Shown: piece after piece, positions 1 to 44,247 of the stretch
Layout of the letters: every line of letters starts with the position of its first letter
Position numbering within the stretch: position 1 is the first letter of the stretch
Source of the DNA: Methanococcoides seepicolus
Lineage (GTDB): Archaea; Halobacteriota; Methanosarcinia; Methanosarcinales; Methanosarcinaceae
Assembly (NCBI RefSeq): GCF_023684405.1
Contig: NZ_JAGSOI010000015.1
Location: 1 to 44,247, forward strand
DNA: 44,247 nt
Direction: 5' to 3'
Translations under genes and position numbers: made by a program
The notes under the pieces: model-generated
Seen by the model: only the letters and a program-made list of their open reading frames with translations
Told to the model about the DNA's origin: nothing
Database searches by the model: none

Positions 1-301
1 TTTCGTCTAATTCAACAATCGATATTTCATTTTCGCTCTTTAGATCCTCTAATTCACGACCAAACTTCTTTATCCATTTTTGGACCGAAACGTGGCTAAC
101 TCCTAAAAAACGTCCAATTGAACGAAATCCTAATCCTTCGAGATAGAGTTGTAAAGCCTGCCGTTTAACAGACATGGGGCTAGCAGTTGATTTAATCTCC
201 ACTGAATAGTTATACCCACAATCATGGCATTTGTAGCGTTGACGTCCATCGATTTTACCGTTCTTTTTATGATTGGAGCTCTTGCACCTGGGACAGTTCA
301 T
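1..301 (-). mobile_element. IS1-like transposase, N-terminal part, cut by the window edge
   Basis: The reverse strand is open from an ATG at 299-301 to the window edge (100 codons). It starts MNCPRCKSSNHKKNGKIDGR, a CxxC zinc-ribbon half, and the second half, CHDC, follows at about residues 25-28. A helix-turn-helix-like stretch (about residues 48-75, containing GLGFRSIGRFLGVSHVSVQKW) comes next. This is the layout of the InsA-like N-terminal half of IS1-family transposases. The DDE catalytic part lies outside the window. The right end of the element must fall between 302 and about 345, because feoB homology stops there. I cannot place its terminal inverted repeat because the other end is missing. 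Confidence 0.8.
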
Positions 302-333
302 GCATAAATATAGGTCCTAGTAACATAAAAACT

Positions 334-996
334 CTACTTAAATACCAATGCCCTTTTCGAGATGCCGTATTCATCCTGTATCAATGATGAGATACTTTCG
401 ATCGCATACTCGATCCCTCTGCTATACACTACCTTACTATCGACATGCCGGAAGCTGTATTTAGATATCGCTTCTTCAAGCTTGTCCAGACCCTCTCCTT
501 TTATTGAGGTCGTGCAGATGACCAGAACCCCAAGTTCCTGCTCAAGCCGGGAAGCATTGATCTCAATGCCTCGCTCGGTTGCTTCATCCATCATGTTCAA
601 TACAAGTATAAGGGGAACTTCCGCTTCGATAAGCTGAAGCGTAAGGGGAAGCATACGCTGGATGTTCTTCGCATCCACCACATGCACATAAACAAAAGGA
701 TCGTTGTCGAACAGATAGCTCTGTGATACGCGTTCCTCCTCAGTTATAGGTAGTAATGAGTACATCCCCGGCGTATCGATTATCTCGTATTCCTTCCCGT
801 CGATCCGCCCTTTTCCCTTACTTATGGACACAGTTGTTCCCGGATAATTGGAAACTATAGCATAACTGTCCGAAAAGTGATTGAAGATGACACTCTTACC
901 CACATTCGGATTCCCCACAAGGATTATCCGTTCAAGGTCGCTCTGGGTCTCATCTTCCTGACCGCAGCAGCGTTTCTTTTTTAGTATAGACAACAT
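334..996 (-). pseudogene. feoB: FeoB ferrous iron transporter, GTPase domain only, truncated by the IS insertion
   Basis: FeoB imports Fe2+ across the cytoplasmic membrane using a cytosolic GTPase domain joined to a polytopic membrane domain. Only the GTPase domain is present (220 aa, against roughly 600-700 aa for the family). Visible motifs are the P-loop GNPNVGKS, switch I around YPGTTVS, G3 DTPGMYSL, and an NMMD motif in the G4 position. The frame ends at a TAG at 334-336, directly beside the IS1-like element, just after the ISKRAL segment that normally leads into the membrane domain. I place the start at the ATG at 994-996, with GGAGG 11 nt upstream; an in-frame TTG at 1012-1014 gives 226 aa. 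The remaining part may lie beyond the IS, outside the window. Without membrane helices this copy cannot transport iron. Confidence 0.85.
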
Positions 997-1017
997 TTGT
1001 TCACGAGCCTCCAAAAT

Positions 1018-1079
1018 TTAGGCTATCCTAATATAGTGGTGACTAGTTAACCATGGCATATAAATTTTGGCGTGCCTAA
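1018..1079 (-). promoter_or_regulatory. feoB promoter flanked by two DtxR-like palindromes
   Basis: On the minus strand a TATA-like TTTATATG sits at about 1058-1065. Just upstream of it, at 1066-1079, the plus strand reads TTTGGCGTGCCTAA. Downstream, at 1018-1031 and next to the ribosome binding site, it reads TTAGGCTATCCTAA. Both are 14-bp imperfect palindromes with TTaGGc/gCCtAA arms around a 2-bp centre, resembling DtxR/IdeR operator half-sites. A DtxR-family gene is the next gene. Repression of feoB by iron-loaded regulator is inferred. Confidence 0.55.
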
Positions 1080-1178
1080 CATATTGAGCATGGTTTAAAT
1101 TATAAGAAATAGAAATGGGACCAATAAAGTCCAAGATCAAAAAAGGATAGGTTCTGAAGTCTTAGCGTTCAGGAAGTC

Positions 1179-1682
1179 TCAAGATCGATCCTTGCACCCT
1201 TTTTTGAGATCTTTGCCAAAGGAAGAAGAGATGTTGTTTTTCTTTCTGCAGTTTGGGATCTCGCCTTTTTCACAAAATTCCTTAAAATTGAGGAAGAATT
1301 TTGGCATTTCTTCTCTGCAGTTAACAAAATCGCTGAACTTTGTCAGCCTTTCAAGGGTCTCAGGAGTTATGACATGCTCCATCTTGCAGGCATCATCGTC
1401 TGCGGTATCTTCATCCACACCAAGGAGGACGAGGAACTCATGCAACACACTGAACTTTTCCTTCGTGCTTCTCGCAAGCTTTCTTCCCTCAGCGGTGAGA
1501 GTAACACCGCCATACTTCTCGTAATTGATGAATCCTTCCCTTGTCAGCTTTTTGAACATTCCCGTGACACTGGACGGACTTACATCAAGGAATCGTGCGA
1601 TATCTTTTACCTGAGAATAGCCCTTTTTCTCAATAATGGTATCAATAGCCTTAAGGTAGTCTTCAGTTCTCTCCGTAGTCAA
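1179..1682 (-). CDS. DtxR-family metal-dependent transcriptional regulator
   Basis: A 167-aa protein with an N-terminal winged helix (residues about 1-60: TEDYLKAIDTII, then DIARFLDVSPSSVTGMFKKL) typical of DtxR/MntR. A metal-binding and dimerisation domain follows (about 65-130) with the family-like CKMEHVITPETLERL helix. Acidic and Cys residues such as DDDACKMEH are candidate metal ligands. The C-terminal SH3-like domain of long DtxR proteins is missing; instead there is a short Cys-containing basic tail. Such regulators bind Fe2+ or Mn2+ and repress metal-uptake genes, and the adjacent feoB with DtxR-like sites fits iron control. The start is a TTG at 1680-1682 with GGTTGGA 6 nt upstream; no ATG precedes it in frame. 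Confidence 0.85.
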   Translation of the reverse strand: MTTERTEDYLKAIDTIIEKKGYSQVKDIARFLDVSPSSVTGMFKKLTREGFINYEKYGGVTLTAEGRKLARSTKEKFSVLHEFLVLLGVDEDTADDDACKMEHVITPETLERLTKFSDFVNCREEMPKFFLNFKEFCEKGEIPNCRKKNNISSSFGKDLKKGCKDRS

Positions 1683-1703
1683 GTATATCCAACCTTTTTA
1701 GGT

Positions 1704-1737
1704 ATAACAAATATAATGAAGATACAATGTTTGTTAT
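1704..1737. promoter_or_regulatory. Inverted repeat upstream of the dtxR-like gene
   Basis: ATAACAAA (1704-1711) and TTTGTTAT (1730-1737) are perfect 8-bp inverted arms with an 18-bp spacer. A TATA-like TATTTAAATAA on the minus strand lies at about 1734-1744, so the repeat overlaps the expected promoter and initiation region of the regulator gene. An operator for autoregulation is possible but unproven, and the sequence is unlike the two feoB palindromes. Confidence 0.35.
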
Positions 1738-1780
1738 TTAAATAGATTATGTAAGAAAAAATAGAGGATGAACTTGAAGA

Positions 1781-2752
1781 TCAGTCCAATTTACGCATGA
1801 ATATGGACCCATCCCTCATTTTTACCTTGACGTATTGTTCTTTTTCTTCACCGACCTCATATTTGTTATACAGCATGGACTCCACTCGCCCTGCGCCGGT
1901 CAACTTTCGAACGATAGAGATGTCCTGACCACCCACCCGCACTTTTTCAGCAGGAGGAGCAGGTGTCACTTTCTTTTTTGAATATATCGTGCCACCGAGC
2001 ATACCGGCACCTACATACCCCTTAGCATCATTGAAAATGAGAGTTCCAGCTTTCATATAAGCACCGGAGAATTCCCCCACCGTACCTTCTATCACAACAG
2101 AGCCACCATTCAGATGAGCACCGGTGTTAAGACCAGCATTCCCCTGCACATTGACAATACCCCTTTCCATAAGAAGCCCTGTTCCGTTGTAAACATCACC
2201 TTTTACGATAATTTCTGCATCACAATCACATCTTGAGGCCAGAGTTCCCCGCAGGATACCATCATCGAGGATAAGTTTACCATTTACCACATCGAACTCG
2301 TTCTCACAAAGCTCTTCAACACCATTGACACACAGAAGTTCAGTGATGGAAATGAACTTTCGGTATCCTTCAACATCGGACACGACCTCGATGATGTTGC
2401 CAAAGGGCTGTTCAATATCGCCTGTAATGTAAAGCGAGCCTGCGGACATCCCCATCCCTGCTTCCGGCCCCACATTCCCTTCAACGAAGATGTTACCGGC
2501 AGCTTCGGTCTTGCCGCTACCTCCGAAATGGGCAAGGTCAACTCCCAGAGAGTAGGCAAAACGACCACCTACACTCCCTTTGATGTGAACGTCATTTCCT
2601 TTCTTAAGCTCGTCCACAAGTTGCTGATAGGTATATTTCGTACCATTCTGGTCCGGTATGGTCGCAGATGGCTCCATCTCTTTCCCATACCAGTAGAAAT
2701 TGAACGTATAATCACATACGTTGTCAGGTACAGATGTCAGTTCAAGTTCCAT
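1781..2752 (-). CDS. GXGXG-repeat beta-helix protein (glutamate synthase/FwdC-like domain)
   Basis: A 323-aa protein. Its central part (about residues 55-260) is a run of short repeats rich in G-x-x-G-x-G-M/A patterns (for example GNVGPEAGMGMSAGSLYITG, NGTGLLMERGIVNVQGN, GAYMKAGTLIFN, GAGMLGGTIY). This is the hallmark of the right-handed beta-helix GXGXG domain of glutamate synthase and formylmethanofuran dehydrogenase subunit C. The C-terminus (MLYNKYEVGEEKEQYVKVKM) is separate from the helix. It is the last gene of a tight minus-strand run; the ferredoxin gene ends 9 nt upstream of its ATG. A structural or electron-transfer partner role for the ferredoxin is inferred from context. The substrate is unknown. 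Confidence 0.7.
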   Translation of the reverse strand: MELELTSVPDNVCDYTFNFYWYGKEMEPSATIPDQNGTKYTYQQLVDELKKGNDVHIKGSVGGRFAYSLGVDLAHFGGSGKTEAAGNIFVEGNVGPEAGMGMSAGSLYITGDIEQPFGNIIEVVSDVEGYRKFISITELLCVNGVEELCENEFDVVNGKLILDDGILRGTLASRCDCDAEIIVKGDVYNGTGLLMERGIVNVQGNAGLNTGAHLNGGSVVIEGTVGEFSGAYMKAGTLIFNDAKGYVGAGMLGGTIYSKKKVTPAPPAEKVRVGGQDISIVRKLTGAGRVESMLYNKYEVGEEKEQYVKVKMRDGSIFMRKLD

Positions 2753-2761
2753 TTACCGCTC

Positions 2762-3130
2762 TCACCCATGGATAAGTTGAGGCAGACAGCGTGTGCAGAC
2801 CCAGAGGCTTTCCATATTGTGCCTCATGGGCAGGAGGTATCTTTCGTTTTCCCCGGCACCGCAACTGAAACAGGAGATGGATATATCCGTGCTCTTGGGT
2901 TGAGCCTCTGCCTTTTCAAGATTGAACTCCACAGTCTGCCTTTCCTCTATTGTGATAGCACCTTCAGGGCAGACACCTATGCAGAATCCCATACCATCAC
3001 AAAGATCTTCAGAAACTACCTTTGCCTTTCCGTCAATTATCTGTATAGCCCCTTCGGCACAAGGTGAAACACATTGTCCGCAGCCAGTACATTTATCCTC
3101 ATCTATCTTAACGATCATTCTTTTAACCAT
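2762..3130 (-). CDS. Two-cluster [4Fe-4S] ferredoxin with a C-terminal cysteine pair module
   Basis: A 122-aa protein. Residues about 14-60 hold two ferredoxin motifs: CTGCGQCVSPC, then CDGMGFCIGVCPEG, in which the second Cys of the usual CxxCxxCxxxCP pattern is replaced by Met (C-D-G-M-G-F-C). The second cluster may therefore be [3Fe-4S] or otherwise unusual. A further module, CFSCG (about 87-91) and CTRC (about 112-115), looks like a zinc-ribbon or extra redox site and is not part of standard ferredoxins. The start is the ATG at 3130 with GGAGATA upstream. It lies between the CGGC-domain gene and the GXGXG gene and probably passes electrons within this island. Confidence 0.8.
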   Translation of the reverse strand: MVKRMIVKIDEDKCTGCGQCVSPCAEGAIQIIDGKAKVVSEDLCDGMGFCIGVCPEGAITIEERQTVEFNLEKAEAQPKSTDISISCFSCGAGENERYLLPMRHNMESLWVCTRCLPQLIHG

Positions 3131-3144
3131 TCTCTATATCTCCT

Positions 3145-3483
3145 TTAGTGATGTGTTCCTTCAACAATTTCGATACCTGCATCAGTGATGGTATTCTTGA
3201 TCGAATCAATGTGCGGGCATTCCGGATAGTTCTTCATGATCATGCATGAGCTCAGGTGTATGACGTCGATATCGTGTTTTTTCAGGGAACGCACCAGTCG
3301 GAAGACCCTTCTTCCTGAACAGCCCCCGCATGTGAAGAATGCGATCATCTCAGTATCATCATCGTACTCTGCAAACTTTACTTTCCTGGCATTGAACGCC
3401 TTTAAACACCCAACTCCAGGACATGCCTCGGAAACAATATCGCATCGAAGTACTGCTATTTTTTTGGGTATTTCTTCAGTAAT
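3145..3483 (-). CDS. CGGC-domain putative metal/redox protein, apparently with a non-standard start codon
   Basis: The recognisable product starts about IPKKIAVLRCDIVSEACPGVG and contains the FFTCGGCSGRR motif that names the CGGC family, then HLSSCM and CPHID. These cysteines probably bind metal or take part in redox chemistry. The first in-frame ATG is internal (at 3348) and would remove the conserved first cysteines. Upstream in frame there is no ATG, GTG or TTG before a TGA; a strong GAGGTGAT ribosome binding site precedes ATC-ATT, so ATT at 3481-3483 (112 aa) is my chosen start. The DUF166 gene lies upstream and the ferredoxin downstream (14 nt). Confidence 0.65.
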   Translation of the reverse strand: MTEEIPKKIAVLRCDIVSEACPGVGCLKAFNARKVKFAEYDDDTEMIAFFTCGGCSGRRVFRLVRSLKKHDIDVIHLSSCMIMKNYPECPHIDSIKNTITDAGIEIVEGTHH

Positions 3484-3511
3484 GATATCACCTCATTTTC
3501 AAGTGTGCTCT

Positions 3512-4264
3512 TCACTCCTTTTTGAAACCCGAAGCTTCTTCCACACTTCCCCTTATGATGTAACCTGCTTCATGCAATATCGTATCTTTCAGTTGGGTGT
3601 CCTTATCCATGCTGGCAGTACAAGGGTATGCATGATGTGCCCCCGACACGATCTCTTTGTAATCTTCAATATCCGTCCACCTTAATTTTTTTGCAACATA
3701 CCAGGTAGAGCCACAGGGTGCATCCCTGAGCACCTGCACATGGGAAAATATCCTCCGGTCAGGATCGATCCCGATCCTCAGCAGGGGCCTTCCAAATCCC
3801 ATATCAACAAATTCATCGATAAGGGTCTTGCCTGTTTTTGTCAGTGAACAGAAGGGCTTGGGGAACTCACAGTCAATTCCAGCGGATTCCAGCTTTTCCT
3901 TAACCTGCTGCACAAGTCCTGCAGGTGCAAGTTTTGGCACTTCCACAGGTGCTATAACTGCCTTTGCTTTAGCATTGGCTGCTATTTCAGGAAGTACTGA
4001 AAAGATATCGGGATGCAGGTCCATGGCTATGAGGATGTCACATTCACCCACATTTTTCGGGATGTGATCGAAAGGATCATCTATGAACTCAGGAAGATCG
4101 TCAGGGAACTCATAGATATCAACAATGCTATCAGCATGCGATCTTTTAAGTTCACGGCAGTGGTCACACAGATCCCCACACGAGGTACAGAAAGTGCTTG
4201 AGTTGACGATATTGCCTATGACCTTTTTACCGAACTCACCATTATAATAGAAACTTATCCTCAT
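3512..4264 (-). CDS. DUF166 family protein (thymidylate-synthase-related, methanogen)
   Basis: A 250-aa soluble protein I recognise as DUF166, a family largely confined to methanogens and sometimes labelled thymidylate synthase-like. It starts MRISFYYNGEFGKKVIGNI and has a Cys cluster, CTSCGDLCDHC (about residues 27-37), that looks like a metal or Fe-S site. Later conserved patches include PAPVE-like APVEVPKLAP, KPFCSLTK, and DAPCGSTWYVAKKL with AHHAYPCTASM near the C-terminus. The start is an ATG with GGGAG 8 nt upstream. It opens the run DUF166-CGGC-ferredoxin-GXGXG. The biochemical role is not established; the context points to redox or sulfur metabolism. Confidence 0.75.
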   Translation of the reverse strand: MRISFYYNGEFGKKVIGNIVNSSTFCTSCGDLCDHCRELKRSHADSIVDIYEFPDDLPEFIDDPFDHIPKNVGECDILIAMDLHPDIFSVLPEIAANAKAKAVIAPVEVPKLAPAGLVQQVKEKLESAGIDCEFPKPFCSLTKTGKTLIDEFVDMGFGRPLLRIGIDPDRRIFSHVQVLRDAPCGSTWYVAKKLRWTDIEDYKEIVSGAHHAYPCTASMDKDTQLKDTILHEAGYIIRGSVEEASGFKKE

Positions 4265-4334
4265 TGTTAACTCCCTTAAGCCATCAGGAATTGGGTTGCT
4301 CTAAAAACGAGATGAACCAAACAAAGAAGAAAAA

Positions 4335-4352
4335 AGGGCTATTTGAAGCCCT
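4335..4352 (-). terminator. Hairpin plus T-run downstream of the sulfite-reductase-like gene
   Basis: AGGGCT (4335-4340) and AGCCCT (4347-4352) form a 6-bp stem with a 6-nt loop. On the minus strand it is followed by TTTTTTCTTC. It lies 24 nt after the stop of the upstream gene, so DUF166 expression needs read-through or its own promoter. I see no clear TATA box in 4265-4334. Confidence 0.6.
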
Positions 4353-4376
4353 CAATTTATGAAAGATCCTAACAGC

Positions 4377-5036
4377 TTAAAGCCCGACTTCCTTCTTGAA
4401 GGTGTCAAGTCCGATCTCTTCGATGATCTTTCCAATACGCTGTTTCTTTGCATGTGACTTATAGAATGAAATGATAGTGTCAACAAGTGAAAGAACCTCG
4501 TCCTCATCAAGTTCTTCAGCGATAGTATCTGCAAGGCGTGGTTTAAGACCTGCACTACCTCCGACCATTACAGTGAATCCCTTAGGAGTACCCATTATTC
4601 CAATATCTTTTATGGCACTTTCTGCACATGAGTTCATACAACCGGAAACACCCATCTTGAGCTTTGATGGAAGCTCCATTCCATGGTATTTCTCATCCAG
4701 TTTGAGTCCAAGCCCTACAGCGTCCTGTTGTCCCCTCTTACAGAATGTGGTTCCCGGACAGATCTTCACACTTCTTACACAAAGCCCTATTGCTGCCCCT
4801 GGTTTAATCCCAAGGTCATCCCAGGCATTGTCCAGATCATCTTCCTTGAGTCCAACGATGGCAAGTCTCTGTGCTGATGTGACCTTAATTGCAGCAGCTC
4901 CGTATTTTTCAGAGACATCTGCGATCTTTCTGAGAAGATCAGGGGTTGCAATACCGCCAGGAATATGTGGTGCGATAGCGAATGTTTCCTTGTCTCTCTG
5001 AACAATAGCTCCCTTTTCAAGTATATCTTTTGACAT
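4377..5036 (-). CDS. Small dissimilatory-sulfite-reductase-like protein (Dsr-LP type), siroheme/[4Fe-4S]
   Basis: A 219-aa protein with a nitrite/sulfite-reductase half-domain. The N-terminal ferredoxin-like part contains GGIATPDLLRKIADV. Siroheme-[4Fe-4S] ligand motifs are CPGTTFC (CX5C, about residues 93-99) and CMNSC (CX3C, about 134-138). It matches the small single-subunit Dsr-like proteins common in methanogens and lacks the second repeat of canonical DsrA/DsrB and the F420H2-oxidase domain of Fsr. The ATG start is preceded by GGAGTGAT. It has its own divergent promoter shared with an HxlR regulator and ends at a terminator. Sulfite or another sulfur/nitrogen oxyanion may be the substrate; not established. 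Confidence 0.8.
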   Translation of the reverse strand: MSKDILEKGAIVQRDKETFAIAPHIPGGIATPDLLRKIADVSEKYGAAAIKVTSAQRLAIVGLKEDDLDNAWDDLGIKPGAAIGLCVRSVKICPGTTFCKRGQQDAVGLGLKLDEKYHGMELPSKLKMGVSGCMNSCAESAIKDIGIMGTPKGFTVMVGGSAGLKPRLADTIAEELDEDEVLSLVDTIISFYKSHAKKQRIGKIIEEIGLDTFKKEVGL

Positions 5037-5071
5037 TTTTTAATCACTCCAATTGATATCTTTTTGTTATC

Positions 5072-5100
5072 AAGTATATTTGAGATACTTCTATATATAA
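5072..5100. promoter_or_regulatory. Divergent promoter with an operator-like palindrome
   Basis: A shared TATATATA block (5092-5100) can act as TATA box in both directions. Next to it, AAGTAT (5072-5077) and ATACTT (5085-5090) form a perfect 6-bp inverted repeat with a 7-bp spacer. It sits between the TATA box and the expected start site of the sulfite-reductase-like gene. Binding by the neighbouring HxlR protein is the simplest inference. Confidence 0.5.
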
Positions 5101-5113
5101 TGGCAGTTTCTTG

Positions 5114-5479
5114 ATGGATACTATGAAGGACTGTACCATCTACAAAACGATCGATATCATTGGCAAGAGGTGGACTTTGTGCATACTTCTTGAGCTGTAC
5201 AAAGGAAATAACAGTGAAAAACGATTCAACGAACTTAAGAAAAGAGTTGCAGGTATTACTCCGAAGACCCTTTCCACAAGGCTAAAGGAACTTGGAGAAG
5301 ACGGTCTTGTTAAAAGGACTCTTGATGAGACCACTGACCCCATGGTATACACTTACTCCCTATCAGAAAGTGGAGCGGAGTTCATAGAGATCATCCAGTC
5401 TATCAAAAAATGGGGTCTTGAATGGAAATTCGAGAATAAAGCATGCGAGCTTTCAAAATGCAAGAACTGTAAATTGTGA
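5114..5479 (+). CDS. HxlR/MarR-type winged-helix transcriptional regulator
   Basis: A 121-aa HxlR-family protein (DUF24): CTIYKTIDIIGKRWTLCILL at the N-terminus with the typical conserved Cys, then FNELKKRVAGITPKTLSTRL (recognition helix) and a wing, YTYSLSESGAEFIEII. Two or three extra cysteines close the protein (CELSKCKNC), an uncommon tail that could sense redox state or metal. The ATG at 5114 is used; the ATG at 5123 or a TTG at 5111 are alternatives. The TATA block at about 5096 places the transcription start near 5118-5122, so leaderless translation from 5123 is also possible. It is transcribed away from the sulfite-reductase-like gene and probably controls it. Confidence 0.8.
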   Translation: MDTMKDCTIYKTIDIIGKRWTLCILLELYKGNNSEKRFNELKKRVAGITPKTLSTRLKELGEDGLVKRTLDETTDPMVYTYSLSESGAEFIEIIQSIKKWGLEWKFENKACELSKCKNCKL

Positions 5480-5490
5480 ACGGAACCACA

Positions 5491-5694
5491 TCAAAGGGCT
5501 CCGCAACCACAGCCCCTGCTCAAAAGAACGGACATACGTGCTTTGATATCAGCAAGGTCCTCATCCGAAAGACCCTCATGGGCCTCTTTGATATGCACCA
5601 GCATTTTCTGTATAACACTGTCAGCTTCAGCTGCGCTGCCGATTGCAATGAAGTCACAATTAAACCCAAGGTCCCTGCATTTAATTATCTTCAC
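5491..5694 (-). CDS. DUF1059 small cysteine-containing protein
   Basis: A 67-aa protein starting MKIIKCRDLGFNCDFIAIG. The CRDLGFxCDFxA signature identifies DUF1059, a widespread small family of unknown function. After the DUF, KEAHEGLS gives way to a C-terminal tail ending RGCGCGAL, which could bind metal. The gene is convergent with the HxlR gene, only 11 nt between stops. Expression upstream (5695-5736) follows closely the preceding minus-strand gene, so the two may be co-transcribed. Confidence 0.75.
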   Translation of the reverse strand: MKIIKCRDLGFNCDFIAIGSAAEADSVIQKMLVHIKEAHEGLSDEDLADIKARMSVLLSRGCGCGAL

Positions 5695-5736
5695 TTTTTG
5701 TCCCCCATGGATAGTTGAATTAAAAATAGGCAGGGA

Positions 5737-6462
5737 TTACATCCTGCCAATAATATCAAATACGGGTATCAAGGGCCTGATGGCATCCTCGCACTCAACG
5801 TTTTCCGCGCACAGCTTTCTAAGACCGTTACATTTATTGATCAATTTGCTGACATCATTTGTAGCGGCATCATTGATCTGATCTGCCATATCAAGAATGT
5901 CCTTGAAGTCACCGTCTCTTTCGGACAGGTTCGCCCTGAACGTATCTATTTCATCTTCCAATACCGGTTGAACAGCAGCTCTGAAAACCCTCAGGCAATT
6001 ATCTGTAAAACCACATTCTACGTCCCTATTCATATCACATTCATCATCTGTTATTTCCATAGATGACATTTTTGCGAACAGGTGTGAAAGAATGGTCCTC
6101 TGTTCTGTCAGATACTTTATGAATGTGAACTTCAGCTTATGGCTGTTTGCCGTCTTTGGTTTTAGTTCAAGGGTTACATAAGGAAGAGCTGAGCGGTATG
6201 CATCGGTAAATTCATCCACTTTCTGAGGATAAAATCTCTGTAACAGGTCCAGAACTTCTTCAGACCATTTCTGATATTCCACAGAAAAGATTGCTTGTGA
6301 CTCTTTAGCTTCGCCCACGAGTGGGAGTATCCTGTATTTTCCTTCCGCCTCATTCTCGTTCTTTTCAAATTCGAGGAATGGATACATTTTAGCAGGAAGA
6401 TCTTCGATCTCATTGAGCACAATACTTGCTAACCTTACACGATTGAACGTCTTTCGATCCAT
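5737..6462 (-). CDS. Hypothetical acidic, helical protein
   Basis: A 241-aa protein I do not recognise. It is rich in acidic and helical stretches (QKWSEEVLDLLQRFYPQKV, AVQPVLEDEIDTFRANLSER). A set of cysteines lies in the second half (CDMNRDVECG, NCLRVF, KCNGLRKLCAENVEC), which could bind metal. No signal peptide or membrane helix is visible. The ATG has AGGTGT upstream, and a TATA-like TTTTTATATTAC lies about 30-40 nt upstream, so it probably has its own promoter. Function unknown. Confidence 0.6.
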   Translation of the reverse strand: MDRKTFNRVRLASIVLNEIEDLPAKMYPFLEFEKNENEAEGKYRILPLVGEAKESQAIFSVEYQKWSEEVLDLLQRFYPQKVDEFTDAYRSALPYVTLELKPKTANSHKLKFTFIKYLTEQRTILSHLFAKMSSMEITDDECDMNRDVECGFTDNCLRVFRAAVQPVLEDEIDTFRANLSERDGDFKDILDMADQINDAATNDVSKLINKCNGLRKLCAENVECEDAIRPLIPVFDIIGRM

Positions 6463-6613
6463 GTTACACCTTATATTTAGCTACGTAGTAATATAAAAAA
6501 AGGAACAATACCAAGGTAAATTTTCTATAAAGGATATGAATATCCAATAACTTGAAAATATCCTTGTATTGCCCCACGTTATTCTTCAAAAAGAAAGAAT
6601 GGATACTATAGTA

Positions 6614-7039
6614 TCAATCTTCTTCTACTGTTAATTTGGTCATGACGTCACTCTGTTTGATAGCATTGACAACATCCATGCCTTCGATGACCTTTCCGAA
6701 TACAGTGTGTACACCATCAAGATGTGGCTGAGGAGAGTGAGTGATGAAGAACTGACTTCCACCAGTGTTCTTTCCAGCATGTGCCATTGAAAGAGCGCCC
6801 TTTGTATGTCTCTTTGGATTTATCTCACATTTGATAGAGTAGCCTGGCCCACCGGTACCATTGCCTTTTGGACATCCTGCCTGGATCATGAAGTTAGAGA
6901 TCACCCTGTGGAAAGTCAGACCGTTGTAAAAGCCCTGTTTAATAAGTTTCTCAAAGTTAGCAACCGTTTTGGGTGCATCCTTTTCAAAAAGTTCGAGTAC
7001 TATAGTTCCTTTATTTGTCTCAATTATTGCTTTTTTCAT
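6614..7039 (-). CDS. Cyclophilin-type peptidyl-prolyl cis-trans isomerase
   Basis: A 141-aa single-domain cyclophilin without signal peptide, so cytoplasmic; it catalyses Xaa-Pro isomerisation during folding. Catalytic-site segments are visible: [25 protein letters not shown] (Arg/Phe/Met/Gln), then [39 protein letters not shown]. The Trp typical of the cyclosporin-binding site in eukaryotes is replaced by His (PHLDG), as in many prokaryotic members. The length is usual for archaeal short cyclophilins. A stand-alone gene on the minus strand between a hypothetical gene and the pilin pair. Confidence 0.93.
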
Positions 7040-7131
7040 TATTGGTCTCCTCCCGGAATTATGGCAATCGATAATTTAAGGGTTTCCGTATTACTTATTG
7101 AAAAAATAGAAATTGACCATGTTGCTCAATT

Positions 7132-8574
7132 TCATGGTCTGTCTGTAATTTTCAGGTCGTGCGTCTTGATTTTCATATGGATCGTAGAATTCGTGTCGAT
7201 GACATTCATTTTGACAAACTGTGGTGTTGAATTTAGGGAAACGTTCATTGTTACATTAATTGTACCATTTCCTGTTTCATTCAATGTTACTATCTCGCGT
7301 TTCATCTTCTCAAAGAATGAGATCCAGATATCTTTTGTTTCAGGATACAAGTTTTTGGTAATTGACACAGTCCCCGTATCCCCCTCCACAATAGTCTCCG
7401 TGTCGGCAGTTATGTACATCTTTTCGATATCGTTTCCGAATTTCTGGAAATCCCCTTCAAGCACAACCCCCCAAATTCCCAATTCAAGACTTCCGTTCGT
7501 TCCTGACACGGAAATTGGCGGCTGGACCTTAAAAACCGCACCATCGTCCTGTTTGAGGATGACAGCACCACTCTCATAGATGTAGCTTTGATCCACCATA
7601 AAATTGTAGTCAGAATGTATCTTGAAAGTACCTCTACCAATACAGGAATCATCAAAAAAACATGCATCCCCTGTGTTCGAGTAGGTGAGATTTGTAACAT
7701 GATCGTTTGTAACATATTCGAATCTCTGCGATGAGTCTATAACGTGATTGTAGTTCACGTAATCAAAGATGTATGTCTCACCGATGCTCATGTAATGCTG
7801 AACAAGATCATACAGAGGTGCAACCTCTCCGTTACTGTATGTAGTCCCATTTATTGTCACTGGATTATCACTCTTCAGTGCAAGGAATGTAGCATTTGTA
7901 AGTAGATCGATATGAACGAGGTCTTCATCAGAAACGTATACCTTCGGATCGTCTGAGGGACTATAAACCCTTACTGCATTGTTTTCCCATACCTCAGCAG
8001 GATTTCCACAACGCATATTAATTGCAAGGTCTTTCCCACTGGTTTCCCCTGCAAAGAAATGGATCCATCTATTATGGGTCGTTGTCCTGAGCTGGACATC
8101 AAAAGGATCATCCAGTCCTGGTGATTTGGTCGTTAAGGTTTCTTTTTGCAAGAACTCGAATTCAAATGCGGTAATAGGATCTGGTGTATCCGCCATATCC
8201 TTTACAAGTACCCCAAATTGATACGGATCATCCGCTTCCATAATATTCGTAACATTTGTAGAAATTATAAGATCCCCTTCGGTTTCGTTCAACTCCAGAT
8301 AACCAATTGATCGGGAATTGGCAACCAGAGGTACATCTTCGGTTCCAAGATCGATTATCAGTGATCTTGGGAAAGAATCGGTCAATTCGCTCTGGAATTT
8401 TAGATTTCGGAAGTTTTCTGACATCTGTTTGCTATGCTCAGCTTCTGCATCGCCTTCATAGATAGGGACCCAGGTAGAAGTTACTACCGATAAAAAAGTG
8501 ATCATTATTGCCAGCAAAAGTATAGCACCAACAACAACAGATACTGCATTCTCATCTTTTAAAAATAGCTTCAT
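7132..8574 (-). CDS. Archaeal type IV pilin-like surface protein, large
   Basis: A 480-aa protein with a class III signal: short basic/acidic leader MKLFLKDENA, then hydrophobic VSVVVGAILLLAIMITFLSVV (about residues 11-32). This is the archaeal pilin/archaellin N-terminus processed by a PibD/EppA-like prepilin peptidase. The long remaining part is extracellular, beta-rich and dotted with N-glycosylation sequons (NVTN, NETG, NGTI, NVTM, NVSL, NSTP). It is far longer than typical pilins (100-200 aa). The start codon overlaps the stop of the upstream short pilin (ATGA), so the two are translationally coupled and may form one surface structure. Confidence 0.75.
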   Translation of the reverse strand: MKLFLKDENAVSVVVGAILLLAIMITFLSVVTSTWVPIYEGDAEAEHSKQMSENFRNLKFQSELTDSFPRSLIIDLGTEDVPLVANSRSIGYLELNETEGDLIISTNVTNIMEADDPYQFGVLVKDMADTPDPITAFEFEFLQKETLTTKSPGLDDPFDVQLRTTTHNRWIHFFAGETSGKDLAINMRCGNPAEVWENNAVRVYSPSDDPKVYVSDEDLVHIDLLTNATFLALKSDNPVTINGTTYSNGEVAPLYDLVQHYMSIGETYIFDYVNYNHVIDSSQRFEYVTNDHVTNLTYSNTGDACFFDDSCIGRGTFKIHSDYNFMVDQSYIYESGAVILKQDDGAVFKVQPPISVSGTNGSLELGIWGVVLEGDFQKFGNDIEKMYITADTETIVEGDTGTVSITKNLYPETKDIWISFFEKMKREIVTLNETGNGTINVTMNVSLNSTPQFVKMNVIDTNSTIHMKIKTHDLKITDRP

Positions 8575-8987
8575 ATTAACAACTCCTGTGATGGGAGATG
8601 AACTATTTTCAAGCCAGTATTGTTCGTGTCAAGAATGATCAGCGTCCCGATATTCCATTCCTCTGTTTCATTAACAGGTGAAGATGAATTGATAGAAACT
8701 TCCTGACCTTCTGCCATGAACTTCATGTCCTTTACCTTAATGGGTTCTCCCCCCATATGGTAAATATCGATGGTCGAACCGTTTAGACGGACCTCAATAT
8801 CTGTATGCGGGACATCTGGTGGCGGGCTTAAGCTGAAAATAGCAGAAGCTATTATTGCGCTCATGATCATTGTTATTGCCACCATCATGATAGTTCCAAC
8901 AACATCTGAAACACCACGTCGATCGTTACAAATAGAGTTCTTTGAATATTGCCTATCAACCTTTCCCGACTTCATTCTCCCGAACAT
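8571..8987 (-). CDS. Archaeal type IV pilin-like protein, short
   Basis: A 138-aa protein with a 23-residue charged leader and the motif DRRGVSDVVGTIMMVAITMI, the archaeal class III signal peptide and hydrophobic core (Arg-Arg-Gly before the cleavage point). The exposed part is short and beta-strand-like (DIEVRLNGSTIDIYHMGGEPIKVKDMKF) with NSS/NET sequons. The ATG has AGGGGTA upstream and an AT-rich TATA-like region at about 9025-9040. It is the first gene of a two-gene operon with the 480-aa pilin-like protein. No pilin secretion ATPase or membrane core gene is adjacent, so assembly must rely on machinery encoded elsewhere. Confidence 0.8.
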   Translation of the reverse strand: MFGRMKSGKVDRQYSKNSICNDRRGVSDVVGTIMMVAITMIMSAIIASAIFSLSPPPDVPHTDIEVRLNGSTIDIYHMGGEPIKVKDMKFMAEGQEVSINSSSPVNETEEWNIGTLIILDTNNTGLKIVHLPSQELLI

Positions 8988-9317
8988 AATACCCCTTCAG
9001 AAATTTCTAAACATGATACTGCAAAATAAATATATTTTATTCTATATATGCATGCCCATTTATAAAATGCTATGTCTGCTATACTTTTTTCGAAATGCAT
9101 CAACAAGCAATTGTATAAGCTTGATTATGTAATCACACCCATAACAATGCATATATATCAAAAGTTTCAGTTTTGAAGAGAATAGAGATGTTGACATAAT
9201 TTCATTATTTTGCGGTTTTATTTATAATAGTTTGATAATTGGAAAAAACTTAAGTCCAATGCCGTATTCAATATAGATGTTTACCAAAATCATTTTATAT
9301 GTGTAAGGAGTGTTAAA
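8988..9317. other. AT-rich divergent intergenic region
   Basis: 330 bp between the pilin operon and the gene at 9318. I see only promoter-like stretches: AT-rich TATA candidates at about 9020-9040 (minus strand) and 9214-9228 (TTTTATTTATAATAG, plus strand). No ORF, RNA or repeat was recognised. Confidence 0.5.
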
Positions 9318-9593
9318 ATGGGTGTTACTAAAATGATTAATTCAATTCTTGAAATGATAAAGAATGTTCCAGAGGGACAGGAACTGTCAGGTTATATCTA
9401 TTTGCTTGACGGTGCATCATCCTCTATCATTTGGTATGATAACATTACAGATTGCAGCCAAGTGGAAGAAGACGATGTTACTTGGTTGATCATCAAATAT
9501 GAAAATCCTGACTATGGGTCATCGATCCTTGTAGTTCAGAAGGCGAATGTATCAAAACTTGACCTTTCGTACGTAACAAAGACACCATACTGA
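9318..9593 (+). CDS. Hypothetical small protein
   Basis: A 91-aa acidic protein of unknown family starting MGVTKMINSILEMIKNVPEG. It is predicted soluble, alternating helix and strand (SGYIYLLDGASSSIIWYDNI, DDVTWLIIKYENPD, SSILVVQKANVSKLDL), and resembles a small alpha/beta sensor or Roadblock-like fold only in general composition. A strong ribosome binding site, AGGAGTG, lies 6 nt before the ATG, and a perfect terminator hairpin follows at 9635. Monocistronic. Confidence 0.6.
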   Translation: MGVTKMINSILEMIKNVPEGQELSGYIYLLDGASSSIIWYDNITDCSQVEEDDVTWLIIKYENPDYGSSILVVQKANVSKLDLSYVTKTPY

Positions 9594-9634
9594 TCTATTA
9601 GAGTGAGACAAAAGATAATTGAAAATATTTATTG

Positions 9635-9657
9635 CACCATTCTACACCAGAATGGTG
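9635..9657 (+). terminator. Terminator hairpin after the 91-aa gene
   Basis: CACCATTCT (9635-9643) and AGAATGGTG (9649-9657) form a perfect 9-bp stem with a 5-nt loop, 42 nt after the stop codon. It is followed by AT-rich sequence including TTATTTTTA on the plus strand. Confidence 0.65.
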
Positions 9658-9692
9658 AATAATATCTTATTTTTATGATTGATTAGACAGGA

Positions 9693-9839
9693 CCTTACTA
9701 GCTGTTGCTGTGTCTACTAACTACCCCCTATTCTACTGAATTTTGCCCCGTCCTACTAGTAGGCACTCAATCCTACTGGCTATAACCACCCCACTAGCCG
9801 TCAACTCTCCTACTAGCTGATGCTATATTTAACTACTAT
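9693..9839. repeat. Array of about eight CTACTAG-like motifs spaced 18-23 bp
   Basis: The core TACT (CACT once) occurs with starts at 9696, 9715, 9734, 9754, 9774, 9792, 9811 and 9834. The steps are 19, 19, 20, 20, 18, 19 and 23 bp. Most copies read CCTACTAGC, CCTACTGGC or close variants; the sequence between them is not conserved. The array lies between the plus-strand terminator at 9635-9657 and the minus-strand terminator at 9915-9939, outside both flanking genes. The spacing of about two helical turns would place all motifs on one DNA face. Function unknown. Confidence 0.6.
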
Positions 9840-9914
9840 CAGAGATAATGGGTTTTAATTCTAAAAACAATATAAAAAATCACAGGACAAAAAAGAATTC
9901 AAAAAAAGAAGTTA

Positions 9915-9939
9915 AAAGTAATGCCAATGGCATTACTTT
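9915..9939 (-). terminator. Terminator hairpin overlapping the thiC stop codon
   Basis: AAAGTAATGCC (9915-9925) and GGCATTACTTT (9929-9939) form a perfect 11-bp stem with a 3-nt loop. On the minus strand it is followed by TAACTTCTTTTTTTG. The TAA of thiC (9933-9935) lies inside the stem. Confidence 0.8.
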
Positions 9940-11216
9940 GCGAGATTGTAGTTCTGGTTGACGATCTTCACAGCACAGAAGTCACCGCACATTGTGCATG
10001 CATCTTCATCTGCTGAAGATCTCTCGGTCCTTACCTTTCTTGCGAGTTCTGGGTCGAGTGCAAGACTGAACATCTTATTCCAGTCAAGGTCTCTGCGTGC
10101 CCTGCCCATTGCAAGGTCCTGGTCCCTCTTTCCGAGTTTGACCATGTCACCAACGTGTGCTGCGATCTTGGATGTCTGGACACCCTCAACAACATCATCG
10201 ATGTTTGGAAGTGCAAGGTGCTCTGCAGGGGTTACGTAGCAGAGGAAGTCACAGCCGTGTGATGCTGATGTTGCTGCACCGATAGCAGTTACGATGTGGT
10301 CTCTTCCTGGAGAGATATCTGTTACAAGTGGACCGAGCATGTAGAATGGCTTGTGTCCGCTCATGGACTTCATGAGTTTAACGTTCATCTCAACTTCATC
10401 GAGTGGTACGTGACCTGGACCTTCTACAATTACCTGAAGATCGTATTTGTCGTGTGCTTTCTGTGCGCACTCAGAGTTGATGATAAGCTCCTGGATCTGT
10501 GCCCTGTCGGTAGCGTCGTGAATAGCACCTGCGCGCATTCCGTTACCTGTGGAGAGAACAACGTCGTGCTCTTTAAGGATCTCACAGAGGTAGTCGAAGT
10601 CAGCGTAAAGTGGGTTTTCCTTCTCGTTATGGAGCATCCATGTGGTCATGAAAGCACCGCCACGTGAACAGATACCACCATAGCGACCGTGTGCTTTGAG
10701 CCTGTCGAGAACGATGTTGTTGATACCGGTGTGGATAGCCATGAAGTTGGTACCGAGCTTTGCCTGCTGTTCAGTTGCGTTCCAGAGGTCATCTTCTGTC
10801 ATGTGGATGATAGAACCATCTCTCTTTGCAGCGCCAATGAACGCCTGATAGAGTGGGACTGAACCAACGGAAAGTGATGTTGCGTCACATACCTTCTTTC
10901 TGATGCTAAGGAAATCTCCACCTGTTCCAAGCTCCATAAGGGTGTCAGCACCTGCTGCTTCTGCAGCCTTTGCTTTTGCAACTTCCATATCTTCATCAAT
11001 GATATCTGAGGATGCACCAATGGATGCATTTACCTTTGTTGTCAGACCTTCGCCGATACCACAGAACTTAACGTCCCTGTATGGGGAGGTTGGGATTACG
11101 ATCCTACCTGCAGCGATTCCACGCATAATGAACTCAGGCTCTAAGCCTTCGACCTTTGCGACTACTTTCATAGCTTCCGTAATTTTACCAGCTTTGGCTT
11201 CAGTTACAATTGACAT
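9933..11216 (-). CDS. thiC: ThiC-family radical SAM enzyme (HMP-phosphate synthase or 5-hydroxybenzimidazole synthase)
   Basis: A 427-aa ThiC-family protein. ThiC converts aminoimidazole ribotide to hydroxymethylpyrimidine phosphate for thiamine; its relative BzaF makes 5-hydroxybenzimidazole, the lower base of the cobamides methanogens use in Mtr. The radical SAM cysteine cluster is at the C-terminus, CTMCGDFC (about residues 409-416), as is characteristic of the family. Core motifs include MGRARRD, SRGGAF, VEGPGHVPLDEVEMN and GPLVTDISPGRDHI. It is shorter than bacterial ThiC because the N-terminal domain is lacking, as in archaeal members. The ATG has GAGGT upstream. I see no TPP riboswitch in the leader. 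The sequence alone does not tell me ThiC from BzaF; the symbol is the default. Confidence 0.85.
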   Translation of the reverse strand: MSIVTEAKAGKITEAMKVVAKVEGLEPEFIMRGIAAGRIVIPTSPYRDVKFCGIGEGLTTKVNASIGASSDIIDEDMEVAKAKAAEAAGADTLMELGTGGDFLSIRKKVCDATSLSVGSVPLYQAFIGAAKRDGSIIHMTEDDLWNATEQQAKLGTNFMAIHTGINNIVLDRLKAHGRYGGICSRGGAFMTTWMLHNEKENPLYADFDYLCEILKEHDVVLSTGNGMRAGAIHDATDRAQIQELIINSECAQKAHDKYDLQVIVEGPGHVPLDEVEMNVKLMKSMSGHKPFYMLGPLVTDISPGRDHIVTAIGAATSASHGCDFLCYVTPAEHLALPNIDDVVEGVQTSKIAAHVGDMVKLGKRDQDLAMGRARRDLDWNKMFSLALDPELARKVRTERSSADEDACTMCGDFCAVKIVNQNYNLAK

Positions 11217-11663
11217 AATTAAACCTCGTGATTAGTTATCCCAAAAAAGAAGGTATTTTATTTAAGTATTGTCACAAAATGAACTTGAGAGCCAATCAAG
11301 TAAAATTGAATTTCCAATAATAGATCTCAATTATACTAAGACATCTAAATCCAAAGATCCAAGTATCTAAAAAATAAAAGCGTCTTTACATAACGTTTGA
11401 AATATAAGATCATAACCACAGCAATATTATTACAAGTCCATAAAACCCAAAAACTCAAGTTTTGTTGAATATTTATAAAGAAAGATTACTTGAGTTTGAT
11501 AAAATTTTCATATAGATAACACCAGTGGAGATCGTAGCACATAGACCGAACATTGCCAAAGCATGATAGAGATAATAGAAGAAGAACAAAAAAACAATAG
11601 AGGTACGACCAAAGGATACTAGACCATTATATTATAGTAACATAAAAAATAAGTGAATCGGTT
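11217..11663. other. AT-rich gap with thiC promoter and an inverted repeat
   Basis: 447 bp without a coding gene. It holds the thiC leader and a TATA candidate (TTAAATAA, about 11257-11264, minus strand). A perfect 10-bp inverted repeat, AAACTCAAGT (11451-11460) and ACTTGAGTTT (11488-11497), encloses a TATTTATAAA promoter-like element. No ORF of note, riboswitch or known RNA was recognised in the rest. Confidence 0.5.
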
Positions 11664-12590
11664 TCACTCATCTCTTTTTCTGAGCATGCGCATTGTTTCC
11701 CTGTGGAGAGAAACTATAAGATCGCTCAACATTCCGAAAATGAACATCTGAATTCCAGAAAGTATAAGTAATGCCGTTAAAACGGTCATCGGAATGCGAG
11801 TTACCCCGTTCATCCACTCGTTTACCACATAAAGACCAACAGCAATACCTGAAAGTGTTAATCCGGTACCTAATATTCCAAAGTAGAACATCGGATTATG
11901 CAATCTTGCCATTCTGATTATGGTCTTACCGATCTTCAACCCATCTCTTAACGGATTGAGCTTTGTATCCGCAGAGGAATGCCTTGCGACATAAGTGATA
12001 GGAACAACTTCGACCTTCATCTCGTGCTTAACACTCTCGACCGTTATCTCGGTCTCGATCTCAAAACCCATTTCGGTCAGAGAAAGGTTCTTTATCACAT
12101 GGCGTGTGAACCCGCGATATCCTGTCAGTATATCCTCCAGCCAGATACCGTATGCAAACCCGAAAAGTTTGTTAAGTGCCCTATTCCCTGCCAGATTCAA
12201 TCTTGTAAAAGCGCCGGATTCAAAATTGGCCATCCTGTTCCCGAGGGTATGATCAGCGCGGCCATCGAGTATAGGCTGGAGCACAGCATGAACATCACTG
12301 GCAAGATAAGTACCGTCGCCATCTATCATGACGGTGTAAGGCTCTTCGATCAGCTGAAATGCTTCCTGAACAGCCTGCCCTTTACCCTTACCTTCCTGAA
12401 CAATGACCTTTGCACCGTTCTCTTCAGCAAGCTGACGAGTATTGTCGGAACTATGGCCATCTATAACAAGAATGTTCTCAAAACCTTCCGATCGGAAATC
12501 CTTGATAAGCTGTACAATGGTAGCTTCCTCATTCAATGTAGGAATGAGGATGCAAACATCGTTTTTGTCCAGTGAGGTTTGAATATTCAT
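11664..12590 (-). CDS. GT2 glycosyltransferase, AglJ-like (dolichol-linked N-glycosylation)
   Basis: A 308-aa family 2 glycosyltransferase with a cytosolic GT-A domain (residues about 10-230) and two C-terminal membrane helices (about 232-255 and 265-293). Motifs: IPTLNEEATI at the start, DGHSSDNT, MIDGDGTY (DxD-like metal site), and LTGYRGFTRHVI. This layout matches the dolichol-phosphate sugar transferases grouped as S-layer glycoprotein N-glycosyltransferase AglJ, which start assembly of the N-linked glycan. Its ATG directly abuts the TBP stop codon (TAA-ATG), implying translational coupling to TBP. The substrate sugar is unknown. The pilins in this window carry many sequons and are possible targets. 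Confidence 0.8.
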   Translation of the reverse strand: MNIQTSLDKNDVCILIPTLNEEATIVQLIKDFRSEGFENILVIDGHSSDNTRQLAEENGAKVIVQEGKGKGQAVQEAFQLIEEPYTVMIDGDGTYLASDVHAVLQPILDGRADHTLGNRMANFESGAFTRLNLAGNRALNKLFGFAYGIWLEDILTGYRGFTRHVIKNLSLTEMGFEIETEITVESVKHEMKVEVVPITYVARHSSADTKLNPLRDGLKIGKTIIRMARLHNPMFYFGILGTGLTLSGIAVGLYVVNEWMNGVTRIPMTVLTALLILSGIQMFIFGMLSDLIVSLHRETMRMLRKRDE

Positions 12591-13142
12591 TTACAGAAGT
12601 CCCATGTTGTCAAGCTGCTGCCTTACAACCTCAACTCCTTGCTCACAGTGCTGAGGTGATTTACCGCCTGTGACCACAAGTTTACCGGAGCTGAAAATGA
12701 GTACTACTACTTTTGGATCAGCAATCCTGTAAACGAGTCCTGGGAACTGCTCAGGCTCATACTCGATATTCTCGAGACCGAGTCCTATAGCAATTGCGTT
12801 GAGATTGAGGGTAGCATGAAGGTCAGCTGAAGCAACAATGTTCTGTACAGTGATCTCAGGGTCTACAATAGTCTCCATGCCGATACCGTTGAGCTTCTTT
12901 GCCATATTGCCAATGACTATGTGCACATCAGCAACGTTCTTAGCACCGGTACATACGACCTTACCGGATGTGAATACAAGGAATGCGGCCTTTGGGTCAG
13001 TAACACGATAGACAAGCCCAGGGAATTTCTGCTTGTTGTATTCCGCACCCTCGAATTCCGCTTCGATCTTTATGAGGTCGAACTCTTCTGCAAGTTTAGT
13101 TGATGCGACCACGTTTTCTATTTTGATATTATATTCCGACAT
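12591..13142 (-). CDS. tbp: TATA-binding protein (TBP)
   Basis: A 183-aa archaeal TBP. Two imperfect repeats form the DNA saddle: residues about 5-92 ([41 protein letters not shown]) and 96-183 ([44 protein letters not shown]). The intercalating phenylalanines are visible in both FPG and LIF/LVF strands. The typical acidic C-terminal tail of some archaeal TBPs is nearly absent. It recruits TFB and RNA polymerase to the TATA box. It is separated from scpB by 106 bp of AT-rich DNA and likely has its own promoter there. It is coupled to the glycosyltransferase gene downstream. Confidence 0.97.
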
Positions 13143-13248
13143 GTTCTTTGACCTTCAGTATTATAAGGATAGGTATATTCGCAAATACAGTATATATACT
13201 TATACCCTTTCCTTTATATATCGATTTAAAAACTATATCAATGAAAAG

Positions 13249-14352
13249 TCAGTCTTCGAGCTTCTTCAATCCATCGATGATAGCATCATATTTTTTGCAC
13301 ACCCTCTCAATGAGATCGCCCTCGATAGATGAATGGGTAGGGACCAGAATATCAGCCCCTTCGGTAACGTCCATACCTTCGCTTGATGTACCGTAGTCAG
13401 GTGCTATAACTACCCCTTCTGTTGAAATACCAAGGCGCAGATCACTAACGATCCGGGCGATCATGTCCGTTGCTGGCCTGACCTTTTTACTGATCACAAG
13501 TGCTTTTGACACATACCTCTCCCTCAGTTCGGTAATGAGTTCGATGCTCTCTTTTACCCTTTCCGGATCAGCCACGTTCTCAAGTACCTTTATGGCATCG
13601 ATGACATCCTCGAAAGTGGTAGACCTTACCTCGATTATCTCACCGTCATAATGTTCTGTTACTTTTTCGGCGTAACCTTTTGTTATTACAAGTTTATAAA
13701 CATCAGCAAGCTCATCCAGTTCTTCTTCAGTAGGATCATAAGCATTGATCGTCCTGTAGTCCTTTATACCACAAAGGTCCACAAGGGACCTGTACATCGG
13801 AGTAAAACCAATGAACTTACGTCCCAGCCATCTATCAAGGCCTTCCTTACCGCTTTGCTGGCGTGAAAGTTCAACGATCTTTTTCTTGATACATTCCGGT
13901 TCATTCCTGTCAAGACCGAAATAATCCGCAAATAGCGGAGTCGTTTGAAGAAGCTTGGTCCTCCCATGAGGCACTGCTTCAATGAAGCCCCTGTCCTTAA
14001 GTTCCCGAATATGATCATAAACGGAATTACCCCTCATATCAACGAGCTCCGACTGGACAACGGGCTGATGATAAGCAACCATGGAAAGCGTACGAAGTAT
14101 CGGTGCTTTCAATTCCTTTGGTGCGATGGGACTTATAAGATCAGTATATTTTGGTTTGACCTGCATGACATAACGTCCGCCAAGGTCTATGATCTCCATT
14201 CCGGACTCGCGTGTCGAATACTCTTCCATCAGTGACTGGATCACAGGTGTGACATTCTTTGCTGACCTATTGATGATCTTCGCAAGCGTCTGTGTGTCAA
14301 CAGCTTCCCCTGCTGCAAAAAGTATGGCTTCTATGATCTCTCTCTCGCTCAT
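13249..14352 (-). CDS. scpB: ScpB segregation/condensation protein with a long C-terminal extension
   Basis: ScpB is the winged-helix (kite) subunit that dimerises and binds ScpA in the SMC-ScpAB condensin. The first about 170 residues are a normal ScpB: REIIEAILFAAGEAVDTQTLAKII, LGGRYVMQVKPKYT, RTLSMVAYHQPVVQSELVDMRG, HGRTKLLQTTPLFADYFGL. Residues about 185-367 are an extra domain without a motif I recognise (VYKLVITKGYAEKV, VRPATDMIARIVSDLRLG, TSSEGMDVTEGADILVPTHSSIE). Typical bacterial ScpB has about 180-200 aa, so this protein is nearly double. It is the last gene of the operon, 16 nt after scpA. Confidence 0.88.
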   Translation of the reverse strand: MSEREIIEAILFAAGEAVDTQTLAKIINRSAKNVTPVIQSLMEEYSTRESGMEIIDLGGRYVMQVKPKYTDLISPIAPKELKAPILRTLSMVAYHQPVVQSELVDMRGNSVYDHIRELKDRGFIEAVPHGRTKLLQTTPLFADYFGLDRNEPECIKKKIVELSRQQSGKEGLDRWLGRKFIGFTPMYRSLVDLCGIKDYRTINAYDPTEEELDELADVYKLVITKGYAEKVTEHYDGEIIEVRSTTFEDVIDAIKVLENVADPERVKESIELITELRERYVSKALVISKKVRPATDMIARIVSDLRLGISTEGVVIAPDYGTSSEGMDVTEGADILVPTHSSIEGDLIERVCKKYDAIIDGLKKLED

Positions 14353-14368
14353 TTATTTCCTCTTCAAA

Positions 14369-15211
14369 TCATTCAATGACAGATGGGGGATGCACAAATA
14401 ATTCCCCGAAAAGTTCTTCCTGTGCCAACAATACCTTTTTCTCAGAAGCAAGGAACAGCAGTGAGATATACGTCATCAATCTTTCCGAGCGACTTCCGGA
14501 CCAGTCTACAAGGTCCGAGAACATAACTTCATCCCTGGTTCGAAACAACTCTTCCAGAGAAGTATGAAGAATATCCACCCTGCCGCGTATATCCTCCTCA
14601 TGTGCTATCCCGAGCACATCATCTGTAGTGACCCTGTCAAACACTTCAATGCGACGACGCAGGCGGCGGTCTTTCCTTCTGGTCTCGACCTTTTCCGCCT
14701 TCTTAAGCTCATTGATAAGCTCTTGAAGAGTGACCGGCCGGGTTGCAGTACGGCGTATAGGAAGCTTTGGCACTGGATATTCCTCGATGTCATAAAAATC
14801 CATGTCATCGTCAAGGAGATCATCATCCAATTCCACATCTTCCTGAACAAGACCTGTTGATTTCATCCTGAGAAGAATAGATGCATATAGAAGGGTCCTT
14901 CCCGAGATCCTCAGGTCCATTATCTTAAGATCTTCTATGTATGCCAGAAACTTATCCGTAACTTCGACAATATCAATATCCCAGGGATTAATATCCCCGT
15001 TCTTCGCAAGGGTGACGAATATCTCCACAGGTTCACAGAGAACATCATCGGATATCTCGATCTGCGATTCATCGACACCGAGTGAACGAAGGGTCTCAAG
15101 AAACTCGGGGTCAATGGAACTACTGGATATTTTGACGATCTCCTCGATGCCAGCGCCTACTTCATCCATACTTGCATCGATTCCTTCAGGCTCCTCTGGA
15201 ATATCGTTCAA
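14369..15211 (-). CDS. scpA: ScpA kleisin subunit of condensin
   Basis: A 280-aa kleisin that bridges the SMC heads and binds ScpB. The N-terminal half has the family pattern EPVEIFVTLAKNGDINPWDIDIVEVTDKFLAYIEDLK followed by LRISGRTLLYASILLRMKS. The middle is an acidic linker (ELDDDLLDDDMDFYDIEEYP), and the C-terminal winged helix ends SDLVDWSGSRSERLMTYISLLFLASEKKVLLAQEELFGEL. An N-terminal extension of about 40 acidic residues precedes the core. Its ATG overlaps the smc stop by 4 nt (ATGA). Operon: coiled-coil gene, smc, scpA, scpB. Confidence 0.95.
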   Translation of the reverse strand: MNDIPEEPEGIDASMDEVGAGIEEIVKISSSSIDPEFLETLRSLGVDESQIEISDDVLCEPVEIFVTLAKNGDINPWDIDIVEVTDKFLAYIEDLKIMDLRISGRTLLYASILLRMKSTGLVQEDVELDDDLLDDDMDFYDIEEYPVPKLPIRRTATRPVTLQELINELKKAEKVETRRKDRRLRRRIEVFDRVTTDDVLGIAHEEDIRGRVDILHTSLEELFRTRDEVMFSDLVDWSGSRSERLMTYISLLFLASEKKVLLAQEELFGELFVHPPSVIE

Positions 15212-18200
15212 CGTAATTTCACACCCGTAATGCTTGTGATGTTGTTCTCCTGCATGGCCACACCAATAGTACGCTCCGCCGCCTCTATCATCGGCTTACG
15301 CAGGGACACGACGATAAACTGTGCCTTACCCTTTGCCTTTTTAACACGCTGCGCCACACGGTCAGCGTTCGCACCATCAAGGAACATATCGATCTCATCG
15401 AATGCGTAGAAAGGTGCAGGGCGATACTGCTGGATAGCAAAGACAAATGCCAGTGCAGTAAGACTCTTCTCCCCACCGGACATCGCTTCCAGGCGCTGCA
15501 GGGTCTTCTCCTTTGGCTGTGCCCGAAGGGTCAGTCCACCATTGAAGGGTTCGTCATTATCATCAAGCACAAGTTCGCCGGAACCATCAGAAAGTTCGTG
15601 GAAGATCTCCTTGAAAGGTTCGTTGATACCATGGAAAGTTTCCATGAAAGCATCTTTCTTGAGCGTCTCATACTGATCGATACGAGAAAGGATCTGTTCC
15701 CGTTCATTAAAGAGAATGGCCCTTCTGGTCTTAAGGTCCACGACCCTTCCATCGACCTCATCATATTCATCGATGGCTCTCATGTTAACAGGCTCGAGAC
15801 GTTCCATGGCCTTCTCTATAGATGCGATCCTTGTGCTAACGGTCTCATAATTAGGAACATCCTCGACCTCTTCGATACCACGCCTCACAAGTTCTTCCTT
15901 CAGGTCCTTTGCCTGGTCCACAAGAGCATTGCGGGTAGCTTCCAGTACCATCATCGCCTTATCCGCATCATCGAGTCTTGATCGAACAGAAGCAAAGTCC
16001 TTCTCAGCCAGATTGTATTCGGTCTGCTTCAGAGCACGCTTCTGCTGCATATCCCTGAGCTCTTCGGTCAGTTCCTGTTCACGCTTTTGCTTTTCCTGGA
16101 GAGTGAACTCAAGTTCAGCGATCTTGGTCTTGAACCCAGCAACACGTTCCCGATGCGTGGATTTCTTCTCTTCCATCTCTTTTATAAGCTGACGATCATC
16201 TTCGATCTTCTTGGAAGCATATTCGTGATCGAGGTTGAGAGCATTGATATCCGCCTCGATATCACGTATACGCCCATCCAGCCTGCGCAATTCCTCATCG
16301 ATATGATCAGCCTGTTTGTTAAGCTCAGGAACTTCAGAATCGGAAAGTTTCTCATCAAGGACTGCGATCTCAGCTTCAAGTTCTTTGGAACGCCCTTCCA
16401 CTTCGGCCTTCCTTGAAGCGACCTGTTCCATCTCTTCACGAAGCTTGGCCCTCTCACCCTCGATCTGCCCAAGCTCGGTGTTCTTAGCTTCGATCAGCTG
16501 TGTAAGCCGTTCAGCCCTGCCGCCGATCTCCTCAAAGATCATTTCCTTCTTAGAGATCTCTTTTTCAAATTCGTGGATCTCACGATTGATATCAGCAATA
16601 TGCCCCTCGACAGCATCCAGTTTCTTGATCGCCGTATTGCGCCTTGATTCAAATTCGGTAAGCTGTTCTGCGATCTTGAACAATTTATCCTTCTCAGCAG
16701 CCGCAAATGAGAGACCGGAATTTCGCCCCATCGAGCCACCGGTCATAGCACCGCTTTTCTCAATGACCTCTCCTTCGAGAGTTACCATACGAAGGCCGCC
16801 AATGAGACGACGCGCGTTCTCAAGCGTATCCACGATAAGCGTATCTCTGAAGACATACCAGAATGCCGCTTCGAACTTATACCCAAAACCGATAAGATCG
16901 ATAGCATAGCCTACCACACCCTTCCTGTCAGAAAGGTCCTTGTACGGCCTCCTTGATTCCATCTTGCTCAGCGGAAGGAAGGTTGCACGGCCTCCACGCT
17001 GCTGTTTAAGGAAATTGATGGCCCTTGATGCATCCTCATCGGTCTCAACGACCACTGCCTGCATACGTCCCCCGGCAGCAACGCTGAGAGCATTTGCATA
17101 TTTCTGATCGACACTTCCAAGCTCTGCTATCGTACCATATATTCCGGGAAGACCATGATGCTTCTTCTCGGCAATGATCATGTCAACGGCTTTTGAATAA
17201 TTACTGGTATCCTCCGCAGCACGCACGCGCGCCTCAAGCAACGCATAGTCCTGCTGATGTTTGCGTAATGTGACATCAAGATCAGTAACAACGCTCTTTA
17301 TCTGGAAACGGTTACTTTCAAGATCATCAAGATCGCGGGTATGGGAATTGATCTGCTCCGTTAGCTTCTCTATATCATACTGTGCAGACTTCGTATCACT
17401 GTCAGAGGACTCGGATTTACCCTTGGCATCCGTGATCTCATTCTCGATATCCCTTACCTCAGCAGACTTCCTCCTCAACGAATCCAGCAAACGGTCTTCC
17501 TGACGCATAAGTTCACTTTTATCGTTCTTCACGGTCTCAAGTTCGGACTTGAACACTGAAAGCTCATCACGCGTCTGTGCGAACTTCTCATCCACATCAG
17601 AGATCCTGCTTTGCAGGATCATTCTCTCGGTCTTCCTTTCAGATATCTCAGAGAGAATACTGTCCTTACGAAGTGATTCTTCAGAAAGCTTAGAATCAAC
17701 ATCGTTTATCTTGTTCTTTGTTCCCTCGATATCAAGGAAAGCTTTCTTGCGTCTGGAATCAATATCTTCGATCTCATTGTCTGCAAGCTCGATACTATTG
17801 ACACATCGGGATACTTCTCCCTTTATTTCCTCTATGTCCCTTTTGACCTGTATCTGCTCGTCCTCACCCATCCTCTGGATCTCAGATGTGAGCTCAGTGA
17901 GCTCCTTCTCGATCCCTGCAAGCTTCTCCTTCCTCTCCTCGATCGAGAGTTGCAGCTTTTCCTGCACTTCTTTCTTGGAAGAAATATCCTTGTCGACATT
18001 CTCAAGTTCAACTTTTGCATCCTTGAGCTTGGAAAGAAGTACGAAACCCTCGAACTTCATCTTCTCCTGCTTGAGCGCCTGATACTTGACCGCCTGATCA
18101 CGTTCCACCTTGAGCTTCTCAAGCTGTTTTTCCACTTCCTCGATCAGTATATCCGCCCTTTCAACGCGTTCCCTGACGATCTCAAGTTCATTTAGTGCCC

Positions 18201-18732
18201 TGTCCCTCTTGTTATCGAACTCAGCAACACCGGCGATCTCATCGATGATCTTACGCCGCTCATTCGGGGTCATTGTAATGATGCGAGTAACATCGCCCTG
18301 CATGACAACATTGTAACCTTCCGGAGTCACTCTTGCCTTTGAAAGATAATTATGGACCTCAGTGAGGCTCACAGCCTTGCCGTTAAAATAGAAGTAGCTA
18401 TAATAACCATTATCAGTCTCCCTGATCTTTCGACTTATGACAACCTCATCGGCATCCACCGGCATCTCGCGGTCAATATTATCGAATTTAATAGTGACCT
18501 GTGCAAAATCCGGCCTTTTTGCCTTGTCGCCATTGTATATCAGATCAGTAAGTTTTTCAGCCCTTAATGTTCGTGAGTTCGAAAGACCAAGAACGAAAAG
18601 GATACCATCGATGATATTTGATTTCCCGCTTCCGTTCGGACCGGAAATGGTAGTAAAATCATCAAAGAAGGGTATCTTAACTTTTTTGCCAAAAGATTTG
18701 AAATTTATAAATTCAAGTTCCTTAATATACAC
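15208..18732 (-). CDS. smc: Chromosome segregation/condensin ATPase SMC
   Basis: A 1174-aa SMC protein. Walker A GPNGSGKSN is at residues 31-39. Two long coiled-coil arms (about 165-505 and 670-1000) flank a hinge (about 515-660) with HGLPGIYGTIAELG and GRMQAVVVETDED. The C-terminal head has signature MSGGEKSLTALAFVF and Walker B FYAFDEIDMFLDGANADRV. The Walker B continuation DMFLD, rather than the usual DAALD, is slightly unusual. It forms a dimer that compacts and resolves the chromosome by ATP-driven DNA loop extrusion, closed by ScpA/ScpB encoded downstream. The ATG start is preceded by the stop of the coiled-coil gene by 19 nt. Confidence 0.97.
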   Translation of the reverse strand: MYIKELEFINFKSFGKKVKIPFFDDFTTISGPNGSGKSNIIDGILFVLGLSNSRTLRAEKLTDLIYNGDKAKRPDFAQVTIKFDNIDREMPVDADEVVISRKIRETDNGYYSYFYFNGKAVSLTEVHNYLSKARVTPEGYNVVMQGDVTRIITMTPNERRKIIDEIAGVAEFDNKRDRALNELEIVRERVERADILIEEVEKQLEKLKVERDQAVKYQALKQEKMKFEGFVLLSKLKDAKVELENVDKDISSKKEVQEKLQLSIEERKEKLAGIEKELTELTSEIQRMGEDEQIQVKRDIEEIKGEVSRCVNSIELADNEIEDIDSRRKKAFLDIEGTKNKINDVDSKLSEESLRKDSILSEISERKTERMILQSRISDVDEKFAQTRDELSVFKSELETVKNDKSELMRQEDRLLDSLRRKSAEVRDIENEITDAKGKSESSDSDTKSAQYDIEKLTEQINSHTRDLDDLESNRFQIKSVVTDLDVTLRKHQQDYALLEARVRAAEDTSNYSKAVDMIIAEKKHHGLPGIYGTIAELGSVDQKYANALSVAAGGRMQAVVVETDEDASRAINFLKQQRGGRATFLPLSKMESRRPYKDLSDRKGVVGYAIDLIGFGYKFEAAFWYVFRDTLIVDTLENARRLIGGLRMVTLEGEVIEKSGAMTGGSMGRNSGLSFAAAEKDKLFKIAEQLTEFESRRNTAIKKLDAVEGHIADINREIHEFEKEISKKEMIFEEIGGRAERLTQLIEAKNTELGQIEGERAKLREEMEQVASRKAEVEGRSKELEAEIAVLDEKLSDSEVPELNKQADHIDEELRRLDGRIRDIEADINALNLDHEYASKKIEDDRQLIKEMEEKKSTHRERVAGFKTKIAELEFTLQEKQKREQELTEELRDMQQKRALKQTEYNLAEKDFASVRSRLDDADKAMMVLEATRNALVDQAKDLKEELVRRGIEEVEDVPNYETVSTRIASIEKAMERLEPVNMRAIDEYDEVDGRVVDLKTRRAILFNEREQILSRIDQYETLKKDAFMETFHGINEPFKEIFHELSDGSGELVLDDNDEPFNGGLTLRAQPKEKTLQRLEAMSGGEKSLTALAFVFAIQQYRPAPFYAFDEIDMFLDGANADRVAQRVKKAKGKAQFIVVSLRKPMIEAAERTIGVAMQENNITSITGVKLR

Positions 18733-18751
18733 AACATTCCTCGGTAAGGGA

Positions 18752-19528
18752 TTATAAAGATCTTCTGCGAGTCGTTGTGATCACCGTATCTTCATCATCA
18801 CGATCTTCCACAGTCTCAAGTTCGGTCTCAGAACGCCTGCGCAATGACTCCCCTTCTTCAGCGACAATATATTCACAGTCATCGTTCTTTGGGGTCGGAG
18901 GAGCACTTCTTTCAAATGGGGTCCTCATATCATTTGCAACAATGTATTCAGAAGGAATACTATCCTGCTGACTCTGCACTGGCTCTTCTGCCTTTATTTC
19001 ACGTATTTTCATATTGATTTCGCCAGAATTAATAAGGTTGCCCCAGTTCGAACCTGAAGATGTCTGTGACACAGGCGATCTTGCTTCCTGAGCCTTTAGA
19101 TCAGGAACTGGCACCTCAACTGCGGGCTTTGGAACTGACCTCTGACCAAAAAGAGAGTCAGTAAGACGAACTTTGGATTCAGGAACCGCTTCCAGAGGTT
19201 TTTGTGCCGGAACATCAAAGGCCATATCAGTGACAGACTTTGCAAATCCGAGGTCTGATCTTGGAAGATCTTTCCTAAGGGATCTCAACTGAGATTTCTG
19301 GTCGAGAAGTTCATCCATCATTCCACTTATATTGCTTGAAAGTTCCTTTAAGTCCTGCTCGACCCTGTTGAGCCGATTGTTGATATCAAGGTCGTTCTTT
19401 AGGTCATTACGAAGTTCCCTCATGATAGAATCACGAAGAGTAGTGTTCATAACCTCCATATCGCCTTCCTTTTCAACTAGCTTCCGCTCAAGCCTCTCTA
19501 TTACAAAGTCTCTGTTCTCGGCGCTCAT
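18752..19528 (-). CDS. Uncharacterised coiled-coil protein heading the condensin operon
   Basis: A 258-aa protein I do not recognise as a named family. From the chosen ATG it starts MSAENRDFVIERLERKLVEK. Residues about 1-100 are charged and heptad-like, predicted coiled coil (NRLNRVEQDLKELSSNISGMMDEL). The rest is Pro/Ser/acidic and probably disordered. Two copies of a short motif occur, SEYIVANDM and CEYIVAEEGE, and the end is basic (TTTRRRSL). I prefer the ATG at 19526-19528 with GAGGGAT upstream; a TTG at 19564 would add 12 residues but lacks a ribosome binding site. A TATA-like GTTATATTATAG at about 19596-19605 makes it the first gene of the smc-scpA-scpB operon. A condensin accessory role is inferred from position. 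Confidence 0.7.
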   Translation of the reverse strand: MSAENRDFVIERLERKLVEKEGDMEVMNTTLRDSIMRELRNDLKNDLDINNRLNRVEQDLKELSSNISGMMDELLDQKSQLRSLRKDLPRSDLGFAKSVTDMAFDVPAQKPLEAVPESKVRLTDSLFGQRSVPKPAVEVPVPDLKAQEARSPVSQTSSGSNWGNLINSGEINMKIREIKAEEPVQSQQDSIPSEYIVANDMRTPFERSAPPTPKNDDCEYIVAEEGESLRRRSETELETVEDRDDEDTVITTTRRRSL

Positions 19529-19797
19529 TAGATCCCTCGCAAATCGTCCATCCCTTATGGTCAAACCATTATCCTAGCTTTAATAGGCTAAAAACTATAA
19601 TATAACTAACGCTTTGAAACTCAAAGTCATAGCTGCTTTACACCATCATATTTTATATTCTTTGTTCGACAAAATTTAGCAAATTGCCATTTCAGCTTCT
19701 GAGTATATACAACGGGTGTGATCGCTCATCGTAGTAGCTGAGAATAACCGAAAGGTCAAAAACATTATGAAAAGCAAGCCACGTTGAGTAGTGGCTA

Positions 19798-20175
19798 TTA
19801 TGCTAACGCGAATGTGCTCGAAGAAGGTGACAAGTTCATATCATTTGCACCGGTAACCGAGATTGATCTTGCAAGAGGATGATTCCTTTTCATAACAGTG
19901 AGTTTTAGGCTTACTATCAGTTTACCATTAGAAATACTAATATCATAAACGAGTTCAATAGGTGTCAACAGCTCGTGCTTACTGATGCCGAACCTTTTTG
20001 ATGCGTCGAGGATTTCGAAGCCGACCAACTCGTTATCTTCGTTCAAATCCAGAATGATGTCACCCAGAATTAACGACGAGTTGTATTTTCGACCATTTAT
20101 GTAAGTATAGAATGTATCATTCAGAGAATCATAGTCATGTTCACCAGATTCCCTGTTACCTTTTCTTCCAGACAT
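19798..20175 (-). CDS. DUF2283-type protein, second gene of a toxin-antitoxin-like pair
   Basis: A 125-aa protein with a DUF2283-like core (about residues 18-62): DTFYTYINGRKYNSSLILGDIILDLNEDNELVGFEILDASKRFG. The family is normally a short single-domain protein of 60-80 aa; here about 60 residues follow (HELLTPIELVYDISISNGKLIVSLKLTVMKR...), a beta-rich extension. The ATG follows the stop of the DUF4258 gene with no gap (TAA-ATG), so the two are translationally coupled. DUF4258/DUF2283 pairs are widespread and suspected to be toxin-antitoxin modules, with DUF2283 as partner; this is inference from association. Confidence 0.7.
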   Translation of the reverse strand: MSGRKGNRESGEHDYDSLNDTFYTYINGRKYNSSLILGDIILDLNEDNELVGFEILDASKRFGISKHELLTPIELVYDISISNGKLIVSLKLTVMKRNHPLARSISVTGANDMNLSPSSSTFALA

Positions 20176-20487
20176 TTACTTCACCCGCCTGTTTGCCTCT
20201 TGCTTAATACAAGTTATTAATGAGATTCTTACCGGACTTTCACTTCTAACTGCACAGATGAGAATAGCATCATATTTATCATTTATCCCATAAATTATTT
20301 TAAACTTGTTGTCTTCTTGGTTTACTATTCCCTTTGGTACTTCAGTTGTGAGAATGGCATGTAATTGATCAATGTCTGCAAATTGTTTGAGTTCTCGTCC
20401 CTCCACGCGCATTTTAAAATGATCTGTAAAAATCAGATCATATATCTCAATCGATGAGAGTAGTTCTTGGAATTCTTTAATATTCAA
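20176..20487 (-). CDS. DUF4258 protein, putative toxin-like member of the pair
   Basis: A 103-aa protein with the DUF4258 pattern: LIFTDHFKMRVEGRELKQFADIDQLHAIL (the conserved HxxxRxxxR-type helix), then KIIYGINDKYDAILICAVRSESPVRISLITC, a beta-sheet core with the Val/Ile-rich strand and Thr. The fold is thought to be related to small RNA-interferase-like toxins (RelE/BrnT-type), but activity has not been shown to my knowledge for this family. It lies directly upstream of the DUF2283 gene. A TATA-like element upstream is not evident because degraded sequence (pseudogene, MITE) starts within 100 bp. Confidence 0.7.
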   Translation of the reverse strand: MNIKEFQELLSSIEIYDLIFTDHFKMRVEGRELKQFADIDQLHAILTTEVPKGIVNQEDNKFKIIYGINDKYDAILICAVRSESPVRISLITCIKQEANRRVK

Positions 20488-20562
20488 TTACTTACCTCAC
20501 TGGCTAACAAAATACAAATGCGGTCTATCTGGACAATACATGCCCAGTTCAATCTTCATTCT

Positions 20563-20860
20563 CTAGATCAAATCGCAACAATAAACAGCAACTACGCCAA
20601 AGTATGTCTTCAGCACACGACACAGCTCGTAGGTCGTGATGCCATCATATACATATCCACGCAGCCCTTTGCAGTACAGATCTTGACATCTCTTTTTCTG
20701 AGACTGTCTCATCCACATCGATGCTCTCAACCAAGTATCGCATCATCTGGCTGTGATCACTGAATACGGTCTTGCTTGCCAGTGTGTCTACAGCAATGTC
20801 GTGGTAATCGACTTGTTTACAATGAGAGCAGTGGGTGCGGATGTACGTGTTTTCACCATT
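20563..20860 (-). pseudogene. Remnant of an unidentified zinc-ribbon protein gene (possibly IS-derived)
   Basis: On the minus strand a frame without start codon gives THCSHCKQVDYHDIAVDTLA and then FSDHSQMMRYLVESID, ending at a TGA at 20645-20647. In another frame overlapping its end, reading continues YCKGLRGYVYDGITTYELCR and VLKTYFGVV to a TAG at 20563-20565. Together this looks like one gene with CxxC zinc-ribbon, broken by a frameshift and lacking its start. I cannot name the family; a transposase or accessory gene of an insertion element is possible. Confidence 0.45.
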
Positions 20861-20864
20861 TTAA

Positions 20865-21087
20865 TTTAATTTGTAACTATTCAGCCTACCCTAGTCAATC
20901 GGTCGATGTTGATTTTTGTGCAACCCATATGCGCGCTCACCATCGGACAAGACATGTCAAAATAACAATCAGTCGCCACGATTTGACATATTGTGAATCC
21001 GAATGTGTGCATAACATGTACGCCATTAATAACTCCAACAAGGCTCATTGATGTGGTTTTGTATGGGCTGAATAGTCACTTTAATTT
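20865..21087. mobile_element. MITE-like element (207 bp, 20873-21079) with 8-bp target-site duplication
   Basis: Imperfect terminal inverted repeats: GTAACTATTCAGCC (20873-20886) at the left and GGCTGAATAGTCAC (21066-21079) at the right; inverted, the right end reads GTGACTATTCAGCC, one mismatch in 14. The element is flanked by perfect direct repeats TTTAATTT (20865-20872 and 21080-21087), the target-site duplication. No convincing transposase is encoded inside; it would have been moved by a related IS elsewhere. It sits 13 bp from the start of the decayed gene on its left. Confidence 0.7.
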
Positions 21088-21157
21088 TTATTTTTCAGGT
21101 GTTACAGCATCATTATACAATTGTTATACTTAAAACGATATTTCTCGACAGATTCAG

Positions 21158-21176
21158 AAATTACCACTAGTAATTT
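21158..21176 (-). terminator. Hairpin downstream of rad50
   Basis: AAATTAC (21158-21164) and GTAATTT (21170-21176) form a 7-bp AT-rich stem with a 5-nt loop, about 58 bp after the rad50 stop. There is no strong T-run, so the terminator call is tentative. Confidence 0.35.
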
Positions 21177-21233
21177 TCGGCTTCCTATTTTCACAGATCA
21201 ATTTGAGCAAGGCCTTACCCTTTTCGATAAATG

Positions 21234-23891
21234 TCATTTACTGGATATGGAAGAGCTATTTGTGATAGGATCTTTCTCAACGACAAAAACGTGGTCTGCT
21301 GAATCGATCAATGACTCATCATGTGATACGATCAATATCTGTCCAACCCCGATATTCCTCATCATATCGATAAGTTTGATCAACTGATGGACATGACCAC
21401 GGTCAAGGAAAACAGTAGGCTCATCAAGTATCAGTGGAGGCAGCTCTGCACTTCCCGGCGCATGTGCCAGCAAACGATATATGGCACACCGAAGGACCAG
21501 ATTGAATATTGCCCGCTCCCCTCCGCTCAACAACTTGGGTTCAAGAGGCGTGCCATCCTTCTCGTATATCGTCAGATTGTATTCCGGATCAAGGCTGATA
21601 TGAGAATAGGCATTGTTGGTGTACATAAAAGAGAATATCTCGTTCAGTAACCTGTCAAGAGCATCAATGTTCTTTGCACGAAGCTCCACACGAAGACGCA
21701 GATACATCGTTTCAAGTTCCTCTGCATCCCGATAGACTGCTGCAAGGAAATCCTTCTTGTTCACCAACATCTTCTGCTTTTTCTTAAGCTCGTTCAGTCT
21801 CTGGATATCCCCTTCTATACGCCCGATCTCCTTGTGGAGTTCACTCTTACGCTGATCCCGCACCTCCATCTCAGAAACGATCCCGTTATATGCACTTTCA
21901 TACTGAGATCTATCTGCCTGGAGCTTCTTCAGATCAACGTCCCCCAATGCCTCATCAAGTTTAAGGATGCGTTGCTTACGTTCATTTATCTGCGACTCGA
22001 ACAGTTCTATCTTTTCCAGTCCGTTTTTCACCCCGTCCTGAAGACGGTTGATGTTATTTTGTATATCTTTGACCTTCAGAATATTGGAGCGTATCTGCCT
22101 TGCCGCATCCAGTTTATGCAATAACTTCCCATGAAGTTCCTGTGCAGCGGTCTCCTCACTTTTAAGAGACTCCATCCCATTTTTCAGCTCAGCTATCGAA
22201 CGCTTGCATTCATCAATCTGTTTTTCAATATCTATTACCTTATCATTTTCTTCCTTGATGGAACTTAAATGCTCCTCTATGCCCTTCTCAATGGAAGTGA
22301 TCTCGTTCTTCTTAAGCAGTAACTGCTTTTCAGCCTCAGCTATCGCTTTAATGATATCCCGCACATTCCGGATAAGTTCCACTTTCACCTTAATTTTGTC
22401 CTGGTCTGCCCTTATCAGCTCCAGTTCATTGATAAGCTCGGTTTTCCGATCTTCATCCCCAGCGGTCTCTTCGCATACTTTTGAACCTTGAAGGTCCTGC
22501 CCGCAGGTAGGACAAAGCCCCTTGCTAAGAAGGTCTTTGCTCTTCTGTATCTTTTTCTCAAGTTCCGCAACCTTGGTAGATATTTCTTTTTCTTTACCGT
22601 GAAGCTTCGTTTGTTTTTCATTCACGAAACCGGAAATATCATCAATTTGATCCAGCTTATCTTCCACAAATCCAAGTTCTTTTGCATCACCGTACTTATT
22701 TTGGATGAACGATCCGATCTGTTCGACATCTTCCAGATACTTTTTGAGATCGTTTTTTACAGATACGATTTTCTCTTCCCGGGTTCGTATGCTACCAACC
22801 GAATTTTTCAGTTGTTTGTTCAGATTCAGGAGGAAATTGTTTTGTGCCGCCTCATTGTTCAATGCGAGCTCTCTTTTTTTGACAACACCGCTAAGCCCAT
22901 CCCGCGCAGAAATTTCCTGCTTTTCAAGATCAGTAACACATCCCTCGATATCGGAACCATCTGCGACCTCTATCACTCCGAAAAGGGAGACATTGGAACT
23001 ATTAAGGGCCAAAATATCCTTGTTCCCTGAGTCCACCTGAGTCCTGGAACTCTCGATGTTGGCATGCTCCTTTGATATATTGGTCTTGAAATCCTTGATC
23101 TCAGAATCTGCCTTTTTCTTCTGTTCCAAAGTCTCAGAATACTTCCCGATACGGTCACCGATAGATTCGATCAGCTCTTTAGCCCGTTCTTTTTTTGACC
23201 CGAGGTCCAGAATCGCTTTTTCGATCCCTTTCACTTCGGTCCTGAGGCCGTTGAGGACCTGATAAGGTTTTGAATCTTCAAGTCCCTCAATGTCAGCAAT
23301 ATTATCCTTAAGGCGTGCATCGGCTTCCCTCTGGTGCCTTCCAACACCGACCCTTGCACTGCTTGCGCGCTCCCTGTATTCTTCGAGCTTGCCTATCTGA
23401 AGAAGATCATCGATCATACGCTGCCGGTCTTTTGTCTTGGCGTTGATGAGTACATCAATTTCCCCCTGCCTGATGTACACACAATTCGTATAAGCCTCCT
23501 CATCCATTTTCAGAAGTGCCTTTACAGCTTCATATGTCTGATTTGCCTGGTCCACCATCACTTCATCATTGACCTTAAAAACAGACCTGTTGTTCGATGC
23601 CTTCCCGGACCTTGCATCGACCTTGTACCCCTGCTCGATACTGTAATCATTTCCCTGATTCTCAAAATCCACAACAATTGATGCTTTTGTAGCCCCTTTT
23701 CGAATAATATCCGAAATTACGAAATCCTTTGAAAGAGCACGACTTCCGAAAAGCCCTGTAAAACAGGCTTCCAGCAAACTGGATTTACCACTGCCGTTCA
23801 CACCAGATACAACAGTAACCCCATCATCGAAGCTGATATCAAGGTCAATGTAACTCCTGATATTCTCAACACGTACTCTTTTAAGCTTCAC
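21234..23891 (-). CDS. rad50: DNA double-strand-break repair ATPase Rad50
   Basis: An 885-aa Rad50. Walker A is GVNGSGKSS (about residues 30-38) at the N-terminal head, followed by a coiled coil. The zinc hook CPTCGQ is at about residues 463-468, and after a second coiled coil comes the C-terminal head with signature LSGGERAIFNLVLRCAIYR and Walker B LPPLILDEPTVFLDRGH. Rad50 with Mre11 tethers and processes broken DNA ends. The ATG overlaps the mre11 stop by 4 nt, so the two are co-translated. Length and layout are as expected for archaeal Rad50. Confidence 0.97.
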   Translation of the reverse strand: MKLKRVRVENIRSYIDLDISFDDGVTVVSGVNGSGKSSLLEACFTGLFGSRALSKDFVISDIIRKGATKASIVVDFENQGNDYSIEQGYKVDARSGKASNNRSVFKVNDEVMVDQANQTYEAVKALLKMDEEAYTNCVYIRQGEIDVLINAKTKDRQRMIDDLLQIGKLEEYRERASSARVGVGRHQREADARLKDNIADIEGLEDSKPYQVLNGLRTEVKGIEKAILDLGSKKERAKELIESIGDRIGKYSETLEQKKKADSEIKDFKTNISKEHANIESSRTQVDSGNKDILALNSSNVSLFGVIEVADGSDIEGCVTDLEKQEISARDGLSGVVKKRELALNNEAAQNNFLLNLNKQLKNSVGSIRTREEKIVSVKNDLKKYLEDVEQIGSFIQNKYGDAKELGFVEDKLDQIDDISGFVNEKQTKLHGKEKEISTKVAELEKKIQKSKDLLSKGLCPTCGQDLQGSKVCEETAGDEDRKTELINELELIRADQDKIKVKVELIRNVRDIIKAIAEAEKQLLLKKNEITSIEKGIEEHLSSIKEENDKVIDIEKQIDECKRSIAELKNGMESLKSEETAAQELHGKLLHKLDAARQIRSNILKVKDIQNNINRLQDGVKNGLEKIELFESQINERKQRILKLDEALGDVDLKKLQADRSQYESAYNGIVSEMEVRDQRKSELHKEIGRIEGDIQRLNELKKKQKMLVNKKDFLAAVYRDAEELETMYLRLRVELRAKNIDALDRLLNEIFSFMYTNNAYSHISLDPEYNLTIYEKDGTPLEPKLLSGGERAIFNLVLRCAIYRLLAHAPGSAELPPLILDEPTVFLDRGHVHQLIKLIDMMRNIGVGQILIVSHDESLIDSADHVFVVEKDPITNSSSISSK

Positions 23892-25345
23892 AGATAATCC
23901 CCCAGATTGTACTGACGTGGTTTTGCATGCACATTCCCCTTATCCACGGGCTCCTTTTCAGTGTCTTGAAGGGTTTCATCATCAGAGTCTTTCGACGTTT
24001 CGTCATCAGAAACACTTTCAATCGTGCTTGCTGTGATCATATTGGTATCTTGAACTTCCGGGATCTGTTCGGAAATATTATCAGGGACGTACTTTTCAAC
24101 CGATTCAGCTATTGTTTCGCCATGGTTAGTTTCTTTTTCCACATCAAGTTCTGCCTTTTCGTACTCACCTACTACTTGAGAGCTGTCCCGAAGACCGACA
24201 TTCAGAACAGGAACTGAAAAATCGATCGTGGATAGCAAACCGCCTATTTTAGACTCTGTTTCAAGATCGACCTTTGTTTTCGGAACTGAGCTATCCCTTA
24301 CAACCTCATCGATAATGATACCGCCACTGGTAAGCGTCATATTCTTTATTTCCCTTTTGACAGCTTCGTCAGGATCCGAGAAAGAGACTTCGACATCCAT
24401 ATCTTCAGAGACTCCCTCGCCATGCCGCATATCCCGTATGCGCGTCACAAGGGCTTCCTTTTTTGCAAGGAGGTCCTCTATCTCATTATAAGAAATGGAT
24501 ACATCGGAATTGCCGGAGATATCCAGGAAGACGACCTTCCCGGCAACATCGTAGCCTTTGATAGTATTAATGATAAGTTCGTAAGCGGCATCTTTTTCCC
24601 TGAGCTCCACAGGAATGAAAAGAAAATCCCTTGTGACTATATTACGCCGACTGATATCGAGACCATCATCGTTGATAGTAATGATGTTATAGGTTCGTGG
24701 ATCGCTCTCGGATGCACTATTGCGTTCAGTACTTCCACAATATGTAGCCCATGTACTGCCTACCTTTGTTTTTTCATGCTTGTGGTAATCACCCAGAAGT
24801 ATGGCATGAAGATCAAATGGAAGGGAGCTTATCACATCCTCACAATCCCATTCCCCAAAGGGGAACGGCGCCATTAGCTGATGCATGACGAGAAGGTTCC
24901 ACTCCCCGCAATTCTCAGCAGTGAAATCGGAATAATCATAAAGGGGTATCTTAGATCGTGGAACATTATCGATACCATAAACAGCAACACCGTCTATCAG
25001 AAATGGCGTAGGGCCAAGTCTTGATGCAATGTCCATGCTCTCGAAAAGGTCCAGCCATTGAGTGTGCTGTTTGCTTTCGTGATTACCTACGATGGAGAGA
25101 AAAGGAATTTTCTGTTGTTTTAATTTGGAAAGGATCTTGATAGTATCAAGAATATCCTCCAGTGTAGGGTTCCTTGAATCGAAAAGATCGCCTGCATGAA
25201 CAACAGCATCCACTTTCATATCAATGGCATCATCGATCACACTGGAAAAAGCATTGATGAAATCCTGCCTGCGTACCTCACTATGATATTGACGATAACC
25301 GATATGAGTGTCACCAGTGTGCAGTATTCTGATCTCCCTCTCCAT
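23888..25345 (-). CDS. mre11: Mre11 nuclease
   Basis: A 485-aa Mre11-type phosphoesterase. Metal-binding motifs in order: HTGDTHIG (I), HAGDLFDSRNP (II), VGNHES (III), VMHQLMAPF (IV). Motif V, normally G-H-x-H, reads LLGDYHKHE here, with Asp at the first His position. The capping domain follows to about residue 340. The C-terminal about 120 residues are acidic and low-complexity (DDETSKDSDDETLQDTEKEP) and end in a short conserved-looking RQYNLGDYL, which may be a Rad50-binding or partner motif. It is the first gene of the mre11-rad50 operon; the usual archaeal partners herA and nurA are not nearby. Confidence 0.93.
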   Translation of the reverse strand: MEREIRILHTGDTHIGYRQYHSEVRRQDFINAFSSVIDDAIDMKVDAVVHAGDLFDSRNPTLEDILDTIKILSKLKQQKIPFLSIVGNHESKQHTQWLDLFESMDIASRLGPTPFLIDGVAVYGIDNVPRSKIPLYDYSDFTAENCGEWNLLVMHQLMAPFPFGEWDCEDVISSLPFDLHAILLGDYHKHEKTKVGSTWATYCGSTERNSASESDPRTYNIITINDDGLDISRRNIVTRDFLFIPVELREKDAAYELIINTIKGYDVAGKVVFLDISGNSDVSISYNEIEDLLAKKEALVTRIRDMRHGEGVSEDMDVEVSFSDPDEAVKREIKNMTLTSGGIIIDEVVRDSSVPKTKVDLETESKIGGLLSTIDFSVPVLNVGLRDSSQVVGEYEKAELDVEKETNHGETIAESVEKYVPDNISEQIPEVQDTNMITASTIESVSDDETSKDSDDETLQDTEKEPVDKGNVHAKPRQYNLGDYL

Positions 25346-25475
25346 GCCTCATTGTATGCTCTTTTGTATCTTAAGGTTGCTGTTTTAGTGCCATTGCGCC
25401 CTTTTGATTATTATTTAGCAGGAGTTAAATTTAAAATGTAGTATACACCTATTGAAACAGTAGAAAGCAGGGAAT

Positions 25476-25735
25476 GTGGTCTTTGCACAGCTTTTGGCTG
25501 GCTGCAGCTTTTACTTGAAAAGGTGATATAATGGGAGATAAGATAGAATTTGAGGGAGTGGAAAGGCAGCCGGACATAGGGATGTTGCATGATATGAATG
25601 TGGGAAATGTGACTGAGGTACAGCTTTTGACTGGCCGCAGCTGTTACTTGAAAGGTGATATAATGGGATATACAATTGAGTTCGGGGGAGTGGAAAGACA
25701 GCCCAACATACGGATGTTACATGATATGAAAGAGG
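25476..25735 (+). repeat. Tandem duplication (132 bp period) of the pgi leader and start
   Basis: Two successive copies of a unit carrying the upstream segment, ribosome binding site, start codon and first about 22 codons. Copy 1 reads CAGCTTTTGGCTGGCTGCAG, then AAGGTGATATAATGGGA, with its ATG at 25531. Copy 2 reads CAGCTTTTGACTGGCCGCAG, then AAGGTGATATAATGGGA, with its ATG at 25663. The distance between the two ATGs is exactly 132 bp (44 codons). Matching peptides are IEFEGVERQPDIGMLHDM and IEFGGVERQPNIRMLHDM. Confidence 0.9.
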
Positions 25736-26394
25736 TCGTTTATGACCACGAATGGTTCGGATCAGTGGATGATATTGAACTATACTATATGTTCAGGCAT
25801 CTTTCATTATCTGAAAAGGAACTGGAAATAATGAACAGGTCCCATCTTCGCTATGATATCACAGTGATCCCCCCGAATATGTTAGGATGTGAGTTCATCA
25901 AGACCGCCGGCCATTATCATCCAAATATACCGGGACAGGAGATATCATACCCTGAGGTATACCAGGTGCTTGAAGGCGAAGCGACATATATTCTGCAAAA
26001 ACATGAGGGAGATGACATTGTGGATACGGTAGTCATCAAAGCAAAAAAAGGCGACATTGTACTTATTCCTCCTGATTACGGACATGTGACGGCCAACGCG
26101 TCCGATGAGATCCTTAAAATGGCAAACTGGGTCTGCTGTGATTTTTCTTCCAGTTATGCACCTTTCAGAGATATGGAAGGAGGCGCTTATTATCTGCTAG
26201 AGTCCGGATTCGTAAAGAACCACCGTTATGAGAAACTTCCGGAAATAAGGTACATAACTCCGACAGATATTCCTGAGTTTGGCCTTTTCTGCGGCAGGGA
26301 CATGTACGATCTTGTGAATGATACTGAAAAACTTGAATTCCTTAAAAGCCCACAGAATTTTGCAGGTGTGTTTGAAAGTATTATCAATGTCTGA
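25663..26394 (+). CDS. pgi: Cupin-type archaeal phosphoglucose isomerase
   Basis: Interconverts glucose-6-phosphate and fructose-6-phosphate in gluconeogenesis/glycolysis; a metal-dependent cupin enzyme, unrelated to bacterial Pgi. Cupin metal motifs are visible: GHYHPNIPGQEISYPEVYQVLEGEATYIL (HxH...E) and, after a beta core, PPDYGHVTAN (His). The family-typical start IEFGGVERQPNIRMLHDMKEVVYDHEWF follows the ATG at 25663 (243 aa). The frame stays open back to an earlier ATG at 25531, giving 287 aa with a duplicated N-terminus; both ATGs have an identical GGTGATATA ribosome binding site. I choose 25663 because it matches family length; the longer form may also be made. Confidence 0.88.
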   Translation: MGYTIEFGGVERQPNIRMLHDMKEVVYDHEWFGSVDDIELYYMFRHLSLSEKELEIMNRSHLRYDITVIPPNMLGCEFIKTAGHYHPNIPGQEISYPEVYQVLEGEATYILQKHEGDDIVDTVVIKAKKGDIVLIPPDYGHVTANASDEILKMANWVCCDFSSSYAPFRDMEGGAYYLLESGFVKNHRYEKLPEIRYITPTDIPEFGLFCGRDMYDLVNDTEKLEFLKSPQNFAGVFESIINV

Positions 26395-26480
26395 TAATAC
26401 AACTTTCTTTTTTTCATTGTAGCCCAGACACAAAACTCTAATACAGTAATTTCCTTATTTTAGAGAAACGAGAGCTACCT

Positions 26481-27239
26481 ATGATCAAACAACCCAATCG
26501 CGTACAATTCACTTCCTCCCGCATTGAAGACCTTATGTACAGGACCACTTTTGATCCGGTAAATATGACTGGCGAACTGATAGTGAACCTGTCCCTTGTA
26601 AAGGAAGAAGATCTCGAGGCCGTTCTGGAGGTATATAACCTTGTCATCAGAAGCGGATTATCGGTCAGCCCTTTCTTGAAAATAATAAAAAGCGGAGAGA
26701 CCATCGGCGATCTGAAGATAGCACAAGGGGATGTTGGAATTGCTACTGTTTGCAGCATAACCATCGATGGAGTTCTTTTGAAGGGCGGCGTTATGATAAA
26801 TCCTCGCTTTGGAGGAGTGGTACAGATAAAGGACGGGCAACCGGTTCGTTTTACTGATGTGGTCACTTACGCCAGTACCACCATTGACCCCCTCGAGGTC
26901 CTAATGTCCCAGGACATAACATCGGTCACGAAGATGCTGAGAACAGGTTCCGGCAAGATCCTTGCAAATCTCAGGGAAGCTCCCCTGGTGGCAAGGGATG
27001 ATATCGACCATATCCTTTCAGACCTGATGGAAGCCGGTCTTAGCGGAATAATGGAAGTAGGGGAGCCAAATACGCGCGTTCTGGATGTTCCTGTCGAACG
27101 TGATCATTTAGGCGTTGTTGTTATTGGAGGGACCAACCCCATGGCAATGGCAAAGGAACAAGGCTTTGAGATCCGCACCAGTGCAATGTCAGCGCTCATT
27201 GGCATTGACAGTATGAAGCACATCGAGGACATTATCTAA
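26481..27239 (+). CDS. Stand-alone NrpR-domain protein (DUF128), NrpRII-like nitrogen regulator
   Basis: A 252-aa single NrpR effector domain (2-oxoglutarate-sensing DUF128): [14 protein letters not shown], then [43 protein letters not shown], and [19 protein letters not shown] with ending SALIGIDSM. It lacks the N-terminal winged helix of NrpR, so it cannot bind DNA by the usual domain. In Methanosarcina the split NrpRI/NrpRII system has one protein with a DNA-binding domain and one without; this fits NrpRII, which would act with an NrpRI encoded elsewhere to repress nitrogen-fixation genes. It follows pgi by 86 bp and is convergent with the recJ-like gene (3-nt gap). Confidence 0.8.
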
Positions 27240-27242
27240 ACC

Positions 27243-28628
27243 TCATCTTTTTAGCTGTTTGCCAATAACGGCATCAAGCTTTATTATAAACTCTTCTTTT
27301 GCACTTTCAGGGATAGTAGCTCCGGCTGCAATATCATGCCCGCCCCCTGCACCATCGACTTCTGCAGCGGTCATTGACATGGCTTCTGAGAGATTGAGTC
27401 CTTTGCGTATCAGGTCCTGGGTACCGCGTGCTGATACTTTTACGCCATCCTTTGTGTCTGCGAATGCGATTATGGGCAGATCCCGATTACCGATAACGGA
27501 TGTGCTCATGCCTGCAATAATGCCCACGATGGTCTCAAGTATGCTCGAACCGGCATCAAAATACTGAAGATTATCGAGCTGGGTCACACCTTGCTCTTTG
27601 ACAAACATGAGTCCATTGACAAGGTTCTGCCGGTGCTCGCTCAGAAGTTTCTTTGCAGATTCGTATGCTTCACCCCTGTCACCCATGCACACTGCCAATC
27701 CGATATCAGCGTGACCATATCGTGCAGTTGCATTCAGCAAGGTGGAATATTCGGAAGCATCCCTCATTTCGGTACCTTCTTTTTCATTGGTGAGCAGATA
27801 CACCTCCCCTATCAGACGCTCGATCTTGTAGGGAGGAAGACCTGCACGGAGGCAGTACTGGACAAGAGCTGATACGATCTTCTGTTTATCCATCTGCCCG
27901 ATGTCGATCCAGCGCCTCCATCGTTCGTCTCCACCGAACTGTATCCCAAGGTCGTGAAGAAATCCTATACAGGCATCTTCATTACCGGTAAGTCCGGGCA
28001 GATATGGGTCTGATGCGAACTGGAGAAGTTTGAAGACCGGACGGGTCTGTTTTCCAAAAAGCATTATGTCCTTTTCAAAACTGAGAACACCTGCCTGGGC
28101 ACCCTCTTCGAGAATATATCGATTTAGACCGGTAAGATGGCCTTTTTTAAGATGCTGAAGGTCCCCTACTGCGCCCACTATAGCAAGGTCTGCAAGATCT
28201 TTATTGTCCCCGAGGGCATTTGCCAATATATAGGTCATCCCAGAACCGCTAAGCTCGTATGAGCCATTGAATCCATAAAGATGAGGATTGAGGTGATGTT
28301 CCAGTTCGCCCCTTGGTTGATGGTGATCAGCGATAACTGCATTTATTCCGTGAGCATTGAGAGAGTCGATCATTCCGCTTCCAAGGTCAGTAAAAATGAC
28401 AAGTTCCGGATTCAGGTTCGCTATTGATTCGATCTCCACCTCGTCGAGCTGTTTTACAAAATGGACGGAATGTTCGATCCCTGCCCTCTCCAGTGCTTTA
28501 CATATTATACCTGCAGAGGTCAACCCATCCGCATCTATATGTGAGACCACATATACAGAACCCTGATCTTTAATTATGGATGAACACTCCATAGCTTTTA
28601 ATCTGATCTCCTGAATTCTTTCCAACAT
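27243..28628 (-). CDS. RecJ-like DHH phosphoesterase (single-strand nuclease family)
   Basis: A 461-aa DHH-DHHA1 protein. The N-terminal DHH domain has VVSHIDADGLTSAGI (motif I), VIFTDLGSGM (motif II), and IADHHQPRGE (DHH motif III), with later NALGDN and GAVGDLQHLKK. The C-terminal DHHA1 domain ends GAGGGHDIAAGATIP, the nucleic-acid-binding GGGH motif. Archaeal RecJ-like proteins of this type are linked to the GINS-associated nuclease/RecJ that trims DNA in replication or repair. Some family members degrade 3'-5'. Gene order with the PD-(D/E)XK-like gene (20 nt upstream) suggests a joint DNA-repair role. Confidence 0.85.
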   Translation of the reverse strand: MLERIQEIRLKAMECSSIIKDQGSVYVVSHIDADGLTSAGIICKALERAGIEHSVHFVKQLDEVEIESIANLNPELVIFTDLGSGMIDSLNAHGINAVIADHHQPRGELEHHLNPHLYGFNGSYELSGSGMTYILANALGDNKDLADLAIVGAVGDLQHLKKGHLTGLNRYILEEGAQAGVLSFEKDIMLFGKQTRPVFKLLQFASDPYLPGLTGNEDACIGFLHDLGIQFGGDERWRRWIDIGQMDKQKIVSALVQYCLRAGLPPYKIERLIGEVYLLTNEKEGTEMRDASEYSTLLNATARYGHADIGLAVCMGDRGEAYESAKKLLSEHRQNLVNGLMFVKEQGVTQLDNLQYFDAGSSILETIVGIIAGMSTSVIGNRDLPIIAFADTKDGVKVSARGTQDLIRKGLNLSEAMSMTAAEVDGAGGGHDIAAGATIPESAKEEFIIKLDAVIGKQLKR

Positions 28629-28648
28629 TTATATGCCACCTTTTACCA

Positions 28649-29149
28649 TTACTCAAGAATTCTTATGCCGCCTCTCCATTTTGCAGGTTCGATAAGATAA
28701 TGTCCTTTTTTCCTTTCCATCTCAGGATAGGTCTGTATCTCTTCAACAGTGTATTTCAACGATGTTTCATCGTGGTACCGTTCCCTCAACTCATCCCAGG
28801 GGATTATGTGTGCTTTTCTGGATTTTCCAGCCCCCATCCTTAATTCTACCGCGAGATAGCCTGTACGCCCCGACCTTCTCAGAAAGTCAGATATGCGGTC
28901 TATCTGATGAGCACCCTTTTTATCAACTGTGAAATGCTGGGTAAAATAAAGTGCGTTTGCACCCTTTTCCACCGAAATGCTCTTGCATTCTATGCCCAGA
29001 TAGTAATCGGGGTTAAGGGAATCCACCAGTACATCCAGGAACTGCGGCGTGAATCGGTGCTGTTTGAGCCTATGTGCGATCCCCCTTACATCAGTATCTT
29101 CAAAAAAAGCATTGAAAGATAGTACAAGTTCCCTCTCGAATTCTGTCAT
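28649..29149 (-). CDS. PD-(D/E)XK nuclease-like protein (Holliday-junction-resolvase-like)
   Basis: A 166-aa protein starting MTEFERELVLSFNAFFED. The segment NPDYYLGIECKSISVEKGANALYF matches the PD-(D/E)XK nuclease core, with D at PDYYL, and ECK as the ExK. A later helix QIDRISDFLRRSGRTGYLAVELRMG and HIIPWDEL complete a restriction-endonuclease-like fold, as in archaeal Hjc/Hjr resolvases, but the sequence is divergent. It is upstream of the RecJ-like gene and probably co-transcribed. A DNA nuclease role is inferred; a structural homologue search is the natural check. Confidence 0.6.
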   Translation of the reverse strand: MTEFERELVLSFNAFFEDTDVRGIAHRLKQHRFTPQFLDVLVDSLNPDYYLGIECKSISVEKGANALYFTQHFTVDKKGAHQIDRISDFLRRSGRTGYLAVELRMGAGKSRKAHIIPWDELRERYHDETSLKYTVEEIQTYPEMERKKGHYLIEPAKWRGGIRILE

Positions 29150-29251
29150 GTGTTTACCATATGAATTTTGTGTTTAGATATTGTTGTCCTCTCTTATATT
29201 CCTTCTTCCACTGGCGTTACATTGATGTATCAGGCTTATAATGTAGGTACA

Positions 29252-29431
29252 ATGAACAAAAAGACAATGGAAATCTTGCTGGCTATTGGTTCGGTCGTTG
29301 TATTCGTAGTGCTTCTTATAATGGTCCACGCAACGGGTATGGAGCCACAGGGATATGGTTTTTTAGGAGCTTTAGTGCTATTCGTACTGACAGTATCCCT
29401 TGCAGGCATTAAATTGACAAATATAGAGTAA
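29252..29431 (+). CDS. Small two-helix membrane protein
   Basis: A 59-aa protein, MNKKTMEILLAIGSVVVFVV at the start, with two predicted membrane helices (residues about 7-28 and 38-56) joined by a short Gly/Pro-rich loop (HATGMEPQGYG). The ATG at 29252 is chosen because residues after it form the conserved-looking membrane protein; earlier in-frame starts at 29168 or 29225 add only unremarkable sequence. Function unknown. It ends 32 bp before a 9-bp inverted repeat that may be its terminator. Confidence 0.55.
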   Translation: MNKKTMEILLAIGSVVVFVVLLIMVHATGMEPQGYGFLGALVLFVLTVSLAGIKLTNIE

Positions 29432-29462
29432 GACATTTCAAAATAGCTGATCACGCAGTTGT

Positions 29463-29490
29463 TTCAATAGTAGCCATCTCAACTATTGAA
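29463..29490 (+). terminator. Hairpin after the small membrane protein
   Basis: TTCAATAGT (29463-29471) and ACTATTGAA (29482-29490) form a perfect 9-bp stem with a 10-nt loop, 32 nt after the stop. No strong T-run follows immediately, so a role in termination is tentative. Confidence 0.45.
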
Positions 29491-29613
29491 TAGGACCAGG
29501 TCTTATTTTAGATATAAAACAGGCACTCGCCACCGTTCGAGGTCACGTGAACTGGTAGTTCAGATATTTGATGAATGATCAGTAAAAATAATAAATGTAA
29601 AAAGTGTGGGGAG

Positions 29614-29635
29614 AGGTCGGTATAAATACCGACCT
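29614..29635 (-). terminator. Terminator hairpin between convergent genes
   Basis: AGGTCGGTAT (29614-29623) and ATACCGACCT (29626-29635) form a perfect 10-bp stem with a 2-nt centre, 43 bp after the stop of the DUF1699 gene. On the minus strand CTCTCCCC, then ACACTTTTTACA follows. It could act in both directions. Confidence 0.7.
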
Positions 29636-29677
29636 TCTTCTTGGGGTTTCGTTTTTTCGTTTTTCAAGCGCAGTAAA

Positions 29678-30073
29678 TTACTGCTTCATCAGGAATTCAA
29701 TGAAATCCGGGCTAAGCCTGGTTTCTCTGACCATCTTCTCATTGATCTCTTCTTCAGAGATACCTTCGTCGCGGTACTCCTTTATTCGATCATAGACGCC
29801 CTGAGAGACTTCGGAATATTCGTTGATATCCTTTCTGTGGCCCCATACATCGCCTTCGAGAAGATTTATGTCCTGCATTTCAAGATACATCTTTGCAGAC
29901 TTGGATATTGTCTTCTTGTATGAACTTGGAATGTGAAGTGCTTTGACACTTGGACATTTTTTAACAAGCTCGAAAATATCCGTGTTTGACGGTCTGAATG
30001 CAAGGTGGACGATCTCTTCGTTTTCGCTTAACGTCTTAATCTCTTCTTTTGAACTTACGACTCTAATCTTCAT
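29678..30073 (-). CDS. DUF1699 family protein (Methanosarcinales)
   Basis: A 131-aa protein that I recognise as DUF1699, a family almost limited to Methanosarcinales. It starts MKIRVVSSKEEIKTLSENEE and has the conserved segments VHLAFRPSNTDIFELVKKCPSVKALHIP, and MQDINLLEGDVWGHRKDINEY. The C-terminal part (YDRIKEYRDEGISEEEINEKMV) resembles a short helix-turn-helix or DNA-binding tail, with no clear motif. Function unknown. The upstream region has a TATA-like TTTATATAG (minus strand, near 30175) followed by two TTGTATAT-type motifs (see regulatory feature), which suggests regulation of its own transcription. Confidence 0.7.
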   Translation of the reverse strand: MKIRVVSSKEEIKTLSENEEIVHLAFRPSNTDIFELVKKCPSVKALHIPSSYKKTISKSAKMYLEMQDINLLEGDVWGHRKDINEYSEVSQGVYDRIKEYRDEGISEEEINEKMVRETRLSPDFIEFLMKQ

Positions 30074-30133
30074 TATTTGACCCTTCCTGTTTTTCGATTG
30101 TGCCGTTATTATTTTGAGTGTTACGTAAAAATC

Positions 30134-30167
30134 TGCATATACAACACATCTGTTTGTATATACACAA
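30134..30167. promoter_or_regulatory. Repeated TTGTATATACACAA-type motif in the DUF1699 leader
   Basis: TTGTATATACACAA (30154-30167) is a near-perfect palindrome, and TGCATATACAACA (30134-30146) repeats its half-site 20 bp away. Both lie just downstream of a TATA-like TTTATATAG on the minus strand, where an operator would block transcription. A similar palindrome occurs at 30995-31008 before rnp4. Confidence 0.4.
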
Positions 30168-30330
30168 CCTCTTCTATATAAATATTATCAGTGTTATTTG
30201 TAAAAAATTACCCTATCGAAATAAGATTCATAATTCAGGGAATTCGGCAGTTTTAAGATATATTGTACCATTAATGCCAGCATAAGTTCAGAAGATGCAT
30301 ATTTGACAGAACATTTCAGGAAACCAGACC

Positions 30331-30987
30331 ATGAAAAGCACAACAATTGGTAATGTATCAATAGAATGGCTAGGCCATGCCGGATTCATATTGCGCGGGC
30401 AGAAAAAAGTGATATATATTGACCCATATGCAATTCCAGATGAGATCGGTCCTGAAGATGAAGCTGACATCATCCTTTTGACACACGAACATTTCGACCA
30501 TTGCGATCCAAGTTCCATACGGACGGTCCGTGGAAGCATGACAACGACACTGATCCCGGAAAAGATGTCATTACAATTCAAAGGCGATGCACGCAGGATC
30601 ATTGAAGGAGATGAACTCACGGGTAATCTGGCAATAAAGGGAGTAGATATAGAGGTCGTGCCTTCTTACAATCTGAATAAACCAAACCATCCACGAGGGG
30701 AAGGTGTAGGTTATATAGTCGAACTTGAAGGCATAAGGATATATCATGCAGGAGATTCAGACCTGATCCCCGAAATGGCCGAGATACATGCAGATGTTGT
30801 TCTTCTGCCCATAAGTGCTGATTTTACAATGAGTGAAGAAGAGGCTGCAGAAGCAGCAATCTCCATAGGACCAAAGGTTGCAATTCCCATGCATTATGGC
30901 CTTGTTGAAGGTACTGATGCAGATCCACTGAAGTTCAAAGAGCTCATCAATGCAAAGGATCCTAACATCGACGTGATAATTCTTTAA
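30331..30987 (+). CDS. Metal-dependent hydrolase, metallo-beta-lactamase fold (UPF0173)
   Basis: A 218-aa single-domain metallo-beta-lactamase protein. Motifs: LGHAGFIL, the THEHFDHCD metal motif (HxHxDH variant HEHFDH, about residues 51-56), GVGYIVELEGIRIYHAGDSDLIPEM (Asp), and AIPMHYGLVEGTDADP (His). This is the UPF0173 family, with homologues in many archaea and bacteria; substrate not established. No signal peptide. It is followed after 35 nt by rnp4, with a possible operator-like palindrome between. Confidence 0.85.
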   Translation: MKSTTIGNVSIEWLGHAGFILRGQKKVIYIDPYAIPDEIGPEDEADIILLTHEHFDHCDPSSIRTVRGSMTTTLIPEKMSLQFKGDARRIIEGDELTGNLAIKGVDIEVVPSYNLNKPNHPRGEGVGYIVELEGIRIYHAGDSDLIPEMAEIHADVVLLPISADFTMSEEEAAEAAISIGPKVAIPMHYGLVEGTDADPLKFKELINAKDPNIDVIIL

Positions 30988-31022
30988 AATGATCATGTGT
31001 ATACACAATAGGTAATAGGTAC

Positions 31023-31343
31023 ATGTCCCGAATGAAAAAGAAACAAAAAAATATTATTAAAGATGTGGCGACTGAGAGGATCGAACGTCTGTTCAAACTG
31101 GCAGCCGAGGAATACAGATCCAACCCTGAAAGAAGCGACAGATACGTCCAGCTGGCAAGGCGTATCGGTATGAAGTACCGCTTGCGATTCCCATCGTCCC
31201 TGAAACGTAAAATGTGCAGAGGATGTAGCTCATACCTTGTTCCCGGAAGCAGTTCAAGAGTAAGACTTCATGGAAGGTATATGACCATAACATGCCTTAA
31301 GTGCGGGCAAGAAGTGAGGATACCATACCATCTAAAAGAATAA
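31023..31343 (+). CDS. rnp4: RNase P protein component 4 (Rpp21/Rpr2)
   Basis: A 106-aa protein, the archaeal Rpp21 subunit of ribonuclease P, which cleaves the 5' leader of pre-tRNA. The N-terminal part is helical and basic (RMKKKQKNIIKDVATERIERLFKLAAEEY); RSDRYVQLARRIGMKYRLRFPSSLKRKMC is the RNA-facing segment, and the zinc ribbon has CRGCSSYLVPG and CLKCGQEV. Length and four-Cys ribbon are typical. The gene is convergent with a small Cys-rich membrane protein gene (5 nt between stops). Confidence 0.93.
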   Translation: MSRMKKKQKNIIKDVATERIERLFKLAAEEYRSNPERSDRYVQLARRIGMKYRLRFPSSLKRKMCRGCSSYLVPGSSSRVRLHGRYMTITCLKCGQEVRIPYHLKE

Positions 31344-31348
31344 ACTGT

Positions 31349-31591
31349 TCAGTTCCCGGAAACCAGATTCAGCAGTTTAACAATAAGATATACTCCAACG
31401 ACCATTCCAATTCCCATTATTGCGAAGATAAGGATGTTCCTGAGTACTTCGTTCTTTTCAGAACCTGCACGTATTCCGAATGCACCACAGGTGCCACCTG
31501 AACAACCGCCACAACCATCAGACTTGCTGCTGCCCTTTTTATTCACAGGCACTTCATTGAGCACAGGGATTATCAGTTTACCATCGACCAT
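31349..31591 (-). CDS. Small Cys-rich, single-membrane-helix protein
   Basis: An 80-aa protein with an N-terminal strand (DGKLIIPVLNEVPV), a GCGGCSGGTCG cysteine/glycine cluster (about residues 26-36) and a C-terminal transmembrane helix (ILIFAIMGIGMVVGVYLIVKLL, about 53-74). The Cys cluster looks like a metal or Fe-S binding site held near the membrane. I do not recognise a named family. Convergent with rnp4; its own upstream region (31592-31660) leads into the tRNA gene. Confidence 0.55.
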   Translation of the reverse strand: MVDGKLIIPVLNEVPVNKKGSSKSDGCGGCSGGTCGAFGIRAGSEKNEVLRNILIFAIMGIGMVVGVYLIVKLLNLVSGN

Positions 31592-31663
31592 TATCTCAGC
31601 CTACCACAGTTCATTGTTCGATCATAATTAGAAAAGGCATAGTCAACAAAAGATATAAAAGGA

Positions 31664-31748
31664 CGACGAGAGGGGGATTCGAACCCCCGAGGTGCCGGGC
31701 ACCACAGGATTAGCAATCCTGCGCCATACCGGGCTTGGCTATCTCGTC
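31664..31748 (-). tRNA. tRNA-Ser (anticodon GCU)
   Basis: A class II tRNA of about 85 nt on the minus strand. The acceptor stem pairs GACGAGA (5') with TCTCGTC (3'), with a discriminator G. The anticodon arm is CAGGA-TTGCTAA-TCCTG, with GCT as the anticodon. A long variable arm TGGTGCCCGGCACC follows, as in serine tRNAs, and GGGGGTTCGAATCCCCC is the T arm. The 3' CCA is not encoded (the next bases are TCC). No intron is evident. Confidence 0.95.
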
Positions 31749-31798
31749 ATTAAGAGTTATTGTCACGCCAATGCGATTCCATAAAGGCAATAGCATTA

Positions 31799-31817
31799 TT
31801 TAACGCTTTTCGTTAAA
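31799..31817 (-). terminator. Hairpin after SRP RNA
   Basis: TTTAACG (31799-31805) and CGTTAAA (31811-31817) make a perfect 7-bp stem with a 5-nt loop, about 10 nt beyond the 3' end of the SRP RNA on the minus strand. Confidence 0.55.
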
Positions 31818-31826
31818 AGTGCAAAG

Positions 31827-32141
31827 TGGCGGGCATACCGCGAGTTGCTGAACATCACCGACCCAAATGATCTGTGACCTCTCCTCCACCCCGCAGCCCT
31901 CCAAGCGACAAATGTCAATGGTAGGTCTGCTCCCTTCCGGGCCTCGACTGGTTCCCACTGCAAAGATAGGTGAACCAATTCTCCAATTGGTCCTCCTACC
32001 AACATCATCCAAGCAGGACGGGGCTTCTACGTTGAAATCACAGGTTTGAATCTGATCAAAACAACTTCTTTTGGCTTCGTCTCCCGCATATCGGCGATTT
32101 CGGGTTACAGGTAACGCCGGCCTACCCAGACTAGCCCGCCA
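31827..32141 (-). ncRNA. ffs: Signal recognition particle RNA (archaeal 7S RNA)
   Basis: The minus strand carries the universally conserved helix 8 core, with AGTCGAGGCCCGGAAGGGAG followed by CAGACC, and the GGTAGG/CCTACC helices around it. The ends close by complementary TGGCGGGC (31827-31834, plus strand) and GCCCGCCA (32134-32141), so the mature RNA is about 315 nt, usual for Methanosarcinales. The terminus may extend a few bases on either side. A TATA-like CTTTTATTACC lies near 32165-32175. It binds SRP54 and SRP19 and targets membrane proteins. It is upstream of, and co-directional with, tRNA-Ser. Confidence 0.93.
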
Positions 32142-32257
32142 CGCATAGATATGCTTTACAGGTAATAAAAGTATTCCTATCGCACATTGCAACAACGGAA
32201 GAACGACTGTACGAATATAGTTATATGATGTAGTAGTAAACTGTATATGGTGAGAAA

Positions 32258-32497
32258 ATGGAAGAATTAATGGGTTTTGTTACCGGAAACAAGAACAGAC
32301 AGAAATTATTGGCCTTACTCGAATCCAGAGGACAGTTGGAAGGAGCACGCATCGCTAAGAACATGCATATTGCAAAAATATCTGCGGATAAGATACTCGA
32401 AGAACTTGCCGCAAAAGAGCTTATCGTTGAGGAAAGTGGATTTTACAAACTCACAGAACTTGGCACAACGGTTACGAGGACCGTACTTTCAATATAA
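32258..32497 (+). CDS. Small winged-helix transcriptional regulator
   Basis: A 79-aa single winged-helix protein: NRQKLLALLESRGQLEGARIAK (first helices), then NMHIAKISADKILEELAAKELIVEE (recognition helix) and a wing, SGFYKLTELGTTVTRTVLSI. It resembles MarR/ArsR-type archaeal regulators without effector domain. The ATG has GGTGAG upstream. It stands between the SRP RNA gene (divergent) and the KaiC-like gene (convergent). Targets unknown. Confidence 0.75.
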   Translation: MEELMGFVTGNKNRQKLLALLESRGQLEGARIAKNMHIAKISADKILEELAAKELIVEESGFYKLTELGTTVTRTVLSI

Positions 32498-32552
32498 GAA
32501 TGAAAGTAGTATTTATGCTACTTTTATATCCTTTTTTTACTGATCCTGCCGT

Positions 32553-33932
32553 TCAAGGCAACACATCACACTGAAGCTTGATACCAGTGTCAGAGATCGT
32601 GTATTCCCGCATGATCAAACCATGGCGAGAACCTTTGGATTTCAGTATCCTCAAATACCTTTTGAACTCATTGGAACAGAGTATCTGCGTAAGGGTTATC
32701 ACAGTGTCCATGATAAATGATGCTTCATTGCTCATGATCCTGCCCGTCTGCGGGTCCAGTTCTGTTGTAAAAACTGAGGATACGCCCATACTGTTGAGAT
32801 AATTTATAAGGCTAAGCAGATATCCACGAAGTTTGATATCATCGGGGAATGTGATCTCCAGATTAACAAGGCCGTCCAGAACAATGCGCGTAATACCAAG
32901 TTCATCTATGAGTTCCTTTAGTCTTATTGCATGTTCCGCAGGATGAATTTCCTCAGGATTGGAATGAATGAACCGTAATTGCCCGGAATCGACATACTTT
33001 TGCATATCCCAGTTGAACTTTGCCGCTTCCCTGATGATCTGTTCCGGCCTTTCACCATAGGATACTATCACCCCATTTTCACCATTACTGAGCCCTTCCA
33101 TAATGAAGTTCCATGCGAAGATCGACTTACCCGAGCCAGGCTCACCTGCAACGAGCATACTGCTCCCTGCAATTATGCCTCCGTAGAGCATAAGATCGAA
33201 ATTGTCCATTCCAGACCTTATCTTTATTTCAGCTACCTCATCCCGTTTCGAACTTACCAGACGAGGATAGACAACGAACCCTTCAGAGCTTACATCATAA
33301 CTGTAATCCCTGGCAGTGCTTATCCCCCTCTTTTGGAGGTCGAGTCCCAGCATTTTAAGAACTCTCATTTTATGTGCAGTATGATAACCGGAATTCTCTC
33401 TTGACAGGTAAATGATACCATCAGTAAGGTGACTTACCACAGACCCATGTATCTGTTCTTCCAGAAGTTCACCTGTCAGTATCACAAGAGCATTCGATTC
33501 CTTGAGCATGGAGTCAAGCGTATAGAAAAAGCGCCTTCTTTCCTGTTCAACAAAACCAAATCCCATAGGAGTTATAGGATCAATGACAATGCGGCCAGGA
33601 TTTTCTGAGGTGATAACATTCCCCATTTCGATCAACATGCTCAGTGGATCCTTTTCAGCAGCCTGTCTGCTTAAAGGATGGATACTGACATTCTCGAAGA
33701 GAAACGGGAAAACAGACTGTAATTTCTCGAATCTTTCAGATGTCTCTGTTGTAAGCGGTATGTACAGCACTTTCTCTCCGTTCTTTGCGGCATTTGAAAG
33801 CATCTGAAGTGCCATTGTGGTCTTACCGACCCCGGCTGTACCGGCAACAAGGATTGTCGAGGGGGTTCTAAAACCACCAAGTATCTCATCAAGTCCCTCA
33901 ATACAACACGGCAAATTCTGAAGTTCGGGCAT
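32553..33932 (-). CDS. Double-domain KaiC-like RecA-superfamily ATPase
   Basis: A 459-aa protein with two KaiC/RadA-like domains. The first Walker A is AGTAGVGKTT (about residues 30-39) and the second GEPGSGKS (about 260-267). Walker B-like strands are RIVIDPITPMG and RIVLDGLVNLE. In KaiC clock proteins similar tandem domains form hexamers, but the archaeal homologues are generally signalling ATPases of unknown role. No KaiA or KaiB is here. Stand-alone gene; its ATG at 33932 is preceded by AT-rich sequence. Confidence 0.8.
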   Translation of the reverse strand: MPELQNLPCCIEGLDEILGGFRTPSTILVAGTAGVGKTTMALQMLSNAAKNGEKVLYIPLTTETSERFEKLQSVFPFLFENVSIHPLSRQAAEKDPLSMLIEMGNVITSENPGRIVIDPITPMGFGFVEQERRRFFYTLDSMLKESNALVILTGELLEEQIHGSVVSHLTDGIIYLSRENSGYHTAHKMRVLKMLGLDLQKRGISTARDYSYDVSSEGFVVYPRLVSSKRDEVAEIKIRSGMDNFDLMLYGGIIAGSSMLVAGEPGSGKSIFAWNFIMEGLSNGENGVIVSYGERPEQIIREAAKFNWDMQKYVDSGQLRFIHSNPEEIHPAEHAIRLKELIDELGITRIVLDGLVNLEITFPDDIKLRGYLLSLINYLNSMGVSSVFTTELDPQTGRIMSNEASFIMDTVITLTQILCSNEFKRYLRILKSKGSRHGLIMREYTISDTGIKLQCDVLP

Positions 33933-34034
33933 TATAATTTTCTATATGCATAAGGATTACTTATACTTTCTCGAATTCAGCACACCCATGCCACCACCAA
34001 TACTGCCAGTAACACGATATATTGCAAGATCATC

Positions 34035-34304
34035 TCACTGATCGGACCCATTGAATGGTCCTGTTACAAGCTTTCCGCTTCTTTCCATCAGAACCTCGAC
34101 CTTCTTCTCGGAATCCTCGATCTTCTGATTACAAAGCAGTGCCAGTTTCATACCTTTCTCAAAGGTCTCAATACTTTCATCAAGTGTAAGCTGCCCTCTT
34201 TCAAGCAGATCCACGAGATGTTCTAACTCCTCCAGAGATGCTTCGAAGGTCTGTTCTTTTTCTGTCGCCTCTTTCTCAGACTTGGTCTTCTTTGTAGTTC
34301 CCAT
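34035..34304 (-). CDS. xseB: Exodeoxyribonuclease VII small subunit
   Basis: An 89-aa XseB, the small helical subunit that packs on XseA in the bacterial exonuclease VII. The core FEASLEELEHLVDLLERGQLTLDESIETFEKGMKLALLCNQKIEDSEKKVEVL is highly typical. The Lys-rich start (TTKKTKSEKEATEKE) is flexible. The ATG at 34302-34304 with GGTGATAAT upstream is chosen; an earlier in-frame ATG at 34343 would overlap xseA. It follows xseA by 4 nt, so the two are coupled. Confidence 0.93.
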   Translation of the reverse strand: MGTTKKTKSEKEATEKEQTFEASLEELEHLVDLLERGQLTLDESIETFEKGMKLALLCNQKIEDSEKKVEVLMERSGKLVTGPFNGSDQ

Positions 34305-34308
34305 ATTA

Positions 34309-35532
34309 TCACCCTTCATAATGCAGGTATTTCTTCCTATCATGGATTATATTTTCAACCTTACACTCAAATATCCCGTCATTGACAATAACATCCAATT
34401 GCGCGTTCTCCTTCAGCTCGCTAACACTTGAGATAGATACCTTCTTTTCAGGGTCTAAAGCTATACTATACCCCCTTAGGATCGTGTTCATGGGACTTAC
34501 AGCATTGAGCCTGGACGAATGGAATTTAAGTTCGAACGCTTTATTCTCTATGATCTTTCCCATGGAAGAGGTAAGTTTCATGGTAAGCTCATCCAGATAC
34601 TGCGAATCCTGCATCAGCATGTCCATGATATGTTGCGGCTCCAGTTTCTTCCGGGCATGTTCCAGCCGACCTTTCCCTTCTGAAATAACATGCCCCACCT
34701 CCTTTTCCAATCGGGAGGACAATGTTGCAAGATGCCTTTTTACCTCTTTCTGATCCGGCACTACAAGTTCTGCCGCAGCAGAGGGGGTCGGAGCACGCAT
34801 GTCAGCAGTAAAATCAGCAATGGTAAAATCCGTTTCATGCCCCACAGCGGAAACTATCGGTTTTTTGGAATTGAAAATAGCCCTTGCGACCACCTCTTCA
34901 TTGAAAGCCCACAGGTCTTCAAGGGAACCGCCACCCCTTCCCACAATGATAACGTCAACATCCGTCTGGTTAAGCAGTTCAATTGACCTGACAATACTTT
35001 CCGCAGACCTCTCACCCTGAACAATGGTAGGGCTTAATAGGATATTGACCGGATACCTGCGACCGATAACATTCAGAATATCATGTACCGCAGCTCCTGT
35101 GGGAGAAGTTACAACCCCGATCCTCAGAGGATATTCAGGTATTGGTATTTTGTGAACATCACTGAAGAGACCTTCTTTCTCAAGCTTGTTCTTAAGCTGT
35201 TCATAAGCCTTGTATAACTCGCCCACACCATCGGGACGAATGTCCTGAACATAAAGCTGATACTGCCCACGAACCACATACACATCCACTGAACCGAATA
35301 CCAGAACCTTCATGGACGATTCCAGCTCGAACCGGAGATTCCTATTCACAGACTTGAAGCTGACACAACTTATCTGACTTTTTCCATCCTTGACCGTAAA
35401 ATAATAATGACCCGAACTATGCTTTGTAAGATTGGAGATCTCCCCCTGCACCCAGATCTGATTAAGTTTAGGATTGTTCACCAGGGTGTTCTTGATGAGG
35501 TTGTTCAGTTCTGTAACAGTATATGCGGGCAT
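34309..35532 (-). CDS. xseA: Exodeoxyribonuclease VII large subunit
   Basis: A 407-aa XseA. The N-terminal OB-fold (IWVQGEISNLTKHSSGHYYFTVKD, about residues 25-100) binds single-stranded DNA. The catalytic core includes RIGVVTSPTGAAVHDI, VGRGGGSLEDLWAFNEE and GHETDFTIADFTADMRAPTPSAAAEL, the family hallmark. The enzyme cuts single-stranded DNA from both ends. ExoVII is typically bacterial; in archaea it is limited to some groups including Methanosarcinales, suggesting old horizontal transfer. The C-terminal coiled coil binds XseB. Confidence 0.95.
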   Translation of the reverse strand: MPAYTVTELNNLIKNTLVNNPKLNQIWVQGEISNLTKHSSGHYYFTVKDGKSQISCVSFKSVNRNLRFELESSMKVLVFGSVDVYVVRGQYQLYVQDIRPDGVGELYKAYEQLKNKLEKEGLFSDVHKIPIPEYPLRIGVVTSPTGAAVHDILNVIGRRYPVNILLSPTIVQGERSAESIVRSIELLNQTDVDVIIVGRGGGSLEDLWAFNEEVVARAIFNSKKPIVSAVGHETDFTIADFTADMRAPTPSAAAELVVPDQKEVKRHLATLSSRLEKEVGHVISEGKGRLEHARKKLEPQHIMDMLMQDSQYLDELTMKLTSSMGKIIENKAFELKFHSSRLNAVSPMNTILRGYSIALDPEKKVSISSVSELKENAQLDVIVNDGIFECKVENIIHDRKKYLHYEG

Positions 35533-35717
35533 AGTTCAAGTCTCCATCATGACGTACAATTAGGTCTTTTTCCTATTAGTATATAGAGCGAGCGGGTTGA
35601 AAGTAATTTAAGTATGGATACGTAAATAAATTATTCATAGGCATCATTGACATAAAGTCCCAGCTTGTAAGAATACAACGACATCTTTTATTAGGTATGA
35701 AAGGATAAATCATTTTA

Positions 35718-36212
35718 ATGTCTGCTACAAATGGATCAACTTTTCTATCCAGGCTGGATAAAACGGGAACTGATATTCTCAAATGCATGCATTGTGGTGT
35801 TTGTACCGGCAGTTGTCCATCTGGAAGGCATACGAGCCTGAATGTAAGGAATTTGCTCAGGAAGGCTCGCAAAGGTGAATCTGTGCTTTCTGATGAGACC
35901 CTTTGGACGTGTACAACATGTTACAATTGTCAGGAACGTTGCCCGAGGGGAATTGATATTGTTGATGCTATTTTTGAGATACGTGCAATAGCAGTACAGG
36001 AAGGAATTATCCTTAAGGAACATCGCACCGTGGGTAAATTGCTGGTCGAACATGGACATGCAGTGCCCATAAATGCTGAGAACAAAGCAAAGAGAGAAGC
36101 ACTTGGGATGGATGCTTTGCCACCTACAGTACACAGTTTCCCGAATGCATTGAGTGAAGTTAAGAAGTTACTTGCCAACTGTAAATTCGATGAGTTGATG
36201 TCAAATGAGTGA
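35718..36212 (+). CDS. hdrC: Heterodisulfide reductase-type subunit C
   Basis: A 164-aa HdrC-like protein with two [4Fe-4S] motifs, CMHCGVCTGSCPSG (about residues 23-36) and CTTCYNCQERCPRG (about 66-79). HdrC passes electrons from HdrA to HdrB, which reduces CoM-S-S-CoB. The hdrB gene overlaps its end by 8 nt. No hdrA is adjacent, so HdrA, or another electron donor, is encoded elsewhere. Start: ATG with AAAGGA upstream. Soluble; no membrane helix, so not HdrE-linked. Confidence 0.88.
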   Translation: MSATNGSTFLSRLDKTGTDILKCMHCGVCTGSCPSGRHTSLNVRNLLRKARKGESVLSDETLWTCTTCYNCQERCPRGIDIVDAIFEIRAIAVQEGIILKEHRTVGKLLVEHGHAVPINAENKAKREALGMDALPPTVHSFPNALSEVKKLLANCKFDELMSNE

Positions 36213-37125
36213 ATCTGCAAGGAAGGAACACGAAATGAACAAATTGTCGCTGTTTCTCGGGTGTGTGATCCCTAATCGATACCCAGGTATTGAAAAAAGC
36301 ACAAAGCTATGCCTTGAGAAATTGGATATCGATTGTGTCGATCTTGAAGGGGCTTCATGTTGTCCGGCACCGGGAATTCTTCGGTCGTTCGATAAGACCA
36401 CATGGCTTGCCCTGTCCAGCAGGAATATTTCATTAACCGAAGATCTTGGACGTGACATGCTTACTATCTGTAATGGATGTTATGGGTCCCTTGCCGATGC
36501 AAATAATGAATTGAAAGCTGACGAGGACCTTAAGGAAAGTGTTAATTCCCACCTTGCAGCCGTAGACAGGGAATTTAAAGGTACACAGGATATTCGCCAT
36601 ATTACGGAGTTCTTGTATCAGGAAATAGAGCCCGAAAATATACGTGAGCTTGTCACAAACCCCCTGGAGATCAGGGTTGCTGTGCATTATGGCTGTCACC
36701 TGCTGAAACCTTCAAAGGGAAGGGTAGGCATGAGTGTGGAAAGGCCTTCTTTCTTTGATGAACTTGTTGAGGCCACAGGCGCAGTAAGTGTGGATTATCC
36801 TGATAAGATGGAATGTTGCGGTGCTGGCGGAGGGGTCAGGTCTGCTTTGAGTGATGAGGCCCTTGCCCTCACAGAGCATAAATTGTCAATGATAGAAGAA
36901 GCAGGGGTTGATTGTATTGTCAATGCATGCCCGTTCTGCCACATGCAACTTGATGTGGGACAAACTGACCTTAATGAAAGAGATGGCACAGAGCATTCAA
37001 TACCGGTGCTACATTACACACAATTATTGGGCCTTGCTTTTGGATATACCGTAGAGGAACTGGGCATTGACCTCAATTCTACATTGAACAAAGCTTTTTT
37101 TGAGATGATCGAGGATCGACCTTAA
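36205..37125 (+). CDS. hdrB: Heterodisulfide reductase-type subunit B
   Basis: A 306-aa HdrB with two complete CCG domains. The first has FLGCVIPNRYPG, GASCCPAPG and CNGCYG; the second has HYGCHLLKPS, ECCGAGGG and NACPFCHMQL. These cysteines bind the noncubane [4Fe-4S] clusters that cleave the CoM-S-S-CoB heterodisulfide. It ends with YTQLLGLAFGYTVEELGID, typical of HdrB. Coupled to hdrC by overlap. A weak hairpin CATGCT/AGCATG (37144-37167) follows and may terminate the transcript. Confidence 0.9.
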   Translation: MSESARKEHEMNKLSLFLGCVIPNRYPGIEKSTKLCLEKLDIDCVDLEGASCCPAPGILRSFDKTTWLALSSRNISLTEDLGRDMLTICNGCYGSLADANNELKADEDLKESVNSHLAAVDREFKGTQDIRHITEFLYQEIEPENIRELVTNPLEIRVAVHYGCHLLKPSKGRVGMSVERPSFFDELVEATGAVSVDYPDKMECCGAGGGVRSALSDEALALTEHKLSMIEEAGVDCIVNACPFCHMQLDVGQTDLNERDGTEHSIPVLHYTQLLGLAFGYTVEELGIDLNSTLNKAFFEMIEDRP

Positions 37126-37186
37126 TTCTCACTTTTTTACATGCATGCTGCTCTTGAACAAAGCATGTGGGGTTTTAAAAAATGAG

Positions 37187-37209
37187 AAGCTGGTTGTTTA
37201 AATCAGCTT
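37187..37209 (-). terminator. Terminator copy in the mtr remnant
   Basis: AAGCTG (37187-37192) and CAGCTT (37204-37209) form a 6-bp stem containing the remnant's stop codon, followed on the minus strand by TCTCATTTTTTAAAA. It parallels the genuine mtrH terminator at 37578-37600. Confidence 0.6.
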
Positions 37210-37308
37210 GTTGATTGAGTTGATCTCATCCATGATATCAAGACCGGGTGTCTGTAGGCTAATGAATATTGAGACTTCGTTCCGAATTTTATTTTTCTGC
37301 CATGTCAA

Positions 37309-37401
37309 TTATCTCCCGAATAACAATAGGCCAAGTAACAGTATAATTGCAAGACCTATCATGATGGCAAAAATGAGTGTAGGAAAATTTTTGTGATTCA
37401 T
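37309..37401 (-). CDS. Possible 30-aa membrane peptide derived from the MtrA anchor
   Basis: Starts MNHKNFPTLIFAIMIGLAII and ends [10 protein letters not shown]-stop, nearly the same as the C-terminal membrane anchor of MtrA ([20 protein letters not shown]). A TATA-like TATTTATA centred about 26 bp upstream puts the expected transcription start on the ATG, so it would be a leaderless mRNA. The soluble cobamide-binding domain is absent. Whether the peptide is made is not known; it may be a decayed fragment. Confidence 0.4.
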   Translation of the reverse strand: MNHKNFPTLIFAIMIGLAIILLLGLLLFGR

Positions 37402-37577
37402 AAGGCGTAATTTGAACCCACCGTATAAATAAAATGCCACTTCATTCACTATTTTTCTAAAGAAAATCATATGCAGGAATAATTACTTTTGGAGTTTTAC
37501 AACTCTTATGACCAGAAGAGGAAACCAAAATCAGATCAGGAAGTTAGAAATAAGTTAATGAAAAAAAAGAAAATGAA

Positions 37578-37600
37578 AAGCTGGTTGTTTAGACCAGCTT
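37578..37600 (-). terminator. mtr operon terminator
   Basis: AAGCTGG (37578-37584) and CCAGCTT (37594-37600) form a 7-bp stem with the mtrH stop codon in the loop. On the minus strand TTTCATTTTCTTTTTTTTTC follows. Confidence 0.75.
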
Positions 37601-38545
37601 GTTGATTGGGTGGTTCTCATCCATGATCTCAAGACCAAGCTCTTTTGCGGTCTCTGCAAGGATGATATCTACCATTGCGGTTGCAGGGTAGACTGTGTCA
37701 GTGTTCTCGATAGGACCGAACAGCTGGAAGTTAGAACCGAGTGTCTGTGGAACAAGGTTCGTTCCGATATCTGCTGGCATGTAAACTGCTTTACGCTGCT
37801 CTTTTGTTTCGAAGCCCTTCTTGTAATCCTTCATCCAGTCCCATGCAGAAGCAAGGTTGTGGTATCCGCCACCTACAGGGAGACCGAAGTGACCCTTTAC
37901 AGCGATTACTGCCCTCATGGATGCACCAGCGCCTGCTCCGAGTGGAGTTGCAGCTACATCAATGAGTGGTTTTGTGATGCCACAGTCCTTTGCGATGTCG
38001 AGCATACCCATGGTCTGACCTGGACCACCGGTCTCAAGAACCTCAAGTTTACCTTTTACGGTTGGGTCTGTTGCGTTGAACGCAAGGACGATAGAAGCAT
38101 TGATATCACTCTTTCTGATAGCTTCGATCTCATCGTCATGAATACTGCCGTTGATAGAGTTGTAGATAGCCCTGTCAGCTACACCGATCTCTGTAACGTA
38201 TTCTGCTGCTGCAGCACGTACTTCGCCTGCGGATGAGTCGATAAGGAAAGGTGTCTTGTCATCTTCTGCAACGAACCAATCGATGTATTTCTTGATAGCC
38301 TGTGGTGTTTCACCGACAATCTGGTTAACGCATGGATTACCTGTTACATCGGTCATCTCAAGCATGTGGTTCCAGAGATTGTCTGCTGCTTCCTTGTCGA
38401 AAACTCCCTCATCTTCATCGGTCACGATCTTGTGTCTGTTGTAGAACATTGAACCGATCAGAATTGTTGGGTACTGCCCGGGCTGACCGCCGAACTTGAC
38501 GCCGCCAACCTCGAATACTTCCTGTTTCTTGTCAAATTTAAACAT
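37589..38545 (-). CDS. mtrH: Tetrahydromethanopterin S-methyltransferase subunit H
   Basis: A 318-aa MtrH, the peripheral subunit that transfers the methyl group from methyl-tetrahydrosarcinapterin to the cobamide on MtrA. It has the family start MFKFDKKQEVFEVGGVKFGGQPGQYPTILIGSMFY, and PFLIDSSAGEVRAAAAEYV and NATDPTVKGKLEVLETGG of the TIM-barrel pterin-binding enzyme. No membrane segment. Last gene of mtrEDCBAFGH, 14 nt after mtrG, followed by a terminator hairpin overlapping the stop. Confidence 0.97.
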   Translation of the reverse strand: MFKFDKKQEVFEVGGVKFGGQPGQYPTILIGSMFYNRHKIVTDEDEGVFDKEAADNLWNHMLEMTDVTGNPCVNQIVGETPQAIKKYIDWFVAEDDKTPFLIDSSAGEVRAAAAEYVTEIGVADRAIYNSINGSIHDDEIEAIRKSDINASIVLAFNATDPTVKGKLEVLETGGPGQTMGMLDIAKDCGITKPLIDVAATPLGAGAGASMRAVIAVKGHFGLPVGGGYHNLASAWDWMKDYKKGFETKEQRKAVYMPADIGTNLVPQTLGSNFQLFGPIENTDTVYPATAMVDIILAETAKELGLEIMDENHPINKLV

Positions 38546-38559
38546 GTTATTACCTCTTA

Positions 38560-38787
38560 TCAGATGAGTATAGGAGAGAGTGAAATGTAGATCAAGAATA
38601 TCAATATACCAGCTATTGCTCCGTACATTATGCCTATATCCCTACCTAATTTCTTTCCGATCCTCTGTGCGATCTCACTGTTTACGAATTCGATCTTCTC
38701 GTCGATCAAATTGAGCTTCTCAAGAACCTCATTGAAATCTGCAGGGTCTGTTACAACACTTGGTGTTGTGTTCTTTGCGTCGCTCAT
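38560..38787 (-). CDS. mtrG: Tetrahydromethanopterin S-methyltransferase subunit G
   Basis: A 75-aa MtrG. It begins [20 protein letters not shown], has a cytoplasmic helical part ([28 protein letters not shown]) and one C-terminal transmembrane helix ([20 protein letters not shown]). A small subunit of the membrane-bound Na+-translocating methyltransferase. Its start overlaps the mtrF stop (ATGA). Confidence 0.95.
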
Positions 38788-39023
38788 ATTACACCACCTA
38801 CCTGCCAGATGATCAATGGGAGTATCAGTACCATCAGAACTGCGAATCCAAAACCGACAATGAAGCCGGTTGCAGCTGTGGCATTAACTCCGGAGTCGAG
38901 CTTCTGGTTCCTTGCGATAAGCTGAGCCCTGTATCGAATTCTATCGACAACGTTTTCAATGGCACCCATCTGTGGGCTGATTACCATTGGGACTCCCTGT
39001 CCAGATTCTATTTCTTCTGCCAT
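38784..39023 (-). CDS. mtrF: Tetrahydromethanopterin S-methyltransferase subunit F
   Basis: A 79-aa Mtr[21 protein letters not shown], then a helical part and one C-terminal transmembrane helix ([21 protein letters not shown]). The region around [24 protein letters not shown] is shared with the N-terminus of MtrA-type subunits, as known for MtrF. The ATG has GGGAGGT upstream, overlapping the end of mtrA. A fragment of this start is duplicated at 37301. Confidence 0.95.
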
Positions 39024-39028
39024 GTCAA

Positions 39029-39754
39029 TTACCTCCCGAATAACAATAGGCCAAGTAGTGACAGCGTAATTGCAAGACCGATCATGATACCTTCGACCTT
39101 ACCTGCGTGTACGCCTGCGTGGTACTTGTTCCAGTTACCGGCAATGACCATTTCTCTGTCAATATCAAGGATCCTGTTCCTGATAGTTGCGATCTCAGCT
39201 GCCATTGGCTTAAGTCCGCCGGCCTCTTCCTCACCTTCGCCGCCAGCTTCGCCGACTTCGAGGACCATAGGATCAACATCAAGTGCTCCAAGGTCTTTTG
39301 CCACACATTCTTTGATCTTTGCAACGATCTGTCCCATATCTTCGGTACCGATCATGTCGATCATTTCAACCTGCTGCTGAAGTCTTTCGACCGCTTCATC
39401 AGTGAGGTTCTCAACATAAGGAATAGCACCTGTCGCGCCCACAATACGGTTATCACTTACACCGTTCTTGTGGACCATCATGAACGCTTCACCGGTAATG
39501 TGTCCTTTGACTTCGGAACCGGTAATGATCACGAATCTGATGTTAGGGTTTCCAATGATCTGTGCAACGACCTTCTCCAGACCAAGGTTCTCTGTTTTAC
39601 ATGGACCTGTAATTGCAGCTCCTGCTTCAAGTTGTGGGCCGCCAGGTATGTGTGATCCACAGGTGATAACAGCAACGCAGTTCTTTACGTCCCCTACCTC
39701 GTATTCACCTTTTAGGGTTGGCCAGTCTACTGCTGGTTCTCTTTTATCTACCAT
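39029..39754 (-). CDS. mtrA: Tetrahydromethanopterin S-methyltransferase subunit A (cobamide-binding)
   Basis: A 241-aa MtrA that carries the cobamide prosthetic group. The soluble domain has [33 protein letters not shown] and [13 protein letters not shown], with the His there the likely axial cobalt ligand. A C-terminal transmembrane anchor follows ([19 protein letters not shown]). The ATG at 39752-39754 is used: it has GGAGGT 8 nt upstream and starts [10 protein letters not shown]; a longer frame from a TTG overlaps mtrB. One nt separates the mtrB stop and this ATG. Confidence 0.96.
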
Positions 39755-39755
39755 A

Positions 39756-40079
39756 TTATAGACCTCCAATCAAACTGAGGATGTATAGTGTCAATGCTAC
39801 CATACCTGAGAAGATAAGACCGACTATAACACCATAGAAAGTGTTACCGTAGAAACCTGCTTTTAATGCTGTTTCTTCCCTTCCTGGGAAGGCGTTCAAA
39901 AGCTTCATGTCAGGTGAAAGTGAATTGACCAGATCATCAGCGATCTTATCAAGTTCATTTACCTGTTCCATGACAGGGTCCATTGAGTAACAGATGATGT
40001 CCTCACGTTCTGCTGCCAGAACTGATGTAAGTGGGTCCAATACAAGATGTGCTTCTGGTGCTACGTGTACCATGCTCAT
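39756..40079 (-). CDS. mtrB: Tetrahydromethanopterin S-methyltransferase subunit B
   Basis: A 107-aa MtrB with cytoplasmic helices ([48 protein letters not shown]) and one C-terminal transmembrane helix ([22 protein letters not shown]). The ATG overlaps the mtrC stop as ATGA. Part of the membrane complex. Confidence 0.95.
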
Positions 40080-40885
40080 TCTAATTCCTCCTCAGTAGGC
40101 AGAAGACCGGTTCCAAGAACCTTATATGCGTCTCTGTTAACGAGTTTGACATACTTACTGAATGCAATGTACCAGATGATAACACCGATCAGTATAGATG
40201 GAATCGCGGATGCGCCATCTGCGACGGTTGCTACGATACCTGCAACGACCATTGTGATCGCACCTTTCTCAACACCGGTCATCAATGTCCTGTCCTGTTT
40301 TTCATCAGGGCCAAGGTTCGCATTGAATGGATGGAGAATTGCCATACCACCAGCGATGAAGATAACTGCAATGTATCCGGTTGCAACAACGGTTTCCAGT
40401 ACTGCATCGAACATGAAGGTACCTGTCATTGCGACACTAAGGCCGATGATGGTAAGCGCACCTGCACCAGCGATCTCTGTCATGGACTGTTCCATAATAG
40501 GAATGCCCATTCCAAGGACCTTGTTAGCGAGTACACCAATGACAAGTCCGATAATTGCTGCTGTAATAAATGCTACGATAGGTCCGGCAATGCCGCCTAC
40601 TGCAAGTCCGAACATGGATGCAACAACACCCATACCAAGTGCCATCATACCAATGGATGGAACACCGGTACCAAGACCGTAACTTGCTACACGCCTGACA
40701 GCTGCACCTCCCCAAACGATCGCACAGATAGCGCCAAGTGCACCAATGAATGCGAATGCGGGTGATGCAACGGAAAGGAAATGACCTCCGTATGCTCCTG
40801 CGAGACCTCCGAGAGTTCCCAGAGCGATCAACTTATTCTGTGGAATGCCACCTGTGGCTTCTCCACCAGCTCCTCCTGCGGACAT
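40076..40885 (-). CDS. mtrC: Tetrahydromethanopterin S-methyltransferase subunit C
   Basis: A 269-aa polytopic subunit with many hydrophobic helices (e.g. [89 protein letters not shown]). MtrC, MtrD and MtrE are the membrane core thought to carry Na+. The start is [13 protein letters not shown], one nt after the mtrD stop. Confidence 0.95.
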
Positions 40886-40886
40886 A

Positions 40887-41606
40887 TCAGAGACCTCCGA
40901 TAGTGATTATACCAACGAAAGCACACATCAATGTTGCCACAAAGGATGCAAGAACTGCCTTTGGCCATTTCTTGAACTTAGGGTCGTGGAAACCTTCGAT
41001 GGTTCCTCCAATGTTGTATGAAGGAATAACAGCGTTCACGAAAAAGATACCTACAGCGAAAATGCTGGCAAGTGCTACAAGGTTACTCTGGGTGAGACCA
41101 GTGCTGGTGCTCATGAGTGAGTAGTAGATAACTGAACCGCCAAGCCCACCAAGAGCTCCGCCAATAACACCACTTACGTATGAGACGGTTGGAAGTCCGT
41201 GTCCCTCAGTACCCTGTGAAACATAGATGTCCTGCCTGTCTTTTGTGATAGGGTCATAGTCTACTTTTGCGGATGCTGGTGGTACACCAACACCATATAC
41301 GTAAACCCATGTCCCCACGATCATTGTTACAGATATCATGATCATTGCACCGACTCCACCGGATGCAACGACAAGTAGGGGACTATCAGATACTGCCATA
41401 ACGGCTCCTGCGGTCACAAGCCCTGTAAGACCTGCTCCAGCAGCCAATTGTACAGTACCGGTACCAATACCGGTTGCCTGAGCCATAGCTGCAGGTGCTC
41501 CACCTACAGGCACGAAGTGAACACTCCATGAAATAAGCATACCGCCAAGGGTTACCATTGCGATGTATAAAATGTTCTCTGCGATAATTCCTGCTACATC
41601 TATCAT
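40887..41606 (-). CDS. mtrD: Tetrahydromethanopterin S-methyltransferase subunit D
   Basis: A 239-aa polytopic subunit with about six hydrophobic segments (MVTLGGMLISWSVHFVPVGG, AAGAGLTGLVTAGAVMAV, MIMISVTMIVGTWVYVYGVG, VIGGALGGLGGSVIYYSLM, and a final helix VLASFVATLMCAFVGIITIG). The start overlaps the mtrE stop by 4 nt (ATGA). Part of the Na+-pumping core. Confidence 0.95.
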   Translation of the reverse strand: MIDVAGIIAENILYIAMVTLGGMLISWSVHFVPVGGAPAAMAQATGIGTGTVQLAAGAGLTGLVTAGAVMAVSDSPLLVVASGGVGAMIMISVTMIVGTWVYVYGVGVPPASAKVDYDPITKDRQDIYVSQGTEGHGLPTVSYVSGVIGGALGGLGGSVIYYSLMSTSTGLTQSNLVALASIFAVGIFFVNAVIPSYNIGGTIEGFHDPKFKKWPKAVLASFVATLMCAFVGIITIGGL

Positions 41607-42508
41607 GCAGCGACCTCCTCTTCTTCCTTGTAAGGACCAAATGCCTTACGTGCTGCTACTTCGATCTTTCTGTTCCAGATGATCATAAGTAACACCAAAA
41701 TTACCCCTGCTGCAACTGAAAGCCATCCCATTGTGAGACTGGTAGCAGGGTTAAAAACAGCTGTTACCCAACCGCTTAAGAAAACGGTCATACCGAATGC
41801 AAGACCGGTTACTGGGCCTCCGAACTTTGCACAGAACCATGAATTGTCGATACCATTACGAAGACCAGATTCTGCTTTCCTTACAATGTTACCGGAATTT
41901 GCAGCATTGAGACCTGATCCGAACTCAACGTTCTGGAATTCACGCTCTGCACCATAATGAACATCACCAGTGGATGAACCGATAGCTCCGACAGTGATTC
42001 CCCAAATGAACGCAAGAAGCGTAAGTGGGAAAGGATGTGCAAGAACGGCCACCATAATGTATGATACAACAAGGATACAGAATGTTGTAATGAATGCATA
42101 TCCCATCATCACTGGCGTATGTGATCTGAGAATATCAAGGTAGATTGGTTGTCTGAAACGTTTCTGACTTGCGGTACGGCCCATGTAAGCCGTAATACAA
42201 TATGTTCCGTGTACTGCGGTAGCAACAAGTGCACCAATAGCGATAGCAAAGATCACAGACAGACTTGCGGTCATCAATACAGATGCCACGGTTCCGCCAA
42301 TAGCACAGATCAGTGCATTCGATGGTGGTTCACCAGAAATTGCTTTGTTGTAGATCCTATGTGGATACATCATCTGGGGAGCTAGCTGTACTTGTGAATT
42401 TGGGTTACTCTGAGATCCGACATCAGATTCGAGATCCTCAGTTGTGCCAGCAATAGTTGCGGCAGCGCCCATAAGTGCTAGAACACCCATGCCCATGAGT
42501 GGTTCCAT
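41603..42508 (-). CDS. mtrE: Tetrahydromethanopterin S-methyltransferase subunit E
   Basis: A 301-aa polytopic MtrE, first gene of the operon. It has MGMGVLALMGAAATIAGTTEDLESDVGSQSNPNSQVQLAPQM at the start, then several transmembrane helices and the conserved SSTGDVHYGAEREFQNVEFGSGLNAANSGNIVRKAE loop. An acidic residue within such helices is thought to serve Na+ translocation. A strong GGAGG ribosome binding site lies 9 nt upstream of the ATG. A TATA-like GTGTATATTATT at about 42552-42563 (minus strand) gives the operon promoter. Confidence 0.96.
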   Translation of the reverse strand: MEPLMGMGVLALMGAAATIAGTTEDLESDVGSQSNPNSQVQLAPQMMYPHRIYNKAISGEPPSNALICAIGGTVASVLMTASLSVIFAIAIGALVATAVHGTYCITAYMGRTASQKRFRQPIYLDILRSHTPVMMGYAFITTFCILVVSYIMVAVLAHPFPLTLLAFIWGITVGAIGSSTGDVHYGAEREFQNVEFGSGLNAANSGNIVRKAESGLRNGIDNSWFCAKFGGPVTGLAFGMTVFLSGWVTAVFNPATSLTMGWLSVAAGVILVLLMIIWNRKIEVAARKAFGPYKEEEEVAA

Positions 42509-42694
42509 TTATTTTCCTCCTTCGTAGTTCTAAATCAATAATATAAGTGCGAATAATATACACTATCTTCGATATTTTAGCCACATATTACGTAAATATG
42601 GCATAGACTAACGTAAGATGGTCAGCATTATCTAAAATCATTCATAAACCTTTCGGAACTTTTCTGGAAAAAAAGGGTTCTGCAAGAATTATTC

Positions 42695-43082
42695 TCATTC
42701 TCGCCTGTCGAACCTTAGAATATAAATATCAGGACGTGGCTGCTTGCCGCTCCCTCTGCCAAAATCCATGTAACAATTGCTACAAAGCATACGTGCATTG
42801 ATAGATGCAATCTCAGCAGTTCCAGGAATAAGGCGGACAAAAAGGAAAGAGGGGGTCGATCTCAAGGGATGTGACCGTTTCAGTAAAGTATTTGAGGATA
42901 TGCTCTTCGAAGACCTCCAGATCATCCAGTTGGAGTCCCCGCGTATTTATTGTAACACCGCCGCATCCACAGGGAAGGGCAAAGGCATCCATTTCGATCA
43001 GAAAGACAGGTATACCCAAAAGTTCCCGAAGTTTATTCTCCAATGCTCCACGTGCTTTCAGCATATCTTGTGTCATAGTCAT
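42695..43082 (-). pseudogene. Unidentified Cys-containing protein, frame-shifted
   Basis: The first frame reads MTMTQDMLKARGALENKLRE, then FALPCGCGGVTINTRGLQ and LEIDPLFPF, and stops soon after. A second frame continues LFVRLIPGTAEIASINARML, then CSNCYMDFGRGSGKQPRPD to a stop at 42695. Joined, they give about 129 aa with a CGCGG and a CSNC cysteine set, suggesting a metal site. Removing one C from the C5 run at 42851-42855 (minus strand) restores the frame. The start overlaps the U32-like stop by 4 nt, so the two form an operon. Family unknown. Confidence 0.65.
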
Positions 43083-44121
43083 GTTCTAGCTCCTGATGAT
43101 CCCAATGATACCATACAACGTCCATTCTCATCCTGGGAATATACCCGAATGACCTTCTCAGCAAGGCGCTTACAATATCCACACTTGTGGCAGACCTTGT
43201 CGCATCTTTTCCATTGCTCGATGGCCCCATTCAGCTCACTGTTCGGGATAAAGAAATGGTCCTTCAGGTCCTTTATGCTATCCAAAAGGTCCATAAGATT
43301 GCCTTCATAGCTCTCATTAGCGTAAGCATCTACGGCATTAAGGATCCAGTTGACGAACTGCGTCCTGCCACCGATCTTGAATGTGTCCGTAATATGCCTA
43401 TATTCCCTAAGGTCCTCCGGCCTGATCCAGGGGGATTTTATGAGCTGTTGCGGATCATTGATCCTCAAGGACAGGCACTTGAAGTAGTAATAATCATCAA
43501 GCACATTCGGCTTTGGCCCCGGACCATTGGCATGTGAGAAGAAATTGAAGTGAGCATACCTGAAGGGGCACTGATACAAACATGCCTCGTTTACAAGCAG
43601 CTTCAGATCGCATGATACTGCGTCCCGTATCGCTTCCAGTTTATCGAATTGCCGATTCACTGCAGGATCGATGACTATCGTAGTTGCTCCAAGTTGTTCA
43701 TAGAACTCGGCCTTCTGCGGAGAATCCACAAAAGAGAGTACCGAGACCACCACATCCATATCATAATCCTTTGCGAGCATTTCCACAAAAAGGGGATCTG
43801 CAACAGTGATCGAATCTATCCCGATGCCGTTCAACTTATCGAAATACCAATCGATGGTTCGGTAACCTTCCGGCGTAAGTTGCTGTCCACCCATACAGGA
43901 ACTGTTAAGGACTATCTCCATCTTCACGCCTTATCATGTGCGCACTCTGTCTGTATAGCGATCTCCTCAAGCTTCGGCGCACTCAGGTTGGTCCTGCCAG
44001 TGCCAATATAATCGGGAGACCCTGCCATATAGACAGCATAGATGTCATCAGATCCTGAAAGCAGGTCTTCAAGTCCTTCAAGATGACCTACATGTGGTAC
44101 ATACAGCTTCATTGAAACCAT
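43079..44121 (-). pseudogene. U32-peptidase-like protein, frame-shifted near residue 65
   Basis: The first frame starts MVSMKLYVPHVGHLEGLEDL and runs through DDIYAVYMAGSPDYIGTGRT to a TGA at 43924-43926. The second frame continues MEIVLNSSCMGGQQLTPEGY and spans the U32 core: INGLG-like DKLNGIGIDSITVADPLFVEML, KLLVNEACLYQCPFRYAHFNFFSH and, at the end, CDKVCHKCGYCKRLAEK. U32 proteins bind Fe-S through four cysteines and act as hydroxylase- or maturation-type factors. One extra G in the GG run at about 43928 (AAGGCGTGAAG) restores a continuous protein of about 345 aa. Either a true frameshift or a sequencing error. Confidence 0.75.
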
Positions 44122-44127
44122 TTATAG

Positions 44128-44247
44128 TCAAACACCCAACATTTTGGACTTCTGTTTTTCACTAAGAAACTTTTCAATCCATCTCTTTGCAAAGCTAATT
44201 TTTGATGAGCACTCCATAAATTTCTCATGTATTAAATCCCGCATATG
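44128..44247 (-). CDS. C-terminal end of an unidentified protein, cut by the window edge
   Basis: The minus strand is open from the window edge to a TGA at 44128-44130. The last 39 residues include MRDLIHEKFMECSSKISFAK and RWIEKFLSEKQKSKMLGV, basic and helical. The gene begins outside the window, so no family can be assigned. It ends 6 bp before the U32-like start and is probably its operon neighbour. Confidence 0.5.
   Translation of the reverse strand, partial: HMRDLIHEKFMECSSKISFAKRWIEKFLSEKQKSKMLGV

Follow-up and report, generated by a model that had tools for sequence, protein, structure and literature searches.

A chimeric small ORF with a captured promoter next to the mtr operon of Methanococcoides, predicted to encode an MtrA-anchor-like membrane peptide

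Background

The N5-methyl-tetrahydromethanopterin:CoM methyltransferase (Mtr) is a central energy-conserving, sodium-pumping complex of methanogenesis. Reports from 2025-26 describe two small proteins that act on it, MtrI and MtrR. The structure from M. mazei shows the helices of MtrA as part of the stalk, together with MtrB, MtrF, and MtrG (PMC12774963). MtrI (M. mazei MM_2401) is a helical protein of 68 aa that lies on the cytosolic side, bridges MtrA and MtrCDE, and places Cys40 on the cobalt; its corrinoid binding involves Cys40 and contacts of Trp34 and Tyr44 (PMC12774963). MtrR (M. mazei sORF16) is a protein of 49 aa without a membrane domain that binds soluble MtrA (PMC13370731).

Here, we describe a small open reading frame (sORF) from a contig of Methanococcoides seepicolus, of which a stretch of 44,247 nucleotides (NZ_JAGSOI010000015.1, positions 1 to 44,247), referred to as the window, was analyzed. 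Like MtrI, its predicted product is a small protein whose gene is not one of the eight of the mtr operon, and both occur in the same archaeal order; action on Mtr has been shown for MtrI and is proposed for the peptide. The description of MtrI sets the two apart: the intact sORF copies (8 copies) encode peptides of 30-31 aa with one predicted membrane helix; Trp is absent from them, and neither Cys nor Tyr is conserved. The likeness to MtrR is that of a small, Mtr-directed protein, a property that is likewise shown for MtrR and proposed for the peptide; however, the peptide is a predicted hydrophobic membrane helix without a soluble domain and is therefore not MtrR. The peptide is also related to the membrane anchor of MtrA itself (PDB 9qtq, 8q3v), from which the last ~18 residues of the peptide are derived by DNA homology. 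Compared with MtrA, the peptide lacks both the corrinoid domain and the cytosolic linker, and has a new N-terminus and its own promoter, both from another gene.

Two further kinds of systems are similar in more general terms. Bacterial single-helix proteins of ~30-50 residues, such as those of the KdpF, AcrZ, and CydX types, reside beside large membrane complexes; the peptide is likened to them by description, and differs in that its helix derives from a subunit of the complex itself. Chimeric genes and MicroProteins formed at tandem-duplication junctions are also truncated, fused copies of complex subunits with new promoters. We know of no described archaeal case of a junction-born chimeric microprotein, and the origin of the present one was reconstructed with both parental genes still adjacent in sister species. 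Among open-licence papers, we found no report of this locus or of an mtr duplication in Methanococcoides.

Results and discussion

Organization of the unit and its distribution

A condensed, rearranged copy of mtr pieces (37179-37433, minus strand) is located between the end of mtrH and the convergent hdrCB genes. It was delineated by two direct repeats found within the window by BLASTN: (i) 37251-37365 (minus strand) matches the mtrA end and mtrF start at 38969-39088 (83%, E 4e-29), and (ii) 37179-37245 (minus strand) matches the mtrH end at 37570-37636 (90%, E 2e-20). The genuine operon, also on the minus strand, includes mtrA (39029-39769; assigned to the MtrA family by a PDB match, E 2e-101), whose 3' end at 39029-39088 is the donor sequence, and terminates with mtrH (37589-38545; TIGR01114, E 2.3e-149). 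The genes hdrC (35718-36212; TIGR03290) and hdrB (36205-37125; TIGR03288) on the plus strand converge with the mtr operon and bound the unit downstream.

All parts of the unit are on the minus strand. The 14-base TATA element TTTATTTATACGGT (37420-37433, with TTTATA at 37424-37429) precedes a chimeric sORF of 30 codons (37309-37401) that encodes a predicted single transmembrane helix. The promoter and the first ~12 codons form one segment (37366-37446), which is homologous to the corresponding part of another gene, hereafter geneX. The remaining part of the sORF (37309-37365) encodes the last ~18 residues of MtrA, the end of its membrane anchor; it belongs to the 83% BLASTN match, aligning to 39029-39088, and its profile matches MtrA C-termini. 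Further downstream are two decaying remnants: that of the mtrF start (37251-37308), which is recognized by BLASTN and has lost its reading frame, and that of the mtrH end (37179-37245) together with a copied hairpin (37187-37209).

In a DNA search of the 11 Methanococcoides genomes, 10 carried the unit immediately after mtrH; the exception is M. vulcani SLH 33 (G010), where it is absent. Since the unit occupies this position in so many genomes, its presence is not due to chance, and the shrunken copy of the mtrA end, mtrF start, and mtrH end described in an earlier note on this DNA is real on the grounds of both the direct repeats and this distribution. The ORF is intact in eight genomes: G000 (the window), G001 (M. 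alaskense), G002, G003, G004, G005, G008, and G009. It has been lost in three of the 11 species, via replacement of the ATG start codon by ATA in a metagenome-assembled genome (G007), via a 2-nt deletion in the 3' third of the ORF in G006, and via deletion of the whole unit in G010. These losses indicate that the gene is dispensable rather than essential.

In other genera of the family, the inspected loci contain no orthologue after mtrH. The ORF profile, searched against 112 genomes of the family, yielded full-length matches in Methanococcoides only; outside the genus it recovered MtrA tails and, in a few cases, weak hits attributed to chance; the LIFGR* tail in genome G107 belongs to a different gene. 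Thus, as far as searched, the sORF appears to be a Methanococcoides-specific gene.

Two other features related to mtr were observed. The last 27 nt of the genuine mtrA, within the 39029-39088 segment, are identical in nearly all Methanococcoides species, synonymous sites included, which is beyond protein constraint and perhaps reflects a signal in translation or at the RNA level where mtrA meets mtrF. Elsewhere in the window genome, an open frame of ~500 residues (G000:C127:5209-6138; L155 907-2481, minus strand) encodes an MtrA-like corrinoid domain fused to an MtrH-like domain, the latter being 48% identical to MtrH of the window; this protein presumably resembles the CmtA-type fused corrinoid/methyltransferase of Methanosarcina.

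Two parental genes and a tandem duplication

The second parent of the sORF, geneX, is the next gene downstream of the unit in G004 and G006. It encodes a secreted protein of 450+ residues with a DUF4139-like domain that scores just below the Pfam cut-off. In the region from -45 to +39 around the ATG, all ten copies of the sORF share 48-56 of 84 bases with geneX of G004. The same 84-position comparison with 862 other gene starts, taken from the sampled loci, gave a mean of 24 and a maximum of 40 shared bases. Therefore, the TATA box and the N-terminus are not derived from mtr. The proposal of the earlier note that the promoter comes from the tail of the mtr operon is thus replaced by an origin from the neighboring DUF4139-type gene. 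Its identification of the 30-codon ORF as a match to the MtrA anchor holds for the last ~18 codons; the first ~12 codons match the 5' end of geneX instead.

Relatives of geneX in other genera lack 5' similarity to the sORF and provide no extra signal; because of this, the direction from geneX to the sORF was inferred from synteny and gene structure. A geneX homologue is also located just beyond mtrH in three Methanohalophilus genomes. The geneX family (represented by L008 1970-3319 in G004) was observed in 51 of the 112 family genomes, often with two or three copies in Methanosarcina, and in only 2 of the 11 Methanococcoides genomes.

The gene orders in two clades complement each other. In G004, the order is mtrH, sORF, mtrF', geneX, and convergent hdrBC, where primes denote remnants, whereas in the window it is mtrH, sORF, mtrF', mtrH', and hdrBC; that is, geneX is gone and mtrH' remains in the window clade, with the opposite outcome in the G004 clade. 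Taken together, the two orders are what a single tandem duplication predicts. The duplication would have occurred in the Methanococcoides ancestor, when geneX was directly downstream of mtrH, with breakpoints in the membrane-anchor codons of mtrA and in the signal-peptide codons of geneX. The junction would have fused in frame the geneX promoter and first ~12 codons with the last ~18 codons of mtrA, giving the expected order mtrH - [P-geneX/geneX-start fused to mtrA-end] - mtrF' ... mtrH' - geneX - hdrBC. The other parts of the duplicated segment (mtrF', mtrG', mtrH', and the terminator) would then have undergone deletion and decay, the chimera being retained by purifying selection.

The observed unit has the composition of a junction chimera: the 5' part comes from the downstream parent, the 3' part comes from the upstream parent, and the remnants follow in the predicted order. 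G002 retains a longer stretch of the mtrH copy, and by eye the mtrF' and mtrH' remnants join there at a shared CCACAGA. We consider the origin of the sORF by junction fusion to be highly probable. Gene conversion with mtrA was rejected as an explanation for C-terminal conservation: the tail of the sORF resembles mtrA of its own genome no more than mtrA of other genomes and carries its own synonymous changes.

Conservation of the promoter

The TATA-like box noted earlier in front of the 30-codon ORF is real. The first base of TTTATA lies 28 nt before the A of the ATG, with the box centered at about -25.5, and both the TATA sequence and the TATA-ATG spacing are identical in all ten species that carry the unit. 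The 14-base element has a between-clade identity of 93%, the highest among 14-column windows of the region, compared with 43% for the leader between TATA and ATG, 56% for the upstream spacer, and 75% for the best other upstream window of 14 columns. The preservation of the promoter was previously proposed as a sign of selection, and this reading agrees with the retention of the box and its spacing amid diverged flanks. The spacing had been named beforehand as a feature whose drift would speak against the idea; it is kept, and at the level of sequence the idea survives.

In archaea, such a TATA-ATG distance goes with leaderless or very short-leader transcripts, and the position of the box fits this mode of transcription. 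A longer ORF of 53 codons starting at 37470 was rejected, as it crosses the TATA box and is broken in relatives. A sigma-70 promoter scan was set aside as not applicable to archaea.

The promoter is retained even in the two genomes with a damaged ORF, G007 and G006, as would be expected if its product were a small non-coding RNA pairing with the mtr mRNA. However, the transcript is predicted to run in the same direction as the mtr mRNA, and its mtr-like parts, being sense copies, are unable to pair with it; furthermore, the leader and the 3' part are not conserved, and the part that is conserved evolves like codons. The RNA pairing suggested by the earlier note thus fails on strand and sense, and we regard an RNA function of this kind as very improbable.

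Decay of the remnants and selection on the ORF

The sequences downstream of the sORF erode. The mtrF' remnant has a between-clade identity of 66% with 20% gaps, and the copied mtrH end with its hairpin is alignable in one clade only. The genuine mtrH hairpin with its T-run (37578-37600), a terminator-like site, has a folding energy of -10.4 kcal/mol versus -5.6, -5.6, -5.4, -4.1, and -2.1 kcal/mol for the copies in the five species that keep one (-5.6 in the window). Contrary to the initial description, the mtrH terminator is not preserved in the unit, because the copied hairpin is alignable in a single clade and is weakened there. The same degradation bears on the possibility that the unit is a transcription buffer, a spare promoter/terminator module insulating the convergent mtr and hdrBC operons. 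Its position between them would suit this role, but the hairpin is degraded in every species that has it, and a promoter aimed at hdrB would not insulate; we consider this the least probable of the readings.

The genuine hairpin has homologous sites in the 10 other Methanococcoides genomes, with the mtrH stop codon in the loop and a T-run after it. Its arms covary between the clades, from AAGCTGGT/ACCAGCTT to AACTGGTT/AACCAGTT, at an energy of about -10.4 kcal/mol; the covariation and the constant energy suggest that it is maintained as a terminator-like structure.

The sORF has a purifying codon pattern with conserved start and stop codons, apart from the three losses. Its omega, estimated on 30 codons and an mtr-based tree, is 0.43, with a log-likelihood ratio statistic of 10.2 against omega = 1; simulation of 100 data sets under omega = 1 never produced a value this high. 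In the C-terminal, MtrA-derived half, omega is 0.25. All eight intact copies keep the LG.LLFGR motif unchanged; the N-terminal half and the upper part of the helix diverge freely with hydrophobicity retained. Neutral evolution of the ORF was simulated on a tree whose scale came from flanking noncoding sequence, with indels not counted and an approximate, hand-written ancestor as the starting sequence; at least 8 of 10 ORFs remained intact in 0.045% of runs (P = 0.00045). The neutral drift of the ORF in relatives that the earlier note asked about was thus not seen, given the omega value and the eight intact copies among ten.

These data also allow us to weigh the possibility that the unit is decaying junk, a partial tandem duplication eroding neutrally, in which the ORF has survived by luck. 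The erosion of mtrF', mtrH', and the copied hairpin and the disruption or loss of the ORF in 3 of 11 species are what such decay would produce, but it does not account for a TATA box and spacing kept in 10 of 10 species, an omega significantly below 1, or a number of intact copies that is rarely attained under neutrality. We therefore consider neutral decay unlikely. Judged by these comparisons, the sORF is a real, conserved, genus-specific chimeric ORF with a captured promoter, and it probably encodes a functional peptide in at least some species.

Properties and proposed role of the peptide

Structure prediction gave a helix at residues 5-29 with a mean pLDDT of 88.9. The maximal 19-residue Kyte-Doolittle mean is 3.18 in the window peptide and 3.1-3.6 across the copies. 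The LGLLLFGR end of the MtrA membrane anchor is present in the peptide by both DNA and peptide matches. The LG.LLFGR end is common to MtrA tails of Methanosarcinaceae, and the sORF profile matches, weakly, residues 223-240 of M. mazei MtrA. With 30 codons, the ORF lacks the cytosolic corrinoid-binding domain and therefore does not encode an MtrA. Most likely, the predicted product is a single-pass membrane microprotein of ~30 residues that mimics the MtrA anchor. Its orientation would be N-in/C-out with LGLLLFGR outside, since MtrA has a cytosolic soluble domain and an external anchor C-terminus, and the geneX product begins with a signal peptide.

Tiny membrane proteins commonly have general membrane or envelope roles, and the peptide might be a short hydrophobic helix of this kind, functional and unrelated to Mtr. 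The freedom of its N-terminal half and upper helix to diverge while remaining hydrophobic would be compatible with such a role, as would a promoter that comes from an envelope-type gene and not from mtr; on the other hand, the strongest constraint falls on the MtrA-derived end shared with the MtrA tails of the family. We rate an Mtr-unrelated role as slightly less likely than neutral decay.

As the peptide carries the MtrA membrane anchor, modulation of Mtr by a membrane peptide, as suggested earlier, is a reasonable hypothesis, and Mtr is the leading candidate target of the predicted microprotein. Provided that the peptide is functional, we slightly favor an action on the Mtr complex. Under this proposal, the peptide would have a promoter of its own, separate from the mtr operon, would occupy or line the site of the MtrA anchor helix in the Mtr stalk or pack beside that helix, and would thus be an accessory or competing helix that tunes the assembly or activity of Mtr. 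For the explanation as a whole, a selected junction-born chimera whose product is a membrane microprotein acting at the Mtr stalk, we see about an even chance. A more specific version is offered tentatively: a recently born, genus-specific chimera of the MtrA anchor, placed in or beside the Mtr stalk and expressed from the promoter of an envelope gene, may be a natural competing helix that regulates the methyltransferase.

Implications

The locus provides an unusually readable case of gene birth, in which both parents and the intermediate debris survive in sister species. Duplication, in-frame fusion, promoter capture, decay of the remnants, selection on the ORF, and some losses can be traced within one genus. 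If the proposed role is true, the peptide would be the third small Mtr-acting protein and the first one that originates from one of the complex's own subunits.
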